A stretch of 64,000 nt of DNA from Pyrinomonadaceae bacterium. GTDB lineage: Bacteria; Acidobacteriota; Blastocatellia; Pyrinomonadales; Pyrinomonadaceae. The DNA lies in contig JACMJZ010000031.1 of the NCBI GenBank assembly GCA_014380365.1, positions 186,001-250,000 on the forward strand, in the 5' to 3' direction. The translations under genes and the position numbers were made by a program. Positions 1 to 64,000 of this stretch are shown here, piece after piece. The notes beneath the pieces were generated by a model. The model was not told the origin of the DNA and searched no databases. It saw only the letters and a program-made list of their open reading frames with translations. Numbering within the stretch: position 1 is the stretch's first letter; the number at the start of each line of letters is the position of its first letter.

Positions 1-3000
1 TCGTTGTCAAGAAACGGATTGACGCGCGTTTGGCCGTCATCAACTACGTCTGCCAGGATCTTCTGGAAGGTGTAGTTAACCGCGAAAGAAAGGCCTTTCG
101 AAAAGCGCCTGCGGAGTTCGGCCTGCAAAGCGTTGTAGTTGTATTCCCCACCATTCGTCGTGTAGTTCGCCACACCCGTGTTGGGATTCGCCAGGAAGGG
201 GACTCCCGCCGCAATACCATTCTGGATGTAGAGCAACACTAGATCCGGCGGCAGCCCTTGCTGAATGAGCGGGACTACTGCGGGGTCGTTGAGGAATCCG
301 GCGCCAGGCAAGAGAGCGAACACCGGCAACGGAACACTTCCAGGAATCGCTGCATTGAAGCGAGCATCCGTACACTTCGCCAGTGGAGCGGCGGCGCCCG
401 GAAGCGTGGCTCCCTGCAATCTACAGTTGTTCTGGGCCTTCAGGAAGTCGGTCAGGAAACCGTTCTTACGGATTTCGATCTGATTGTAGTCAATCGAACG
501 GGTCAGTTCGTTGCTACGGCCACCCACATAGCGGATTTCAAACGCATTTTGTCCAAACTCGCGCTGAATGCCGATGTTGTATTCGTGGGTTTTCTGCACC
601 TGAAGGTTAGGATCAATCAGCGAAACCGTGCCGAAGAAAAACACGTTCGCACCGTTGTTAAGCGCGTAAGCACGGGGGAAACTTGCGACTGCAGGAATCG
701 TGAACCCCGGCAGCGGATTGAAGCCCGGCGTCGGAGTAAATTGCGATCTGAGATTCCCAGTTGCAGGGGTAACACTAGTATTGAGCGCGGTGATGGCCAC
801 GGAGCCCAAACCGGTATTGTTAAGCAAGGCGTTGTCAGGCGAGCGAACATACTCGTCATTAACATAATTCATGCGGTAGCCACCGCGAATTACCGTCTTG
901 CCGCCACCTGGCGCCAACCCGCCGATGAATCCGTCGCCGAATTCCGGGGTCCAGGCAAAGCTGACACTCGGGCCAAAGTTGTTCTTGTCAGCTTTGAAGA
1001 AGGCACCCGGGTCGCCGGCGTTGCCACCGACAAACTGATAGACCCCATTGGGATTGAGCAGGTCCTGAACCGGATCAGCGAAATTGGTTACTTTAGGTTC
1101 GAGGTATAACCCGCGCGGATCCTTGAGCGGTGTATACAACTCATAGCGCAGACCAAGGTTAACAGTAAGATTTGGCCTCACACGCCATTGGTCACCTACG
1201 TATGCAGAATAGTTCTCAAAGTTCAGCAGGCGAACTGCCGGTGAACCGGGAACAAAGCCGGAAGTCTGGCTCTGCACATTGGCGGTCAGCGAGCCACTTC
1301 CCACTATGCCTGCCAGGAGATACCGGAGTTGATCGGCGCGAGTGCGATCCGTGGCGTTGATGCCGCCCGGAAACAGCGCGGTCGCCAATCGTGGCGCATT
1401 CGGGTTTGCAGTTCCGGAAATAGTAAACGTCGGCGTTGTGCCCGCGAAGTTAACCGCCTCGATGCGATAGGCTTGATACATACCGCCAAAACGGATCGAG
1501 TGGTTCCCACGCGAGTAGGAAGCATTGTCCTGGAGATTGTAGTAATCGGTGTTTCGCCCTTGATCGCGGAAGCTGCCTTCCGGAGTAGTAACCAGGGGGA
1601 TTCCGATCAGGTAGTTAGTCGGTACACCGCTCTCAAAGAAGAATGGTTCGCTTCGCTGGTATCCACCACGTACTTCATTGGTGAAGCTAGGTGTCGGGGC
1701 CATCTGGTAAGCTCCGACGTAAAGCTTCGTCGGACCGCCCTGGGTGACCAACACTCCGGTTGAAAACCCGGCAGCAAGATCAGTGCGAGCGTCGCTGATG
1801 TCGCCCTTCTTGTACACGAAATTGAACGTGTGCTTGTCGCTGGGTTGAAAGTCAAAACGACCGGCTACGGCATTTCTCGTTTCCGGATCGGAACGGTTCA
1901 ATTGAACCTGTTGCAGGAGATTGATGCCAGTCAAAGTGCCATTTCCGGCCGTTGGCAAGTTGTTGAGGACGCGGGCCTGGATAATGGGGTCCACCGGGAG
2001 CACGCCGCCTGAGCTGTTAAAGGCAGTGACGTTGGCAGGAGTCGAGAGATTGAGACCGGCCCCTGTGAGCACGTTAACAGTCCGCTGTACGCCGCCAGTG
2101 TCGATATAGGTAAACGTGCCGTTGCGGGCGGCCGGCAAAAGCGTCGTCAGAGTGCTGATAGATGCTTGTTGCGCCAGCCGGAAGCCCTCGTAACTCATAA
2201 AGAAGAAGGCTTTGCCTCTTGCGAGCGACGGACCGCCTTCGCCAAAGTTTGGCAACACGGCAGGACCGCTCAAAGTACCGCCAAACTGATTGCGGTTTAG
2301 GAAAGGACGGGCAACATTGGTCAAGTTGTTGAAGAACCTGTTGGCGCCAAAATATGAGTTACGGTTGAATTCGAACAACGCGCCGTGGAAATCTGCACCA
2401 CCGCGGGGGGTCACGAGCTGCACCTGCGTTGAACCCGAGCCCGACTCTGGTCCGGCATTCTGCGTGACTACAGTGAATTCGCCGGTGTCGTCCACCGTAG
2501 GCTGATCCTGAACGAAGCCATTGCGAATGAAGTTGTCCTGGACGTTTAGTCCGTCTCGCGTGTAATTGACGGAAGAGCTGCGCTGTCCGTTAATCGAATT
2601 GCTCGTAGCGTTAACGCCTGGCAGAAGGTTGAGCAGGTTGAGCGGATTGCGCCCGTTGATAGGTAAGTCCTTAACTTCACGAGGAGATATGGTAGTACTC
2701 AACTCGCCAGTGGTGGAATTCACTACGTCAGCTCCAGCGACGACGGTCACATTCTCCGAAATGTTTCCCACCTCGAGCGTGACGTTCAGCGCGAATTCAC
2801 CACCCGCGTCGACTTTAAGTTCTGTGGCTGTATGGGTTTTGAACCCCTGCGCCGAAATTTTAACGGTATAGAGACCCACCTGAAGCTGGGAGACGGTGAA
2901 AGCTCCGTCGCCGCTCGAAACAATGGTTCTCTCACTTTTGGTCAAATTGTCGGTAACCGTGATGGTTGCGCCCGGAATCACTCCGTCCGGGCCGGAAATA

Positions 3001-3092
3001 GTACCGACAATGCTGCCGGTATTAGAGGTTTGCGCAAACGCCACTGCCGTAAACAAGCAGAGCGTAAGCAGGGTAAAGACAAATCTTTTCAT
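1..3092 (-). CDS. Oar-like TonB-dependent receptor, carboxypeptidase-regulatory-like N-terminus (C-terminus cut by window edge)
   Basis: One frame is open on the minus strand from an ATG at 3092 to the window edge, giving about 1030 residues. The start has a clear AAGGAG ribosome site. Residues 1-22 form a signal peptide (MKRFVFTLLTLCLFTAVAFA). Residues about 25-105 resemble a carboxypeptidase regulatory-like beta-sandwich (GSIVGTISGPDG, VPxGA-type repeats, GLYTVKI). A plug-like region follows (DLPINGRNPLNLLNLLPGV), then alternating beta-strand sequence typical of an outer-membrane barrel, with many aromatic residues. Proteins of this type are abundant in Acidobacteriota and are usually assigned to uptake of large or glycan substrates or to adhesion; the substrate cannot be read here. 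The missing part is the barrel end. Confidence 0.9.
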   Translation of the reverse strand, partial: MKRFVFTLLTLCLFTAVAFAQTSNTGSIVGTISGPDGVIPGATITVTDNLTKSERTIVSSGDGAFTVSQLQVGLYTVKISAQGFKTHTATELKVDAGGEFALNVTLEVGNISENVTVVAGADVVNSTTGELSTTISPREVKDLPINGRNPLNLLNLLPGVNATSNSINGQRSSSVNYTRDGLNVQDNFIRNGFVQDQPTVDDTGEFTVVTQNAGPESGSGSTQVQLVTPRGGADFHGALFEFNRNSYFGANRFFNNLTNVARPFLNRNQFGGTLSGPAVLPNFGEGGPSLARGKAFFFMSYEGFRLAQQASISTLTTLLPAARNGTFTYIDTGGVQRTVNVLTGAGLNLSTPANVTAFNSSGGVLPVDPIIQARVLNNLPTAGNGTLTGINLLQQVQLNRSDPETRNAVAGRFDFQPSDKHTFNFVYKKGDISDARTDLAAGFSTGVLVTQGGPTKLYVGAYQMAPTPSFTNEVRGGYQRSEPFFFESGVPTNYLIGIPLVTTPEGSFRDQGRNTDYYNLQDNASYSRGNHSIRFGGMYQAYRIEAVNFAGTTPTFTISGTANPNAPRLATALFPGGINATDRTRADQLRYLLAGIVGSGSLTANVQSQTSGFVPGSPAVRLLNFENYSAYVGDQWRVRPNLTVNLGLRYELYTPLKDPRGLYLEPKVTNFADPVQDLLNPNGVYQFVGGNAGDPGAFFKADKNNFGPSVSFAWTPEFGDGFIGGLAPGGGKTVIRGGYRMNYVNDEYVRSPDNALLNNTGLGSVAITALNTSVTPATGNLRSQFTPTPGFNPLPGFTIPAVASFPRAYALNNGANVFFFGTVSLIDPNLQVQKTHEYNIGIQREFGQNAFEIRYVGGRSNELTRSIDYNQIEIRKNGFLTDFLKAQNNCRLQGATLPGAAAPLAKCTDARFNAAIPGSVPLPVFALLPGAGFLNDPAVVPLIQQGLPPDLVLLYIQNGIAAGVPFLANPNTGVANYTTNGGEYNYNALQAELRRRFSKGLSFAVNYTFQKILADVVDDGQTRVNPFLDN

Positions 3093-3525
3093 AGTGGGCT
3101 CCTTGCAGAAAGACTTAGGTTTCAGTTCAAACATGAGCAACGCTACCCACTCGGGAAGCACTGCTCAAACTTACCGGATGTCGTTTTGGATCATTATCAG
3201 GAGAAATGCCGATGTTCGAAGCAGCGTAAACGGCAAGAATCATGCCGCCTGGGCGTTTAAGCTGAAACCGAAGAAATAAGGCCAATTCCGAGGATTCATG
3301 CGGATTTCAAGCGATGGAATCTTGAAGATTTTGGATTCTCGTACGAATACCTAAATGTACGTGCGAGGCTCATGGACGGGAGGGTCAGCGAAGAATGCCT
3401 TGATACCCGCAGACAAGACCCGCCTTCGAGGTCTCGAGGCAGTGCCATGCCGCGAAGTTCGCCGAACTACACGATACGGGACGGTGCTTCGCGAGGATTC
3501 CGATCCGCGTTTTTGATTTAGGGCG
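3093..3525. other. Intergenic spacer upstream of the receptor
   Basis: This spacer lies between the receptor start and the 3' end of the methyltransferase, so it must hold the receptor promoter and leader. I see the AAGGAG ribosome site next to 3092 but no convincing -35/-10 pair. The part from about 3360 to 3510 is GC-rich with short imperfect inverted repeats. No gene could be supported. Confidence 0.4.
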
Positions 3526-4161
3526 TCAGGACGATCTTGCCTCGATCCGCGGTGCGTTTGCGGATCGATCAGATGGGGTCGCCTTCACAACTTGAAACTC
3601 GAAATGAAGTTCCTTACCGCGACAGATATTGCTCAGGTAAAACTCCCAGAACTTCCGCGTGAAGCGCCAACTCGGCCAGCGCTGATCGAGGTTGGTGATG
3701 AATTCCACGCCCAGCGCGCGCCACAGATTAGCCAGGCTAACATAGGTGCGAACTGGCCGCAGCTCGACCGTCGTGTAAAAGGGGAAAGGCGTCCGCTCGG
3801 GCATGAAACAGGTAAACGAATAACTGTTGAAGTGGTTGCGGTGCGTGGGGTCGGTCGGCCAGTCGGGGTTTGTGTAGTGAGGCGTCACGATTTTTATCCG
3901 CCCGCCGGGCTTCGTGATGCGGTGAAGCTCGCTCACAAAAGACATTACGTCGGGAACATGCTCGATGACGTGGCGACAGATGATTTCATCAAACTCGTTG
4001 TCGGGAAATGGATAGGGCACAGTTCCGAGATCATGAATCACGTCCGCGTTTGTTCGCGGGTTCGAATCCATTCCAAGCGCGCCCGGGTATTTATTCTGCC
4101 CGCAACCGACGTCGAGAATTTTCGGCGAGGACACAATTGAGGATGTTCCGGGGGCAGTCAT
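3526..4161 (-). CDS. Class I SAM-dependent methyltransferase
   Basis: This 211-residue protein carries the SAM-binding motif I (ILDVGCGQNKYPGA, residues about 14-27) close to its N-terminus. The acidic loop (GMDSNP), the post-motif FDEIICRHVIEHV and a PGGRIKIVTPH strand follow, all typical of the Methyltransf_11 group. No membrane segment is seen. It starts 13 nt after the DUF512 gene ends on the same strand, so the two probably form one transcript. The substrate is unknown; small enzymes of this type act on sugars, lipids or quinones, and nothing here separates these. Confidence 0.85.
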   Translation of the reverse strand: MTAPGTSSIVSSPKILDVGCGQNKYPGALGMDSNPRTNADVIHDLGTVPYPFPDNEFDEIICRHVIEHVPDVMSFVSELHRITKPGGRIKIVTPHYTNPDWPTDPTHRNHFNSYSFTCFMPERTPFPFYTTVELRPVRTYVSLANLWRALGVEFITNLDQRWPSWRFTRKFWEFYLSNICRGKELHFEFQVVKATPSDRSANAPRIEARSS

Positions 4162-4174
4162 GTTCTCGCAGGAG

Positions 4175-5563
4175 TTAGTTTTGGCTGATGTACGCAGGCC
4201 CGCCCGCTATCGCAGGCGGTTCTGACAGAAAAAGGAATTGAGCGAACGACTCTAGATCCAGAGGGTAGACAGGCAAGCCAAGTTGCTGAGCTACGTCGCT
4301 GAGCTTCATTCCATCAAGCATAATCTCCTCGTCGCTCTTGAGCACGCTCTTGGGAATTATTACGAAGTCACCGCTGACGCGGTCGCGTGCGGAAAGAAGG
4401 TCGCTGCCCGTCAGCAAGCCGGCTACGGAAACATCGCCGCCGAAATAGTTGTTCTCGACACCCACAACCTTTATTTGAGTTCCAAAGCGAACATTCAAAT
4501 CCTCAATCAGAGGCTCGAGTACCGGCGCGAAGAGCGTCCCGGTTAGAAGTGTTCCGCGCAACTTCTCCGGGTTCGGCAGCGGCTGTCGTTCGAGACGCTT
4601 AATCAAAGCAGCAAACTCGTTACTGAACGAGCGCACCATCCCGATGCCGTCTTCAATTTGCGGGTATTCGCCGTAGTGCGCACGCGACGGCACCTTGCGT
4701 CCGGCCCGGAGGTAGATCTCGTCACCTAAAAACGCGAAGGTCTTGCCCAGGCGTTTGCGCAAGTTGCGCTGAATTTCGCCGACTTCAGCGATTATCTTCC
4801 GGCAGAATTCCGGGGTGACAGCGGTGAGACGCGCATCAGTGTTGTAACGAGTCAGGCCCAGCGGAACGATTGCGACGCTGGTAATTCGTGGAAACTCCGC
4901 AGCAAGATCGCTGATAGTGCGCCGCAGTATTTCGCCATCATTAATCCCCGGGCACAGCACGACTTGCGCGTGGATCTCGATTCCGGCGTCAAGCATTCGC
5001 GTCAGCTTTGCCGAGATGTCCGCGCGATGCTCGTCAACTCCCAGAAGATAGGCGCGCACGGCGAGATCAGTGGCGTGAACTGAAACATACTGCGGTGACA
5101 GGCGCTGCTCGATAATGCGCTGCATTTCGTCTTCGGAAAGCGAAGTCAGCGTCGTGTAGTTTCCGTAAAGAAAGGAAAGCCGCACGTCTTCGTCTTTGAT
5201 GAAGAGGGAGGGCCGGGCGTCGGCGGGATTTCCGTTACAGAAGCAGAAGATACATTCATTGGCGCACTGCCGCGGCACGATCTGCTCAAAGCTGAGTCCA
5301 AAATCTTCGCCTTCGCCGCGCTCGATTTGGAGTTCCCAGTCTTCCCCATTGCTCTTGCGAACGTCGAGCACGAGTTCGGTTTCCCCGGCCGTTTGAAAGC
5401 GAAAGTCGAGATAATCGCGGACCGTCCTCCCATTGACCTTGATAATCCGGTCGCCCGACTCAAGTTCCAACTCATAACCAATGCTGTCGGGTGACACTCC
5501 CGCAATTTCGACGCCGCGACGCCTAATGCTGGTCACTGCCGGAGCTACTGCAAACTCGTACAT
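4175..5563 (-). CDS. DUF512 protein: PDZ domain plus radical-SAM-type Fe-S domain
   Basis: The protein has about 462 residues. The first about 80 residues are a PDZ-like domain (GVEIAGVSPDSIGYELELES, then GDRIIKVNGRTVRDYLDF). The sequence QCANECIFCFC gives the C-x3-C-x2-C triad that binds the 4Fe-4S cluster and SAM in radical-SAM enzymes. The C-terminal half matches the DUF512 layout (LLTGTLFAP, VENNYFGGDVSVAGLLTG). The reaction is not established for this family. The frame extends to a TTG at 5584, but that codon sits inside a palindrome (5579-5598), so I prefer the ATG at 5563. The downstream methyltransferase begins 13 nt after the stop. Confidence 0.88.
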   Translation of the reverse strand: MYEFAVAPAVTSIRRRGVEIAGVSPDSIGYELELESGDRIIKVNGRTVRDYLDFRFQTAGETELVLDVRKSNGEDWELQIERGEGEDFGLSFEQIVPRQCANECIFCFCNGNPADARPSLFIKDEDVRLSFLYGNYTTLTSLSEDEMQRIIEQRLSPQYVSVHATDLAVRAYLLGVDEHRADISAKLTRMLDAGIEIHAQVVLCPGINDGEILRRTISDLAAEFPRITSVAIVPLGLTRYNTDARLTAVTPEFCRKIIAEVGEIQRNLRKRLGKTFAFLGDEIYLRAGRKVPSRAHYGEYPQIEDGIGMVRSFSNEFAALIKRLERQPLPNPEKLRGTLLTGTLFAPVLEPLIEDLNVRFGTQIKVVGVENNYFGGDVSVAGLLTGSDLLSARDRVSGDFVIIPKSVLKSDEEIMLDGMKLSDVAQQLGLPVYPLDLESFAQFLFLSEPPAIAGGPAYISQN

Positions 5564-5578
5564 GTAGAGAATAATGTC

Positions 5579-5598
5579 CGACAAACTTTAGTTTGTCG
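5579..5598. repeat. Small palindrome CGACAAACT-TT-AGTTTGTCG
   Basis: Two perfect 9-bp arms are separated by TT, just upstream of the DUF512 gene. A relative with the same CGACAAA / TTTGTCG ends lies at 60515-60547, so this looks like a dispersed short repeat. It could also act as a hairpin in the DUF512 leader. Confidence 0.7.
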
Positions 5599-5628
5599 AG
5601 GGGGGTCGCGAACGTGTACGGATGCCCG

Positions 5629-5726
5629 TTTGTCTTTGCGATTCTTTGCGTCCACTTTGCGCGCTTTGCGGTTTCGCCGTTTGTCTTACCGCAAAGTACG
5701 CCAAGAACGCGCAAAGAGCGCAATGA
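5629..5726. repeat. Imperfect inverted repeat of the CGCAAAG type
   Basis: The left half reads as repeated CTTTGCG units and the right half as CGCAAAG units, so the two halves are roughly complementary and could fold into one long hairpin. The same type occurs at 60357-60455. It carries no gene. Confidence 0.6.
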
Positions 5727-5840
5727 GAATCATATTCAACCCAGCAACCCGCATATGGTCATTTCGGAGGATTGTCGAAGTCGTACTCCCGTCAACCTTT
5801 TGCCACTCCCCAGTTTCGCGAACAAAATCAGCCAATGTTA

Positions 5841-5870
5841 TTGACAATTCCGGCCCTGTTTGTTAGTTAT
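5841..5870 (+). promoter_or_regulatory. Candidate housekeeping promoter for the small membrane-protein cluster
   Basis: A perfect TTGACA (5841-5846) is followed after 17-18 bp by a weak -10 (TAGTTA or AGTTAT). It lies about 80 nt before the ATG at 5952, with no other gene between. The -10 is poor, so this is tentative. Confidence 0.35.
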
Positions 5871-5951
5871 GCAACGCGCTTTAATTCCAACCTAAATTTT
5901 TGACGGATTTCCGGCTTTCTCCAACCTGATTCTCTGAGAGTTTGATACCCA

Positions 5952-6440
5952 ATGAATAACAAGCTGAAACCAGCACTGCTGGGTGGTCTTCTCGTTGGCC
6001 TCCCGTCCGCACTCTTATCTATCATCCCGATTGCCAATTGGTGCTGCTGTATTTGGAGCATTGCCGGGGGCGTGCTCGCGGGTTTTCTTTATATCAAGAG
6101 CTCGCAGACTCAGGTCAGTGTGGGTGAAGGTGCCATCGTCGGTGGCATGGCAGGTGCGGTTGGGGGAATCATTTATTTGATCATTGCTCTACCAATCGCC
6201 CTCGTGTTTGGCATGGCCATGATGAGTGAGCAGCTAACCCGAAGCGGGGTCGATATTCCTGTTTCGCCGTTCCTGCTGATGATTTTGGGTGGAATAATCA
6301 CCGCCATCTTTCTAGCGGTGCTCGCAACGCTGGGTGGACTCCTTGCGGTTCCAATTTTTGAGAAACGCAAAGGAAACGGTGTTCCGCCGCCGCCGCAGGA
6401 TTTTGGTGGAACCCCAGGCGCTTACGGCACTGCTCAATAA
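5952..6440 (+). CDS. Glycine-rich multi-pass membrane protein of unknown function
   Basis: This 162-residue protein has about four hydrophobic segments: residues 8-26, 30-48, 55-85 (with GGMAGAVGGIIYLIIALPIAL) and 108-136. Glycines are spaced as in helix-packing zippers. The C-terminus is proline-rich and probably cytosolic (NGVPPPPQDFGGTPGAYG). I do not recognise a named family. It is the first gene of a same-strand run with a CD225 protein and a TM2 protein at 68-nt and 65-nt spacings, which suggests a shared envelope role. The start is the only good ATG before the first membrane segment. Confidence 0.75.
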   Translation: MNNKLKPALLGGLLVGLPSALLSIIPIANWCCCIWSIAGGVLAGFLYIKSSQTQVSVGEGAIVGGMAGAVGGIIYLIIALPIALVFGMAMMSEQLTRSGVDIPVSPFLLMILGGIITAIFLAVLATLGGLLAVPIFEKRKGNGVPPPPQDFGGTPGAYGTAQ

Positions 6441-6508
6441 TTAATCGAGCTGAAATCTGGAGCTCGCAATCTAAACGCGGTTTTTAAGTTAACAGGAGAA
6501 AACTAAAG

Positions 6509-6805
6509 ATGTCCCAACAATGGACTCCCCCGCCAGCGGGCGGCGCACCGGGCAGTGTTCCAAACTATCTGGTTCCCGCAATCATTTCCTTGTTCTGTTG
6601 CTGGCCGCTTGCGATAGCTGCCATCATCTTTGCCGCCCAGGTAAACGGCAAAGTCGCCGCGGGCGATATGGCCGGCGCTCTGGATTCTTCGAAGAAAGCC
6701 AAGATGTTTAGCTTCATTGGTATCGGTCTTGGTTTGGCAGGAATCCTTATCTACATCATCTTCATCGTCTTCATTGGCGGCATGAGCGCGATTGGCAATA
6801 TGTAG
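6509..6805 (+). CDS. CD225/dispanin-family small membrane protein
   Basis: The protein has 98 residues. A proline- and glycine-rich N-terminus (WTPPPAGGAPGSVPNYL) precedes the CD225 signature: a first membrane segment with SLFCCWPLAIAAIIFAAQV, then a polar loop (AAGDMAGALDSSKKAK), then a second membrane segment. This is the layout of the family that includes the eukaryotic IFITM proteins; bacterial members are common but mostly uncharacterised. The ribosome site AGGAG lies about 10 nt before the ATG. It sits between another small membrane protein and a TM2 protein. Confidence 0.85.
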   Translation: MSQQWTPPPAGGAPGSVPNYLVPAIISLFCCWPLAIAAIIFAAQVNGKVAAGDMAGALDSSKKAKMFSFIGIGLGLAGILIYIIFIVFIGGMSAIGNM

Positions 6806-6870
6806 TCGTCACCCGCGGCGGATACAGGGCCAATTAAACGAAAGTAAGCAGTTGGGAGAAAAAGAAACTA

Positions 6871-7260
6871 ATGACCAGGTACTGCACTAAATGCGGCGCA
6901 ACCAATGATGAAACTGCTCAATACTGCGTGAGCTGCCAGACGCCGATGACCCCGGTAAGTGGTGGTTATCAACCAATGCAGTCGGTTAATCAGGGAGGTC
7001 CAGGATCGATGACAGACTGGAAAACGTTGGGCGCCGATAAGAAGCTCACAGCGGGCATCTGTGGAATCCTACTTGGTGCCTGGGGAGTTCATAAATTTAT
7101 CCTGGGTTACACCAACGAAGGCATTATTCAGATCGTCATCACGCTGTTTACGTGTGGCATTGGGGGGATTGTCGGGATCATCGAAGGAATCATCTATCTG
7201 ACTAAATCCGACGAGGAATTTGTCAGGACCTACATTCAGAACAAGAAGGGCTGGTTCTAA
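6871..7260 (+). CDS. Zinc-ribbon and TM2-domain membrane protein
   Basis: The protein has 129 residues. Residues about 4-24 hold two CxxC pairs (YCTKCGA and YCVSCQT), a zinc ribbon. A short linker leads to the TM2 domain: KLTAGICGILLGAWGVHKF, GYTNEGIIQIV and GIGGIVGIIEGIIYL, meaning two membrane helices joined by a short turn. TM2 proteins are small inner-membrane proteins of largely unknown role. The ribosome site GGGAGAAA precedes the ATG. A strong intrinsic terminator follows the stop, so this is the last gene of the cluster. Confidence 0.88.
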   Translation: MTRYCTKCGATNDETAQYCVSCQTPMTPVSGGYQPMQSVNQGGPGSMTDWKTLGADKKLTAGICGILLGAWGVHKFILGYTNEGIIQIVITLFTCGIGGIVGIIEGIIYLTKSDEEFVRTYIQNKKGWF

Positions 7261-7295
7261 GACAATAGCCGTCGGTTTCTGATTCTCAACCTAAT

Positions 7296-7347
7296 CCGGG
7301 CATGCCGCGTTAGACTTCCGAGTCGTCTACGGCATGTCCGGTTTTTT
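7296..7347 (+). terminator. Intrinsic terminator after the TM2 gene
   Basis: The arms CCGGGCATGCCG and CGGCATGTCCGG pair over 12 positions (one G-U), with further TAGAC/GTCTA pairing inside. The stem is followed by six T residues (7342-7347). This is the clearest rho-independent terminator in the window. Confidence 0.85.
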
Positions 7348-7404
7348 GTTAGTCCAGTCTCTCTGATTTCCCGCTAGACGCACTCATGTTACTTTGGTTG
7401 TCTC

Positions 7405-7812
7405 ATGACTCTTGATGGGATAGTTAACCGTCGCCTGACGGTATTGTTTATGTGGCTGACGTTAGCCGCGGGCGCAACATACCTTTTCATTTTCGAACCG
7501 GGCCGCTCGGGGTTCTTTCCGATTTGCCTGTTTCGCGAAATGACGGGATTTGCCTGTCCCGGCTGCGGCAGCACGCGCGGAATGCATGCGCTCCTACATG
7601 GCGACGTGCTTACCGCCTTCAAATTTAATCCGTTCATGATGTTGGCACTGCCGTTTTTGATTTATGTGCTGGTGCGCCATACGAACGCAGTGATGCGTGA
7701 CCAGCCAATCAACCGAAACCGGCTCGACGCAAAATACATCTGGATGATGTTCGTCGCCATCCTGGGCTTCTGGATCCTTCGCAATACGCCCTTTTATCCG
7801 TTTCCAGTTTGA
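7405..7812 (+). CDS. DUF2752 membrane protein
   Basis: The protein has 135 residues and about three membrane segments (residues 8-27, 65-85 and 110-127). Between the first two lies the family mark CPGCGSTRGMHALLHGD, the conserved CPxCGxTR motif of DUF2752. The two cysteines may bind a metal or be redox-active, but the role is unknown. It follows the TM2 gene after a terminator, so it is probably transcribed separately. DUF2752, TM2 and CD225 genes lying together suggests a functional link, but this is an inference. Confidence 0.85.
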   Translation: MTLDGIVNRRLTVLFMWLTLAAGATYLFIFEPGRSGFFPICLFREMTGFACPGCGSTRGMHALLHGDVLTAFKFNPFMMLALPFLIYVLVRHTNAVMRDQPINRNRLDAKYIWMMFVAILGFWILRNTPFYPFPV

Positions 7813-7843
7813 CGCAGCTGGGAGCAGAGATCTTGTCTGCAAT

Positions 7844-7926
7844 GAGCGCGCTAGCGCTCAAAGACGTTTGTTTACTAAGGCGGTGAACTTCGCATGCTGC
7901 GCCCGCGTTGCAGGCAGGTTGCCTGC
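7844..7926. repeat. Short hairpins in the DUF2752/DUF1028 spacer
   Basis: Two perfect small hairpins are visible: GAGCGC-GCTA-GCGCTC (7844-7859) and GCAGGCA-GGT-TGCCTGC (7910-7926). The open frame over this stretch is not a real N-terminus: it is repeat sequence, and the DUF1028 start lies at 8011. Confidence 0.5.
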
Positions 7927-8010
7927 GCTCCCAGCGCGACTTGCATTTGCGTGCGCAGGTTTTCTATGGCGAATCTGAAACCGAACTTCGACATGGAGGT
8001 CGTTAATTTT

Positions 8011-8403
8011 ATGCGTTTCATCATGAGCATATTGCTGACATTGCTGGTCGCACCCGTCTCATTCACACAACAAGACAGGAGCGCACACGGGAAGTTCGTC
8101 TCTCCCGGCCGACTAGTCCACACCTATTCAATAGTCGCGCGCGATCCGAACACCGGCGAACTCGGCGTGGCAGTTCAATCCCACTGGTTCTCGGTCGGCT
8201 CGGTAGTTCCCTGGGCCGAGGCTGGCGTCGGCGCGGTAGCGACGCAGTCGTTCGTGGATCCCAGCTACGGCAAGCTCGGTCTTGAACTGATGCGCGCGGG
8301 CAAGAGCGCGCCCGAAGCCTTGAAGTCTCTGCTCGCGGGCGATGAGGGCCGCGAGGTTCGCCAGGTGGCCATGATCGATGCGCAGGGACGCGTGGACGCA
8401 TGA
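8011..8403 (+). CDS. DUF1028 protein, N-terminal part (gene split by frameshift)
   Basis: Translation should start at the ATG at 8011, which has a GGAGGT site 10 nt upstream and a signal peptide (MRFIMSILLTLLVAPVSFTQ). The body matches the start of DUF1028, an Ntn-hydrolase-like family of unknown reaction (YSIVARDPNTGELGVAVQSH, FVDPSYGKLGLELM). The frame stops right after DAQGRVDA. The rest of the domain continues in the next frame at 8400, where the stop and an ATG overlap as ATGA. This is either a one-base deletion, a sequencing error, or translational coupling of two half-proteins. Confidence 0.8.
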   Translation: MRFIMSILLTLLVAPVSFTQQDRSAHGKFVSPGRLVHTYSIVARDPNTGELGVAVQSHWFSVGSVVPWAEAGVGAVATQSFVDPSYGKLGLELMRAGKSAPEALKSLLAGDEGREVRQVAMIDAQGRVDA

Positions 8404-9032
8404 CCGGAAAAAACGACATCGAAGCGGCGGGACACTTTGTTGGTAAAGACTTTTCAGTGCAGGCGAATTTGATGCTCAACGCCAAGGTGTGGCCCGCAAT
8501 GGCCCGCGCGTTTGAGAACACGAAAGGCGACCTGGCCGATCGAATGCTGGCAGCGATGGATGCCGCGCAAGCGGTGGGCGGCGACATTCGCGGTCGTCAG
8601 TCCGCCGCGTTAATCGTTGTTACCGGAAAACCGACAGGCATGTCCTGGAAGGATCGTCTCTTTGATCTGCGTGTCGATGACAGTGCGGAGCCGTTGCAGG
8701 AACTGCGCCGCCTGGTAACTTTACAGCGTGCCTACAATCACATGAACGCCGGCGATCTGGCAGTTGAGAAAAAGGACAACGAAGGTGCGTTGCGCGAATA
8801 CTCGGCGGCGGAGAAACTAGTTCCCGACAACGCGGAGATGATCTACTGGCACGCAGTGGCGCTGGTAAACATGGGCCGCGTTGACGAATCGTTGCTGTTG
8901 TTTCGCAAGGTCTTTGCCATGGATAAAAACTGGGCCACGCTGACGCCGCGCTTGCCCAAGGCGGGCCTTCTTCCCAACGACGTGAAGTTGATCGAGCGGA
9001 TTCTGTCCGCTCCTACCCTCGGGCCGAAATAG
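8400..9032 (+). CDS. DUF1028 protein, C-terminal part with TPR-like tail
   Basis: The 210 residues continue the DUF1028 fold: TGKNDIEAAGHFVGKDFSVQ, then MLNAKVWPAMARAFE and GGDIRGRQSAALIVV, which are the usual conserved blocks. Residues about 120-185 form TPR-like helices (AYNHMNAGDLAVEKKDNEGAL, AEMIYWHAVALVNMGRVDESL). It lacks its own signal peptide, so alone it would stay in the cytoplasm. Normal family members have both halves in one chain. The ATG lies inside the stop region of the upstream part (4-nt ATGA overlap). Confidence 0.8.
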   Translation: MTGKNDIEAAGHFVGKDFSVQANLMLNAKVWPAMARAFENTKGDLADRMLAAMDAAQAVGGDIRGRQSAALIVVTGKPTGMSWKDRLFDLRVDDSAEPLQELRRLVTLQRAYNHMNAGDLAVEKKDNEGALREYSAAEKLVPDNAEMIYWHAVALVNMGRVDESLLLFRKVFAMDKNWATLTPRLPKAGLLPNDVKLIERILSAPTLGPK

Positions 9033-9179
9033 CCTTACTACAGCTTTGGACTTTGATCTGGTGGGGTCGTCGCCATCTGCGCCAGTGATGGCACCGCCGA
9101 ATCCTTCAACGGCACTCTTATCACGTGTGATTTGTCTTTCTTCTGCGGAGTCGACTCCATAGGTTCCGCACTTCGCCAT
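8817..9179 (-). CDS. Doubtful small ORF with a strong ribosome site, antisense to the DUF1028 tail
   Basis: A minus-strand ATG at 9179 is preceded by AAGGAGG at about 10 nt, a better site than many real genes here have. The frame starts MAKCGTYGVDSAEERQITRD and stays open to 8817, but from 9032 onward it runs antisense through the DUF1028 tail, whose coding character is clear. It lies 75 nt downstream of the STAND gene on the same strand. It may be the head of a gene whose body has been lost. I recognise no family. Confidence 0.2.
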   Translation of the reverse strand: MAKCGTYGVDSAEERQITRDKSAVEGFGGAITGADGDDPTRSKSKAVVRLFRPEGRSGQNPLDQLHVVGKKARLGQARRQRGPVFIHGKDLAKQQQRFVNAAHVYQRHCVPVDHLRVVGN

Positions 9180-9254
9180 AAGCAAAACCCTCCTTCGGTG
9201 AGTGAGAAAAGTCTCGGTTACTTTTTCCAAGCTCTTGACATCCCATGCTCCTAA

Positions 9255-12089
9255 CTAGTGCTGCTCAAGCAACTGGGCAATTTCACGGACCTCCTGGTCG
9301 CGGCGGTGATAACCCATCCGCTCAATCATTTCCCTTGCTGTGTCCCAATGCTCCAGCGCCTTCTCTCTGTTCTCTTGTTTGATTGGTGCTTTGTTCTCTG
9401 CCCCGCTCATTGCCAGATACAGCCAAGCATATTCCAAGTGGCAATCGGCTTCGTATAGTCCCATGCTGCCACGGATTGCTATATTCGTTGCCTCGTTCAG
9501 GTCTTCCTGCGCGCGGGCAAAGTCATCCGTGACGCGACACAATTCTGCGTGTGCAAGCAACCCTAGCGGTAAGTGGTGAAGGGTCCCAGCTTCACGTAGC
9601 CCATCGACCGCTAGCCTCAGATAGTCTGTAGCTTTGGCGAAATTCCTACTGTGCTCTCGTCGAGCTTGAAGCAAGTAGGCGCGACCCATCGAAAGGTGGT
9701 CCCGAGCGATGTCGGCGAGATAGCCACGTGACGCTACCAACTTAATAGTCTTTCGGGAGCGGACTTGCACTTCTTGGTATTTCCCTTGATCCAACAATAA
9801 GTCACAATACTGAAAGCCCGAAAATGCGTGGAGCAACTCGAACTCTGGGTGTAACTTCTCTTGCGCTTTTTCAACTTCCTGGAATTTATCTTCAGACTCG
9901 GACAACCGACCTGCCTGGTGCAGAACACAAGCCAGTGCGGTTCTGCTATAAAATTGGAGAAAACTATTCGTACTTTGGTCGGCAAAACCTACACCCTCCT
10001 GCACATCGCTAAGGGCTTGGCTCAGGTCGCCCATGGTTAGATTTGTTTCGCTGTTAGTGATTGCAGCGCTGGCAGCATTCTCCCAGTCGTTCAGCGAACG
10101 TGTGGCATCCAAGCTGGCTTGGGTTGGTTGAGTAGATTCCCTTAATTTTCCAAGAGCTCGAAGGTTGTAACCCGCTATGGAAAGCACTAATGCACTACTC
10201 GTTGCGCTAAGTCCTGATACGGGCTCGTTCCATTGGGAATTGAAGAAACTACTCAGAGCCGTCAGATCCGCGCCATACGCCCCGAGATTCCTCGTACTAA
10301 AATAGATATTGCCCCTATGAATCCGTGGCTGAAGCACCTCGGCAAGTGCTTCTTGATGTCGGCCTGCCTCGCAGCCATGAGCGATCGCCGCGTAGAGCGG
10401 AGCCATCTCCTCAAGTGTGTCGGGAAAAACTTTGGCCGTTTTCTTGTAGTGTTTATAGAGCCGGAAATTCCCTGCTTTCCAAGCTGACTCGCGCTCGCTC
10501 TTTAGCTTTCGACCAAAGTGCTCACGCACCAGCGGGTGCGCATCGAGAGTACCAGGTTGGTTCGGATTTCTTTCGGCTAGGAGTTTGGCGCGGCGCAATC
10601 TCGCCAATACCTGTTGCCACTTATGCTCACTCAGCGGCCGTAGTGTATCAGTCAACCCCCCTATCGCCGGTGCCGCTCGTAATGAGTCAACCGCGTTTTT
10701 GTCGGCTGGCCTATTGAAGAGTCCCAATACATGCAGGACTGCCAGTTCCGGTCCTTCACCAAGCCATTTCTCGTAAGAGGCCATGACTCTCTGGGCATGG
10801 CGGCCATACCTTTCATCTTCTTCCAGTACTTTCACCTCTACGCGACGGCTGACGTCTCCATCGCAAACATCGGTGAGATAACTGCCAAGGAGCGTCAGCG
10901 CTAGCGAGTGGCCGCGGAACTCGTCCGACGCCTTTTCCATTTCCGCTTGGCTCCCACCAACGCCTTGCGCTTTGAGTACTTGAGCGCCTGCTTCTGGAGA
11001 AAGAGTGTCGAGGTCAATGCGTTTAGCTGTGTGACCCTCGAATGAACTCAAATCACTCACCACTACACGCGTTGAGATTACGCACAGCCCTTCGTTAGAG
11101 GCTGCGAGTGGACGCAAAAGCGCCTGCAACGCTTGATCCTTTAGACGTCCCTCGTCAGGACCGGGCGGATATTGCAACGGTTCTAATCCATCCAAGACGA
11201 GCAGTGCGCGTTGCCTTCCAACAAGTTGGGCCAGCCGCTCACCCTTGTCCCATGGCGAGCCTTGGTTGGGCTTGGCGTGACCAAAGAACGTAAGTGCCGC
11301 TTCGAAAAACTGATCTGCCGAGACCGCGCGATCCGTCGTGCCTTGGCTGTAGAATGACCAAGCGTACACTCTTGATGCCCCCCGATAATCCTCAGTAGCC
11401 ATTTGAGCTAACCAATGGTTAACCAGTGATGATTTACCAACTCCACCCCAGGCTACCAGACTCAAGACGTTGGTTTTCTGATTAGCCCACGCGTCATCAA
11501 GTTGTTGCAGCTCGCTAGCACGACCGAACAGATCGCTGCCGGTGATGGGGAGGCGGGCTATGGAAATCCTTTCGGAAGCATGAGTTTGCCTGCAATCGGA
11601 ATCAACCCTTGGTGCTGAAGACTTCGATTCGGCATTGCTGACCGCATTGCTCGCAAGAGTCGCAAGCTGATCGCAGTTTTGAAAGAAGCTCACCTCGTAA
11701 TCGCTGCTAACTTCGTCGCGCAGCTTCCTAATTCGATTACCTCCCCTCCCGCGATCTATCTTCGCAACGGGCCAAGGAGCATTTTCATCGAGCAGAAAAA
11801 GCAGACAGGTTTTATGTGTTTTAACGGCATGCCGAAATTCGAGTTCGGTAATTGATTTCTGTTGAGGGTTATCTTTTTTCGGTATGTAGCCGTGGCGCCA
11901 AGCCAAGACGCCGAGATAGATGTCACAGCCGGCTACGTCTGCTAGGCATTTATTAAGGGGGCGTTGGTCGGAAGCAACGTAGTCTTCCATGGCGATCACG
12001 TCATGTCGCATTGAACGCAATGCGACATAAACTGCCTTACGGCAATCTTTAAGATCGCTGTACGTCGAGGAGATATAGATCTTAGCCAA
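9255..12089 (-). CDS. DUF4062 / STAND NTPase / TPR protein
   Basis: The protein has about 944 residues. Residues 1-115 are a DUF4062 domain (AKIYISSTYSDLKDCR, then LGVLAWRHGYIP, ITELEFRHAV). From about 190 a STAND-type ATPase begins: FGRASELQQLDDAW, Walker A WGGVGKSSLVNHW, Walker B RALLVLDGLEPL, and CVISTR. A winged-helix-like part follows, and the last about 350 residues are TPR helices. Such proteins act as signal-triggered oligomerising switches; several are anti-phage sensors, but others regulate development. The frame reaches a TTG at 12104, but the TTG at 12089 has AAGGAA at 6 nt and gives the usual MAKIYISSTYSD start. No partner effector gene is adjacent. Confidence 0.88.
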   Translation of the reverse strand: MAKIYISSTYSDLKDCRKAVYVALRSMRHDVIAMEDYVASDQRPLNKCLADVAGCDIYLGVLAWRHGYIPKKDNPQQKSITELEFRHAVKTHKTCLLFLLDENAPWPVAKIDRGRGGNRIRKLRDEVSSDYEVSFFQNCDQLATLASNAVSNAESKSSAPRVDSDCRQTHASERISIARLPITGSDLFGRASELQQLDDAWANQKTNVLSLVAWGGVGKSSLVNHWLAQMATEDYRGASRVYAWSFYSQGTTDRAVSADQFFEAALTFFGHAKPNQGSPWDKGERLAQLVGRQRALLVLDGLEPLQYPPGPDEGRLKDQALQALLRPLAASNEGLCVISTRVVVSDLSSFEGHTAKRIDLDTLSPEAGAQVLKAQGVGGSQAEMEKASDEFRGHSLALTLLGSYLTDVCDGDVSRRVEVKVLEEDERYGRHAQRVMASYEKWLGEGPELAVLHVLGLFNRPADKNAVDSLRAAPAIGGLTDTLRPLSEHKWQQVLARLRRAKLLAERNPNQPGTLDAHPLVREHFGRKLKSERESAWKAGNFRLYKHYKKTAKVFPDTLEEMAPLYAAIAHGCEAGRHQEALAEVLQPRIHRGNIYFSTRNLGAYGADLTALSSFFNSQWNEPVSGLSATSSALVLSIAGYNLRALGKLRESTQPTQASLDATRSLNDWENAASAAITNSETNLTMGDLSQALSDVQEGVGFADQSTNSFLQFYSRTALACVLHQAGRLSESEDKFQEVEKAQEKLHPEFELLHAFSGFQYCDLLLDQGKYQEVQVRSRKTIKLVASRGYLADIARDHLSMGRAYLLQARREHSRNFAKATDYLRLAVDGLREAGTLHHLPLGLLAHAELCRVTDDFARAQEDLNEATNIAIRGSMGLYEADCHLEYAWLYLAMSGAENKAPIKQENREKALEHWDTAREMIERMGYHRRDQEVREIAQLLEQH

Positions 12090-12280
12090 GGTTGCTTCCT
12101 TCAAATGTCGTTGCGAAGGTACGACGGTGAAGACGCGACAGAGGCGCGGCTATTGGTTTAAATTTGGCTGCATATCCGCAAGCATATAGTCTCCCAAATC
12201 GGCACGCAAGAAAACAGCTGGGACTTCATCCGAGTCCCGTCTTTTTCTGGCGTCAGTGCTCTGATATCCTCGTTCTTTCG

Positions 12281-13174
12281 ATGGCTGACACAAACACAAA
12301 CCTCAAGGAACGAGTCCGTGCTTTTTGGCAGGCGAATCCCTGCGGGGTGAAGTTTGCCGAGGCGGCGCCCGGCACGCGGCATTTTTTTGAGCTGGTCGAA
12401 GCGCATCGCTACACAAAAGAGTGGCACATTCCCATCGCCGCGGACTTCGCGAGTGCGCGCGGGTTGAAGGTGTTGGAGATCGGCTGTGGACTGGGGACGG
12501 ACGGTGCCCAGTTTGCCGAAGCTGGAGCTGATTACACCGGAGTAGACCTTACCGACGCGGCTGTAGCGTTGGCGCGCAGGCGTTTTGAGTTATCCGACCT
12601 TCCGGGGAAGTTGCAAACGGCTGATGCCGAAAACCTCGACTTCGCCGACGAGAGTTTCGATCTGGTTTACTCGCACGGTGTCTTGCACCACACTCCAGAC
12701 ACGCAGAAGGCTATCGACGAAGTCCATCGTGTGCTGCGGCCCGGTGGCCGCGCCGTCGTCATGCTTTATCATCGCGATTCGTACAACTATCGCGTAAACA
12801 TTTCCATACTGCGGCGAGCGGGAGCGCGATTGCTGAATTCGGAGACGGGCGTGAAACTGGTTCATCGGATGACCGGCGAGCCGGTAGACTCGCTACGCCA
12901 ACATGCCAAACTCTTGAAGACGGAGAAACAGTCGTATCTTTCGCCAGAGGAATTTTTGAGTCAGAACACTGACGGCGCCGGCAACCCGTTGGCGCGCGTA
13001 TTCTCGCGCGATGAAGCGCGCGAGCTGTTCAAGAATTTCTCGGAAGTGACAGTGAAGACCTATTTTCTCAACAAGCGCTGGCTGCCGTTGATTGGCAGCG
13101 TGTTGCCGCGTTCATTGGAATCACGATTAGCCTCGCGCTGGGGCTGGCATCTATGGATCTATGCGACCAAGTAG
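12281..13174 (+). CDS. SAM-dependent methyltransferase of the polysaccharide locus
   Basis: The protein has 297 residues starting MADTNTNLKERVRAFW. The SAM site is VLEIGCGLGTDGAQFAEAGA, followed by the acidic GVDLTDAAV, the DLVYSHGVLHHTPD post-motif and LRPGGRAVVML. It is a Methyltransf_11-type enzyme with a C-terminal extension. The open frame extends 39 codons further upstream, but that part has no coding look and covers the spacer. The next gene is a sugar epimerase 33 nt on, so it likely modifies a sugar or lipid in this pathway. Confidence 0.85.
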   Translation: MADTNTNLKERVRAFWQANPCGVKFAEAAPGTRHFFELVEAHRYTKEWHIPIAADFASARGLKVLEIGCGLGTDGAQFAEAGADYTGVDLTDAAVALARRRFELSDLPGKLQTADAENLDFADESFDLVYSHGVLHHTPDTQKAIDEVHRVLRPGGRAVVMLYHRDSYNYRVNISILRRAGARLLNSETGVKLVHRMTGEPVDSLRQHAKLLKTEKQSYLSPEEFLSQNTDGAGNPLARVFSRDEARELFKNFSEVTVKTYFLNKRWLPLIGSVLPRSLESRLASRWGWHLWIYATK

Positions 13175-13207
13175 TTTTATGTGGCGCCAACGAAGACTCG
13201 GAGCTAA

Positions 13208-14185
13208 ATGAAGAACATTCTAGTAACTGGCGGCGCAGGCTTCATCGGTTCACACCTTGTCGATCGTTTGCTCTCTGAAGGCGAATGGCAGGTTACAGTT
13301 GTCGATGATTTTAACGACTTCTACGATCCGGCTATCAAGCACGAGAATGCGAATCGCGCGGCGAAGAATCCGAACTATCGCTTAGTCGAAGCTGACATTC
13401 GAGACAAGCCGGCTCTAGGAAAAGTTTTCGAGCAAGGCGAATTTCAATGCATCGTTCACCTCGCGGCACGCGCGGGAGTGCGACCTTCCCTCGAACAGCC
13501 TCACCTCTACGCTGAAACGAACATCAACGGCACCTTGAACCTTTTAGAGCGGGCCCGCGAACACGGCATAGGTCAGTTTGTTTTTGGCTCTTCGTCTTCG
13601 GTTTACGGAATCAACGCCAAGGTGCCTTTCAGCGAAGACGATCCAATCCGCCAGCCCATTTCGCCATACGCGGCGACAAAAGGCGCGGGAGAACTGCTCT
13701 GCCACACGTACACGCATCTCTACGGCATTCGCTGTGTCTGTCTGCGTTTTTTCACCGTCTATGGCCCACGCCAGCGTCCCGATCTTGCGATTCGTAAGTT
13801 TGCGCAACTGATCAGCGAAGGGAAACCAATCCCGGTTTTCGGGGATGGGACTACGCGTCGTGATTACACGTTCATCGACGACATCATCGCGGGCGTGCGA
13901 GCTTCGATTGATTACGTGGGCGACCCTGCAAAGAGCAACTATGAAGTGATCAACCTGGGCGAGTCGCGTACGGTCGAGCTGCGTGAATTGATTTCGCTGC
14001 TGGAGAAAGAGTTGGACATGCCTGCGGTGATTGATCGAAAGCCTCTGCAACCCGGCGACGTGCCACAGACTTATGCCGACATTTCCAAAGCGCGCGAATT
14101 GCTCGGATACAATCCGCAGACGCAGATTGAAGATGGCATCAAGAGATTCGTTGGATGGTTCCGAGGACAGAGGCGGGCCGAGTGA
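13208..14185 (+). CDS. NAD-dependent epimerase/dehydratase, UDP-glucuronate 4-epimerase-like
   Basis: The 325 residues form a short-chain dehydrogenase of the extended type: NAD-binding [12 protein letters not shown] at residue 8, DDFNDFYDP after it, and [11 protein letters not shown] in the middle. The catalytic serines in FGSSSSVYG and the YAATK tyrosine-lysine pair are intact. [16 protein letters not shown] and [16 protein letters not shown] bind the nucleotide sugar. The FNDFYDP and GVRPS segments fit UDP-glucuronate 4-epimerases best, but UDP-glucose 4-epimerase activity is possible. It sits in an operon-like row with methyltransferases and glycosyltransferases. Confidence 0.88.
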
Positions 14186-14205
14186 GGGATTCAAGGTGCA
14201 GCATT

Positions 14206-14369
14206 TGCGGCTTTGCCGCCGCACAGTGCGGAAAGGCTTTGCCTTTCCGGCGCAAGGTATTTATTTCTTCACGAGGCTACGCCTCGTGAAACAGAGGCGT
14301 AGCCCCCAGTTCTATTAATGATTTACCGGTAAGGCAGAGCCTTACCCCACTGTGCTGCGATGAAGCCGC
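14206..14369. repeat. Modular hairpin repeat element (CACAGTG family), full-length type
   Basis: The ends are inverted: GCGGCTTTGCCGCCGCACAG at the left and CACTGTGCTGCG with GAAGCCGC at the right. Between them are separate perfect hairpins: GGAAAGGC-TTT-GCCTTTCC (14230-14248), ACGAGGC-TAC-GCCTCGT (within 14268-14290) and GGTAAGGC-AGA-GCCTTACC (14328-14346). The same build occurs at 51889-52131, and a minimal ends-only copy at 49741-49779. Confidence 0.8.
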
Positions 14370-14424
14370 GAAACGCCGCTTGCTAAATCATGAACCTCGC
14401 GGCCACATATGGTGCGAGGTTCTA

Positions 14425-15252
14425 ATGCTTTACAATGCGCAGCCAGTAGATAGTCCGCCGATGTCCACAACGACCAACATCATCGAACCCTTGCCGCAGG
14501 AGATGCAGGCGCATACCTACTCGATCATGAATGAGGTCGAGCAAGGCCATTGGTGGTTTGTCGGACGCCGGCAAATCATTAGGAGTTTTCTTGAGCGTGT
14601 TGTGCGCAAGCTAAGATCTGATGTCGGGGAAGCTAACATCAAGATGCTGGATGTTGGTTGCGGCACCGGCGCAAACCTCGAAATGCTCTCCGACTTTGGC
14701 GCGGCCGAAGGAGTAGATGTTTCGGCGGAAGCATTGGAGTTTTGTCGCGCTCGGGGGTTGGAAAACGTCAAACAAGGCGAGGCGGAGCGTCTTCCCTATG
14801 AAGACAATGCATTTGATCTGGTGACAGGTCTCGATGTTGTCGAACATCTCGATGACGATCTCGCGGGCTTGAGAGAAATGCACAGGGTACTGCGTCGCGA
14901 AGGACGCGCGCTGTTGTTTGTCCCGGCGTTCATGTTCTTGTGGGGTGTCCAGGACGATATCAGCCACCACCGCCGGCGTTACACCCTCGAAGGATTGAAA
15001 AAGGTGGTGACGGAAGCAGGTTTTGAAGTTGAGCGTGCGACTTACGTGAATATCACCTTCTTCGCGCCGATTTTGTTGGGCAGGCTCTTGATGCGAGCCA
15101 CCGGCTTTCGACCCGCATCGGAAAACAACATTACGATTGGATTCCTGAATGGCGTGTTGGGAAAGATTTTCGGAGCCGAGAGTTTGGCATTGCGCCACAC
15201 CGGTTTTCCTTTCGGAGTCTCAATCATCTGCGTCGCGCGAAAAGTTGAGTAG
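14425..15252 (+). CDS. SAM-dependent methyltransferase
   Basis: This protein has 275 residues from the ATG at 14425, which has GAGG 5 nt upstream; an ATG at 14461 (MSTTTNIIEPL) is possible. After an N-terminal EQGHWWFVGRRQII segment come the SAM motif MLDVGCGTGANLEMLSDFGA, EGVDVSAEALEFC, FDLVTGLDVVEHLDDD and LRREGRALLFVPAF. The WWF.GRR start and the QDDISHHRRRY block are typical of methyltransferases found beside lipid-linked glycosyltransferases. It precedes a GT2 gene by 27 nt, so the two are probably cotranscribed. Confidence 0.85.
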   Translation: MLYNAQPVDSPPMSTTTNIIEPLPQEMQAHTYSIMNEVEQGHWWFVGRRQIIRSFLERVVRKLRSDVGEANIKMLDVGCGTGANLEMLSDFGAAEGVDVSAEALEFCRARGLENVKQGEAERLPYEDNAFDLVTGLDVVEHLDDDLAGLREMHRVLRREGRALLFVPAFMFLWGVQDDISHHRRRYTLEGLKKVVTEAGFEVERATYVNITFFAPILLGRLLMRATGFRPASENNITIGFLNGVLGKIFGAESLALRHTGFPFGVSIICVARKVE

Positions 15253-15279
15253 GACAGCATTCCTGTCTGCCATTGACTG

Positions 15280-16299
15280 ATGAAAATCTACGACGAAGAA
15301 GACACTCTGTTGACGAATGCGCCCATTCCGGCACGCGACGGCGGCGGGCCGGAGGTTTCCGTGTTCCTTCCGGTTTTCAACGAAGAGCCAAACCTTCCGC
15401 CGCTACACGCAAAACTGGACGAAGCACTCAAAGCTTTGGACCGCACTGCTGAAATCATTTATGTGGACGACGGCTCGTCGGATGGAAGCCTGAAGGTTCT
15501 GCGCGACTTGGCGCGACTTGACCCGCGCGTGCGCGTGGTCGCGTTGAAGCGAAACTATGGTCAGACTGCGGCGATGGCGGCAGGAATCGACGCGGCCAAG
15601 GGTCAGGTGCTAATCCCGATGGATGCCGATCTTCAGAATGATCCGGCTGATATCGTGCGGCTGCTCGAGAAACTCGACGAAGGGTATGACGTCGTTTCCG
15701 GCTGGCGCAAGAACCGGCAGGACAAAGTTATCACCCGCAAGATCCCTTCGATGATTGCCAACCGTCTGATCTCCTGGATTGGCGGCGTGCCGCTGCATGA
15801 TTACGGCTGTACGTTGAAGGCCTATCGTCTCGAGTCGCTCTCGAGCGTCCGACTTTACGGTGAGATGCACCGCTTCATTCCCATTCTCGCTTCCTGGGAA
15901 GGCGCACGCGTGGCGGAGATACCGGTCGCGCATCATCCGCGCACAATGGGCAAATCCAAGTATGGACTCTCGCGCACGTTCAAAGTGGTCTTCGATCTGA
16001 TGACGATCAAGTTTATGGCTTCATATCAAACGAAGCCCATCTACATCTTCGGAACGTTTGGGATGCTCGCAATCGCACTTTCTTTTATAGCCGGCGTCTG
16101 GGCGACGTTTCTGAAGTTGTGGGAAGGCGTGTCGTTTATCCTGACGCCGCTGCCGGTCATCGCCGTGGTGATGTTGGCCATCGGCGTGCAGTTTTTGCTG
16201 ATGGGACTGCTGGCCGAAATGCTCGTGCGTACGTACCACGAGTCGCAGGCGAAATCGATTTATGCGGTCCGGGAAAAGATCGGATTCGAAAAACAGTGA
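15280..16299 (+). CDS. GT2 glycosyltransferase, polyprenyl-phosphate sugar synthase type
   Basis: The protein has 339 residues. The N-terminal GT-A domain shows VSVFLPVFNEEPNLPPL, IIYVDDGSSDGSLKVL, LKRNYGQTAAMAAGIDAA and the metal-binding MDADLQNDP. The C-terminus has two membrane helices (about 247-268 and 285-312). This matches the DPM1/ArnC-like group, which transfers a sugar from a nucleotide sugar to polyprenyl phosphate at the inner membrane. The GRTMGKSKYG-like segment (HHPRTMGKSKYGLSRT) is intact. The sugar is not known. Confidence 0.9.
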   Translation: MKIYDEEDTLLTNAPIPARDGGGPEVSVFLPVFNEEPNLPPLHAKLDEALKALDRTAEIIYVDDGSSDGSLKVLRDLARLDPRVRVVALKRNYGQTAAMAAGIDAAKGQVLIPMDADLQNDPADIVRLLEKLDEGYDVVSGWRKNRQDKVITRKIPSMIANRLISWIGGVPLHDYGCTLKAYRLESLSSVRLYGEMHRFIPILASWEGARVAEIPVAHHPRTMGKSKYGLSRTFKVVFDLMTIKFMASYQTKPIYIFGTFGMLAIALSFIAGVWATFLKLWEGVSFILTPLPVIAVVMLAIGVQFLLMGLLAEMLVRTYHESQAKSIYAVREKIGFEKQ

Positions 16300-16301
16300 C
16301 A

Positions 16302-16398
16302 AGTGAAGAGTGAAAAGTAACCAGTGAAGAGTGATGAGGCTCCGATCGCGCTTTGGCCCTCGGTTTTACTCATCACTCATCACTTTTCACTCTTCACT
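16302..16398. repeat. Inverted repeat of the AGTGAAGAGTG type
   Basis: AGTGAAGAGTGAAAAGT (16302-16318) and its perfect 17-bp complement (16382-16398) enclose a second pair, AGTGATGAG and CTCATCACT. The element fills the spacer between the GT2 stop and the asnB start. A fragment of the same type is near 51810. Confidence 0.8.
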
Positions 16399-16407
16399 GT
16401 CTTTCTT

Positions 16408-18342
16408 ATGTGTGGAATAACCGGTTGGGCAAATCTTGACGCACGCACGCCGCCACCGGATGGCGCGCGGGAGCTGTTGCACTCCATGTGCGAGCGAATG
16501 GTGCATCGCGGTCCTGATTCCGAAGGACTGCTGGTGTCGAACGGCGTGGCGCTGGGAATGCGACGCCTGGCTATCATCGATCTGAACACCGGAGAACAAC
16601 CCGCCTACAACGAGGACAAGAGCGTAGCCGTAATCCTCAACGGCGAAATCTACAATTATCGCGAGTTGCGCAAGGAGCTGGCGAAAAAGGGTCACAGCTT
16701 CAGCAGCCAATCCGATACGGAAGTGTTGCCGCATCTTTATGAAGAGTTTGGCGACGCGATGGTCGAGCGCCTCAACGGCATGTTTGCGTTTGCGTTGTGG
16801 GACGCGCGACGTCGAAGGCTGCTCATGGCGCGGGATCGGTTTGGCGAGAAGCCGCTCTATTGGGGCGTCTTTGATAACACACTGCTTTTCGCGTCGGAAC
16901 CGAAGGTCCTGTTGGCGCACCCGGCGGTTCACACGTCGCTGAATCTGCAGGCGCTGCGCCAGTATCTCTCGTTCGACTATGTGCCCGCGCCTCTTTCGAT
17001 CTACCAGGGCATTAACAAGCTGCCCGCGGCCCACACGCTGACGCTCGAGGCCGGCAAGATCGAAACCCGGGCCTACTGGCGTCTGAGTTATGAAACGAAG
17101 CAACCACCTCCTTCAGAAGCTGAAGCCGCGGAACGTCTGCGCGAACTCCTGGCCGAGTCTGTGCGAATGCGTCTCGTTTCAGACGTGCCGTTAGGAGTGC
17201 TACTTTCCGGCGGCGTTGATTCATCAACCGTGGCAGCGTTGGCGGTGGAGGCCTCGTCCGAGCCGGTCAAGACGTTTTCGATTTCGTTTGCAGAGTCGTC
17301 ATTTGATGAATCGTCTTACGCGCGCGCAGTAGCGAAGTTTCTCGGCACGGATCACCACGAAGAACGTCTCAGCGCCAACCTCGCGGCGAATCTCGTCGGG
17401 GATATTGGATCGTGGATGGACGAGCCTTTCAGCGACTCGTCACTTGTCCCCACTTATCTTCTGTCTCGTTTCACGCGCAAGCATGTGACGGTCGCGCTGG
17501 GAGGCGATGGCGGCGATGAGCTTTTCGCCGGCTATCCGATGTATCGCGGCCACCGCTGGGCCGACGTTTACGCGAAGGTGCCCGGCTTTTTACGAAATGG
17601 GCTGGTCGAACCGCTGGTGAGAGCGCTTCCAGTTAAGACGAAAAATCTTTCATTTGATTACAAGGCACTGCGATTCATCACCGGAGCAAAATATGATCGG
17701 GTCACTCGACATCATGTCTGGTTTGGTTCGTTTGCACCCGAAGAACAGAAACGGCTGTTGACCGCCGAGGCAATCGGCGCCAGCGACGCGGATGTCTATC
17801 GCGATGCGCGTCGAATGTTGTCGGAATGCGATTCCACTGACGCAGTTGAGCAAATGCAGAGTCTCGATACGCAGCTTTACCTGGCGGAGGACATACTGAC
17901 GAAAGTGGATCGCGCCAGCATGGCAGTGTCGCTGGAGGTGCGTGCGCCTTTTCTCGACCCACGCGTCGCCGAATTTGCGGCTTCGTTGCCCGCCGATTAC
18001 AAGCTGAGGGGTCGCCAAACGAAATATATTCTGAAACGCGCCATCGCAGATTCGCTGCCGCCTTTTGTGACGCGGCGAGGCAAGAAAGGGTTTGGCGTAC
18101 CGGTGGCGGAATGGCTCAAGGGGAAACTGCGTCCGCTCGCTCGCGATCTCTTATCACCCGAGCGCGTGCGCCGTGCCGGCGTGTTCAATCCTGAATACGT
18201 AACGCGACTACAGGATGAGCACGAACGCGGGATTGCAAATCACCGCAAACTTCTCTGGACGCTGTTGATGTTTGAACTCTGGCATGAGAGCTTTATCGAA
18301 ACACCGCGAAGGATCGAAACTTCGGTCACGAGTAAGCAGTAG
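16408..18342 (+). CDS. asnB: Asparagine synthase (glutamine-hydrolysing) family amidotransferase
   Basis: From the ATG at 16408 the protein begins MCGITGWANLD, so Cys2 becomes the N-terminal nucleophile of the class II glutaminase after Met removal. The longer frame upstream is repeat sequence. The glutaminase domain (residues about 2-210) contains HRGPDSEG and LNGEIYNY. The synthetase domain has the PP-loop LLSGGVDSSTVAAL, LGGDGGDELFAGY and KVDRASMAVSLEVRAPFLD. At 644 residues it has family length. In polysaccharide loci these enzymes often amidate sugar acids rather than make free asparagine; either role is possible here. Confidence 0.9.
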   Translation: MCGITGWANLDARTPPPDGARELLHSMCERMVHRGPDSEGLLVSNGVALGMRRLAIIDLNTGEQPAYNEDKSVAVILNGEIYNYRELRKELAKKGHSFSSQSDTEVLPHLYEEFGDAMVERLNGMFAFALWDARRRRLLMARDRFGEKPLYWGVFDNTLLFASEPKVLLAHPAVHTSLNLQALRQYLSFDYVPAPLSIYQGINKLPAAHTLTLEAGKIETRAYWRLSYETKQPPPSEAEAAERLRELLAESVRMRLVSDVPLGVLLSGGVDSSTVAALAVEASSEPVKTFSISFAESSFDESSYARAVAKFLGTDHHEERLSANLAANLVGDIGSWMDEPFSDSSLVPTYLLSRFTRKHVTVALGGDGGDELFAGYPMYRGHRWADVYAKVPGFLRNGLVEPLVRALPVKTKNLSFDYKALRFITGAKYDRVTRHHVWFGSFAPEEQKRLLTAEAIGASDADVYRDARRMLSECDSTDAVEQMQSLDTQLYLAEDILTKVDRASMAVSLEVRAPFLDPRVAEFAASLPADYKLRGRQTKYILKRAIADSLPPFVTRRGKKGFGVPVAEWLKGKLRPLARDLLSPERVRRAGVFNPEYVTRLQDEHERGIANHRKLLWTLLMFELWHESFIETPRRIETSVTSKQ

Positions 18343-18348
18343 CCAGCC

Positions 18349-18465
18349 GCCGATTTGCGCGGATAGACGCGGATCAGACCAGGAGAGTAATAAGCATCGT
18401 TTGGGTACCAGTTTTTCGGATTCGCGTAATCCGCGTTAATCAGCGGCTAAATTAGAGATTGTTTA
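18349..18465. repeat. Inverted repeat of the GCGGATTAACGCGGAT type
   Basis: The left half (GATTTGCGCGGATAGACGCGGA) and right half (GTAATCCGCGTTAATCAGCGGC) are imperfect reverse complements and fill the spacer after asnB. The related form at 57412-57537 has the same layout with ACAGATTACGCAGATT units. Confidence 0.55.
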
Positions 18466-18490
18466 GAGGCGGGCATTGCCCGCCGTTTCC

Positions 18491-19684
18491 ATGAACGAAC
18501 CCAGCACTGAACAAGCATTTGACGATCTCTTCGAATGGTGCCGACGGCGAAACTTTGCCGGCTACGATCCATTCGATGGGTTGAATAGCCGAGTTTTCCA
18601 GGCCACTCCTCTTAAGCATTCCAAGACAGCTAGATTAATTGCGACGCAATTGGTGAAGCGTTCGCCGTTGAATCTGCGCCCGCTCGCGCGCGTGCGCGTG
18701 CAAAAGAACTCGAAGGGAATTGCTTTGTTTGCCCTGGCTAGTTTGTCCAACTACCGCCGGCTAGGAACTCCGGAGGCCGAGAAGGAAGCCCGAGAGCTGC
18801 TGGACGAGTTGGGGCGAATGAAAATTTCAGGCTACAGCGGCGCGGCCTGGGGGTACAACTTCGACTGGCAAAATCGCAACTTCTTCGCCCCGCGAGGCAC
18901 GCCCATGATCGTGCCGAGCGCGTTCGCGGCGCGGGCGTTCCTTGAAGGCTACGAAACATTCAAGGACGATCGTTACCTGCAAACAACGCGAAGTGCCTGC
19001 GACTTTATTCTGAACGATCTAAGGCGTAGCTCGGAGCCGGACGACAAGGACGGTGAGTTTTGTTTTAGTTACTCGCCGCTTGACGACACCAGGGTTCTTA
19101 ATTCGAGTTTGTTTGCGGCTGAAACTCTAGCCTGTGTCGGAGCGCTCACGGGCGATGCGGAGTTTGGCGGGGTGACCAAAGACCTTGCTTTGCGCGCCGC
19201 AAACTACGTGGCTGGAAGACAGCGCGAGGATGGATCGTGGGCGTATGGGGCGGGGAGCGCGCAGCTCTGGGTCGACAACTTTCACACGGCATACGTGTTG
19301 ATGTCGCTCTCCAGGATTATGAAATGTTCAGGCGGCGCGATTAACTTGCAGCCGGCGTTGGAGCGCGGATATCGCTTCTGGCGCAAGAGCTTCTTTCTTG
19401 CGGACGGATGGCCGAAGTACTACCATGACGCCCTTTATCCAGCTGACGCGCACGCCGCTGCGACAGCCATCATCGCGCTGTTGGAGTTGCAGGAATTAGA
19501 CAGCGAGGCGATCCGCCTTGCAGAGCGGATAGCAGTCTGGAGTTTGCGCAATCTGCGCGGCAGTAGCGGATTATTTTACTATCAGCGCCGGCGTTTCTAC
19601 ACCGTCCGAACGCCCTTTATGCGTTGGACCCAGGCTTGGATGCTTTACGCTCTGGCGAGACTGTTGGAAGAGAAAAGGTTGTAA
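18491..19684 (+). CDS. Alpha-toroid (six-hairpin-like) protein of the polysaccharide locus
   Basis: The protein has 397 residues from the ATG at 18491; a TTG at 18476 lies in a hairpin (GGCGGGCA/TTGCCCGCC). It is mostly helical, with repeated blocks such as GSWAYGAGSAQLWVDNFHTAYVL and AATAIIALLEL, which are the marks of alpha/alpha-toroid proteins (glycoside hydrolases, lyases and prenyl cyclases). There is no signal peptide, so it acts in the cytoplasm. I cannot assign catalytic residues. Its place between asnB and acetyltransferase genes suggests a role in building or editing the glycan. Confidence 0.7.
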   Translation: MNEPSTEQAFDDLFEWCRRRNFAGYDPFDGLNSRVFQATPLKHSKTARLIATQLVKRSPLNLRPLARVRVQKNSKGIALFALASLSNYRRLGTPEAEKEARELLDELGRMKISGYSGAAWGYNFDWQNRNFFAPRGTPMIVPSAFAARAFLEGYETFKDDRYLQTTRSACDFILNDLRRSSEPDDKDGEFCFSYSPLDDTRVLNSSLFAAETLACVGALTGDAEFGGVTKDLALRAANYVAGRQREDGSWAYGAGSAQLWVDNFHTAYVLMSLSRIMKCSGGAINLQPALERGYRFWRKSFFLADGWPKYYHDALYPADAHAAATAIIALLELQELDSEAIRLAERIAVWSLRNLRGSSGLFYYQRRRFYTVRTPFMRWTQAWMLYALARLLEEKRL

Positions 19685-19816
19685 CGCAAACTACTACCAC
19701 CCCACGCGGGCGGCGGCGCTTCCCGGCTAGTTTGCGTGCTGTCGGGTGAAGCGAGGTTAGTGCAACCCAGAGGGGCCGTACCTCAATCAATGAAGCAGAC
19801 TAACAGTTTGCGTTAC
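19681..19816. repeat. Inverted repeat GTAACGCAAACT ... AGTTTGCGTTAC
   Basis: The 12-bp arms are perfect complements at 19681-19692 and 19805-19816, and AGTTTGCGT-like sequence occurs once more in the middle. The left arm overlaps the stop codon of the toroid gene. The spacer holds no gene. Confidence 0.65.
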
Positions 19817-19834
19817 AACCAGAAGAGAAACTGA

Positions 19835-20341
19835 ATGCCCATTGCTTCTGATGTGTCGTTGGGAAAAGATGTTCGCATCCGTCATCCTGACTTGGTGAAT
19901 CTTTACGGCTGCACTATCGCCGCGGAAACCCGGGTCGGGGCATTTGTCGAGATCCAAAAAAACGCTTCGGTGGGAGCACGCTGCAAAATCTCCTCACACA
20001 CCTTTATTTGCGAAGGCGTGACAATTGAGGATGAAGTATTTGTCGGCCATGGGGTGATGTTCACTAACGATCTCTATCCCAGCGCCGTCAATGACGATGG
20101 CTCGCCCCAAACCGAGGCAGACTGGGCTGTGGTTTCAACACGCGTGAAGCGTCGTGCTTCAATCGGGAGCAACGCGACGATACTGGCGGGAGTGACAATT
20201 GGTGAGTCAGCGCTGGTGGGAGCAGGAGCGGTCGTGACGAGCGATGTTGCAGACTATGCGATCGTTGCAGGCGTGCCCGCGCGAGTAGTCGGCGATGCGC
20301 GGAAGCGTCGCGATCGAATAGATAGTGGAACGGGGCAGTAG
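19835..20341 (+). CDS. Left-handed beta-helix N-acetyltransferase, WbpD/WlbB-like
   Basis: The protein has 168 residues. Hexapeptide repeats run through most of it (LGKDVRIRHPDLVNLYGCTI, VGAFVEIQKNASVGARCKI, IGSNATILAGVTIGESALVG). The block FVGHGVMFTNDLYPSA contains the histidine and asparagine typical of WbpD-type sugar N-acetyltransferases. With the Gfo/Idh and DegT genes downstream it fits synthesis of UDP-2,3-diacetamido-2,3-dideoxy-glucuronate. The last residues TGQ and the stop are read from inside an inverted repeat (20331-20410), so the natural C-terminus may have been replaced. Confidence 0.85.
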   Translation: MPIASDVSLGKDVRIRHPDLVNLYGCTIAAETRVGAFVEIQKNASVGARCKISSHTFICEGVTIEDEVFVGHGVMFTNDLYPSAVNDDGSPQTEADWAVVSTRVKRRASIGSNATILAGVTIGESALVGAGAVVTSDVADYAIVAGVPARVVGDARKRRDRIDSGTGQ

Positions 20342-20410
20342 CCCGACCGTAAGGGAGGGCGTTTACCTTACGGCGGTTGCGCCCTCCCTTACAGTCTGGC
20401 TACTGCCCCG
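20331..20410. repeat. Long inverted repeat (AGCCCGACCGTAAGGGAGGG family)
   Basis: Arms at 20331-20361 and 20380-20410 match over 31 bp with two or three mismatches, and the loop is 18 nt. The left arm supplies the stop codon of the acetyltransferase. Relatives with the GAAGCCCGACC core occur at 48697-48770 and 52180-52212. Confidence 0.85.
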
Positions 20411-20432
20411 CCTTTCTGAACAGAGATTACGT

Positions 20433-21443
20433 ATGATTAAAGTTGGAGTGATTGGTTACGGATACTGGGGCCCCAACCTGGTGCGCAACTTCATGGAAGC
20501 GCAGGGTTCTACGGTTGTGTCTGTTTGCGATCAGCGGAGTCAGCGGTTGGTCCAGTTGAAAACCCGTTACCCCACGGTGAAGACCGTAGACAACTCCTCC
20601 TCTCTATTTCAAGATCCTGAGATAGACGCGATCGTGATCGCTACGCCCGTCTCGTCTCATTTCGAACTGGCGATGGCAGCGCTTCAGGCGGACAAGCACG
20701 TGCTGGTCGAGAAACCACTGGCCGCGAATTCCGATCAGGCGACTCGGCTGGTTGAAGAAGCTGCACGACGTAATAAAGTCCTGATGGTGGATCACACCTT
20801 CGTCTATACCAGCGCGGTCCGCAAAATCAGAGAGTTGATCACCGCCAATGCTTTGGGTGATATTTACTATTACGACGCCGTGCGCGTAAATCTGGGTCTC
20901 TTTCAGCACGACGTGAACGTGATCTGGGATCTGGCGATTCACGATCTCTCCATCATGGATTATGTGTTGCCCTCGAAAGCCATCGCGGTTTCCGCTACCG
21001 GAATCAGCAATGTGCCGGGACAACCGGAGAACGTGGCGTATATCACGCTCTTCTTTGAAGCTCCACAGATTGCTCACGTGCACGTCAACTGGCTGACGCC
21101 GGTTAAAGTCCGGCACACGCTGATCGGCGGCAGCGAGAAGATGATTCTCTACGACGATCTCGAGCCGAGCGAGAAAGTGAAGATATATGACAAGGGCATC
21201 ACGGTTTCACAAAGCCCCGAAGCAGTTTATGAGATGCTGGTAAGTTACCGTTCCGGTGATATGTGGGCTCCGCGGCTGGACACGACCGAAGCGTTGCACA
21301 GAGAAGCGCTGCATTTTATTGACTGCATCGAGAACAATAAACAGCCGGAGACTGATGGCCACGCGGGACTCAGACTCGTGCGGATTGTTGAGGCTGCGGA
21401 AAAATCGCTGCGAGGTCGCGGGCAACTGGTCGAGATTGAATGA
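20433..21443 (+). CDS. Gfo/Idh/MocA oxidoreductase, WbpB-like
   Basis: The protein has 336 residues starting MIKVGVIGYGYWGPNLVRNF, which holds the Rossmann GxGxxG. The NAD(H) motif EKPLA is at residue about 95, and DHTFVYTSAVRKIREL and WDLAIHDLSIMDY (catalytic histidine region) follow. The longer frame upstream is the inverted repeat. The WbpB role is to oxidise C3 of UDP-N-acetylglucosaminuronate before transamination. The neighbours are the matching acetyltransferase and aminotransferase, 6 nt from the latter, which supports this assignment. Confidence 0.87.
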   Translation: MIKVGVIGYGYWGPNLVRNFMEAQGSTVVSVCDQRSQRLVQLKTRYPTVKTVDNSSSLFQDPEIDAIVIATPVSSHFELAMAALQADKHVLVEKPLAANSDQATRLVEEAARRNKVLMVDHTFVYTSAVRKIRELITANALGDIYYYDAVRVNLGLFQHDVNVIWDLAIHDLSIMDYVLPSKAIAVSATGISNVPGQPENVAYITLFFEAPQIAHVHVNWLTPVKVRHTLIGGSEKMILYDDLEPSEKVKIYDKGITVSQSPEAVYEMLVSYRSGDMWAPRLDTTEALHREALHFIDCIENNKQPETDGHAGLRLVRIVEAAEKSLRGRGQLVEIE

Positions 21444-21449
21444 CACGAG

Positions 21450-22568
21450 ATGATTCCTTTAGTTGACTTAAAGAGCCAATACGCGAGTCTCAAGGGCGAA
21501 ATAGACGGCGCTATTGCGGACGTCGTGCAGAGCTGTCATTTCATTTTGGGGCCACAGGTCGAGGCTTTTGAAGCTGAGTTTGCTGACTACTGCCAGACGC
21601 GCTTTGCCTGCGCGGTAAATTCCGGCACCAGCGCATTGCACCTTGCGCTCCTGGCGGCGGGGGTGGGACCGGGCGACGAGGTCATTACTGTCAGCTACAC
21701 GTTTGTCGCGACTGCAGCTGCTATTCGTTACACGGGGGCGCAGCCTGTTTTTGTTGATATCGATCCGCGCACCTGCAACATCGATCCGTCGCAGATCGAA
21801 TCAGCGATTACTTCGCGGACGAAAGTGATCATGCCGGTTCATCTACATGGCAGTTGCGCCGACATGGATCGGATCATGGAGGTTGCCCGGCGCCACAATC
21901 TCATCGTGATCGAAGACGCGGCCCAGGCGCATGGCGCCAAATACAGGGGCAGGCGTGCGGGGAGCATGGGACACCTCGCTTGTTTTAGTTTCTATCCCGG
22001 CAAGAACCTGGGTGCGTACGGCGAAGCCGGAGCTGTCGTTACCAGCGATGAACGCCATGCGACGCTCATCAGGCAGCTACGCGATCACGGGCAGAATGAG
22101 AAGTATCATCACGAGCGCCTCGGCTATAACTATCGGATGGAAGCGATCCAGGGCGCGGTGCTGAAAGTGAAACTAAAGTATCTCGACGATTGGAATGACG
22201 CGCGTCGACGACACGCTGAGACTTACCGCCATGAACTTCGGAATGCCGACGTCCGCCTTCTTGAAGAGACTGAAGGGAGCAACTCAGTCCACCACATCTT
22301 TCCCGTTTTCACTCAGGAGCGCGATGACTTGCAGCGTCACCTTCAGGCTGCCGGGATCGGCACCGGTATTCATTATCCAATTCCTGTTCACTTGCAGAGC
22401 GGTTACCGTGAGTTGGGCTACAGCGCCGGCGACTTTCCTCACACAGAGAGGGCGGCGGATGAAACACTCTCGCTTCCGATGTATCCTGAGCTAACCCCTG
22501 GGGCGGTGGTGCAGGTGGCGGATTCGGTGCGCCAGTTTCGCCGAAAGTCGGTTGCAGTCCATCCATAA
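21450..22568 (+). CDS. DegT/DnrJ/EryC1/StrS sugar aminotransferase, WbpE-like
   Basis: The protein has 372 residues. It starts IPLVDLKSQYASLKGEID, the usual start of this family. NSGTSALHLALLAAGVGPGDEV and EDAAQAHGAKYRGRRAGSMG bind PLP, and the lysine in FSFYPGKNLGAYGEAGA forms the Schiff base. The block NYRMEAIQGAVL is present. It should aminate the 3-keto sugar made by the WbpB-like enzyme. The short gap of 6 nt to the upstream gene indicates one operon. Confidence 0.9.
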   Translation: MIPLVDLKSQYASLKGEIDGAIADVVQSCHFILGPQVEAFEAEFADYCQTRFACAVNSGTSALHLALLAAGVGPGDEVITVSYTFVATAAAIRYTGAQPVFVDIDPRTCNIDPSQIESAITSRTKVIMPVHLHGSCADMDRIMEVARRHNLIVIEDAAQAHGAKYRGRRAGSMGHLACFSFYPGKNLGAYGEAGAVVTSDERHATLIRQLRDHGQNEKYHHERLGYNYRMEAIQGAVLKVKLKYLDDWNDARRRHAETYRHELRNADVRLLEETEGSNSVHHIFPVFTQERDDLQRHLQAAGIGTGIHYPIPVHLQSGYRELGYSAGDFPHTERAADETLSLPMYPELTPGAVVQVADSVRQFRRKSVAVHP

Positions 22569-22597
22569 GTTTCAGAAGCTTCATCCGCAGTGTTTCA

Positions 22598-23617
22598 ATG
22601 AGAATCTGGATCGATCTCGCAAACTCACCCCATGTGCCATTCTTCCGGGTGCTGGCAGACGAGTTTATCCGACGCGATCACGAAATCTTGGTAACCGCGC
22701 GAGCATTCGCGGAAACAATTCCCCTTGCCGAAGCAGCCGGATTCGCTCCGGAAATAATTGGTGGGCACGGCGGCGGTAAGCTATCCGGAAAAGCCGGTAA
22801 CCTGATCCAGCGTGGGTTGGCCCTCGCGCGTTGGGCGCGCGGTCGCAATCTCGACCTGGCTGTCAGCCATAATTCTTATTCGCAGATCCTCGCGGCGCGC
22901 GCGCTGTCCCTCACGAGCGTCACGCTGATGGACTACGAGCACCAACCGGCAAATCATTTGGCCTTCCGCCTGGCTTCGCGCGTAATTGTTCCCAGCGCCT
23001 TCCCGGAAGAATCGTTGTCACGCTTCGGGGCGTCACTCGGGAAAGTAAGGCGCTATCATGGAATCAAAGAGGATGTTTATCTGGCCGGCTTTGAAAGTGA
23101 CCCGGAGTTTGAAACCGAATTGAGTAAGCTGGGAATTAGCTCAAGCGATATACTTGTCGTCGTCCGCCCTCCGGCAAGTGATGCGCTATATCATCGTTTT
23201 GAGAATGAACTGTTCGATGATCTGCTTGATCACCTCGCGTCGCACCCGGGGGTAAAAGTTGTGCTGTTGCCACGCAGCGAATCGCAAAGACAGCTCTATG
23301 CATCGAATGCCAACCGTAAGTTTGTTATTCCGGCAGCTACGATGGACGGCGCGAATCTAATCGCGCATAGTGATTTGGTGGTGAGCGCCGGTGGCACTAT
23401 GAATCGCGAAGCGACGGCCCTGGGCATTCCGGCAGTGTCGATCTATCAAGGGCAGTGGGCCGCAATAGATCAGAATCTGTTAAGGGAAGGACGTCTGCAA
23501 AGGATTACGACGCCGGCTGACGTTCTCAATTTGCCTCTGCGGAAGAAGGGAACGGTTAGGGCGCGACGTGCCGTTCAGGTAGCCTCGGAGGTTGCGAGCC
23601 TTATACTCGCAACGTAA
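22598..23617 (+). CDS. DUF354 glycosyltransferase-like protein
   Basis: The protein has 339 residues. The N-terminus RIWIDLANSPHVPFFRVLADEF is the DUF354 signature, and the C-terminal half resembles a GT-B nucleotide-binding domain (VVLLPRSESQRQLY, DLVVSAGGTMNREATALGIP). Family members are found in polysaccharide loci of bacteria and archaea, but no reaction is assigned. There is no signal peptide. It sits between the aminotransferase and the sugar-phosphate transferase, 29 nt and 34 nt away. Confidence 0.8.
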   Translation: MRIWIDLANSPHVPFFRVLADEFIRRDHEILVTARAFAETIPLAEAAGFAPEIIGGHGGGKLSGKAGNLIQRGLALARWARGRNLDLAVSHNSYSQILAARALSLTSVTLMDYEHQPANHLAFRLASRVIVPSAFPEESLSRFGASLGKVRRYHGIKEDVYLAGFESDPEFETELSKLGISSSDILVVVRPPASDALYHRFENELFDDLLDHLASHPGVKVVLLPRSESQRQLYASNANRKFVIPAATMDGANLIAHSDLVVSAGGTMNREATALGIPAVSIYQGQWAAIDQNLLREGRLQRITTPADVLNLPLRKKGTVRARRAVQVASEVASLILAT

Positions 23618-23651
23618 CAGCAGCCCTAGCCCATCGCCGATTAGTAACTGA

Positions 23652-25208
23652 GTGAGAGTTGAGCCAATAAATAAGCCCTTGATTGATGCGAGCGTCGTGC
23701 GGGTGGCGCGGCGCGCGCCGGATTGGGTCATCCCCGCGATCAAGCTGGCGCTCTTCATTGTGGATGCCGGCATTGCCGCGTCTTCGTTTGCCGTAGCTTT
23801 CTACATTCGTGAAGGCGCATCCGTTTTTCGCGACAGCAGTAGCGGCACCTTTGCCTGGAGCGAGCGGTTTGCTCCATACGGAGCGCTGCTGCTTTTCGTC
23901 GTACTGATACGGTTGCTGGCCTTGCGTTATTACGATCTTTACCGGTTGCGCGGTGAGTTTTCTTTCCTTGAAGACAGCATCCGAATATTCAAGTCGACAG
24001 CTATTGGCTCGCTGCTCATCGTCGCAGCTGCGTTCTTGTATCGCGGAGGCTTCGACTACCGCGCCTTCTCCTACGCCCGCGGCATCTTCCTGCTCGACTT
24101 CCTGATCGCCTTAGCAAGCTTTTACGTGGTACGACTCGTCGTACGCAGCGCGCAGACTTTTTTCAGGGCGCGAGGCATTAATCTAATCCCGACCCTTGTC
24201 GTGGGACGTGGACCTGAGGCGGCCCTGTGCATCAAGGAAATGCGTGAACGCCCGTCGCTGGGATACCGCGTGGTTGGCGCAGTTGGCAGCAGCTCAATGG
24301 TTCCGGAGGAGCTACAAACATATGAAGGTGTACCGGTGGTCAGCGATTTCGCAGGGCTGCCTGACGCCATTCGTGAGTCGGGCGCCAACGAAGTGATTAT
24401 TGCCGACTCGAGTGTGGATGGTGACGTGCTCTTCGACGTCATGATGCGCTGCGGCCGCCGCCGCGGAGTCGAATTTCGCATCGCGCCGAGTCTGTTCAAC
24501 TGTTTGCCGAGTAAGACTGAAGTGGACCAGATTGGCGCGTTGCCGATGATCAGGCTCTTCCGCGAGCCACTTTCAGACTTTACGCGCGGCACAAAACGCT
24601 TTGTTGATATCGCCATTGCTTCTCTTACCCTGATCCTATTCTCGCCGGTCTGGCTGCTGATTGCCTTGCTGATAAAGTTTGACTCAAAGGGGTCGAGCTT
24701 CTACGCGCAGGAACGCGTCGGGATGGATGGGCGAATCTTTCTCGTTTATAAGTTTCGGACGATGCGTGTCGACTCAAACAGTGAAATTCACCGGGAGTAT
24801 CAACGCAAGTTTATTGCTGGCCACGCCGAAGCAAATGTAGGCGACGCAAAAAAGCCTGCATATAAACTGCGTGACGATCCGCGCATCACGCGGGTGGGAC
24901 GCGTCTTGAGGCGGCTGAGTCTCGACGAAGTGCCACAGTTATACAACGTGCTGCGAGGGGACATGAGCATAGTTGGTCCGCGTCCCCCGATTCCGTATGA
25001 AGTTGAGGCTTACGACCTGTGGCACCGCAAACGTCTTGACATGAAGCCGGGGCTAACGGGCTTGTGGCAGGTTTCCGGCAGGAACCGCCTGCCGTTTGAA
25101 GAGATGGTCAAGCTTGACCTCTTCTATATTGAAAACTGGTCGCTGCTGTTTGATTTCAAGATCATTCTACGGACTGTGCTGGCGATCGTTCGCGGCGACG
25201 GATATTAA
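23652..25208 (+). CDS. Polyprenyl-phosphate sugar-1-phosphate transferase (WbaP/PssY type)
   Basis: The GTG start at 23652 gives 518 residues. Four membrane segments in residues about 28-180 are followed by a CoA-binding-like domain (LVVGRGPEAALCIKEM). After one more membrane segment (about 322-342) comes the catalytic bacterial sugar transferase domain: QERVGMDGRIFLVYKFRTM, DPRITRVGRVLRRLSLDEVPQ and GDMSIVGPRPP. It transfers the first sugar phosphate to undecaprenyl phosphate, starting the repeat unit. All key residues are intact. It is the initiating enzyme for this locus. Confidence 0.92.
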   Translation: MRVEPINKPLIDASVVRVARRAPDWVIPAIKLALFIVDAGIAASSFAVAFYIREGASVFRDSSSGTFAWSERFAPYGALLLFVVLIRLLALRYYDLYRLRGEFSFLEDSIRIFKSTAIGSLLIVAAAFLYRGGFDYRAFSYARGIFLLDFLIALASFYVVRLVVRSAQTFFRARGINLIPTLVVGRGPEAALCIKEMRERPSLGYRVVGAVGSSSMVPEELQTYEGVPVVSDFAGLPDAIRESGANEVIIADSSVDGDVLFDVMMRCGRRRGVEFRIAPSLFNCLPSKTEVDQIGALPMIRLFREPLSDFTRGTKRFVDIAIASLTLILFSPVWLLIALLIKFDSKGSSFYAQERVGMDGRIFLVYKFRTMRVDSNSEIHREYQRKFIAGHAEANVGDAKKPAYKLRDDPRITRVGRVLRRLSLDEVPQLYNVLRGDMSIVGPRPPIPYEVEAYDLWHRKRLDMKPGLTGLWQVSGRNRLPFEEMVKLDLFYIENWSLLFDFKIILRTVLAIVRGDGY

Positions 25209-25256
25209 GTTTGCAACTATCAGAACCGGGAGCTCTGTGGTGATGGAAGCGAGATT

Positions 25257-25814
25257 ATGAAAACTCTTTGTGTAGTTATCGCCTGTTTGGTGCTTACCGT
25301 CGCCGTTAAGTCGCGGTGTCTTGCCCAAGCGGAGGACGCGCCCGCTTTCGACGATTTCAGGGTTGCCGTCTGGCGCGGACGCGTGGCGGCGCTGAATCTA
25401 AATAGCCACCCACTGGCGCGAAAGTTTCGCACAGCTTCACGCGAGCAAATCAAAGAGGAGGGCGTCAACTTCGCCGGACACTACACCCTCGTCTCCGTGG
25501 GTTGCGGCACGGGTTGTTCGATCAGCGGAATGGTTGACTCCCGTACCGGCAAAGCGTACTTCCCCAAAGAGTTTATTGGCTGGACGATCATCGTCGGGGA
25601 TTATGATCCGCCTGACGGCGAAGAGCAGTGGACGTTCCGAGCTGACAGCAGGCTGCTGCGCGCGATCGGACGCCCGAACATCGGCCGCCCTAGTGAAGAA
25701 CGCTATGGGGCAAGCGGAATTTACTACTACGAATGGTCGAAAAATCGCTTGCGGCTGGTGAAGTCTATTCCGGTAGGTTCCTATCCCAAGGCCGACCCGC
25801 CTGTAAGGCGCTAA
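25257..25814 (+). CDS. Secreted protein of unknown function
   Basis: The protein has 185 residues and a signal peptide (MKTLCVVIACLVLTVAVKSRC, cut near LAQAED). The mature part contains NFAGHYTLVSVGCGTGC, a conserved block of an uncharacterised family with a likely disulfide or metal-binding cysteine pair, followed by YFPKEF and DSRLL. It is convergent with the M20 peptidase (stops 20 nt apart). I do not assign a function. Confidence 0.7.
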   Translation: MKTLCVVIACLVLTVAVKSRCLAQAEDAPAFDDFRVAVWRGRVAALNLNSHPLARKFRTASREQIKEEGVNFAGHYTLVSVGCGTGCSISGMVDSRTGKAYFPKEFIGWTIIVGDYDPPDGEEQWTFRADSRLLRAIGRPNIGRPSEERYGASGIYYYEWSKNRLRLVKSIPVGSYPKADPPVRR

Positions 25815-25833
25815 GGACTGCCGCCGCCTCCGC

Positions 25834-27078
25834 TCAAAGTCTTGCGAGAGCTAGTTCCAGCAGGAGTATCTTCTTGATTCCTCGATACAGCGGTTCGATT
25901 TCGCAGTTTTCAGTCAGGGCGTGGGAGTCGTCGCACGGGCCGGCGCCAGTTGAGATCGAGGGAATCCCTCCGAGCAATGCGGCGCTGGAATTGTTTGAAC
26001 CGGTCGGAGTGATTGGCGGATCAAAGCCCATCGCGCGATGCACAGCTTCCGCTATCTTCACTAGCTGCGAATCTCGATGTCCTGGGATTACTGCCGCCGG
26101 AGAGGTGGAAATCACTTCCGTCTTCAACTTCATCCCGGCGCGTTTCGCCTCCTCATCCAGGATGACTGCGATTTTCTTTTCCAGATCAGCAACTACATCG
26201 TTGTTCGTCGAACGCAGATCGACTGTAAACCACGCGTCAGATGCTTTGGCGTTTACAACTTCAGAACCGCCCAGCATGCCGATGTTGAGATTCGACGGCG
26301 GCGACGCGGGAACTTTGAGCTCGTAAATTCGGGAAATCGCACGCGCGAGCGGGAGACTGGCGGAGTAAGGCGGGGTGCGCGAGCGGGTGTGTCCTCCTGG
26401 GCCAATAAAGTGATGCCGGTACCACGTGATGCCAATGCCCGCATAAGTGAACCCCTCATAGCCCCCGTCCAGCGCAACGTAATAGTCGACCTTCCCTTTG
26501 TTGTCCTTAACAAACTGTTCGGCGCCACTCATGTTCGTTTCCTCTTGCGTAGTGAAAACGAAAACCAGGTCACCTTTAGTTTTGATGTTGGCGGCATCGA
26601 GAGCGCGAATCGTCGCCAGCAGGGCTTCGATGTTGCGCGTATCATCACCGATTCCCGGCGCGTGTACTCTTCCCTCACGCACCGTGGCCTTGATCTTCAG
26701 TCCCGGTTGAAAGACCGTGTCCAGGTGAGCGTCAAAAACTACCACCGGCCCGCCGCCAGTGCCTTTTCGCACGGCGATGAGATTTCCCGCCGAGTCGTAT
26801 CTTATGTTTTGAAGTTTGTAGCTACGAAGTAGTCGTTCGATGAATTTCGCCCGTTCCTGTTCGTGCCCGGAAGGTGCATTCACTTCCGTGATGGCAATCC
26901 ACTCTCGCAGAATCGCTTCGCGGTTCTTATCAATATACTCATTTGCGGCCTTTACCTTTACATTGGCTTGAATTCCCTTAACCTGTGTCGCCACGTCAGA
27001 GATCGCCTGTGCGGAAACGGTCGGGCAGATTGGCAGGCACGCTAGAAGCGACAAGAGACAGGCAACAGATCTGGGCAT
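25834..27078 (-). CDS. Secreted M20-family metallopeptidase
   Basis: The protein has 414 residues and a signal peptide (MPRSVACLLSLLACLPICP, cut near VSAQ). The M20 dinuclear-zinc motifs are present: VVVFDAHLDTVF (first His and catalytic Asp), GDDTRNIEALL (bridging Asp), FTTQEETNMSG (Glu pair) and DDSHALTENCE (last His). A lid-domain block GPGGHTRSRTPPYSASLPLA lies between. AGAGGATATGCC before the ATG acts as ribosome site. It is transcribed against the surrounding sugar genes, so it is probably not part of their operon. Substrate: likely a peptide or dipeptide in the periplasm. Confidence 0.88.
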   Translation of the reverse strand: MPRSVACLLSLLACLPICPTVSAQAISDVATQVKGIQANVKVKAANEYIDKNREAILREWIAITEVNAPSGHEQERAKFIERLLRSYKLQNIRYDSAGNLIAVRKGTGGGPVVVFDAHLDTVFQPGLKIKATVREGRVHAPGIGDDTRNIEALLATIRALDAANIKTKGDLVFVFTTQEETNMSGAEQFVKDNKGKVDYYVALDGGYEGFTYAGIGITWYRHHFIGPGGHTRSRTPPYSASLPLARAISRIYELKVPASPPSNLNIGMLGGSEVVNAKASDAWFTVDLRSTNNDVVADLEKKIAVILDEEAKRAGMKLKTEVISTSPAAVIPGHRDSQLVKIAEAVHRAMGFDPPITPTGSNNSSAALLGGIPSISTGAGPCDDSHALTENCEIEPLYRGIKKILLLELALARL

Positions 27079-27133
27079 GGCATATCCTCTTTGATCGAAT
27101 ATATTGAAACGCGGACAACATTCTAGAGTTTAA

Positions 27134-28666
27134 TTGATTGGGAATGAAGCCGCGCGTGATTCAGGTGAGGCCGGGAATAACTTGACGGAAAAAGACGACG
27201 TGAAAAGCGGTGCAGCGAAGTTGGTCGACGCGGCTATTGTCGGATGCCTGTTCGTATTTGTGGTGTTCGCGCCGCATTCGATTGCGTTCACCCAGGGAGC
27301 ATGGCTGCTCGGGACGGCCCTGTGGCTGGTGAGATTTCTTTTCCGCCCCCGACCCCGGCTTTTCCGGACGCCCGTGGATTATCTTCTGCTTGGCTTCTTC
27401 ATTCTTAGCGGCGTTTCAGCTTTCCTCTCTTATGAGCCCACAGTGTCGATTGGAAAGCTGCGGGCGGCGAGCCTCTTCACCATTATCTATCTCTTTGCGG
27501 AAAACGTGCCGTCACTCCGCGTAGCCCGCCTCCTCGCTATTACCCTGATTTGTTCCTGTGTGTTCAGCGTCTTCTACACTGGTGGCGAACGGATCATTGG
27601 CCGAGGGGTAAAAGTCTTCGGGGTTTCTGAACAGAGTCCGTTATACAAGGTGGGAGTCCGCGATGGAGATACTCTGCTCACCTTGGACGGAACGAAGTTG
27701 CGGGACCCGCAGGATTTAGTCGACGGGTTATCAAGGGCAGAAAATCAACCGGCGACTATTGCCGGCTATCGCCATGAATTACTACCCACTTTCAAAGTGC
27801 CCAGGGGAAGTTTGCTGTCCGGCTCAACTGCGCTCGAGCAATTAGGCGTACAAAGTTGGTCGAGCGGGCGCGACTGGCGGGCGTCAGGATTGTATGGACA
27901 GTTTGTTACCTATGCTGAGGTGCTGCAGCTGGTGATCGCGCTGGCGTTAGGACTCTTCGTCAGTCTTCCATTGAAACGAAGTTGGGCGGGAATTCTGTTA
28001 CTTGTAGCCCTCGCGGGGTTCTCTTTCGCGTTACTGCTGACTTTCACTCGCGCGGCTTGGCTCGGCAGTTTCGTTTCGTCCCTCATCGTCCTGATCCTGA
28101 CAATTCGGCGGCGCACCATGCTCGTCATGGGCCTTTTGGCGATCCCCGTCATACTCGCTGGCCTTTTCATGCTTCAACAAAAGCGACAGGTAGGCTTCCT
28201 CGATCAAAAGGATGACTCTACGGTTTGGCGCACAAAGGTCTGGCGCGAAGGCGCGAGGCTGCTGGTGAGCAAACCGCGCCATTTGCTTGTGGGTATTGGA
28301 ATGGACTCGATCAAGAAACGCTGGCGTCAGTGGGGAATGTTTGATGGCGGTCGCATTCCCTGGGGCCATATGCACTCAAATCTATTGCAAATTGCCTTGG
28401 AACGCGGTTTACCGGCCTTACTCCTTTGGCTGGGATTCCTCTTCGTTTATGCGCGCACGCTCTGGCGCTCAGTTCGAAGTAGAACTAAGCGCCATTGGGT
28501 CGAGCGTGGGATTCTGTTAGGAGCGCTGGGAGGTCTGGCCGGTTTCTTGAGTTCCGGCTTGGTTCACTACAACTGGGGTGATTCAGAAGTAGTAATGGTT
28601 TTCTATCTCGTCATGGGCCTGGCTTTGGTTGTGGCGAGGCCTTCTGAAGGTAGTGCCAGCAGTTAG
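27134..28666 (+). CDS. O-antigen ligase/polymerase family protein with an embedded PDZ domain
   Basis: The protein has up to 510 residues from a TTG at 27134; a GTG at 27200 is possible. About a dozen membrane helices are seen. The Wzy_C hallmark LLTFTRAAWLGSF lies at about 300, with GHMHSNLLQIALERG near 415 (the histidine region). Between helices, residues about 155-235 form a PDZ-like fold: GVSEQSPLYKVGVRDGDTLL and LDGTKLRDPQDLVDGL. Ligases of this family normally have no such domain; it should lie in the periplasm. It closes the polysaccharide locus and probably polymerises or transfers the glycan. Confidence 0.87.
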   Translation: MIGNEAARDSGEAGNNLTEKDDVKSGAAKLVDAAIVGCLFVFVVFAPHSIAFTQGAWLLGTALWLVRFLFRPRPRLFRTPVDYLLLGFFILSGVSAFLSYEPTVSIGKLRAASLFTIIYLFAENVPSLRVARLLAITLICSCVFSVFYTGGERIIGRGVKVFGVSEQSPLYKVGVRDGDTLLTLDGTKLRDPQDLVDGLSRAENQPATIAGYRHELLPTFKVPRGSLLSGSTALEQLGVQSWSSGRDWRASGLYGQFVTYAEVLQLVIALALGLFVSLPLKRSWAGILLLVALAGFSFALLLTFTRAAWLGSFVSSLIVLILTIRRRTMLVMGLLAIPVILAGLFMLQQKRQVGFLDQKDDSTVWRTKVWREGARLLVSKPRHLLVGIGMDSIKKRWRQWGMFDGGRIPWGHMHSNLLQIALERGLPALLLWLGFLFVYARTLWRSVRSRTKRHWVERGILLGALGGLAGFLSSGLVHYNWGDSEVVMVFYLVMGLALVVARPSEGSASS

Positions 28667-29084
28667 ACGAAATACTTACGCGCCTTGTTTGTACCTTTGT
28701 TGCGGTTTAAGTAAGGATTCGGAAATCTTCTTCAAGCCGATGAGGCAATCATAGCCCTCACTATCCTGCTTCCGGCGGCCGATTCTAGTTCTCCAATGAA
28801 AACCATCTCGGTAAGAGGTGACGGAAGCCTACATCGGGAACTCTACCGGAACACCCTTGAGCCTGGACAATCTATCCATCCGCGCCTTCGTGCGCCTTGC
28901 TGGTCTTCGGGTCCGAGTGCACTTGGTGTCTTAGTTTCAGAACTGTAAGTAGCTTTCGGCATATTACTTGCCCCCTATCACTCTGCGAGCACTTCGACGG
29001 CGAATTTCTCGCCAAGTTGACCGATCTTTGGAAAATGCTAATGCATATTGACGAATATGCTTCAGCCTGACTGAACCGCTAGAC
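28667..29084. other. Intergenic spacer without a recognisable gene
   Basis: No frame of credible coding quality is present on either strand. One hairpin, GCATATT-GACG-AATATGC (29043-29060), lies downstream of the repeat mini-protein stop. It may act as a weak terminator or RNA end for that gene, but there is no T-run directly after it. Confidence 0.35.
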
Positions 29085-29318
29085 TTACGGCACCATTAGA
29101 AACATGTTAAGCAGGGTTTCGAGTAAGTCGCCGTAGATGTCGCCTGCACGGCTGGTGATGTTGCCTGTACGGCTGGTGATGTTACCAGTACGGCTGGTGA
29201 TGTTGCCGGTGCGGCTTGTGATGTTACCAGTACGGCTGGTGATGTTGCCCGCAAAGGCGGAAGAGGAAATTGCCAAGGTTAAGAGGGATGCGCAAAGGAC
29301 TGATTTAGAGCGTGTCAT
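29085..29318 (-). CDS. Secreted mini-protein with five NITSR(T/A)G heptad repeats
   Basis: The 77-residue protein has a good signal peptide (MTRSKSVLCASLLTLAISSS, cut near AFA-G). The mature part is five copies of NITSR-T/A-G, followed by DIYGDLLETLLNMFLMVP, a short amphipathic helix-like tail. Mature size is about 54 residues. The ribosome site AGGAG lies 7 nt before the ATG at 29318. Third-position differences between the repeats show selection on the protein rather than simple DNA slippage. A sigma-54-like promoter lies about 115 nt upstream. I know no named family; structural, signalling or adhesive roles are all open. Confidence 0.7.
   Translation of the reverse strand: MTRSKSVLCASLLTLAISSSAFAGNITSRTGNITSRTGNITSRTGNITSRTGNITSRAGDIYGDLLETLLNMFLMVP
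29149..29253. repeat. Five 21-bp tandem repeats inside the mini-protein gene
   Basis: Units start at 29149, 29170, 29191, 29212 and 29233; on the plus strand each is CGGCTGGTGATGTT followed by a variable 7 nt. Units 2 and 4 share the end ACCAGTA, while units 1, 3 and 5 have GCC-type ends. This points to duplication by pairs. The length is a multiple of three, so the reading frame holds. Confidence 0.85.
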
Positions 29319-29434
29319 GTCAAATTCTCCTGGTGACGAGCGTTAATGGATGGTGCGCTAGGATGGGGATTGCTGCTTTGGAAACTCAATTCTCGTTCTA
29401 GCGTACCGTTAGTAACTTGTTCCCTGCTTTGTAT

Positions 29435-29450
29435 TTCAAGGCTCGTGCCA
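29435..29450 (-). promoter_or_regulatory. Candidate sigma-54 (-24/-12) promoter for the repeat mini-protein
   Basis: On the minus strand the sequence is TGGCACGAGCCTTGAA. TGGCACG is a full match to the -24 element, and the GG lies exactly 10 bp before the -12 dinucleotide. The -12 element is TTGAA rather than TTGCA, a single departure at an important base. The predicted transcript start is near 29425, leaving a leader of about 105 nt. Confidence 0.5.
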
Positions 29451-29543
29451 CAAAAAGTCTTGACCTCGTAGACTTCCTAAGTCCTTACCTCCCTAGATGT
29501 TAGCTGGCTGAACTGACTACGAGAGGGCGGCCATGATGATTCG

Positions 29544-29613
29544 ACCCAAAATGGGTAGTTCGTATACACATCGCGCCCTGAACACCGGGTAAAGGGGCAA
29601 AAATTTGAACTAC
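29544..29613. promoter_or_regulatory. Candidate activator-binding inverted repeats
   Basis: ACCC-AAAAT-GGGT (29544-29556) and the pair GTAGTTC (29555-29561) / GAACTAC (29607-29613) lie 95-180 bp upstream of the sigma-54-like site, the normal distance for enhancer-type activator sites. They could also serve the kinase gene at 29821. Evidence is position and symmetry only. Confidence 0.3.
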
Positions 29614-29820
29614 TTACGGTTGTCGAAGCGCGAAATTTGGAGTTGTTACTTTAGTATGCAGGTGTATATCCGGTATTCAGTCCCACGGTTCACAGCTAGG
29701 TCCCTCGCATTACCAACCAATAAGAGGCTAATCCGCGTCACCAGTTGATCATCTCGTGAATGCCGTACGCAGCGGCGACCGAATCTCAGAGCAGTAGTTT
29801 TCCAATCCGAGAGAGATAGA

Positions 29821-32259
29821 ATGCGACTATTACAAGGGAACTCGATTCACCCCATCGAAGCCGCGCCGCCAAGTCTAAGCGAGCACGTTCAGGCATGTTG
29901 TGGCATAGCCCGAGAAAGACTCGAAGCCGGGGACTACGATTTGGGATGTGCCGCGCTTCAGCAGTGGTGGACGATCGGCGAGTGGCCAAGACATTCCGGG
30001 ATGGAAGATCACGCTGCAGCTGAATTATTTTTCACTGCGGGCGTCCTGAGCGGTTGGGTAAGCAGTACCAGGCAAACTTATGGGGGCCAAAAACCCGCGG
30101 AGAGCCTCCTGAATGGGGCGATCGTGCTCTTCGAGCGACTGGAAGAACGAACCCGGGCGACAGAAGCTCGGATCGAGCTAGCCTGCTGCTATTACCGGCA
30201 AGGCCTCTTCGACCTGGCTCGCGAGACCGTGCGGTACGTACTACGGACGCTGTCCGATGATGAACGAGAATTAAAGGGCGTCGCCCTGATTCGGCTTGCT
30301 GTGGTTGAGGGTCGCGCCGGACGCCTGCATGACGCGCTTGGCCTGCTCAACGAGGCGGCGCCGCTCGTGAAAACATCTGGCGCGTGGACAAAGGGGCGAT
30401 TTCACCTTGAATTCGCGACCACGCTGAAGGAACTCGGAATTGCCGAAAACCGAAATGAGCACTTCGACAGGGCAATGAATCATTACCGAAATGCGCTTTC
30501 ACACTTTGAGGGGATCGGCAACCATCGTTACACAGCTGTGGTCGAGAACAACCACGGTTATTTGCTTTCCAGCCTGAAGAGATTTGATGAAGCGCAACTT
30601 CATCTCGAGCGGGCGCGCAAGCTCTTCGAGGAACTCGGGGATCAGGTGAGGCGCGCCCAGGTGGATGAAACTTTAGCGCAACTCTATGTTGCCTCTGACC
30701 AGCATGCACTAGCCCAACGTTCCATCAGCCGCGCTGTAGAGACCCTGGAGACAACTGGCGAAGAGGACTTGCTGGCTGAAGCGTTGACGACCAGTGGCTT
30801 AGTACTTTGTAAGCTTGGACGCCGTCACGAGGCCAAACCTATTCTTCATCGGGCCCGGCGCGTTGCCGAACGATGTGGGGACTACGAAGGTGCCGGCCGG
30901 CCACTGCTGATTCTGATCGATGAGCTGTGCGAGCAGTTAGGCGACGATGAGCGCCAGGAGATTGGAGCGCAAGTCAGTCGGTTACTCGCTAATTCCCAGC
31001 AAAAATCGACACGTGAACGCCTGCAGTCTTGCCTGGAACGAATTGCCGCCGCCCACGCGGAATACGAGCAACAGCGCGAGCAAGCGGTGCATGCCGAGAA
31101 AATGGCCGCGCTGGGCGAACTCTCATTTGGCGTGGCCCATAACGTTAACAATACCCTGACAGGAATTCTTGGCCGGGCGCAATTGTTGTTGCGCACTAAG
31201 GACGCGGAAAAGATCACTTCGGGAATCGAGTTGATCATAAAGAGCGCAGAAGATGGCGCACAAATTATCCGCCGCATCCAGGACTTTGCCAGGAAGCAGC
31301 CCAGCCGCAAGTTTCAGCTGATTTCCGTTGCCGAACTGATGAAAGACGTCTGCGAGATGAGCCGGCCGCGCTGGGAAGCAGGAGTCGAAGGCTCGCAGAT
31401 TCGGATGTCGCTGGTCGCCGACTGCGCCGCCTCGGTTATGGGCGATCCGGTAGAGTTGCGGGAAGTGCTTGTCAACATGATCTACAACGCCATCGACGCT
31501 ACTGGGTCAGGCGGGGAGATCCGGTTGAGTGCCCAGGAAATGGGCGGTCGCGTCGTGCTTTGCATTTCCGACACCGGCACGGGCATGACGCCGGAAGTGA
31601 AATCCCGCCTCTTCGATCCGTTCTTTACGACGAAGGGGAAGGCCGGGACGGGGATGGGCCTGGCCGTGAGCTTCGGAATCATTCGCCGACACAACGGCGC
31701 GGTCGAGGTGGAAAGCGAGCAAGGTCGGGGCACCACTTTCCGCGTTTCCTTGCCCGTGGCGACCGATGAATCGCCCAGCACGGATACGACTTCGAGACAA
31801 CTAGAGACCTCGACGGTGACGGAAAAAATCCGCGTGCTGGTGGTTGACGATGAACTTGCCGTGCGAGAAGTACTTCGCGAGTCGCTGGAAGCAGAAGGCT
31901 GTGACGTTGTAGTAGCTGAAAGCGGAGAGATGGCCCTGAAGCTTTACGACGCCGCGGAAGGCAATCTCGATGTCGTGTTCACAGATATTGGGATGCCGGA
32001 AATGAGCGGTTGGGAACTGGCAAGGGAGATCCGGAAGCGCTCGGACACCATTCCTCTCGCGATTGTCAGCGGCTGGGCCGACGCGATTAGCTGCGACGAC
32101 CGGCAAGCTATCAGCGCTGATTGGGTTGTCGCAAAGCCTTTCGACATCGAGACAATCGCCGAGATTGCAAAGGATGTAATGAAGTTGAGAAAAAGCCGTG
32201 GAAACGCAAAACACGGATCCGAGAGCAGTGATCTTCGCACGCTGTTTGGAATGAATTAA
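29821..32259 (+). CDS. Hybrid histidine kinase: TPR sensor, HisKA/HATPase, C-terminal receiver
   Basis: The protein has 812 residues. Residues about 20-400 are TPR helices (for example AENRNEHFDRAMNHYRNALSHFE). A coiled linker leads to the H-box ALGELSFGVAHNVNNTLTGI with the phosphorylated His. The ATPase boxes follow: N-box NMIYNAIDATG, G1 ISDTGTGM and G2 GTGMGLAVSFGIIRRH. The C-terminal receiver starts at about 675 (RVLVVDDE) with the acceptor Asp in VVFTDIGMPE. There is no membrane segment, so it senses cytoplasmic input, probably via the TPRs. Its stop shares TTAA with the stop of the convergent sigma-54 activator. Confidence 0.92.
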   Translation: MRLLQGNSIHPIEAAPPSLSEHVQACCGIARERLEAGDYDLGCAALQQWWTIGEWPRHSGMEDHAAAELFFTAGVLSGWVSSTRQTYGGQKPAESLLNGAIVLFERLEERTRATEARIELACCYYRQGLFDLARETVRYVLRTLSDDERELKGVALIRLAVVEGRAGRLHDALGLLNEAAPLVKTSGAWTKGRFHLEFATTLKELGIAENRNEHFDRAMNHYRNALSHFEGIGNHRYTAVVENNHGYLLSSLKRFDEAQLHLERARKLFEELGDQVRRAQVDETLAQLYVASDQHALAQRSISRAVETLETTGEEDLLAEALTTSGLVLCKLGRRHEAKPILHRARRVAERCGDYEGAGRPLLILIDELCEQLGDDERQEIGAQVSRLLANSQQKSTRERLQSCLERIAAAHAEYEQQREQAVHAEKMAALGELSFGVAHNVNNTLTGILGRAQLLLRTKDAEKITSGIELIIKSAEDGAQIIRRIQDFARKQPSRKFQLISVAELMKDVCEMSRPRWEAGVEGSQIRMSLVADCAASVMGDPVELREVLVNMIYNAIDATGSGGEIRLSAQEMGGRVVLCISDTGTGMTPEVKSRLFDPFFTTKGKAGTGMGLAVSFGIIRRHNGAVEVESEQGRGTTFRVSLPVATDESPSTDTTSRQLETSTVTEKIRVLVVDDELAVREVLRESLEAEGCDVVVAESGEMALKLYDAAEGNLDVVFTDIGMPEMSGWELAREIRKRSDTIPLAIVSGWADAISCDDRQAISADWVVAKPFDIETIAEIAKDVMKLRKSRGNAKHGSESSDLRTLFGMN

Positions 32260-35200
32260 GCGCTGGCGCTAAGTTGGTATCTTTCCAGTTTGAGGTAGAG
32301 TCCGCGACGCGTAAGACCGAGCTCGCGAGCCGCGCGCGAAATGTTGCCGCCATGCTTGCGTAGGGCATCGGCGATCATGCGGCGTTCAACTTCCTCCAGC
32401 GCATCAGCGAGCGTCACGTTTTGTAAACTGCTGGCTGGCATCGATGCCAGAGTCGATGCTGATGAACTGGGCGTGGTCGGAGCAGAGGTCTTCTTTAGCT
32501 CGGGAGAAAGCTGGTCGGGAGTTATGACGGCCGCATCTTCAGCACGCGCAACCACCCGTTGAATCTCGTTGCAAAGCTGGCGCACATTGCCCGGCCAATC
32601 GCTAACCATCAAAAGATCGACAGCCTGCGGCGTGATCTGAATATCTTTCCGGCCAAACTTCGCTGAGTAGTGGTTGATGTAATAACTCACGATTGTAGGG
32701 ATTTCCGATCGACGTTCACGTAACGGTGGCACTCGCAAACGGATCACATTTAGCCGGTAATACAAATCTTCGCGGAAACGGCTCTGGGCCACCATCTCTT
32801 CCAGATCAGTATTCGTGGCGGCAATGATGCGAACGTCAACTTTGATTGGTCGTTGTTCGCCGAGCGGCTGAATCTCGCCTTCCTGCAGGAACCGCAGCAA
32901 CTTTGGCTGAAGGTCGAGAGGCAGATCGCCAATCTCGTCGAGAAAGAGTGTGCCTTCCGCGGCCGTGCGGATCACCCCGGCCGAGTCGTTTATTGCGCCG
33001 GTAAACGCGCCGCGACGATAGCCAAATAGATAACCTTCCGAAAGTTCTTTCGGCACCGCAGTGCAGTTAAACGGAATGAAGACTTTGGAACGGCGTGACG
33101 AGAGCGCGTGGATCGCGCGCGCTACCAACTCCTTACCTGTTCCGGATTCCCCTGTGACTAATACAGTCACGTCGGAAGATCGGATTTTATGAACTTCCTC
33201 CACTAGCTTTGTCATCGCCGGACTTGAATGAATGAATCCGGGCATCAAACTGGTCCCGGCCAGCTCTTCCGGCTGTTGCACCCGGGAACCCTTATGCGAA
33301 CTCGCTCGCAGAGCGCACACATCAAGGCCGAGTTGGGCCACACGCATTAGTGGCTCTAACGAAAGTCCTCCAGGGAGTTTGGCGCGATTGGCAGGAGCGA
33401 TGTAGAGCGTTGCAGAAGGGGCGTGCGACGAACGAAGTTGCAGAATCGCGGCCGAGTTCTTTTTGCCGTATGCAGCCTGTGATTCGTCGTCGCCCAACTG
33501 ATCAAGGTCGGCGGCAATTTTGGCGCTCTGCGCAGGAGTGCAACCGTGAGCAATCACCACACGTTGTCGATTGTGTTCGCCGGGTTCAGTGATCACCACA
33601 GACTTGGCGTTAGTTTCCTGTCGCATTATTGCTGCAAGCTCGCGCAACAAGAGTTCTCGGGAGGTTACAGCTTCAGCCAGTCGGAGCGTCAGCAGTTGAG
33701 TTAAAGCTGATTGTTCTTCGCTTCTTTCCGGGGCAGTGCGATCAAGATTGGCGAGGGCCGCTTCCGCGCGTGCTTGATCAAGCTTGGCGCCCAACTCACG
33801 AAACGCGTTTGCCGCACGGGACAGATGCTCGATCGCCCGGCTGGGCTGACTTAATGCATAGGCGCGCCCGAGTTCGCTGTGCCCGCGCGCGGCGCGATAG
33901 CGATCACCGAGCATATCGAAGATTGAAACGCTGCTGCCGAAGTGTTGTGCTGCTGAAGAGAAGTCTGGCTTGAGCATCGCCAACATGCCGTAAAGTCTTT
34001 GTGACTCTCCGGTAAATCCCAGGTCGGTCGTAGACTCAGTAGTGTCTCCGGCCAACGTCTCGAGTTGTACGGAACACTTAGCCGTCTGGCCGTTGCGAAG
34101 GTATGCCTCGGCCAGAATCAAACGTGAATCACAGATAGCCTGACGATCGGCGATGACTTCTGCCAGGGCAAGAGCCTCTTCACCCTTCGCCAGCGCGCGA
34201 GCATAGTCTTCCATGGCAAGGTAACAGCGGGCGAGGGTTCTCAGAGCCTGACAGGCGTACCACTTGTTGCCGTCCTCCGTCGCCAAAGCTACCGCACGCA
34301 GAAGATAGTCTTTCGCTTCGTCAAGCTCTCCGCGCAGCATCAGCAACTCGCCGAGCGAATCAAGAATCATCGGGACTTTTTCAGCGCGCTCATCAGCCTC
34401 TGAAGCGAGTGAAAGCGCGCGTTCGAGAGCTTCCTGGGCCTTGCCCCACTGACCCATCAGAATTAGATTGATCCCCAGATTGTTATAACCATTTGCCGCG
34501 CTCGCCTTATGATCGGTGCGCTCGTAGTAGCCAATAGCTTTTTCAAGATAGCGAACGCCTTCCTGGGGTCGTTTCAGAAACCAGCACACGCCGGCCATGT
34601 TCGCGTAAATCCTGCCCAAGGTATAACTGGCTGGATGATCCCCAACGAGTTTGAGAGCTTGCTGGAAGTTTTCGAGCGATGCCTCGTAATCACCTTCCTG
34701 TATCTGGGCAAGCCCAAGCCCGAAATATGCTTCTGTCAGACCCCGCCACTCGCCGGCGAGCCGGAAATGCTCCAGCGCGCGCTGCGAATAGTCGAGCGCG
34801 ATCGGATGTTCGCTGATGCTGCGGTAGACCCGTGCCAATGCAGCAAAGATTGGGCCCAGATTCTGTTCGGCGCCACTTTCCGAGAATTCTCGCAAGGTGC
34901 CTTTCAGAATAGAAATCGCCTTCGGATGGTCACCGTTGTAATTGTAGGCAAGGCCGATTTGTACTTTGAGAGATTGAACGGCTAACTGATCTAGTTTTGC
35001 CCTGGATTCCGGCGATTCATACATCGCAACTGCGGCGAGCGATTCCTTGTAATTTCCCTGCATCTGCAGTGCGGTAGATAGTCCGCAACGCGCGAGCGCC
35101 AGAATCGAAGGATTGTTGCGAGCGGAACTGATGAGAGAACTGAGCCGTGTTTTCGCTTCCGCCGACAATCCCTGATCGAGCAGCGAGTTAACCTCGTCTA

Positions 35201-35342
35201 ACTCCTCCATTAGCTTTTGGTTGGAGGGATTCCGCGCAGGCGAACGTAAACGCACGCGGGCGTCAGCAAGATCAACGACACCCTTTCCAGAGAGTTCTTT
35301 TGAATCCGGACCACCAGCTCCGGAACCTGTGTTCTTAGCCAT
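32256..35342 (-). CDS. TPR / GAF-like / sigma-54 activator (AAA+) with Fis-type HTH
   Basis: The protein has 1028 residues. Residues about 50-560 are TPR repeats, about 565-700 look like a degenerate GAF domain, and from about 715 the AAA+ domain begins. The Walker A is GESGTGKELVARAIH, the sigma-54 contact loop is GAFTGA, and the Walker B is GTLFLDEIGDLP. The C-terminal HTH is NISRAARELGLTRRGLYLKL. It lacks a receiver domain, so it is probably controlled by its TPR/GAF part rather than by direct phosphorylation. It is convergent with the TPR kinase, and a sigma-54-like promoter lies nearby at 29435. Confidence 0.93.
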   Translation of the reverse strand: MAKNTGSGAGGPDSKELSGKGVVDLADARVRLRSPARNPSNQKLMEELDEVNSLLDQGLSAEAKTRLSSLISSARNNPSILALARCGLSTALQMQGNYKESLAAVAMYESPESRAKLDQLAVQSLKVQIGLAYNYNGDHPKAISILKGTLREFSESGAEQNLGPIFAALARVYRSISEHPIALDYSQRALEHFRLAGEWRGLTEAYFGLGLAQIQEGDYEASLENFQQALKLVGDHPASYTLGRIYANMAGVCWFLKRPQEGVRYLEKAIGYYERTDHKASAANGYNNLGINLILMGQWGKAQEALERALSLASEADERAEKVPMILDSLGELLMLRGELDEAKDYLLRAVALATEDGNKWYACQALRTLARCYLAMEDYARALAKGEEALALAEVIADRQAICDSRLILAEAYLRNGQTAKCSVQLETLAGDTTESTTDLGFTGESQRLYGMLAMLKPDFSSAAQHFGSSVSIFDMLGDRYRAARGHSELGRAYALSQPSRAIEHLSRAANAFRELGAKLDQARAEAALANLDRTAPERSEEQSALTQLLTLRLAEAVTSRELLLRELAAIMRQETNAKSVVITEPGEHNRQRVVIAHGCTPAQSAKIAADLDQLGDDESQAAYGKKNSAAILQLRSSHAPSATLYIAPANRAKLPGGLSLEPLMRVAQLGLDVCALRASSHKGSRVQQPEELAGTSLMPGFIHSSPAMTKLVEEVHKIRSSDVTVLVTGESGTGKELVARAIHALSSRRSKVFIPFNCTAVPKELSEGYLFGYRRGAFTGAINDSAGVIRTAAEGTLFLDEIGDLPLDLQPKLLRFLQEGEIQPLGEQRPIKVDVRIIAATNTDLEEMVAQSRFREDLYYRLNVIRLRVPPLRERRSEIPTIVSYYINHYSAKFGRKDIQITPQAVDLLMVSDWPGNVRQLCNEIQRVVARAEDAAVITPDQLSPELKKTSAPTTPSSSASTLASMPASSLQNVTLADALEEVERRMIADALRKHGGNISRAARELGLTRRGLYLKLERYQLSASA

Positions 35343-35733
35343 GTAGTTCTACTAAAACACCGAATTCAAGCCGCTTTTCATTCCGCATTGCGATTGTGGC
35401 GTGATGAGGATTAGATGCAGCGGCCACTTTTCCCCGAGCCCCCGCACATGTTCTACCTAAACAGCGTAGAATTTAGCACATGGAGTCGTATGCGTCCACC
35501 TTGGTTTTCTTTGGTTAACATAGGAAATATCCAACATTGCGAAGTGAACCCCGCCTGAGTCACCCAGCCCAATCGGTACAGAATTCCGGTATCTTAAATC
35601 GATGGGACTGGCGCCGACCCAGCGAGTTTGCGGGCTGGCGCCTCGATTAACAGGAGCCTACCTTGACACCCTTTCCGGCTGGCCGCTATCATCTTCGTTT
35701 CCGTTGCAGGCACGAGACTTCGCCTAGCCGCTT
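35343..35733. other. Divergent spacer between the sigma-54 activator and ffh
   Basis: The spacer must hold promoters for both flanking genes. A GC-rich hairpin with GGCGCC arms lies at about 35609-35643, and CAGGAG follows. I see no convincing sigma-70 box and no 4.5S RNA gene. Confidence 0.35.
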
Positions 35734-37233
35734 ATGTTTGAGTCCTTATCGGACAAGTTAAAAAGGACACTCAAGAATCTGCGCGGCGAAGGCGTGCTGA
35801 CGAAGGAGCACGTTGACGCGGCGTTACGCGAGATTCGTCTCGCCCTGCTTGAGGCCGACGTCAACTATAAAGTCGCCAAAGACTTTATCGTCTCCGTCAA
35901 GGAAAAGGCCGAGGGACAGCAGGTTTGGCAGGAGCTGAAACCCTCGGAACAGGTCGTCAAGATAGTTTTCGACGAGCTGGTTGATTTGTTGGGAGGTCAA
36001 TCCTCCCGTTTGGTATTTACCAAGCAAGTCCCTAACGTCGTCATGATTGTGGGCCTGCAAGGCTCCGGTAAGACGACTTCGACGGGGAAAATTGCGCGTT
36101 GGCTGGCGACGAATCAGGATCGCAAGCCGCTGCTGCTTTCAGTTGACGTTTACCGGCCCGCAGCGCGCGAGCAGCTCAGGGTTATTGCCAGGGCAACTGG
36201 CCAACAGATCTTTGAACAACCTGAGACGAACGATCCGCTGACACTGGTGCGCGCGGCTTTCAAGCATGCACAGCAGACCGGCTTCGATACGTTGATGATT
36301 GATACTGCCGGACGCTTGCACATCGACGACGAGTTGATGGACGAGCTGGTTAACATCAAGAACGAAACGCATCCAGTCGAAATTTTGTTCGTAGCGGATG
36401 CGATGACCGGACAGGATGCAGTTCGCTCCGCTGAAGATTTCCACAAGCGCGTCGGCATTACCGGGGTAATTCTGACGAAGATGGACGGCGACGCGCGAGG
36501 TGGTGCGGCTCTTTCCATCAAGCAGGTTACCGGGCAGCCAGTAAAGTTCGTTGGCGTCGGGGAGAAGTATGACGCGCTGGAGCCTTTCTATCCCGACCGT
36601 GTGGCCCAAAGGATTCTCGGGATGGGCGACGTCTTGTCGCTTATCGAAGAGGTTCAATCGAAGGTCGATCAGACTGAGGCTGAGGAACAGTTAAGAAAGC
36701 TTCAGAAGAACGAGTTTACGCTCGACGATTTTCGGTCGCAGCTTCGCCAGGTCAAGAAGCTTGGTTCTTTCTCAAAGATCATGAAGATGCTTCCTGATCA
36801 GCTTCTCGGCGGCATTGGCATGCCGCAGATGGACGAAGATCAGACGAAGCAGATGGAGAAGGAGCTTAAGCGGACCGAATCAATCATCGACTCGATGACG
36901 AGCGAGGAGCGGACGGACCATAAGATTCTGAACGCCAACCGGCGCCGGAGAATATCGCGTGGTTCGGGGACCACGGTTGCTGAAGTCAACAAGCTCATCA
37001 AGCAATACACCGAGATGCGGCAGATGATGAAGCAACTCTCGGGATCGGGCATGTTTGGCGGCAGTGGTCTGAAGGGAAAGATGATGAGGCGCATGGCCGG
37101 AATTCCGGACATGGGCGGAATGGGCGGCTTCGGAGGCGACGGCGATGAAATGCCGAGCCTGCCTTCGTTGGCATCGCCGGCGGGATCATCGAGGAAAAAG
37201 CTCAAGAAGAAACGCAAGAAGAAACGAAGATAG
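35734..37233 (+). CDS. ffh: Signal recognition particle protein Ffh
   Basis: This 499-residue GTPase targets ribosomes making membrane proteins to FtsY. The N domain starts FESLSDKLKRTLKNLRGEG. The G domain has GLQGSGKTTSTGKIARWL (P-loop), DTAGRLHIDDELM, and TKMDGDARGGAALS. The M domain ends in methionine/glycine-rich sequence (GKMMRRMAGIPDMGGMGG) that binds signal peptides and SRP RNA, then a lysine-rich tail. It leads the operon with rpsP, khpA, rimM, trmD and rplS, a common bacterial order. Confidence 0.97.
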   Translation: MFESLSDKLKRTLKNLRGEGVLTKEHVDAALREIRLALLEADVNYKVAKDFIVSVKEKAEGQQVWQELKPSEQVVKIVFDELVDLLGGQSSRLVFTKQVPNVVMIVGLQGSGKTTSTGKIARWLATNQDRKPLLLSVDVYRPAAREQLRVIARATGQQIFEQPETNDPLTLVRAAFKHAQQTGFDTLMIDTAGRLHIDDELMDELVNIKNETHPVEILFVADAMTGQDAVRSAEDFHKRVGITGVILTKMDGDARGGAALSIKQVTGQPVKFVGVGEKYDALEPFYPDRVAQRILGMGDVLSLIEEVQSKVDQTEAEEQLRKLQKNEFTLDDFRSQLRQVKKLGSFSKIMKMLPDQLLGGIGMPQMDEDQTKQMEKELKRTESIIDSMTSEERTDHKILNANRRRRISRGSGTTVAEVNKLIKQYTEMRQMMKQLSGSGMFGGSGLKGKMMRRMAGIPDMGGMGGFGGDGDEMPSLPSLASPAGSSRKKLKKKRKKKRR

Positions 37234-37257
37234 TGAACTACCATCGGAGGTAATGAT

Positions 37258-37521
37258 TTGTTAGCAATAAAATTGATGCGCACGGGCGCAAAGAAACGGC
37301 CTTCATATCGAATTATAGTGAAGGAAAAACAATCGAAGCGCGATGGCGCCTATCTCGAAAACCTGGGCACCTACAATCCCACGCGAGACCCGGCGGAGGT
37401 CAAGGTTGATCTTGAGCGCGCTCAATACTGGATCGGCAAGGGCGCACAGCCAACTGAAACGGTTAGCCGCCTGCTAAAGCTTAGCGGCAAACAGCAGGCT
37501 GCCGCTCAGCCGGAAGCATAG
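37258..37521 (+). CDS. rpsP: 30S ribosomal protein S16
   Basis: The protein has 87 residues: LAIKLMRTGAKKRPSYRIIV and GAYLENLGTYNPT are the family marks. The start is a TTG at 37258 with GGAGG 7 nt upstream; this is the only start giving a full N-terminus. It follows ffh by 24 nt. S16 binds 16S rRNA during early 30S assembly. Confidence 0.95.
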   Translation: MLAIKLMRTGAKKRPSYRIIVKEKQSKRDGAYLENLGTYNPTRDPAEVKVDLERAQYWIGKGAQPTETVSRLLKLSGKQQAAAQPEA

Positions 37522-37546
37522 TTTCGCGGTTAGTCGGAAGCACGAA

Positions 37547-37777
37547 ATGAAAGAATCCGTCGAGATGATCGTTAAGGCACTGGTGGACGAAGTTGACGCG
37601 GTAGACGTGCGTGCGATTGATCGTGAAGGAGCCACGCTCATTGAGGTGCGTGTAGCTCCGGGCGATATGGGGAAGATAATAGGCAGGCAGGGACGGACGA
37701 TACGCGCCTTGCGTTCCCTCGCTTATGCGGTGAGTTTGAAGAAGCGACATCGCTACATTCTTGAAATTGTGGAATGA
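37547..37777 (+). CDS. khpA: KH-domain RNA-binding protein KhpA
   Basis: The protein has 76 residues, a single KH domain. The GxxG loop is in GKIIGRQGRTIRALRSLAY. It starts KESVEMIVKALVDEVDAVDV, as expected for KhpA (formerly YlqC). It lies between rpsP and rimM, its usual place, and acts as a small RNA chaperone, in some bacteria together with KhpB. Confidence 0.93.
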   Translation: MKESVEMIVKALVDEVDAVDVRAIDREGATLIEVRVAPGDMGKIIGRQGRTIRALRSLAYAVSLKKRHRYILEIVE

Positions 37778-37781
37778 GCCT

Positions 37782-38324
37782 GTGAAAGAGTTGTCAGGTG
37801 AGGAGAGCGCCGAAGAGCTAATTACAGTGGCTCGCGCGACAAAGACGAGAGGCCTGAAGGGCGAACTCGTCGCAGATCTCTTAACTGATTTTCCTGAGCG
37901 ATTTGAGACTGTCTCCCGAGTGTTTGGTATCGGCCCCAAAGGAGAACGCCAGGAGTTGGAACTTGAGAACTACTGGTTTCAAAACGATCGTGTGGTGCTG
38001 AAGTTTTCAGGTTACGACAACGTCGACTCGGCCAAGGCTCTGGTGGGCTTCACGTTTGCGCTTCCCGAAGAGGAGCGTGTCGAGCTACCCGACGACGAGT
38101 TTTATGATTGGGAATTGGAAGGCTGCCTGGTCGAGACGAACGCCGGTTCGTCAGTTGGTAAGGTGAGCAGAATCTTAAGGACGGGTGGTGTTGAGCTGTT
38201 GGTTGTGGAAGACGCAGACCGAAGCGAACACCTGATACCGATGGCCGAATCGATTGTTGTTAGCATTGATATCTCGAGTAAGAGGATCTTGATTGATCCG
38301 CCTGAAGGTTTGTTGGATTTGTAG
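37782..38324 (+). CDS. rimM: Ribosome maturation factor RimM
   Basis: I prefer the GTG at 37782, just after the khpA stop; the frame extends to a TTG at 37761 that would overlap khpA by 17 nt. The protein has about 180 residues: the N-terminal RimM barrel ([40 protein letters not shown]) and the C-terminal PRC barrel ([35 protein letters not shown]). It binds S19 and helps process 16S rRNA. Close spacing suggests coupled translation with khpA. Confidence 0.93.
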
Positions 38325-38344
38325 TTTTCTTTGAAATTTGCACT

Positions 38345-39043
38345 GTGCTGCGCTGCGACATAATCACAATCTTCCCTGAGTTTTTTCGCGAGGCGTTTGA
38401 TTATGGGATTATCCGAAAGGCACGCGCCGCCGGGCTGGTGGAAACCAAAGCGCACGACCTGCGCGGATGGACAAACGATAAACATCACATTGTTGATGAT
38501 CGTCCATTCGGTGGCGGCGAAGGAATGGTGCTCAAGGCCGAACCGATCTTCGCGGCCGTTCAAGAGTTGACCGGATGCCCCACTCGCGAAAGTTATCCGC
38601 TCGAGACGCGAGTAATTCTTTTGTCGCCCCAGGGTAGAGTATTTACCCAGGAAGTGGCGCAGGACATTGCAAAGCACGCCTCGCAAGTGGTCCTGATTTG
38701 CGGCCGTTACGAAGGTGTTGACGAGCGAGTTAGTGAGGGCCTGGCGACCGATGAGATCTCGATTGGCGATTACGTGTTGTCGGGTGGCGAGCCGGCGGCG
38801 TTAGTGGTGATTGACGCGCTCGTCCGGTTGTTACCAGGTGCGTTAGGGAACGAAAGCTCCGCGACGTTTGAATCGTTCTCGCAAGCGCTGTTGGATCATC
38901 CGCACTACACGCGGCCGACGGAAGTTGCGGGCTTAGGTGTTCCTGAGGTTTTGTTGACAGGCAATCACGCGGAGATTGCCCGCTGGCGCCGCGACGCAGC
39001 TCTCCGGAAGACGCAACGCAATCGCCCGGATCTATTGAAATGA
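38345..39043 (+). CDS. trmD: tRNA (guanine-N1)-methyltransferase TrmD
   Basis: The GTG start gives 232 residues beginning [20 protein letters not shown]. The trefoil-knot SAM site is seen in [13 protein letters not shown] and [20 protein letters not shown], and [14 protein letters not shown] is intact. It methylates G37 of tRNAs and prevents +1 frameshifting. The position between rimM and rplS is the standard one. Confidence 0.96.
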
Positions 39044-39073
39044 TTTTGAGTCCGAGTTTAATGGAGTAAAGAA

Positions 39074-39472
39074 ATGAATCGATTAGATAGCATCGAAGGA
39101 ACGCAACTGCGGCAGAACATTCCTGAGTTTCAATCAGGAGATACGGTTCGCGTGCACGTCCGGATCAAAGAGTCGGAGACCAAAGAGCGTCTGCAGGCGT
39201 TTGAAGGTGTAGTCATTGCTCGCAAACACGGCGGGGCCAGAGAAACGATAACAGTGCGCAAGACGAGCTTTGGTATCGGAGTCGAGCGAATCTTCCCGTT
39301 ACACGCGACTATTGTGGACCATATTGATGTAGTGAAGAGGGGACGAGTCCGTCGGGCAAAGCTTTATTATCTTCGTGCATTGCGCGGAAAAGCAGCGCGT
39401 ATCCGGGAGCGGGACACGCGCGGCCACCAGGGTGGCGCTTCAAAAGCAACCACAGCAACAGGAAAGAAATGA
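39074..39472 (+). CDS. rplS: 50S ribosomal protein L19
   Basis: The protein has 132 residues with the L19 blocks [55 protein letters not shown] and [21 protein letters not shown]. The C-terminal extension is basic and disordered. It is the last gene of the operon. The start is an ATG with a GGAG-like site 8-9 nt upstream. Confidence 0.96.
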
Positions 39473-39602
39473 CGCTCCTGTGCACGCACTAATTTTCAAC
39501 AGAGCGAGTCCTCGGATTTGCTCTAGAGTTGATCTTGCTTACCTCGTTAACTTCAGTTGCTGAGCTAGGTTTTCTCACCAGATAGCTCAGGGTCTTTGAT
39601 CG

Positions 39603-40763
39603 ATGGGAGCCGCAGCGTACTTGCGCATAGGAATCGACGCCCACTCAATTGGCACCGGTCTGGGCGGTAATGAAACCTATGCGACTAATCTTATCGAAGC
39701 CCTCGCTGAGATAGATTCCCACAACGAATATACTCTTTACGTCACCAAGCGATCGGCCGTGGATCGTTACCAGAACCGCTGGCCAAACTTCCTCGTTCGT
39801 CAAACGTTGCCACACAGTCCCCTGGTGCGTATCCCTCTGACGTTGAGCGCTGAACTGCGTCGCCGGCCGGTGGATCTGCTTCACGTGCAATATACCGCGC
39901 CGCCGTTTAGTCCCTGCCCGATCGTTTCAACCATTCATGACCTGGCCTTCGAGCACTTACCTCAGACATTCAATCGCAGAAGCTGGATGCAATTACGGTT
40001 CACGGTGCGGCGGACAGCCAAGAAGGCGGCGCAAATTATCACCGTCTCCGAGTACTCAAAATGCGATATCGTTGAGACCTACGGCATTCCAGCTGAACGC
40101 ATTACGGTTACGCATGAAGCAGCCCCGTCCAACTTTGGACCAATCGAAAATGAAAAAGAACTTCGACTGGTCAGACAAACTTATGGGATAGAAGGGGACT
40201 ACATCCTGTCAGTTGGCTCGATTCAGCCGCGCAAGAATCTGAGTCGCCTGCTCGCAGCTTACTCTCGCTTGCGCAGCACGCGAGCAGAGGGTAAGCTCCC
40301 TCAACTTGTAATCGTCGGTAAATGTGCTTGGCTCTTTGAGGAAACACTCCGCACCATCAAGGAATTGCAGTTCGGTAGGTCTGTAATTCAAACCGGATAT
40401 GTGCCGGAAACCGATCTGCCGGCACTGTATTCAGGGGCAGTCTGTTTCGTTTATCCATCATATTTCGAAGGGTTTGGTTTGCCGCCACTCGAGGCAATGA
40501 AATGTGGGACGCCGGTAATCGCAGGCAACAGGACCAGCCTGCCCGAGGTTGTCGGAGATGCGGGGGTGCTTGTGGATCCCTTTGAGGTCGATAGCATCGC
40601 CGCCGCGATTGAGAAAGTCATAGGAGACTCCGACTTGCGCTTGAAGTTGCGCGTCAAAGGTTTGGAACGTGCCCAGCTTTTCGATTGGCGCCAGACTGCT
40701 CGGCAAACTCTCGCGGTGTATATGAAGAGTGCGGGCTTAAAGGACGAATCCTTAAGCAGCTAA
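39603..40763 (+). CDS. GT4-family glycosyltransferase
   Basis: The protein has 386 residues of GT-B build. The N-terminal domain contains RIGIDAHSIGTGLGGNETYA and the acceptor-side VSTIHDLAFEHLP. The C-terminal domain has LSVGSIQPRKNLSRLLAAY and the nucleotide-sugar motif PSYFEGFGLPPLEAMKCGTPVIA. It is probably a mannosyl- or rhamnosyl-type enzyme of polysaccharide synthesis. It is placed with the next gene, a second GT4, away from the main locus; whether both serve the same glycan is unknown. Confidence 0.9.
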   Translation: MGAAAYLRIGIDAHSIGTGLGGNETYATNLIEALAEIDSHNEYTLYVTKRSAVDRYQNRWPNFLVRQTLPHSPLVRIPLTLSAELRRRPVDLLHVQYTAPPFSPCPIVSTIHDLAFEHLPQTFNRRSWMQLRFTVRRTAKKAAQIITVSEYSKCDIVETYGIPAERITVTHEAAPSNFGPIENEKELRLVRQTYGIEGDYILSVGSIQPRKNLSRLLAAYSRLRSTRAEGKLPQLVIVGKCAWLFEETLRTIKELQFGRSVIQTGYVPETDLPALYSGAVCFVYPSYFEGFGLPPLEAMKCGTPVIAGNRTSLPEVVGDAGVLVDPFEVDSIAAAIEKVIGDSDLRLKLRVKGLERAQLFDWRQTARQTLAVYMKSAGLKDESLSS

Positions 40764-40810
40764 TCCAATACCAAATTGTCGACCAATCGGAAGGTCGATA
40801 TGTCAGTCTT

Positions 40811-41989
40811 ATGCGCATAGCCATACTCGGAACGCGTGGAATACCAGCCAGCTACGGCGGATTCGAGACCTTCGCAGAACATCTTGCCACCAGGTTGGTT
40901 GCGCGAGGGCACGAGGTCACAGTGTATGGCCGGGCCCACTATGTCTCACCACGCGAGATGGAGTACCACGGTGTTCGTTTAAAAGTCCTGCCGACGATCC
41001 GGCACAAATACTTCGACACAGTCGTCCATGCCTTCCTGTCCGCGGTTCACGCGGTCTCTGAGCGTTTCGACGCAGTGCTAATCTGCAATGCCGCCAATGC
41101 ACCTTTCGCTTCAATACTGAGAATGACCGGAACTCCGGTGGCCATCAACGTCGACGGGCTCGAGCACAAACGCAAGAAATGGAACTGGCTGGCCAAGCGT
41201 TACTATTTGCTCGCCGAACGTCTGTCCACAATTCTGCCGAATGTAACGATCACGGATGCCCAAGTAATTCACGACTACTACCTGGCGCGTTACAACGCCA
41301 AATCAAAGATGATTGCCTACGGTTCCGAAGTTGAAAGACGGCCAGACCGTGCGGCGGTGCGCCGTTGGCGGGCGGAGCCAAACAGGTACGTCCTTTACGT
41401 CTCGCGTCTTGAACCGGAAAACAATGCGCGCCTTGTCATCGAGGCTTTCAAGAAGGTAAGGACCGCTTATCGCCTACTGATCGTCGGCGATGCGCCCTAT
41501 GCGCGCGAGTACATCAATGACCTAAAGGCCCGTGCCAAGGGCGACAAGAGAATCATCTTCACGGGTTTTGTTTTTGGGCAGGACTATCGGGCCCTGCAGC
41601 AGAACGCTTACTGTTACGTGCATGCAACCGAGGTGGGGGGAACACATCCAGCGCTCCTGGAGGCGATGGGTTATGGTAACTGCGTGCTGACGCTGGCTAC
41701 TCCCGAAAACATCGAAGCGGTTGGCGATGCCGGAATTCCTTACTCCGACGAGTTGGACCTGGCTGAAAAACTACAGCGCGTTTTGCGCGATGGTTCACTG
41801 GTGCAGAGTTTCCGCCATCGAGCGCAGCTCCGGGTGCAGCGTTACTACGATTGGGACCGAGTGGTTGATCAGTACGAGAAGTTGTTCGCTGAGATGACTG
41901 GTATTTCCCGCTCCGACGAAGGTGGACCGCGATCTTCGAGTGAGGCTGCAGAGCGAGTTGACGAGATCCTGGCCCATTCCGAAAATTAA
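40811..41989 (+). CDS. DUF1972/GT4 glycosyltransferase
   Basis: The protein starts MRIAILGTRGIPASYGGFET, the DUF1972 signature that marks rhamnosyl-type GT4 enzymes, and has 392 residues. The frame reaches 40685, but that part overlaps the upstream gene and is not needed. The C-terminal GT4 domain includes LYVSRLEPENNARLVIEAF and ATEVGGTHPALLEAMGYGN. It follows the other GT4 gene by 47 nt, so the pair is likely one unit. Confidence 0.9.
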   Translation: MRIAILGTRGIPASYGGFETFAEHLATRLVARGHEVTVYGRAHYVSPREMEYHGVRLKVLPTIRHKYFDTVVHAFLSAVHAVSERFDAVLICNAANAPFASILRMTGTPVAINVDGLEHKRKKWNWLAKRYYLLAERLSTILPNVTITDAQVIHDYYLARYNAKSKMIAYGSEVERRPDRAAVRRWRAEPNRYVLYVSRLEPENNARLVIEAFKKVRTAYRLLIVGDAPYAREYINDLKARAKGDKRIIFTGFVFGQDYRALQQNAYCYVHATEVGGTHPALLEAMGYGNCVLTLATPENIEAVGDAGIPYSDELDLAEKLQRVLRDGSLVQSFRHRAQLRVQRYYDWDRVVDQYEKLFAEMTGISRSDEGGPRSSSEAAERVDEILAHSEN

Positions 41990-42015
41990 TGGATTTCTCC
42001 TGGCCCACAAAGACT

Positions 42016-42053
42016 GCTGCCCCGCTAATCGCTTGGATTGGCGGGGCAGCTTT
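42016..42053 (+). terminator. Intrinsic terminator after the GT4 pair
   Basis: GCTGCCCCGC (42016-42025) pairs perfectly with GCGGGGCAGC (42041-42050), with a 15-nt loop, followed by TTTC. It lies 27 nt after the stop of the second GT4 gene. The T-run is short, so efficiency is uncertain. Confidence 0.65.
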
Positions 42054-42345
42054 CTGGGCAGGTTCGGGTAAATTCGGGTGGCCTGGCAAAGAACTGGGAA
42101 TCGCTAAAATCAACGATCCCTTGAATCAGGGGGTGCGTTTGCGGGTGAGATAAAGCCTCGCGGTAAAGTATTAAAAACGGACCGCGTCCCTTGAAATAGC
42201 ACCTGGTTTTTCAATGAACTGCTGTCAATAGTGTGAAATTATACCGAGTGCCCGTGACATGTCAAGCACATTTCACCGTTTTAGCAAAACTTTTGTGACA
42301 TATGATCCATTTTGGACGGTGAACAAGCGCCGTTTTGAGTAAAAA
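42054..42345. other. AT-rich convergent spacer
   Basis: This 290-nt spacer between converging genes is notably richer in A and T than its surroundings (around 42220-42345). No gene or clear promoter is visible. Confidence 0.3.
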
Positions 42346-43545
42346 TTACTTCCCTGATCTAGCTTGGGAGAGACGAGTGGCTTGCCGACGCACAGCCTCC
42401 GAAATGTTTCGATTCTGGGAGAGTTGGGACAAGTCCTTAGTGCGAATTCTTGGCAGAATACCGATAACTGTGGGGATGGGCGTGCGGGGGTTGCGGACGA
42501 GGTTATGAATAATCGGATAGGAGCGGGCCCAACCGCGGTTGATGGAAATAAGTCGCAGCACTTCGTCGCTTACTGTTCTCATCGCGGCAATGTTTTCGAT
42601 TTCCTGATCGTTGATTCGGGGATTGTTAACCACCGCGGCGGCCACCACTTTATTTGAATCTCGAATCAAAATGCCGCGGGCCTCACGGTCGCCCTTCATA
42701 GCCATCTTCATTCTATCGCGCGCGTTCATAAACATTAGTCGCCGGATCAAAGACACGCGCTCGGCCGGAACCTCACCCATTTCTATCCGCTCAAATTCGA
42801 TCATCCGTTTGAAGTTGGCCGCATGTTCCTCGGGTGTTTCGGCGGCTAGGTCTTCGTAACGTTCGGCGGGTAGCCAGGAGGTGTCGAGATCAGCGTCTGA
42901 AACCTCAATGTGCTCGGCAAGCAGCCAGGCATCTTCAACACTCAAGGTTTCCGTCAGGTCGGCACTCTCAAAAAACTCTGCCGCGGCACTGTTGCCCCGT
43001 GCTCGAAGTTCCTGGGCAATCTGCTGTGCGCCTCTTTCCTTCTCAAAAAATTCGCGCTTCGTTTCGCGCGCGCGTCTTTCGGCTTCAGTGGAGCGGTCGG
43101 AATTTGCCAGAATCGCATCAATGATCGCCGGAAAACGAACCAGCCGTTGCTGATTCATCGCGATCAGATCGAGCACCGAACTATCCGGGGTCGAAGCGGC
43201 CAAACTCGCCACTGCTTGATCGGAGGTGTTCTGGTTGAGGACTACGGCTTCATGAATTTGACGATCGGCTCTTGAGGAAGTTGCGACGTAATCGAGCACT
43301 GCCGCCGATGTGTCGACACTTTTGGCGGCGGTCAGCAAGTCGTCCGGGCTTTGAGATTCGAGTGTTGCTGTGGCGGCTTCGGCTAACTCCGCTTCCGAAG
43401 ATTCGCGCAGCGCGACCAGCACTTCAAGGAGGTCCGACTGACCGAGCGGCAATAGGCCGCTTGCAGCCGCAAGTTTGGCCTGTCGTGGGGCGGTCCCACT
43501 CAGGATTGCCTGAACTACGGGGTTAGTTGAAATCGTTGTGCTCAT
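42346..43545 (-). CDS. Helical-repeat (HEAT/DUF2336-like) protein of unknown function
   Basis: The protein has 399 residues and no signal peptide. It is nearly all helical, with repeats ending in short loops, such as VVLNQNTSDQAVASLAAST and AAAVVNNPRINDQEIENIA, and SQNRNISEAVRRQA near the end. The spacing of NN/NP-type turns about every 35-45 residues resembles DUF2336 or HEAT scaffolds. A charged segment (EAERRARETKREFFEKERGA) divides two repeat parts. No catalytic motif is visible. It is the last gene of a minus-strand group with a TonB-family gene and secA. Confidence 0.7.
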   Translation of the reverse strand: MSTTISTNPVVQAILSGTAPRQAKLAAASGLLPLGQSDLLEVLVALRESSEAELAEAATATLESQSPDDLLTAAKSVDTSAAVLDYVATSSRADRQIHEAVVLNQNTSDQAVASLAASTPDSSVLDLIAMNQQRLVRFPAIIDAILANSDRSTEAERRARETKREFFEKERGAQQIAQELRARGNSAAAEFFESADLTETLSVEDAWLLAEHIEVSDADLDTSWLPAERYEDLAAETPEEHAANFKRMIEFERIEMGEVPAERVSLIRRLMFMNARDRMKMAMKGDREARGILIRDSNKVVAAAVVNNPRINDQEIENIAAMRTVSDEVLRLISINRGWARSYPIIHNLVRNPRTPIPTVIGILPRIRTKDLSQLSQNRNISEAVRRQATRLSQARSGK

Positions 43546-43656
43546 GGAAGAGAAATCTGCGGCAAACTACGCGCCTTCAGAGTTTAACCCAGGGTTCCGA
43601 AGGAAAAAGTTGATCTGAGACGACCTGCGGACATTTTGGATTTCTTAGTCCAAAAA

Positions 43657-44367
43657 TTAGAAATAAAACTCGTACGCCGGAGCATATGGCTTGCGGGATT
43701 TGTCTTTCCCCTTCTTAAAGTCATAGGAGAGGGTCGCAAACTGCGAAACCTGCTGCTCGTCTCGCATGGCTGGCGTAAACTTGATCTGCCGTGCTGCTTC
43801 CATGGCCGACTCCGTCAAACCATGCTTCAACGCCTTCATCGGGAAGACGTGTTTCACAGTCCCGTCCGCAGCCAGGACGAGGCGTATTCTGACTTCCCCT
43901 TCGGCTCCGGCAGCCCGCGCCTCATCCGTGTAAATTGCGGCCGGAGACTCCAGGAGGCGGGCCTTCGGCTTAACTTCACCCGCACCGAAAACTGTGCGGG
44001 TGGTTGGCGGGGTTACGGGCTTTGAATAAACCGCCAGCGTCTCGCGCCGCTCGCGCCACATGTCGGCTTGCGGAGGACTGAGTTGCAGGATCTGGTCAAC
44101 TGTATTCCCGGCTTCGGTGAAGCTATTTGCTAATTCAAACTGCCATTCGCGAACGCGCTCGCGAGCGTCGAGCGGATAAACGCGCTTTGCTGGTCCGTTG
44201 GCAAACACGGCCAGGATTGCCTCATGTTGCTTTTGATATTGGGCTTCGAGTTGTGCGAGCGACGGTTGTTGGGCCGAGACGGCGACGGGCCGACCCAGCA
44301 GTGCGGCAATGACTGCAATTGTCAGCAGCGTTTGCAGACAGGGCGAGGTTAGTCTGGCCGTGAGCAT
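43657..44367 (-). CDS. TonB-family secreted protein (TonB C-terminal domain)
   Basis: The protein has 236 residues and a signal peptide (residues about 1-33, cut near VSAQQ). The TonB-like C-terminal domain is at about 125-215: AIYTDEARAAGAEGEVRIRL, VLAADGTVKHVFPMKAL, AMEAARQIKFTPAM. It lacks the usual anchoring helix plus long proline-rich arm of a true TonB, so it may be a soluble periplasmic relative. AAGGAGG lies close to the ATG, a strong site. It is downstream of secA, gap 120 nt. Confidence 0.82.
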   Translation of the reverse strand: MLTARLTSPCLQTLLTIAVIAALLGRPVAVSAQQPSLAQLEAQYQKQHEAILAVFANGPAKRVYPLDARERVREWQFELANSFTEAGNTVDQILQLSPPQADMWRERRETLAVYSKPVTPPTTRTVFGAGEVKPKARLLESPAAIYTDEARAAGAEGEVRIRLVLAADGTVKHVFPMKALKHGLTESAMEAARQIKFTPAMRDEQQVSQFATLSYDFKKGKDKSRKPYAPAYEFYF

Positions 44368-44487
44368 GATTCCTCCTTACCAAAAAGCTCGGTGACGGGG
44401 AGAGTTTGATGTCCGATACCTTTAACTTCTCGTTGCGACAAACTGAAGTTGTCGGCCCGTTTTATCGAAATCGATTCTGCCAAAGGC

Positions 44488-47262
44488 TCAGACCCCATGA
44501 CACTTCTTATACTTCTTTCCTGAACCGCACGGACACGGCTCGTTGCGACCGACCTTCGGTTGATCGCGAACGACCGTCTTCACTTTTCCTGCTTCTTCGC
44601 CGGCAGCGGCGGCGCCCTGGTTTGGTCCAGTGAACGAAAGCGGAGTTGGTCGGCGCGGCAGGCGACGTTGACGCAATGCTTCCGGCGGTTCTTCCGAAAC
44701 TACGTGCAGGTTGAACAGCGATCTAATCGTGGTGGTATCGATGCGATCCAGCATCTCCTGAAACATATCGAAACTTTGCTTCTTGTATTCGACTAGTGGG
44801 TCCTTCTGCCCATAACCAACCAGTCCGATACCCTGCTTAAGATGGTCGAGCGATAGCAGGTGGTCTTTCCACTGCGCGTCGATGATGTTGAGCATGATGA
44901 TGCGCTCGTAAGTGCGCATCGCCTCAGGGCCAATTTGCTTTTCCTTGTCGGCATACTTGACCTTCAGTTTCTCCCAAACAGCATCTACAACCTCGTCCGA
45001 AGCGAGGTTCTGGAAATCTATGCTTTCTTTGTCTGCGTCGAAATCGTAGATGGTCTTGGTTTGAATCTTATAGTTCTCAACGTCCCAGTCATCCGGAGAA
45101 ACGTCGGGATTCAGATACTGCTTCGTCAAATCGGAAAGCAGATCGTAGGCAACTCCGGCCTGCGGCGGATCGCCCATCAGGTACTCGCGTTGGTCGGGCT
45201 CTTCCATCAATTGGCGGCGCAAACCATAGATGGTTTCGCGCTGCTTGTTCATGACGTCGTCGTATTCAAGCAGGTGTTTGCGCGACTCGAAGTTTCGCCC
45301 TTCCACCGACTTCTGCGCCGACGCAATACGCTTCGAGACCATCTTCGACTCGATGGCCACGCCTTGTTCCATCCCCAGGCGCTGCATCAAAGCTTTTACT
45401 TTGTCGCCGGCGAAGATGCGCATCAGGTCATCTTCCAGCGAAAGGAAAAAGCGCGACGAGCCCGGATCACCCTGTCGTCCGGCGCGGCCACGCAACTGAT
45501 TGTCGATGCGCCGTGATTCGTGGCGCTCGGTGCCAAGAATGTGAAGTCCGCCGATGCCGACCACTTCCTTGTGCTCGTCTTCGACGATCCGTTTTGCGCG
45601 AGCGAAGGCATCGGTCCATTGCTCCTCCGTCGCTTCGTCCGGGTCGACTTCTTCCTTTTTGAGAAACTCGCGTGCCATGAAATCCGGGTTGCCGCCCAGC
45701 AAAATGTCCGTGCCGCGACCGGCCATGTTGGTAGCTATGGTGACAGCGCCTTTGCGCCCGGCCTGCGCCACGATCTCGGCTTCGCGTTCGTGATACTTCG
45801 CGTTTAGGACGTTATGCGGAACAGACTCGCGTTGGAGCCGGCGCGCGATCAGTTCCGAGTTTTCAACCGACACCGTGCCCACCAACGTCGGTTGGCCACG
45901 GTCATGACAGTCCTTAATCTCCTCGACGACGGCGTCCCACTTCTCCGGCAAGGTGCGATAGATCATGTCGGAGAAGTCACTGCGGACCATTGGCATGTGC
46001 GTCGGGATCACCATCACGTCGAGTTTATAAGTAGACTGAAACTCGGCGGCCTCGGTCTCGGCGGTACCGGTCATGCCCGAAAGCTTTTCGTAGAGCCGGA
46101 AATAATTTTGCAGCGTGATCGTGGCGAGCGTCTGGTTTTCCTTCTCGATCTTCACGCCTTCTTTGGCCTCGACAGCCTGGTGCAAACCGTCTGACCAGCG
46201 GCGGCCTTTCATCAAGCGCCCGGTGAAATCGTCGACGATGATTACCTCGCCGTCCTGAACCACGTATTGATGATCGAGCCGGTAAAGCGTGTGCGCTTTC
46301 AGCGCCTGCTCGACGCAATGGAGCAATTCCATGTTGGAAGGGTCGTAAAGATTTCCCACCGCCAAGAGACGTTCGGCCTTATCGACGCCTTCCTCGGTCA
46401 AAACTGCAGTGTGCTGCCGCTCGTCGACGAGGTACTCGCCGGTCTTTACCCCATCGACATCTTCGCCCTTTTTCAACTGCGGAATGATCTGGTCGGCTTT
46501 GTAATATTTATCGGTCGCCTCATCAGAGGGCCCGGAAATAATTAACGGTGTCCTTGCTTCATCGATCAGGATCGAATCCACCTCGTCAACGATCGCGAAA
46601 TAGTGACCACGCTGAACACACGTCGCAAGGTCAAACTTCATGTTGTCGCGCAGGTAGTCAAACCCGAATTCGTTGTTGGTGCCGTAGGTGATGTCAGCCG
46701 CATACGCGGCCTGGCGCTCGAAGTCGTCCATGTCGTTTTGAATACAACCGACTTCGAGACCGAGGTAGCGATGAATCTGGCCCATCCACTCAGCGTCGCG
46801 GGAAGCGAGATAATCATTCACGGTGATTACGTGAACGCCGCCACGGCCGGTCAGCGCGTTGAGGTAGGCAGGCAACGTAGCGACGAGCGTCTTGCCTTCG
46901 CCGGTCCGCATCTCGGCGATCCTGCCCTGATGCAAAACGATGCCACCGATCAACTGGACGTCGAAATGGCGCATGCCAGTGGTGCGCACACTCGCCTCTC
47001 TGACGATCGCGAAGGCTTCCGGAAGAATTTTATCCAACGCCTCGCGCTCCAGGCGTTTGCGATCTTCTTTGTCGCGAGCGTCCTTAACAGCATCCTGGAG
47101 TTGCGCCTTAAACTCGGCGGTCCGGGCGCGAAGTTGCTCGTCAGATAGTTTCTTGATTGACGGCTCGAGAGCGTTGATCTCTTCGACGATGGGTTGAATG
47201 GATTTCAGAAAACGCTGGTTGCTGCTGCCGAATACTTTAGTTAGTAATTTGTCGAAACTCAT
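44488..47262 (-). CDS. secA: Preprotein translocase ATPase SecA
   Basis: The protein has 924 residues, full family length. It has the motor Walker [21 protein letters not shown], the DEAD-like [34 protein letters not shown], and [20 protein letters not shown]. The C-terminal zinc site [15 protein letters not shown] is intact and binds SecB or ribosomes. SecA drives proteins through SecYEG. It is flanked by two TonB-family genes on the same strand. Confidence 0.97.
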
Positions 47263-47386
47263 AATCGTTGTCTTATCTAATAGCCAGAAAAATGGTAGTC
47301 ATTTCCTCAGTTTTAATAGGTTACTGCTTGATTTTAGTTGAGCGTGAGTAGGCAGGCAAGCCAGCCTTCGTGCTCATGAGGCACGT

Positions 47387-47448
47387 AGTTCAGAGTTCAA
47401 GCTTCAGCTTGCGTCGCGAATTACAGCCTAAAGGCTGAACTCTGAACT
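47387..47448. repeat. Inverted repeat AGTTCAGAGTTCA ... TGAACTCTGAACT
   Basis: The 13-bp outer arms (47387-47399 and 47436-47448) match perfectly, and smaller hairpins (CAGCCT-AA-AGGCTG) sit inside. It lies in the spacer between the TonB-like gene and secA. No partner copy is seen in this window. Confidence 0.75.
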
Positions 47449-47468
47449 GCCGGTTTCTTGAGAAGGAC

Positions 47469-48596
47469 TCACGAGGGGAGTTGCTTCTTTATCAAATCAA
47501 CCACGGGCTGGCGGGGCATCGTCAGGTGAAACTTGATTTTCTTTCCGTCCTGCGAGGCGGTAGTGTTTTTGAGCAGCATCTCTTCGTCTTTACCCTCACG
47601 TGACTTCGCGCCGGCGGCTAACAGAATGTTGAAGGCCTTCGACAGCCGTCCAGCGCTACTGACCGAGGATGTGTCGGATTCAACCGTCGCCATGATCTCG
47701 CTTTGATCCTGCTTCACGGTGAAGATTACCTTGGTGCCGGGATTGTCCTCGTTGATTCTCTTCAAGTAGATCAGGAAGCCGCTGTCGTTCAATGCGGCGA
47801 TCATGCGTCCGGATAATTCGACGAGCACCGGGTCCCCAGCGGTTCTGGTGAATTTTGGGTTCTTGAGTTTGCCGTGCTCGTCAAGCTCGGCTTCGATCAC
47901 AATCTCAAACGGCTGGTCGAGATCTAGTTTGCCCAGGTTCTTCAACTTCATGGCTTCGATCGCAACATCTTTCAGGGGTTGCTTATTAATCTCGCCTTCC
48001 TTGGGCAACTCGATGTTGTTCTTCTTCGCAGAAGCCTCCAGCGCAGCCTGGGCCTGTTCAGGCGTTAGCTTTTCGTCCGTCTTCGGCGGGCTGGGACTGG
48101 CCTTGGCTTTGGCGACTGTCTCCGCGGGAGAGGGGCTAGTTACCGATCCGGGCAAAGGCGAAGGTGATGCAACCGGCAATGGTGTGGGGGCAACGTTAAG
48201 GTCAGGTGTCGGGGCAGACTGGGATGGTGGTGGCGTATATCCACGGTATCCAGGGTTTGTCTGCGCGATAATCTGTGCAGCCGATAGAGCCGGCGCCGCG
48301 TCAATTCCCAATTGGCCTTCAGGAGCCCAGTAGCCGTCCGGGTAGCGGAACTTGCCGCTCGACAGTTCCACCATCTGAACGTCGTCTCCGCCGATTTCCG
48401 TTCTCTCGTACGCCTTGTCGACAAAGCTAGCGTCGCCCAGGAGCACTGCGATATTGAACGCGTCTCTGAGGCCGGGAATGTACGCAACACAGGCGATCGC
48501 CAGGACGTGCGCCACGAGGGAGCCGCCTATTAACTTCAGGATCAACTGCCACCGGAGGTCCCGATTAACTTCAAAATTCCTAAAGAGTTCTGCCAT
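47469..48596 (-). CDS. Membrane-anchored proline-rich TonB-like protein
   Basis: The protein has 375 residues. One membrane segment at about 20-42 (LKLIGGSLVAHVLAIACVAY) anchors it, with the rest outside. Residues about 115-175 are rich in proline and serine (PTPLPVASPSPLPGSV), like the spacer of TonB. A globular C-terminal part (about 205-375) contains FEIVIEAELDEHGKLKNPKF and VKQDQSEIMATVESD, not clearly the TonB fold. The build suggests an envelope-spanning energy or assembly protein, but the role is unknown. It lies upstream of secA on the same strand. Confidence 0.65.
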   Translation of the reverse strand: MAELFRNFEVNRDLRWQLILKLIGGSLVAHVLAIACVAYIPGLRDAFNIAVLLGDASFVDKAYERTEIGGDDVQMVELSSGKFRYPDGYWAPEGQLGIDAAPALSAAQIIAQTNPGYRGYTPPPSQSAPTPDLNVAPTPLPVASPSPLPGSVTSPSPAETVAKAKASPSPPKTDEKLTPEQAQAALEASAKKNNIELPKEGEINKQPLKDVAIEAMKLKNLGKLDLDQPFEIVIEAELDEHGKLKNPKFTRTAGDPVLVELSGRMIAALNDSGFLIYLKRINEDNPGTKVIFTVKQDQSEIMATVESDTSSVSSAGRLSKAFNILLAAGAKSREGKDEEMLLKNTTASQDGKKIKFHLTMPRQPVVDLIKKQLPS

Positions 48597-48696
48597 TTCC
48601 TATTAAAACGTCCCCTGGAAGATAATGTTCCTCGTCCGTTACCTGGCTTAGACGCAGCTACCTGGCACCGCGTTGTGACGGCCGACTCGGCCGCCC

Positions 48697-48770
48697 GGGC
48701 AGAAGCCCGACCGTCAGGAGGGCTCTAAGCGCCACGTTGCCCAGAGAGCCCTTGCTTACGGGCGGGCTTC
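48697..48770. repeat. Inverted repeat of the GAAGCCCGACC family
   Basis: The left arm AGAAGCCCGACCGTCAGGAG with GGCTCT faces AGAGAGCCC and TTACGGGCGGGCTTC on the right, an imperfect hairpin with a loop of about 18 nt. It is related to 20331-20410 and 52180-52212. Confidence 0.7.
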
Positions 48771-48841
48771 CGAACGCGGGTTGCTGCTTGGGAACCTACG
48801 TTAGCACTTCGCGGGTGAACCTCTCAAAGCTAGAATGACTT

Positions 48842-49717
48842 ATGCGACGTTCTCGTGACAAAGTTTTCAAAAAGAAGCTTCATTCCGATCGCAAGCGCGA
48901 ATCTCGCAGCCCGCAGGTTTCTCCGGACATCTCCACGCGCAACGCAGGAGCGGATCAGAAGCCGGTGCTCTCGCGCCAGGTGAAGAAACTTCTGGAAGGA
49001 ATTGGCACGCCGCCCGCGCAACCTTTCCACCCTGATCCCTTTCAACTTGCAGCACTGGAAGCGCTCGAGTTTGAAGACGTGTTGGTCACAGCGCCGACCG
49101 GCAGCGGGAAGACATGGATCGCGCGCGAGGAGATACGACGACTGTTGGCCGCGGGTCGCCGCGCCTGGTACACAACACCGCTCAAGGCGCTCACCAATTC
49201 AAAGTATCAGGAGTTCTCCGACGAATTTGGTTCGAACCGGGTTGGCATTCTCACCGGCGATAGGAAAGAGAATTCAGCAGCGCAACTCCTGGTCGGCACG
49301 ACGGAGATTTACCGAAACCAACTCTTCGATTCCATGCGCGGCGGCACAGACGTCAATGCGGATCTGGTGGTGCTGGATGAGGCGCACTACCTCGGCGATG
49401 AAGATCGTGGTCACGTTTGGGAGGAAGCGATCATTCTCACGCCGCCACGGATTCGACTGTTGTTGCTGTCGGCGACTATCGGTAACGCGGATGAGTTTGC
49501 TGCGTGGATTGAGGAGGTGCGTGGAGTTCGCTGTGGGGTGGTTGAGCGTCCGGCTGGGCGGCCCGTTCCGTTGCGTGCGGCGATGTTGCTGCCAGATAGG
49601 CGATTGATTCCTTTGCTGACTGACGCGGGAAAACTGAATCCCGAAATCGCCGAGATCAGCGATCGCACTCGCGAGGAGCGCCGAGGGCCGCCTCGTGGCC
49701 AGCGCAGGAGATATTGA
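48842..49717 (+). CDS. Ski2-like DEAH helicase, N-terminal half (gene broken)
   Basis: The 291 residues hold the first RecA-like domain: Q-motif region HPDPFQLAALEALE, Walker A TAPTGSGKTWIAREE, TTPLKALTNSKYQEF, DEAH box VVLDEAHYLGDED, and motif III LLLSATIGNADEF. The frame then loses homology (EERRGPPRGQRRRY) and stops, 24 nt before a 39-bp palindrome. The second RecA domain continues in another frame at 49732. This half alone cannot work as a helicase. Confidence 0.9.
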   Translation: MRRSRDKVFKKKLHSDRKRESRSPQVSPDISTRNAGADQKPVLSRQVKKLLEGIGTPPAQPFHPDPFQLAALEALEFEDVLVTAPTGSGKTWIAREEIRRLLAAGRRAWYTTPLKALTNSKYQEFSDEFGSNRVGILTGDRKENSAAQLLVGTTEIYRNQLFDSMRGGTDVNADLVVLDEAHYLGDEDRGHVWEEAIILTPPRIRLLLLSATIGNADEFAAWIEEVRGVRCGVVERPAGRPVPLRAAMLLPDRRLIPLLTDAGKLNPEIAEISDRTREERRGPPRGQRRRY

Positions 49718-49731
49718 GAAGCCGATAGGAG

Positions 49732-51795
49732 ATGGTGCCTTGCGGCTTGGCCGCCGCACTGTGCGGCGGCCAAGCCGCATTGTTCAGCGAGGGTGCGTCA
49801 GGAATTCGTTTTGCCTTCTTACTTCTTATGAAACTCAGCATGCCTGAAATGCCGCCGGGCACATTGCTGGCGGCGCTCGGGTCTTACAATTTGCTACCGG
49901 CCATCGTGTTCCTGCCGACGCGCCGGCGTTGCGATCAAGCCGCGTCGGAAGCTGCGTTGGTCCGCCGCGAAACAAACGATCAGCGACGCGAAGCGCGGCG
50001 CGAACTTCTGCGCACCATGGTTGAACAGTTTCCGGAAATTCGCCGTCATCGTCATTGGGACACGATCATTCGAGGCGGTGTAGCATCCCATCACGCTGGG
50101 CACATTCCGGCGTGGAAGCTGGCGATTGAAAAACTGATGAGCGCCGGACTGCTGGACGCGATCTTCGCTACCGCAACAGTTGCCGCCGGCGTCGACTTCC
50201 CAGCCCGCACAGTAGTTATCACCGTGGCCGACGCGCGCACGGGCCACGGCTGGCGACAGTTAACCGCTTCAGAGTTGCAGCAGATGACCGGACGCGCCGG
50301 GCGCCGCGGGCGCGATAATGTCGGGTTCGTGGTAGCTGCGCCGGGAGTCCATCAGGATCCGCAACGCATTGCCGAGTTGCTGAAGGCGCGTCCCGATCCA
50401 CTCCTCAGTCAGTTTCGCGCGACTTACACAACCCTGCTCAATCTGCTTGATGCCTACGGAAATTTTGCCCAGGTGCGCGAGATTGCGGAAAGGAGTTTTG
50501 CGCATCGCGAAGCCGCGCTGGAAATCACCAGACTTCAGAAAGTTGGAACGGAGAGCGAGCAGAGGATCCTACTGAAACTCAAGGAAGCCGGTTGCAAGCT
50601 GACAGTCGCTGCTGCGGTGGGATTTGAACGGTTGGTCAGCGCCCGGACGCGTCTACAGAGCTCGAAGCCGCAAACGCGCGCCGAGGTGCTGCATCGCTGG
50701 CTGGATGAGGTGGTCCAGCCCGGTCGCATCGTGGGCATCGGTCGGACCGGACGTCGTCTTGTAATCATCACCGAGAAGCGCGGCGAAAACGTCCGCGGCA
50801 TTCGCGAAGACGGGCGCACCGCCAGCTTTGCGCTGCCACGAATCGGGCGCGTTTATTCCCCTACGTTTCGCTTAACCGACGAGTCCATCATCGAAGCCTT
50901 TGATGAAATTCGCACTCGCGGGAAGGATCTCGTAATTCCGGAACCGCGTCTCAGCAACGCAGGCGCGGAAGAGAACGAAGCGTTGAATGTGATTAACGAC
51001 CTGATGGATTCGATCCTGGTGAACAGTGTCACGGGCATGCGGGGTCCCCGGCGGGGCAGCCCCGCTGGGGTGCTCGTCCCGCCCGTGAATCACGCGCAAG
51101 CAGCGCGTGCCACACACTTACCCGGCGAACTCGGCGGTGAGGAGAAGTTGCGTTGTACGCAGGTCTTGTGGGAACTGTTGGACGATGCGGAAAACTTTGA
51201 AAGATCCGGGCGCCTGATTGAGCGCCTGCGCGACGAAGTTTGGGAACCGTTTGAGCAAAGGGCGCGCGTGCTCGCCACCTTTGGCTATCTCGATTACACG
51301 GCGGAGAAGGTCACGGAGCGCGGACGCTGGCTGGCGGATTTGCACGTCGACCGTCCATTGCTGGTTGGAGAAGCGTTGGAAGCCGGACTCTTCAATGCAC
51401 TCGATTTCCACCGTCTGGCAGGTGTGATGGCCGCGCTCACCGCCGATGGCGATCGTGATTACGGCGAGATTGAGTTGGAAGATGCGTTGGTGGCTGCACT
51501 GGCGCAGTTTGAGGACGTCGGATTCAAGGTGGCAACTGAAGAATGGAAACTGGGAGTGGAGCCGGCGCCGGAGTTGAACTTCTCTGCAGCAGGCGCAGCA
51601 GCGCTTTGGGCCAGTGGTGCGGAATGGTCCGCGCTGGTGCATGAGACGCGGGCCGAAGAAGGCGATCTCTTCCGCATGCTTTCGCGGACCGGGGAGGGCC
51701 TGGTTCAAATCGCGCAACTGAAGAAGGCGCACCCGGAAGCAGCCCGCATCGCCGCCGTCGCTGCCGATGCGATTCTGCGTGAACCAGTGCGATAA
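49732..51795 (+). CDS. Ski2-like DEAH helicase, C-terminal half (gene broken)
   Basis: The 687-residue frame regains homology at about MKLSMPEMPPGTLLAALGSY; the first about 30 residues are palindrome sequence and not natural. Motifs IV-VI are present: LPTRRRCDQAA, HHAGHIPAWKLAIEKL, FATATVAAGVDFPARTVVI and QQMTGRAGRRGRDNVGFV. A long C-terminal domain of Ski2/DUF3516 type follows. A second repeat insertion (51046-51109) adds RGPRRGSPAGVLVPP and HAQAARA in frame. With the N-terminal half, it formed one RNA/DNA helicase; it is now in two frames. Confidence 0.88.
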   Translation: MVPCGLAAALCGGQAALFSEGASGIRFAFLLLMKLSMPEMPPGTLLAALGSYNLLPAIVFLPTRRRCDQAASEAALVRRETNDQRREARRELLRTMVEQFPEIRRHRHWDTIIRGGVASHHAGHIPAWKLAIEKLMSAGLLDAIFATATVAAGVDFPARTVVITVADARTGHGWRQLTASELQQMTGRAGRRGRDNVGFVVAAPGVHQDPQRIAELLKARPDPLLSQFRATYTTLLNLLDAYGNFAQVREIAERSFAHREAALEITRLQKVGTESEQRILLKLKEAGCKLTVAAAVGFERLVSARTRLQSSKPQTRAEVLHRWLDEVVQPGRIVGIGRTGRRLVIITEKRGENVRGIREDGRTASFALPRIGRVYSPTFRLTDESIIEAFDEIRTRGKDLVIPEPRLSNAGAEENEALNVINDLMDSILVNSVTGMRGPRRGSPAGVLVPPVNHAQAARATHLPGELGGEEKLRCTQVLWELLDDAENFERSGRLIERLRDEVWEPFEQRARVLATFGYLDYTAEKVTERGRWLADLHVDRPLLVGEALEAGLFNALDFHRLAGVMAALTADGDRDYGEIELEDALVAALAQFEDVGFKVATEEWKLGVEPAPELNFSAAGAAALWASGAEWSALVHETRAEEGDLFRMLSRTGEGLVQIAQLKKAHPEAARIAAVAADAILREPVR
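49741..49779. repeat. 39-bp palindrome at the helicase break, minimal CACAGTG-family copy
   Basis: TGCGGCTTGGCCGCCGCAC and GTGCGGCGGCCAAGCCGCA are perfect complementary 19-bp arms around one T. It equals the outer ends of the elements at 14206-14369 and 51889-52131 joined without their interior. It lies in the region where the helicase reading frame is lost, so it probably inserted into the gene. Confidence 0.9.
51046..51109. repeat. Two GC hairpins inserted in the helicase coding region
   Basis: CCCCGGCGGGGC-A-GCCCCGCTGGGG (51046-51070, one mismatch) and CACGCGC-AAGCA-GCGCGTG (51091-51109) code for a low-complexity insert (GPRRGSPAG and HAQAARA) between two well-formed helical parts. They look like an in-frame repeat insertion. 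Confidence 0.7.
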
Positions 51796-51888
51796 GTTGT
51801 GGTGAAAAAGCGAAGAGTGAAAAGAGGTCCATCTTAAAAGGTACGACTTGGTGTTCTCGGCTTACCGGAAGGTGAGCGGGTTCATTAT

Positions 51889-52131
51889 GCGGCTTGCCGC
51901 TGCACAGTGCGGAAAGCCTATGGCTTTCCGGCCAGCCACCCTCCAATCTTCTTGAGGCTGCGCCTCAGGAAAAGATTCTTGAACTATCTGACACACGGTA
52001 AGGCTCTGCCTTACCGTTGAGCCTCCAAGAATGATCGGAGGCTACGCCTCCAATTGAGGTGCAGCCTCAAAAGTTAAAAGGAGAGTTTACGGAAAGGCAG
52101 GGCCTTTCCACACTGTGCGGCGGTGAGCCGC
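51889..52131. repeat. Modular hairpin repeat element (CACAGTG family), long type
   Basis: The ends match the 14206-14369 element: GCGGCTTGCCGCTGCACAGTG at the left and CACTGTGCGGCGGTGAGCCGC at the right. Interior hairpins include GGAAAGCC-TAT-GGCTTTCC, GAGGC-TGC-GCCTC, GGTAAGGC-TCT-GCCTTACC, GGAGGC-TAC-GCCTCC and GGAAAGGC-AGG-GCCTTTCC. Its number of interior cassettes is higher than in the first copy. Confidence 0.8.
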
Positions 52132-52179
52132 GGTTGATTGAGTTGTGCATCCTACGTGGAAGTCTTCTCGCACAGTGCG

Positions 52180-52212
52180 GGGCAGGGCCCTCCCTTATGG
52201 TCGGGCTTCTGC
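52180..52212. repeat. Single copy of the GAAGCCCGACC repeat, reverse orientation
   Basis: GGCAGGGCCCTCCCTTATGG then TCGGGCTTCTGC is the reverse complement of the arm found at 20331-20361 and 48697-48720. It lies just downstream of the coiled-coil gene stop, beside the long CACAGTG-family element, and is preceded by another CACAGTGCGG. Confidence 0.65.
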
Positions 52213-52228
52213 TTGGCTTTCGGGTGGG

Positions 52229-54319
52229 TTACGAGACGGCTTTCAGCGTGGCGAGGCGGCGCTCCTCTTCTTCGACGCGGGCGTGCATCTCGTCAACTCG
52301 CTGTTGCTCTTCGGCGATACGACTCCGCGTTTCTTTGAGACGTTCCTGTTCCTTCTGCGCACGCTGCCGGACTTCAGCTTCCAGGCGCAGACGTTCATGC
52401 TCAGCTCGGCGGCGGCCAGTCTCCGCTGCAGTTATCCGATCCTGAATTTCGTTTAGGCGTCGTGCTTCATCTTCGGCCATGGCGCGCGCGTTTTCCACTT
52501 CGGCGCGACGGCGCACCAGCTCTTCAGCTCGACGCAGGAGCGAATCTTCCTCCGTCTTGATGCGCAACTCCTTCTCATCAAGACGACGGCGAATCTCCGC
52601 GTTGACACGGTCACGAGTTTCTTCCTCCGCCTGCAACCTCGCGGCTTCTTCGGCGCGACGATTGGCCTCTTCCTCTTCCAGCCGGAGACGAACATCAGCT
52701 TCCGCTTTTGTCCGGGCTTCATTAGAACGGCGAATCGACTCCTCTTCAGCCTGTAGTTCCGCTAAGGTTTCCTTAAGCAGGTTCTGCGCTTTCGCGGCTG
52801 CCTGGCTGAGCGTGGCTGTTTCTGCTTGCAGTTTTTTCTGCTGAGCAGTACCCACGAGCACTTCCTCGGTTATTTTCTTTCTTAACGTTGCAGCCTCCGA
52901 AATCGACTTCACTTGCTCCTCGGCGGCGCGGCGAAGCGTTTGTATCTCAGAATGAAGTTGCTGCTGCCTCGCTGCCCGCGCCTGAACTTCTTCCTCGACT
53001 TTCTTTCTCAAGGCTTCGAGTTCAGCCAGCCGGCGTTCCTGCTCAACCGCGTGCTGTCGCGCTTCTTCCTCAATTCGTTGCTCGGTCTCAGCCGCCTGAC
53101 GCCGACCTTCCGCCAGACGTTTGCGTTCGGCGCTAATTTCACTTTTCAGTCTGGTCTCCAGCGCCAGACATTCCTGCTGTGACCGGTGACGAGCTTCCTC
53201 TTCTACCTGTAAACGCGCACGCGCTTGCTTTAAATTCTGCACCTCCGCGTCGGCTTGTTTGCGCGCAGCCTCCAACTCGACGCGACCTCGGGTCAGCTCT
53301 TCAGTGGCGCTCTGCAAAGCCTGCTGCTCCAATCGCAGCCGGCTTTCTTCGTTGCGGTAAAGGTCTTCTCTTTCAGTGTGAAGTTGAACTTTTTCGGAGT
53401 GGGCCCGTTCGAGTTTTTCAATTCGTTGTTGGTGGGCCAACGAGTTACGGCGCGCTTCCTCCAGCCGCTTTTCCGCCTCCTCTCGACCGCGTTTAGCCTC
53501 GGCTTCTAGCCGCAGAGTTTCCAGTTTAGCAAGTCGCCGGGCTGACTCTTCGTCGCGCAAGCTCTGCCTGATCTCGTCCAACTGGCGCTCTTCCTCCTCG
53601 GCTGCTTTGCGCGCGACCTCAATCTCGGCGCTGCGCAACGCGAGCTCTTTCGTCATTTGCCGCCACGATTGCTCCTCGGCCTCAATGCGAAGGCGTTCGG
53701 CCTCGATGAGACGCGGGGTTTCCGCGATATCCTTTAGTTTGAGCGATGTAGTTGTTGTTCCAATCAGCTCTGCAACCGTCTCGGCGATAGTCTTTTCAAT
53801 GTTCTGGTCAGTTGCGTGTGTGGCTGATGATCCAACAAGCACCGCCAGGGGTTTCAACTCGATCGCATTACCGGGTTGAAGCAACTGGACGGCCGGTGTC
53901 GCAAACTCCGGCAGGCCTTCCTGCCTGTCTTGCAGGTGGCGGGCTTCTGCCTCACGACGGCGAAATTCAAGGGCCGCGATCGCCTCTTGCAACTCTGCCT
54001 CTTCCTGAAGCAACAGTGCTTCCTGTTGGCTGAGTAGCTCCTGGGGAACACTCGATACCAGCGGGTGTGAACTGGTGGTTTCCTCTGCTGCCGAAATACT
54101 TGCAGAGGCTGGGAAGGATTCACTGACGAGTTTGAGGGAAGGCAGTTCGCCGTTCACCTGCGACAGTGCAGACTTCTCTACAGTTGGGGCGAATGGGTAA
54201 CGCGGACGCTCTTCTGCGGAGCGAGCGCTGATTACAGACATTGGTGGAAATCCGGCGCCGGCGATGACGTTCCTGACTTCAGAATCTGATTGCTCAAACG
54301 GTTCATTAAACTGGGGCAT
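52229..54319 (-). CDS. Large coiled-coil protein of unknown function
   Basis: The protein has 696 residues from the ATG at 54319, with AGGAGGG about 10 nt upstream; a TTG at 54328 is too near that site. Residues about 1-150 are low-complexity and serine/proline-rich. From about 190 to the end nearly everything is coiled coil, rich in Glu, Arg, Ala and Gln, such as EAEAKRGREEAEKRLEEARR and RRAEELVRRRAEVENARA. No membrane segment, nucleotide site or enzyme motif is seen. It may be a cytoskeletal, polar or structural protein; nearest neighbours give no clue. Confidence 0.75.
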   Translation of the reverse strand: MPQFNEPFEQSDSEVRNVIAGAGFPPMSVISARSAEERPRYPFAPTVEKSALSQVNGELPSLKLVSESFPASASISAAEETTSSHPLVSSVPQELLSQQEALLLQEEAELQEAIAALEFRRREAEARHLQDRQEGLPEFATPAVQLLQPGNAIELKPLAVLVGSSATHATDQNIEKTIAETVAELIGTTTTSLKLKDIAETPRLIEAERLRIEAEEQSWRQMTKELALRSAEIEVARKAAEEEERQLDEIRQSLRDEESARRLAKLETLRLEAEAKRGREEAEKRLEEARRNSLAHQQRIEKLERAHSEKVQLHTEREDLYRNEESRLRLEQQALQSATEELTRGRVELEAARKQADAEVQNLKQARARLQVEEEARHRSQQECLALETRLKSEISAERKRLAEGRRQAAETEQRIEEEARQHAVEQERRLAELEALRKKVEEEVQARAARQQQLHSEIQTLRRAAEEQVKSISEAATLRKKITEEVLVGTAQQKKLQAETATLSQAAAKAQNLLKETLAELQAEEESIRRSNEARTKAEADVRLRLEEEEANRRAEEAARLQAEEETRDRVNAEIRRRLDEKELRIKTEEDSLLRRAEELVRRRAEVENARAMAEDEARRLNEIQDRITAAETGRRRAEHERLRLEAEVRQRAQKEQERLKETRSRIAEEQQRVDEMHARVEEEERRLATLKAVS

Positions 54320-54544
54320 TTGTCTCAAACCCTCCTGGTTAGGCCAATGCAGAGGTTTCCGGGGAGCGACAGATATGAAGCGGTCTCTCTGCTAATCGAC
54401 GTGACTGGCTGAGTAAGAGAAAGGGTTATTAAGGCCGCTGTCCCAGATTTGGCTGAGGCTTTGGGAAAGAGACACGATCCACGAAAGACACGAAACCACA
54501 GGAAAAGAGTACCCAAGTTCGGGTTGGTTTGGGTGTTTAGTGGA

Positions 54545-55144
54545 TCATTTGATTTCGTCGAGGCGGGCTTTTGCCTCAATGATGTGACCGCGTAGTTTCT
54601 CCAGATCATCAAGCGTCAAGAGCGCAGTGACGCGATCACAAATGCCACTCGACAGTGAGGCCGCTGTGCCACTGCGCGTCTGCCGGAAAACGTTGATTTC
54701 CAGGTCACCCAACGTCCGGTAGCGTGCTTCAAAACCTGCGAGCTTGGTGATGGTTTCGTTTACTCTAGCTACTGACTCCATCCCTTTCAGCAGTCGATCA
54801 ATCTCCTGGTAGTCGATGAACGATCGATTCTCGCGCGGTTTCTCGCCTAACTCCCACAACGCGATCACCAGCCCGATCGCCCGCGTCGAGTCGGTAGAGT
54901 CTTTCATTTCGATTGCGTCCAGACGGAGCTCGATGCCGCGTACGGTCATGGTGGCGAAATGGCTGAAGCCTTTGGTTATTACTCTTTCATATCTCGACTC
55001 AATGGCTTCCAACCTGGTGCGCGGCTCCAACGGCTCGCAGGCGAGCGGGCGACGAAACTCCGGGCCCGACCTTTGCGCCAACACCGGACCACAGAAAACC
55101 ATCAACAGCATTACTGCAAAAAGCGCGAGGCGCACCGGGTTCAT
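54545..55144 (-). CDS. Secreted helical protein of unknown function
   Basis: The protein has 199 residues and a signal peptide (MNPVRLALFAVMLLMVFCGP, cut near VLAQ). AAGGAG sits 7 nt before the ATG. The mature part is mostly helical, with RTRLEAIESRYERVITKGFS and the last helix DDLEKLRGHIIEAKARLDEI. It contains two cysteines that could pair. I recognise no family. It is divergent from the SGNH hydrolase gene. Confidence 0.7.
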   Translation of the reverse strand: MNPVRLALFAVMLLMVFCGPVLAQRSGPEFRRPLACEPLEPRTRLEAIESRYERVITKGFSHFATMTVRGIELRLDAIEMKDSTDSTRAIGLVIALWELGEKPRENRSFIDYQEIDRLLKGMESVARVNETITKLAGFEARYRTLGDLEINVFRQTRSGTAASLSSGICDRVTALLTLDDLEKLRGHIIEAKARLDEIK

Positions 55145-55319
55145 AGCTCAACTCCTTCTTCTCTCGTGTTTGGAAACCTTTCGCCTTTAGTTAAACTCAC
55201 GGCGGCCAATACAGTTGCGTTAAGTCGTTCGGTATTACAAGACGTATCGACGACTATTGGCAAGGAACTCTGGGACTCGTAAGGTTGAATCACCGGGCAC
55301 GGGGGTGGAAGTTTACAAG

Positions 55320-56093
55320 ATGTGGAACGCTCGAACTGCGATATTTGCGGGAATGATAGGGAGCATTTTATCCCTACTAATATCGCTGGCCGGCTGCAGC
55401 AAGTCCCACGAAACTGTGAGAAAGACAGACCCCCCACAGCAGAGCGCACCGATGCTTCCTGATTCATCCAGTTCTCCGATTCCGATCATTGGGCCCATCA
55501 AGTATGTCGCGCTGGGAGACTCAACGGGCGCCGGCATCGGCGCGAGAGAAGGTGGTTACGTCGCGCGTTTGTTCAAACGGATCCTGGCGGTGAGGCCGGG
55601 TTCGGATCTAACCAACTTGTGCGTTAGCGGGGCAACGACGTCCGACGTGTTACGAAATCAGTTGCAACGCGGTCTCCGGGAGAATCCCAACCTTGTAACG
55701 CTGGGCATCGGAATCAACGACATTGGACATGGGCTCAGCGTCGAGCAGTTCTCCAAAAACTATGAAGAGATTCTGAGCACGCTCAAGAACAGCACTAAAG
55801 CCACAATAGTTGTCACCAACATTCCTGATATTTCCAGCGCGCCGCGAATTCCTGAGATTGTTCGCCCGGAATATCAACGGCTAATCGTTGAGTTTAATGG
55901 GGAGATCGAAGAGATTGCGGCGCGTCATGGTGTGATTGTGTTTGACGTCTACACGATCACGCGTGCGGAGCTTCCCGCCCACCCTGAATTTTTCTCCGCC
56001 GATGGCTTTCATCCCTCGGACGGAGGATATGAGCTATGGGCTGAAAAGATGTGGCCGACCGTGGCCAGGACGATCGGCGAGGAAGGGCGGTGA
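55320..56093 (+). CDS. Lipoprotein SGNH/GDSL hydrolase
   Basis: The protein has 257 residues from the ATG at 55320; the TTG at 55257 is possible but less likely. The lipobox LAGC follows a hydrophobic stretch (GMIGSILSLLISLAGC), so it is a membrane-bound lipoprotein. Block I is YVALGDSTGAGIG with the nucleophile Ser, block II CVSGATTSDVL with the Gly, block III LGIGINDIG with Asn, and block V FHPSDGGY with the His and Asp. All four catalytic blocks are intact. It is an esterase of lipids, acetylated glycans or peptidoglycan. Confidence 0.9.
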   Translation: MWNARTAIFAGMIGSILSLLISLAGCSKSHETVRKTDPPQQSAPMLPDSSSSPIPIIGPIKYVALGDSTGAGIGAREGGYVARLFKRILAVRPGSDLTNLCVSGATTSDVLRNQLQRGLRENPNLVTLGIGINDIGHGLSVEQFSKNYEEILSTLKNSTKATIVVTNIPDISSAPRIPEIVRPEYQRLIVEFNGEIEEIAARHGVIVFDVYTITRAELPAHPEFFSADGFHPSDGGYELWAEKMWPTVARTIGEEGR

Positions 56094-56242
56094 GGCCGCA
56101 ACGACCAGGGCGAATGAGGGATGCTTTGCATGGAACGAGGCGAGCCGTGCGGTCGTAAAGCAGTTGGTGCTAGAATGAGGTCACCCCAGAAACGCAAACA
56201 ATCACGTAAATCGTGGTAGATGGGTTTGGAGGTTTAATATTC

Positions 56243-56524
56243 ATGGAAGAAACAACGGGATCCGATCGAGGCGTAGTCAATGAGCTTTGTGACGCTTTGC
56301 GCTACCTTGGAGACGCGTCGTACGCGATTTTGCCGAAGGATGTGGCGCATAATCTTGGCGATTTGAAGAAATCGTTTTTGAGCACTATCCGGACGCTGAT
56401 CGACAAAGACATTGAATGGGTTGATGCACGCGTGGCCGGCGGCGACCGGGTACGCGAAGAATGGCAGCAGAAGTGTCGTAACAAGGCAGAAGCTTCGGGG
56501 CCAGAACCGGTCGGTGATATGTAA
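56243..56524 (+). CDS. Small conserved-looking protein upstream of ispH
   Basis: The protein has 93 residues from the ATG at 56243, with GGAGG (56228-56232) 10 nt upstream; the GTG at 56213 has no site. It is helical and soluble, with ALRYLGDASYAILPKDVAHN and FLSTIRTLIDKDIEWVDAR. It lacks known motifs. The stop is 30 nt before the ispH start, so it is likely cotranscribed. The function is unknown. Confidence 0.7.
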   Translation: MEETTGSDRGVVNELCDALRYLGDASYAILPKDVAHNLGDLKKSFLSTIRTLIDKDIEWVDARVAGGDRVREEWQQKCRNKAEASGPEPVGDM

Positions 56525-56553
56525 CGCAAGCCAGGATTGCGTATAGAAAAACG

Positions 56554-57411
56554 ATGGAAGTCCTCTTAGCAGACGAATACGGATTTTGTTTTGGTGTCGA
56601 GCGAGCTGTCGAAATGGTGGAAGATGCGCTTGACGAGGGCGCCCGCCCGATTCGATCCGTCGGGCCGTTGATTCACAATGCTCAGGAGATGGAACGACTC
56701 GGCGCGCTGGGCGTATCGACAATCGATATCCCGGAAGAAGCCGACGCCGACACCATTGCGGTAATTCGCGCCCACGGCGTTACGCCCCAGGTCCAACGCG
56801 ATCTCGAAAACCGTGCCGCCAAGGTTATTGACGCGACGTGCCCTTTCGTCACCAGAGTGCAACACCTGGCCGAGCGTGCCGCAAAAGACGGACGGGATGT
56901 CGTAGTCGCAGGGAATCCGGATCATCCTGAGATGATCGGTGTGGTGGGTTACGCGCCTGACAATACTTACGTCGTGCGCGACGCGAGCGAAGTTGCTTCA
57001 CTTCCGCAACTGCGTTCACCGCTGGTAGTTTCGCAAACGACGATTAAGTTGAAGACGTTTCTCGAAGTTGCTGAGGCGGTACGCGCGAAGGCAGATGCTG
57101 AGCCGCAAGTGGTGAATACTATTTGTTCGGCCACGCGCGACAGGCAGGATGCAGCGCGAGCCCTGGCGGGACAAGTGGATGTCTTTTATGTGATTGGGGG
57201 ACGCCACTCTTCAAACAGCGTCAAGTTGCTAGCGGTTTGTCAGGAGCAATGTGAAGACAGTTTTCTGATTGAAACTCCCGCGGAGATTAATCCCGCCCAC
57301 CTTGAAAACGTGAAGCGCGTAGGCGTCACTGCCGGAGCCTCCACTCCAAATTGGCTTATTGATCAGGTGGTCTTGCGTTTACATCAGCTTGGTGAGAAAG
57401 CCGCCGCCTAA
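56554..57411 (+). CDS. ispH: 4-hydroxy-3-methylbut-2-enyl diphosphate reductase
   Basis: The protein has 285 residues and makes IPP and DMAPP in the last step of the MEP pathway. The three Fe-S cysteines are visible in YGFCFGVERAVEM, DATCPFVTRVQ and NTICSATRDRQDAA. HNAQEMERLGALGV, AHGVTPQVQ, GNPDHPEMIGVVG and the C-terminal VGVTAGASTPNWLI are intact. It provides precursors for the polyprenyl carrier used in the sugar locus. Confidence 0.96.
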   Translation: MEVLLADEYGFCFGVERAVEMVEDALDEGARPIRSVGPLIHNAQEMERLGALGVSTIDIPEEADADTIAVIRAHGVTPQVQRDLENRAAKVIDATCPFVTRVQHLAERAAKDGRDVVVAGNPDHPEMIGVVGYAPDNTYVVRDASEVASLPQLRSPLVVSQTTIKLKTFLEVAEAVRAKADAEPQVVNTICSATRDRQDAARALAGQVDVFYVIGGRHSSNSVKLLAVCQEQCEDSFLIETPAEINPAHLENVKRVGVTAGASTPNWLIDQVVLRLHQLGEKAAA

Positions 57412-57537
57412 TCCACAGATTACGCAGATTTCACAGATTCAAATCCCACATAAAACTCAGGCGTGAATGTCGTCGCGAAGACAACGTTCACGCCTTTTTG
57501 TTTTAGATCTGTGTAATCGGGAAATCTGCGGATGCCT
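57412..57537. repeat. Inverted repeat of the ACAGATTACGCAGATT type
   Basis: The left ATCCACAGATTACGCAGATT and the right half (AGATCTGTGTAATC then AAATCTGCGGAT) are imperfect complements about 75 nt apart. Between them GGCGTGAA...TTCACGCC forms an inner hairpin followed by TTTTTG, which could end the ispH transcript. Confidence 0.6.
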
Positions 57538-57548
57538 TGGTGTGAGCC

Positions 57549-58175
57549 TTACAGATCATCCTGGTTCATGTTGATCTGGTTCAGTGCGTTGACAATTTGC
57601 CGGGCCTCTTCCGAACCGTAATCCACCGCTTGCCGCCGCAGCGCGTCGCGGGCAATCTCCGAATCAACTGGATCACTCAGTAACCCAATCAGAACCTGAG
57701 TGGGAAACTGCGCGAGGGCTTCGCTGGAAAGTGCCCTGACCACGACATCCTGAGATCGAGCCAGTTCGCAGATTTCGCTCGGTGCAAACTGAGTCAGCGC
57801 GTCGGCAAGCGCATCGATGCGCTTGTAGTCTCTTTGCTTGTCAGCCCTGCGCACCAGTTGCGCAAAAACGTCGGCCGATCGGCTTTTCTCTTGTAAGACC
57901 GCGGCGCAGGTGTCTGCAATACGACGAAGCTCTACGCCTTTGTCCGCGTCCAACAATGGATTTGCGTCTAATGCACGCTCGTCGAGTGCGGTTAAGAGGC
58001 GGCTCAATTCGTTGTCGGCGCGCGCGTCATAAGGCGTATTGGAATTGGCGCGCGGCGTCGCGGGCGTGATCCCAGGCGACTGCAAGGCGCGTTCGACGAG
58101 TCCGCGAGTGGTTGGCCGAAGTTCCGACCATACACTGGCGAGCCTTCCTCCAAAATCTTCAATCATTAATGACAA
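57549..58175 (-). CDS. Helical-repeat protein of unknown function
   Basis: The TTG at 58175 (AGGAG upstream) or the ATG at 58166 gives 205-208 residues. All-helical sequence such as RRIADTCAAVLQEKSRSADV and LSDPVDSEIARDALRRQAVD suggests HEAT-like repeats. There is no signal peptide and no catalytic motif. It is similar in style, not clearly in sequence, to the 399-residue protein at 42346. The function is unknown. Confidence 0.65.
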   Translation of the reverse strand: MSLMIEDFGGRLASVWSELRPTTRGLVERALQSPGITPATPRANSNTPYDARADNELSRLLTALDERALDANPLLDADKGVELRRIADTCAAVLQEKSRSADVFAQLVRRADKQRDYKRIDALADALTQFAPSEICELARSQDVVVRALSSEALAQFPTQVLIGLLSDPVDSEIARDALRRQAVDYGSEEARQIVNALNQINMNQDDL

Positions 58176-58322
58176 CGCACTAAGTCTCCTGCGATTATCT
58201 AAAATTCCTGGAAAACAAAATCGGCGTACTATACGCGATGACTCTCAGAATTGCGAGAACCATGCAAACCCGGCTGAGTATAACGTAGTAGTTGGCTGAT
58301 GCGTGAGGAAGGCTTAAGCGGG

Positions 58323-58556
58323 TCAGACCGAGTCGGTAACCAAATTGTGATCCTTGATCTCGGCAATGGTCGGAAACGGTATCTTGACGATTTCCCCACC
58401 CGCACACTCTATTTTTACGCTGGGCGTGGTCAGGGCCTGCGTCGTTTTCATGCTCTTCACGATACCCCGGACCCGCTGACCATCTACCGTGACGACCTCG
58501 ATGTTGTCTTTGCCGTAAAGCGGTTGCAGGGCCGCCAGGGCTTTAGTTACTTCCAC
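58323..58556 (-). CDS. Small beta-rich protein of unknown function
   Basis: The GTG at 58556 (GAGGA at 9-12 nt) gives 77 residues: one N-terminal helix (VTKALAALQPLYG) and then strands NIEVVTVDGQRVRGIVKSM and VKIECAGGEIVKIPFPTIAEI. The pattern resembles a small SH3- or Sm-like barrel, which may bind RNA or protein. Its frame and codons fit coding sequence. I know no family. Confidence 0.6.
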   Translation of the reverse strand: MEVTKALAALQPLYGKDNIEVVTVDGQRVRGIVKSMKTTQALTTPSVKIECAGGEIVKIPFPTIAEIKDHNLVTDSV

Positions 58557-58910
58557 GTTTAGAGTTCCTCATGTTCAAATGCCCTCAGGCAGATGAACCT
58601 TTCCTTAAGCTTTCACAAAGATAGTGCACCGTTAGTGGCGGTATGTCTAATCGTAGCCCGCGCGTCTTGCGCGTGAGCCAGGGGCGATACGCCCTTGCCA
58701 CGCAGGTTTGCGAAGCATTCCCCGTGCCAACGCGCGACGGTGCTTCACTGTTCCACAAATCAGTCTAAGACCGACCACAGACGGACGATGCCGCGACGAA
58801 GGGCGACCATCGATGCAACCGGATAGCGCCATCTGGCGTATAGACAACTGCTATTATTCTCTGATAGAAGCGACCGAAAGCTCTGAAAAAGAGCAAACCA
58901 GGAAGGACCT
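58557..58910. other. Repeat-rich spacer upstream of the zinc-ribbon/PDZ gene
   Basis: The part from about 58650 to 58740 is GC-rich with short hairpins (CGCGCG-TCTTG-CGCGTG). A line with GACCGAC..AGACGGACGA at about 58766 recalls the 59877-59940 repeat. No gene is supported. Confidence 0.4.
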
Positions 58911-59873
58911 ATGAACCCCGAAACGGATCCATCGGTAACGAATTGTGGAAACTGCCACTCACCGATGCCAAGAGAACTGCGATTCTGCCGCAACTGCGGC
59001 TTCCGGCTTGGCGAAGGTTTGGCTGAGTATACCGAGACAGTTCGCTTTCAGGACGTTCCTGCGGGGGCACGCGGCAAGAATAGTTCAGCAGGTTTCGCTG
59101 GTGGACCAATGGCGGTATCCCACGGAGGTCCGATCAAGAAACGCCGCGGGCGACTCAGTGGAATGTCCTGGTTGTTTATTGGTCTGCTGGTTTTCTTTGT
59201 GGCAGCCGCGGCTTTCACCGCTATCGTCAGGCCTTCTCGCAGCCCCGCCGTCAATGTGGAGTTTGGAGGGCGCTCAACGTCGCCGGTGTCGTTCGTTGGT
59301 GTTGACAACTTTGACACGACCGATGGCGGCGTCACTTTTGACAACGTCGAACCACCGGGCTCACCGGCGGACAAGGCCGGGCTCGTTGGGGGCGACATCA
59401 TTACATCTTTTGACGGAAGAGTCGTGACGACTGATGACGAGATGACGGATCTTCTGGCCCGAACTCCGATCGGCAAGACTGTTGACGTGGTCTTCATCCG
59501 CGATGGCGCCGCTCAAACCGTAAAGCTTACGACGATCTCCAGAGCGGAAGGTGAGCGGCTCGAGGAAGTGTTTGATAACCGTCCTGCTGGCAGAGCCCAG
59601 TTTGGTTACGAAGACGGCGAAGATGAGCGCGTGCCCGTGCCCAACACCAAAATGTTTGGAGTACGACTAGGCGAAATCCTGGCAAACCGTCCTGCGGATA
59701 TAGCCGGTGTGAAAGAAGGCGACATCGTTATTGAGTTTGACGGGATTCCGATTCGAACGACTGGTGAATTCTTGTCGCGAGTTAGACGCGCGGAGCCATA
59801 CAGCACAATCAAATTGGTCGTTATCCGTGGGCTGGAGACACTCGAGATTCCGGTGAAGATGGGTAAGGCATGA
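58911..59873 (+). CDS. Zinc-ribbon, membrane-anchored protein with two PDZ domains
   Basis: The protein has 320 residues; AGGAAGGACCT precedes the ATG. Residues about 12-30 form a zinc ribbon (CGNCHSPM and CRNCGFRL). After a basic linker there is one membrane helix at about 85-105 (WLFIGLLVFFVAAAAF). Outside are two PDZ domains: at about 125-205 (PGSPADKAGLVGGDIITSFD) and at about 240-318 (RPADIAGVKEGDIVIEFDG). No protease domain is present, so it is not a DegP or RseP. It may recruit partner proteins at the membrane. Confidence 0.85.
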   Translation: MNPETDPSVTNCGNCHSPMPRELRFCRNCGFRLGEGLAEYTETVRFQDVPAGARGKNSSAGFAGGPMAVSHGGPIKKRRGRLSGMSWLFIGLLVFFVAAAAFTAIVRPSRSPAVNVEFGGRSTSPVSFVGVDNFDTTDGGVTFDNVEPPGSPADKAGLVGGDIITSFDGRVVTTDDEMTDLLARTPIGKTVDVVFIRDGAAQTVKLTTISRAEGERLEEVFDNRPAGRAQFGYEDGEDERVPVPNTKMFGVRLGEILANRPADIAGVKEGDIVIEFDGIPIRTTGEFLSRVRRAEPYSTIKLVVIRGLETLEIPVKMGKA

Positions 59874-59876
59874 TAT

Positions 59877-59940
59877 GACCGAAGACGGACGACCGCGGAC
59901 GGCAACTTTAGGCCGGTCATCGGTCCTCCGTCGGCGGTCG
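59877..59940. repeat. Inverted repeat GACCGAAGACGGACGACCG ... CGGTCGGC type
   Basis: GACCGAAGACGGACGACCGC (left) and the complement of GGTCATCGGTCCTCCGTCGG plus CGGTC (right) pair with a few mismatches around TTTA. It fills the convergent spacer after the PDZ gene, 3 nt behind its stop, and could act as a terminator. Confidence 0.7.
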
Positions 59941-59942
59941 CT

Positions 59943-60272
59943 TTATTTCTTTACGTAGTCTCGCAGACGGGCTTCCATTTCGCGACGCATGTCTTCCCGC
60001 TGTTCTTCCGTTTCGTCATGTTCGAAGGTCTCAAAAAGCGCAAAAGGACTCTCGGCCAGCTGTCGCAATTCCCAGGCCTCCCGCTGACTGTGCGACGTGC
60101 GGGAAAACCACAAGCCGTCGAAGGATGCTTCTTCCACCTCCGCTGTGGCCATTGACACCTTTTCCTGTTCCAGTTCAGCGCTGGTTTCCGGACGCAGCAG
60201 GACACGCCGCAATTGCCAGCCATGTTTCTGGTAGGTTTCTACAATTTCTCGGATGAGATCGCTCGGTTTCAC
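59943..60272 (-). CDS. Small soluble protein of unknown function
   Basis: A GTG start at 60272 gives 109 residues: an N-terminal helix (PSDLIREIVETYQKHGWQLR), then RVLLRPET and SFDGLWFSRTSHSQREAWEL, and an acidic/basic helical end (EEQREDMRREMEARLRDYVK). The order suggests a small alpha/beta protein. It shows coding-like composition, but I recognise no family. Confidence 0.6.
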   Translation of the reverse strand: MKPSDLIREIVETYQKHGWQLRRVLLRPETSAELEQEKVSMATAEVEEASFDGLWFSRTSHSQREAWELRQLAESPFALFETFEHDETEEQREDMRREMEARLRDYVKK

Positions 60273-60356
60273 TTATTGTTATCCCAGGAGTCAGTAGCCG
60301 AAAGTATACCGCGTCGTTGGGGCAGGTGCGCAGACTTGCTGAATCAGCCGTGTATT

Positions 60357-60455
60357 CCGTTGCGTTTCTTTGCGCTTCTTCGCGTGCCTTGCGGGAAACG
60401 AAACCTTGGAAACCGCAAAGCTCGTAAAAGGAGTGGCAAAGAGCCGCAAAGAACT
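60357..60455. repeat. Imperfect inverted repeat of the CGCAAAG type
   Basis: The left half holds GCGTTTCTTTGCGCTTCTTC units and the right half AACCGCAAAGC, GGCAAAGAGCCGCAAAGAAC. It is the second copy of the 5629-5726 type, in the spacer upstream of the VanY-like gene. Confidence 0.6.
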
Positions 60456-60514
60456 GCACAAGTGCCCTCGGCGATGCTTGTTGACCACGACAAGTCGCGC
60501 CACTATGATCACTT

Positions 60515-60547
60515 CAGTCCGACAAATTTTCAGTTTGTCGATTACTG
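60515..60547. repeat. Small hairpin CAGT..CGACAAA ... TTTGTCG..ACTG
   Basis: CGACAAA (60520-60526) and TTTGTCG (60534-60540) form an inner stem, and CAGT/ACTG an outer one. It is related to the palindrome at 5579-5598 and lies directly before the ribosome site of the VanY-like gene. Confidence 0.6.
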
Positions 60548-60556
60548 AAGGAAGTT

Positions 60557-61546
60557 GTGGTGGCCCCAATCGAGCGACAAACCGAAGTGTGGCGGACCAA
60601 GCCGTCGCCGTTGACAGGTTTAATATCGATTTTTCTGCTCGGCTTTTCGGTGACGGCGGCGCAAAGCAAATTGGAAACGCAGCGAATAGTTCCAGGGACA
60701 AATTCCGGGATGATGACCAAGCTTAATGAACCTCATGTCAGTGACCCGCCCGCTTCGTTTTATGAAGCGCTGCGCAAAGCGCTCAAGAAACGAAAAACAA
60801 ACATCGACAATATTTGTCCGCAATCAGATGGAGTGGCGCGGCGCATCCTCGAAGAATACGGCGCGATATTTATCGCCACCAGGAAAGTAAAGACACCGCC
60901 AGTTTGTGTTTTCACGAGTGAAGCTCAGGTTACAAAGTTTCAGGACGAAGCCGATTACGTCACGGAATTCGTGTCCTACGCCGACATCGAACTCCAGCCG
61001 GAAGCGATGAAGGCGTTGCTCAAGGCCCGTGAGGAAGCGCAAAAGGAAGGTTTGGATGTCACTCCCCGCGACGGCGCTGAGGCCGCTCGCCGATCTTTTG
61101 AAGACAGTATGCAGCTCTGGGACACCCGCTTCCTACCGGCCCTGGACTACTGGTTAGCGCAGGGAAGGCTAACACAGGAGCAGGTGACCCGCTTGAAGAG
61201 CTTGCCGTTGCGCCACCAGGTTGCCGAGGTGTTGGAACTGGAAAAGACCGGGATCTACTTCAGCAAAGACCTATCAAAGTCGATACTCTATTCCATAGCC
61301 GCACCTGGTGCGTCTCAGCACATTGCCATGCTTGCCTTTGACGTAAGTGAATTTGATAACCCACGCGTGCGCGAGATTCTTGCGAAGCACGGGTGGTTTC
61401 AAACAGTACTCAGCGACCTGCCCCATTTCACCTTTCTCGGCTTAAAAGAAAAAGACTTGCCTAAGAACGGGTTGAAGAGTGTCGAGGCCGACGGCCAAAC
61501 ATTCTGGATCCCCAACATCCCAACCGCAGCAGCGCAGTCCGAATAA
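60557..61546 (+). CDS. Secreted protein with VanY/M15-like metal site
   Basis: The GTG at 60557 (AAGGAAG upstream) gives 329 residues. Residues about 15-37 form a signal peptide or anchor (SPLTGLISIFLLGFSVTAAQ). The C-terminal part has SQHIAMLAFD, which matches SxHxxxxAxD of M15/VanY D,D-carboxypeptidases, followed by VREILAKHGWFQTV and the final DLPHFTF histidine. So the three zinc ligands H, D and H may all be present. A linker of unknown fold (about 60-200) precedes. It could cut peptidoglycan peptides, but the family match is by motif only. Confidence 0.65.
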   Translation: MVAPIERQTEVWRTKPSPLTGLISIFLLGFSVTAAQSKLETQRIVPGTNSGMMTKLNEPHVSDPPASFYEALRKALKKRKTNIDNICPQSDGVARRILEEYGAIFIATRKVKTPPVCVFTSEAQVTKFQDEADYVTEFVSYADIELQPEAMKALLKAREEAQKEGLDVTPRDGAEAARRSFEDSMQLWDTRFLPALDYWLAQGRLTQEQVTRLKSLPLRHQVAEVLELEKTGIYFSKDLSKSILYSIAAPGASQHIAMLAFDVSEFDNPRVREILAKHGWFQTVLSDLPHFTFLGLKEKDLPKNGLKSVEADGQTFWIPNIPTAAAQSE

Positions 61547-62019
61547 TTGGCGCGTTGCGCTGCAATTAAGCACCGCACGCCCGCCCTCGGCGTGGCTGCG
61601 GGTGTTTCGCTGTCTGTCCTCCTTCAAGAAGGACAATGCCGGCGTTTGTCAATTCTGCGGTCGGAAGATAACCTCGGGTGGGTTTGATCGGGTGCTATCG
61701 GGGATTGAACAAGACGAATCCCACAAGGGTTGACAAAGGTCAGTGCCCCCAGTCAAGCAGGTTTGCTGGGTTTGAGCAGTTTGAGAAAAGCGCTTTTTGA
61801 GTTTCGTGATTTTTCGAGTGATTTCGTGGATGATCTTCCGGGGATAAGACTAGATCCACGAATCACACGAAGCCGCATGAAAAAAGAATGTAGACTCAAT
61901 TAGCGGCACTGCGCGAGCAAGTCACGCGCTGACATCCAATCTACGTTCGGGTACATCGAACGACGACCCTTGAATCCGCTGCTGGGCCCGCAAAAGCCCA
62001 AGGGGCCCTAGACACTGTT
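61547..62019. other. Spacer before the M16 peptidase pair
   Basis: The spacer holds an inverted repeat at about 61797-61880 (GAGTGATTTCGTGGATGAT facing ATCCACGAATCACACGAA); a single-sided relative lies near 54482 (ATCCACGAAAGACACGAAA). The stretch 61547-61735 has an open frame containing CQFCGRK, but it is a shadow of the previous gene at its start and shows no ribosome site. No gene is supported. Confidence 0.4.
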
Positions 62020-62043
62020 ATGAGTTCATTTATGGAGTCTTCC

Positions 62044-63594
62044 TTGAAACGTTTTCTTCTGATTCTCTTACTACTCGGTTCCTTCCTTGCTCCCGCGGCA
62101 CAATTGGCAGGTGCGCCGCCCGCATCCTGGCAAAAGCCTCGCGGCACGCAAGCACCGCGCGTCCAGCAAAAACCCGCGACGCCGCAGACTCCACTCGCGC
62201 CGGAACTAAAGCTTGTCAACAAGGTATTGGCGAATGGCCTCGAGATCATCGTGCTGGAGGATCATTCCGTTCCTCTTGTCACCGTTGAGCTGGCAGTTCG
62301 TAATGGTTCGTACACGGAGCCGCCCGAGTTGAACGGACTGTCGCATCTTTACGAGCACATGTTCTTTAAAGCGAACCGCGCGGTCGTCAACTCTGAGGAA
62401 TATGTCAAAGACATCGATTCCCTCGGCATCGTCTCCAACGGCGAGACTAAGGAGGAGCTGGTCAACTACTACTTCACGACCACCACTCCCAACTTTCCTG
62501 TCGCCATGCGCTTCATGCGCGATGCTGCGCGTTACCCCGGCTTTGATGGAAGATGGTTCGAGCAGTTGCGCACCTCCGACCCCGAACGATTTCAGAGGGT
62601 GCGCGGTTTTGTCGAGCGCCAGTTTGAATCTGAGCGCGAAGCCGTGATTGCAGAGCTCGACCGGCATGAGTCGAACCCCTACGGTTTTCTTAGCCATGAG
62701 ATGACGAATCGCCTGTTTTACAAATATCCCACCCGAAAGAGCCCAGGAGGAACCAAAGCGACAGTGCGTACGGCGACGACGGAGATGATGCGACTCATCC
62801 AAAGCCGCTACTACGTGCCGAACAACTCGGCCATCGTTGTCACTGGCGATGTGACCCCCGCCGAAGCCTTCCGCGCTGTTGAGGAGTTGTTTGGCGACTG
62901 GGAACGCCGCGCGAAGGATCCGTTCGCGGAGTTTCCCTTAGTCGAGCATCCGCCCTTGCCAAGAAGCGAAGCGGCAATTATCAAACAGCCCGTGCAAAAT
63001 ATCGTGGTGAACATCGGTTGGCACGGCCCCTCTGTCGGCAAAGACGATGCCGCGACTTACGCGGCTGACGTCTTCTCGTTCATTCTGCGCCAACCCAATT
63101 CGCGCTTCCAACGCGCCCTCACTGATTCGGGACTCGTAACCGGTGCCGGCTTCGGTTACTACACCCAGCGCAACGTCGGTCCGATTAATCTTATCGCCCA
63201 GACCACTCCGGACAAGGCCCGTGCGGCGGTGCGCGCCATCTATGACGAGATTGCGCATTTCGACGACCCTGACTATTTCACGGATGAGGAGTTGGAAAGC
63301 GCTAAGGCGCTGTTGGAAGCCGACGACCTTTATTCGCGCGAAAAGCTCTCGGAGTATGCGCACACCTTAAGCTTCTGGTGGGCTTCGACGGGGTTGGAGT
63401 ATTTTCGCGGATACCTCGGGCGCTTGCGGGCCACCTCGAGGCCAGACATTAGTCGTTACATCAGGACCTATATTCAAAACAAGCCGCACGTTGGGCTGGC
63501 GTTGATGTCCGAGGAGTCGTTGAAACAGTCAGGGCTAACAACGGAAGATTTGATCGGGAACGGAACGCAGAACGCGCGTGCCGCTGTTCGGTGA
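62044..63594 (+). CDS. M16-family zinc metallopeptidase (active subunit)
   Basis: The TTG at 62044 has GGAG 6 nt upstream and gives a clean signal peptide (KRFLLILLLLGSFLAPAAQL); the ATG at 62020 is an alternative. The mature protein of about 490 residues has the inverted zinc motif HLYEH in GLSHLYEHMFFKA and the distal ligand in EREAVIAELDRHE. NNSAIVVTGDVTPAEAFRAV is the conserved second block. M16 peptidases of this kind work as pairs in the periplasm; the next gene is the likely partner. Confidence 0.92.
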   Translation: MKRFLLILLLLGSFLAPAAQLAGAPPASWQKPRGTQAPRVQQKPATPQTPLAPELKLVNKVLANGLEIIVLEDHSVPLVTVELAVRNGSYTEPPELNGLSHLYEHMFFKANRAVVNSEEYVKDIDSLGIVSNGETKEELVNYYFTTTTPNFPVAMRFMRDAARYPGFDGRWFEQLRTSDPERFQRVRGFVERQFESEREAVIAELDRHESNPYGFLSHEMTNRLFYKYPTRKSPGGTKATVRTATTEMMRLIQSRYYVPNNSAIVVTGDVTPAEAFRAVEELFGDWERRAKDPFAEFPLVEHPPLPRSEAAIIKQPVQNIVVNIGWHGPSVGKDDAATYAADVFSFILRQPNSRFQRALTDSGLVTGAGFGYYTQRNVGPINLIAQTTPDKARAAVRAIYDEIAHFDDPDYFTDEELESAKALLEADDLYSREKLSEYAHTLSFWWASTGLEYFRGYLGRLRATSRPDISRYIRTYIQNKPHVGLALMSEESLKQSGLTTEDLIGNGTQNARAAVR

Positions 63595-63628
63595 AGGACG
63601 GAAAGCTTTGAGCAGGAAAAACATTAAC

Positions 63629-64000
63629 ATGAAGCGCGTTGGATTCGCGCACAAACGCCGCGAGGGAATAGCTCTGGTTCTTTCGTTCCTCGTTCTGACG
63701 CTGTTGCCGGTTGCCGGCGGCGCGCAACAGTCAACTTCGACACGCGCCACGCCTTCTGCCAGAACTGCGGCAGAGGCCGTGCGGTTAGTAACCGAGTTTG
63801 AAGTCAACGGACTGAAGGTCCTGGTCAAGCGGCGCGAGGGCAGCCAGACCGTAGTCGCCGGACTATTCATGCGCGGCGGCGCGAGCAATGTCAGCGCTGA
63901 AAACGCCGGCGTCGAAGCCCTGATGCTCGACGTAGCTACCGAGGCGACTTCCAGCTTCCCACGTGAGCGGATGCGCCGCGAACTCTCACGCATCGGCACC
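63629..64000 (+). CDS. M16-family protein, probable inactive partner (3' end cut by window)
   Basis: The visible 124 residues begin at the ATG at 63629; the TTG at 63608 is also possible. After a signal peptide (IALVLSFLVLTLLPVAGG) comes the M16 N-terminal fold: FEVNGLKVLVKRREGSQTVV, AGLFMRGGASNVSAENAG. Where active members have HxxEH, this protein has NAGVEALML, so the zinc ligands are missing. It follows the active gene by 34 nt. The pair fits the usual active/inactive M16 heterodimer. Confidence 0.85.
   Translation, partial: MKRVGFAHKRREGIALVLSFLVLTLLPVAGGAQQSTSTRATPSARTAAEAVRLVTEFEVNGLKVLVKRREGSQTVVAGLFMRGGASNVSAENAGVEALMLDVATEATSSFPRERMRRELSRIGT

Follow-up and report, generated by a model that had tools for sequence, protein, structure and literature searches.

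The gene at 29085–29318 (minus strand) of the window, by which we mean the whole 64,000-nucleotide stretch of DNA from a Pyrinomonadaceae soil bacterium analyzed here, forms a conserved divergent pair with a neighboring gene and is not a lone orphan. It encodes a 77-aa repeat peptide with a predicted signal peptide, and its partner encodes a protein with an N-terminal TPR domain. The pairing recurs across the Pyrinomonadaceae and on several viral contigs, with peptide units that differ between loci and output domains that change behind the TPR. We propose that the peptide is probably the exported precursor of a short signal, with the divergently encoded, cytosolic TPR protein as its receptor.

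The repeat-peptide gene and its coding evidence

The peptide gene lies within a 1.15-kb gap between an O-antigen-ligase ORF (27134–28666, plus strand) and a TPR kinase gene (29821–32259, plus strand). It is 502 nt from the latter, across a shared divergent intergenic region (29319–29820) that contains conserved blocks in loci of the kinase type. The reading frame starts with ATG, preceded at 8–13 nt by the Shine-Dalgarno sequence AGGAGA (29326–29331, minus strand), and specifies, in order, MTRSKSVLCASLLTLAISSSAFA, four GNITSRT heptads, one GNITSRA heptad and GDIYGDLLETLLNMFLMVP. Residues 1–23 (29250–29318, minus strand) form a predicted signal peptide that ends in AFA, an AxA cleavage site; this assignment draws on the sequence, on conservation across the family and on an AF2 helix spanning residues 3–21. 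Cleavage there would leave 54 residues, namely the five heptads (29145–29249, minus strand), which we propose to be signal units, and a 19-residue hydrophobic tail (residues 59–77; 29088–29144, minus strand). The tail is predicted to be amphipathic from its family motif and hydrophobic moment, and AF2 places a helix at residues 59–74 with low confidence. The AF2 model as a whole (signal helix, disordered repeats, weak tail helix) has a mean pLDDT of 55 and is of low confidence. These results agree with a first-pass annotation, which had described a protein-coding gene with a good ribosome site and a secreted product of about 54 mature residues, made up of five NITSR(T/A)G heptads and a short amphipathic tail.

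At the DNA level, the array has a period of 21 and 5.4 copies, and is the top-scoring tandem repeat of the window (TRF score 165; 183 as a 42-bp unit). The five units differ from one another almost exclusively at synonymous sites (pS 0.41, pN 0.026, pN/pS 0.06), the sole amino-acid difference being T to A in unit 5. The array is thus neither fresh nor neutral, and the earlier suggestion that selection acts on the protein is borne out. An antisense ORF (29137–29346, plus strand) was rejected as merely the opposite strand of the repeat. Elsewhere in the window, short low-complexity tandem repeats of 7, 14 and 21 bp occur at 16295–16398. The neighboring O-antigen-ligase ORF (Wzy_C) has, ahead of its ligase domain, an inserted PDZ-like stretch (residues 164–205) that at E 1.6e-4 falls short of the Pfam cutoff.

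A Pfam scan of the window peptide returned no family above its cutoff, and the same was true of Pfam and NCBIfam searches with the peptide family as a whole, in keeping with the initial view that it belongs to no known family. Against the model of the PhrK-type pheromone (NF038040), the window peptide scores 13.6 bits (cutoff 35) and two family members give matches, the best at E 0.0011. A secreted, repetitive product of no known family could in principle be a structural or matrix mini-protein, or the repeat might be non-coding. We regard both as very improbable. Signal-peptide conservation, Shine-Dalgarno sites and pN/pS exclude a non-coding tandem repeat, and same-genus homologues have signal peptides and in-frame arrays with different numbers of units, the opposite of the refuting conditions that the first-pass annotation had named. 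As for a structural or matrix role, which the first-pass annotation had listed as an option, we found nothing in its favor: the peptide is short, its repeats are predicted to be disordered (at low confidence), and it is constantly tied to a signaling protein.

Pairing of the peptide with a TPR gene across the Pyrinomonadaceae

The annotation had placed the gene alone in its spacer. A search for the TPR domain across 119 Pyrinomonadaceae genomes, which found it in 45 and led to the scanning of 60 loci, gives a different picture: nearly all scanned TPR genes with upstream sequence have a divergent ORF of 50–96 aa with a signal peptide. To avoid circularity, we also searched the 119 genomes with a peptide profile, trained on TPR-adjacent peptides but blind to position. 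All 94 matches at E<1e-9 adjoin a TPR gene or fragment. Eighty-seven have a listed TPR gene no more than 1.5 kb away, and 86 of these are divergent and upstream, at a median distance of 198 nt; the remaining seven were inspected, and each adjoins a TPR homologue or fragment. Under a fixed criterion (a divergent Shine-Dalgarno sequence plus signal peptide within 520 nt), 49 of 51 TPR genes are positive versus 1 of 118 other long ORFs (Fisher p 6e-39), and we therefore reject chance neighborhood. The single positive among the controls is an ORF that reached the partner peptide of a TPR gene, while the two negative TPR genes comprise a heuristic miss (L066) and one locus where no peptide was found (L072). 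The genome of the window itself contains seven peptide–TPR pairs. We are highly confident that the peptide and the TPR protein are functionally coupled.

Some exceptions count against the signal reading. TPR genes with an N-terminal Trans_reg_C domain, which form a subclade inside the same TPR tree, have a peptide of their own in 0 of 6 cases under the fixed criterion. Conversely, a few related peptides occur without this TPR. One is a repeat peptide in the genome of the window (L085 3039–3332; C7:77562), whose divergent neighbor is an ORF containing TPR-S (PF20308) and patatin domains; we do not count this adjacency as evidence, because its homologue L171 has no TPR neighbor. Members of the Trans_reg_C subclade (for example, L018 4703–7450, L023 5529–8336 and L025 2122–4239) flank a kinase-type peptide at three loci (L018, L022, L023), where one peptide may have two receptors. 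Some loci have peptide genes in tandem; at one of them (L088 1871–2899), a single TPR regulator is preceded by three different peptide genes.

The peptides form an unnamed, fast-diverging family of predicted secreted products, 50–96 aa long, each divergent from a gene with a specific N-terminal TPR domain of about 410 aa. Members share an M-K-x-[LI]-[KR] start, an A|G-[DNTE]-[IML] motif at the cleavage site and a tail of the type [AL][LV]xLLxxVLS[LV]F, and 48 of 50 have GGAG within 20 nt of the start codon. The signal peptide and the tail are the best conserved parts. The middle is hypervariable, and consists either of multi-unit arrays (AGTITGSx x6, AGTISTT[KR] x5, AGDLGTDxx x5, SGDMGTG x4) or of one or two units plus a Pro-rich linker. 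Even same-genus homologues keep the plan and swap the units, as in GNIHGVSAN (L007), GDISGKP (L005) and GNIGSPG (L013). A paralogue at L068 has the unit GDIPTCGAP. The N-x-T-S-R-x-G pattern that the first-pass annotation had suggested searching for is therefore not the signature of the family: each unit opens with a conserved G-[DNTE]-[IML], and the remainder varies by locus. Within single genes, units are kept at the protein level. In six arrays, nonsynonymous differences between unit cores are nearly zero and pS reaches 0.7, with the differences falling at the last positions.

This pattern bears on one alternative, in which the TPR protein monitors unexported precursor in the cytosol and so reports on secretion or envelope status, with the peptide acting as a sentinel in cis instead of as a signal between cells. 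Such an arrangement would suit a cytosolic receptor with a Sec-exported partner, would require no re-import, and would account for the strong conservation of signal peptide and tail. It gives no reason, however, for several locus-specific units to be kept identical within a gene, and it has difficulty accounting for several private pairs in one genome. We consider it rather improbable.

The TPR protein, its outputs and promoter elements

The proposed receptor in the window (29821–32259, plus strand) is an 812-aa protein with the predicted order TPR, HisKA, HATPase_c and receiver, based on Pfam. H440, D722 and K772 are invariant in the homologue alignment, and a search for TM segments in this protein found none. 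Behind the TPR domain, outputs vary among homologues: kinase-REC, HTH_8 (Fis HTH), HTH_8-REC, sigma-54 AAA-HTH_8, GGDEF-EAL and Trans_reg_C. On a tree of 62 TPR domains there are at least 13 changes of output type with the peptide retained, although the output label may be wrong in a few rows where the contig end cuts the output short. Peptide and TPR are the constant core, and the output is exchangeable. It is chiefly on this ground that we link the peptide to the sensor and do not see it simply as a target of a DNA-binding output.

The main rival to the signal reading holds that the peptide is a product (for example, membrane-active, adhesive or antagonistic) regulated by the divergent TPR protein, which senses something else. 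Divergent regulator–target pairs are common, and the amphipathic tail would suit a product of this kind. Yet the pairing follows the TPR domain and not the output, and persists with kinase and GGDEF-EAL outputs; since these bind no DNA, a mere target gene fails to explain the pairing there. Moreover, the units vary by locus while the TPR remains recognizable. We judge this alternative unlikely overall, but the most serious of those considered.

Upstream of the peptide gene in the window is a putative sigma-54-like element, TGGCACGAGCCTTGA (GG-N10-GA; 29436–29450, minus strand), that is common to kinase-type loci. There, an element of the type TGGCAC-N5-TTGA precedes the peptide in 6 of 6 loci by pattern and in 7 of 7 by eye in the alignment; it recalls sigma-54, except that -12 has GA in place of GC. 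None was found in the other 44 loci, and we reject it as a general feature of the family. Among non-kinase loci, 23 of 43 contain CTTGCAA/TTGCAAG, compared with a shuffle maximum of 8. These operator-like sites lie about 80–190 nt 5′ of the peptide start (for example, at L046, L054, L055 and L058), some of them doubled with a spacing of 10–13 nt, and suggest local regulation, possibly feedback. A regulated product would account for their presence in about half of the non-kinase loci just as readily as feedback would, and in this respect the sites count against the signal model.

The TPR sensor domain (residues 1–421; 29821–31083, plus strand) is modeled by AF2 as a confident all-helical superhelix (pLDDT 88.8, pTM 0.82). 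Its top structural match is LGN (Z about 30), followed by, among others, NprR (Z 27.0, rmsd 5.0, 333 aligned), RapJ-CSF (Z 27.0, rmsd 4.9, 326 aligned), phi3T Rap and RapF-PhrF. Among solved TPRs, those closest in sequence are engineered consensus TPRs and that of kinesin light chain, the best natural one being kinesin light chain 1 (E about 1e-8); matches to RapI (E 0.014) and RapJ (E 0.05) are weak and at the level of the TPR. Over about 60 homologues, N244 is invariant and N243, T324 and T284 are 92–98% conserved. In RapJ, the pheromone backbone is held by a conserved Asn225 (PMC3601965), which we compare with N244 without implying position-by-position correspondence. The modeled fold thus resembles peptide-binding superhelices (LGN, Rap, NprR), but a shared fold alone shows no function. 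Indeed, TPR superhelices are generic and LGN outscores Rap, which weighs against the signal model.

Phage contigs, the proposed signal model and known systems

Within a sample of 297 Acidobacteriota genomes, the TPR family occurs only in Pyrinomonadaceae; other phyla were covered by one named-genome scan, limited to kinase motifs. The family also extends to five IMG/VR contigs, all five of which carry the divergent peptide as well. In L180, the pair is surrounded by genes for tail sheath, major head, minor head, Mu-type portal and terminase, and in L181 a portal gene adjoins it. An integrase lies downstream of the TPR gene in L182, and a CI-like repressor adjoins the pair in L183 and L184. No structural genes were found in the annotated parts of L182–L184, so they may be proviruses or mobile elements of another kind. 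The TPR protein beside the repressor in L183 (9968–11818) has a C-terminal part with no Pfam match (neither HTH_8 nor AAA). A tblastn search of reference phage genomes with a phage TPR gave no match. Carriage by phages is less expected of a regulated product, and supports the signal model, as Bacillus phages carry Rap-Phr.

The first-pass annotation had named signaling among its options, and the pairing with a TPR regulator makes this the likelier reading. In the model that we favor, Sec would export the precursor, with cleavage after AFA, and proteases would cut the array of each precursor into several short units based on G-[ND]-I-x-x-x-x. These units would return to the cytosol, possibly via an Opp-type importer, where the concave TPR groove would bind them and thereby change the output activity (here, that of a histidine kinase with receiver). 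Control would accordingly run from peptide to TPR protein, and the system may serve in sensing cell density or in phage decisions. Since each locus combines a unit sequence and a TPR that are particular to it, several private channels could coexist in one genome. One caveat is the Gram-negative envelope, which leaves the peptide two routes: passage across the outer membrane or action from within the periplasm. Opp-type binding proteins are present in 119 of 119 genomes of the family, with or without the peptide–TPR system; being ubiquitous, they prove nothing for the model, and we rejected the importer as a discriminating marker.

The closest parallel is with the RRNPPA systems of Bacillota (Rap-Phr, NprR-NprX, PlcR-PapR, Rgg-SHP, AimR-AimP), which, like the system proposed here, have a small secreted propeptide encoded next to a cytosolic TPR receptor, several paralogous pairs per genome and carriage by phages. 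The TPR model matches NprR and Rap at Z 26–27, and propeptides in both may be multi-unit: some Phr propeptides contain 1–4 pheromone copies (PMC11343458), and members of the family here contain up to six units. Adjacency holds in the window pair and in 94 of 94 blind matches, an AxA-type export signal is predicted throughout the family, and Pfam, AF2, the fold match and the lack of a TM segment point to a cytosolic TPR receptor of the peptide-binding type. The differences are nonetheless substantial. The host is a member of the Acidobacteriota (Pyrinomonadaceae), and not of the Bacillota or one of their mobile elements; no sequence match to an RRNPPA member across the receptor is significant; outputs include histidine kinase-receiver, sigma-54 AAA-HTH_8 and GGDEF-EAL; the genes are divergent; and the precursor ends in an amphipathic tail. 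RRNPP_detector expects a receptor of 250–500 aa (PMC10075063), compared with 812 aa here and about 450–900 aa among paralogues. Our best reading is that the system would work like RRNPP quorum sensing, by analogy. We do not claim homology or RRNPPA membership, since lineage and receptor length fall outside the published criteria (PMC10075063) and, among Rap, Rgg, NprR, PlcR, PrgX and AimR receptors, the only sequence matches are the weak ones to RapI and RapJ.

Two further comparisons are instructive. As with phage Rap-Phr and arbitrium (AimR-AimP), a TPR–peptide pair is found on phage contigs, in some cases near an integrase or a CI-like repressor; here, however, the proposed receptor family is different, the outputs are of the sigma-54 or Fis type, and reference phages have no match to the TPR. 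LGN and kinesin light chain, the best structural and the best natural sequence match, respectively, bind linear peptides in the TPR groove, but are scaffold and cargo adaptors, not signal receptors.

Our literature search found no open-access paper (preprints were outside its scope) describing this peptide–TPR system, and what it found on intracellular TPR–peptide quorum sensing covers Bacillota only. That the pairing recurs across the Pyrinomonadaceae and also on some phage contigs suggests an undescribed peptide-signaling system outside Gram-positive bacteria. More tentatively, it is possible that this is native peptide communication of Acidobacteriota and their phages: the first TPR-receptor/secreted-propeptide signaling outside Bacillota, independent of RRNPP, with multi-unit propeptides, locus-specific codes and a modular TPR driving kinases, sigma-54 activators, Fis-type regulators or c-di-GMP enzymes, and with an arbitrium analogue in temperate phages near the lysogeny module. 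Such a system would raise the question of how peptides recross the outer membrane to a cytosolic sensor, and its many ready-made ligand–receptor pairs would serve the study of specificity evolution. For the Acidobacteriota, a Gram-negative phylum that is abundant in soil but poorly understood, it would also be the first candidate for a language between cells (and between phages).
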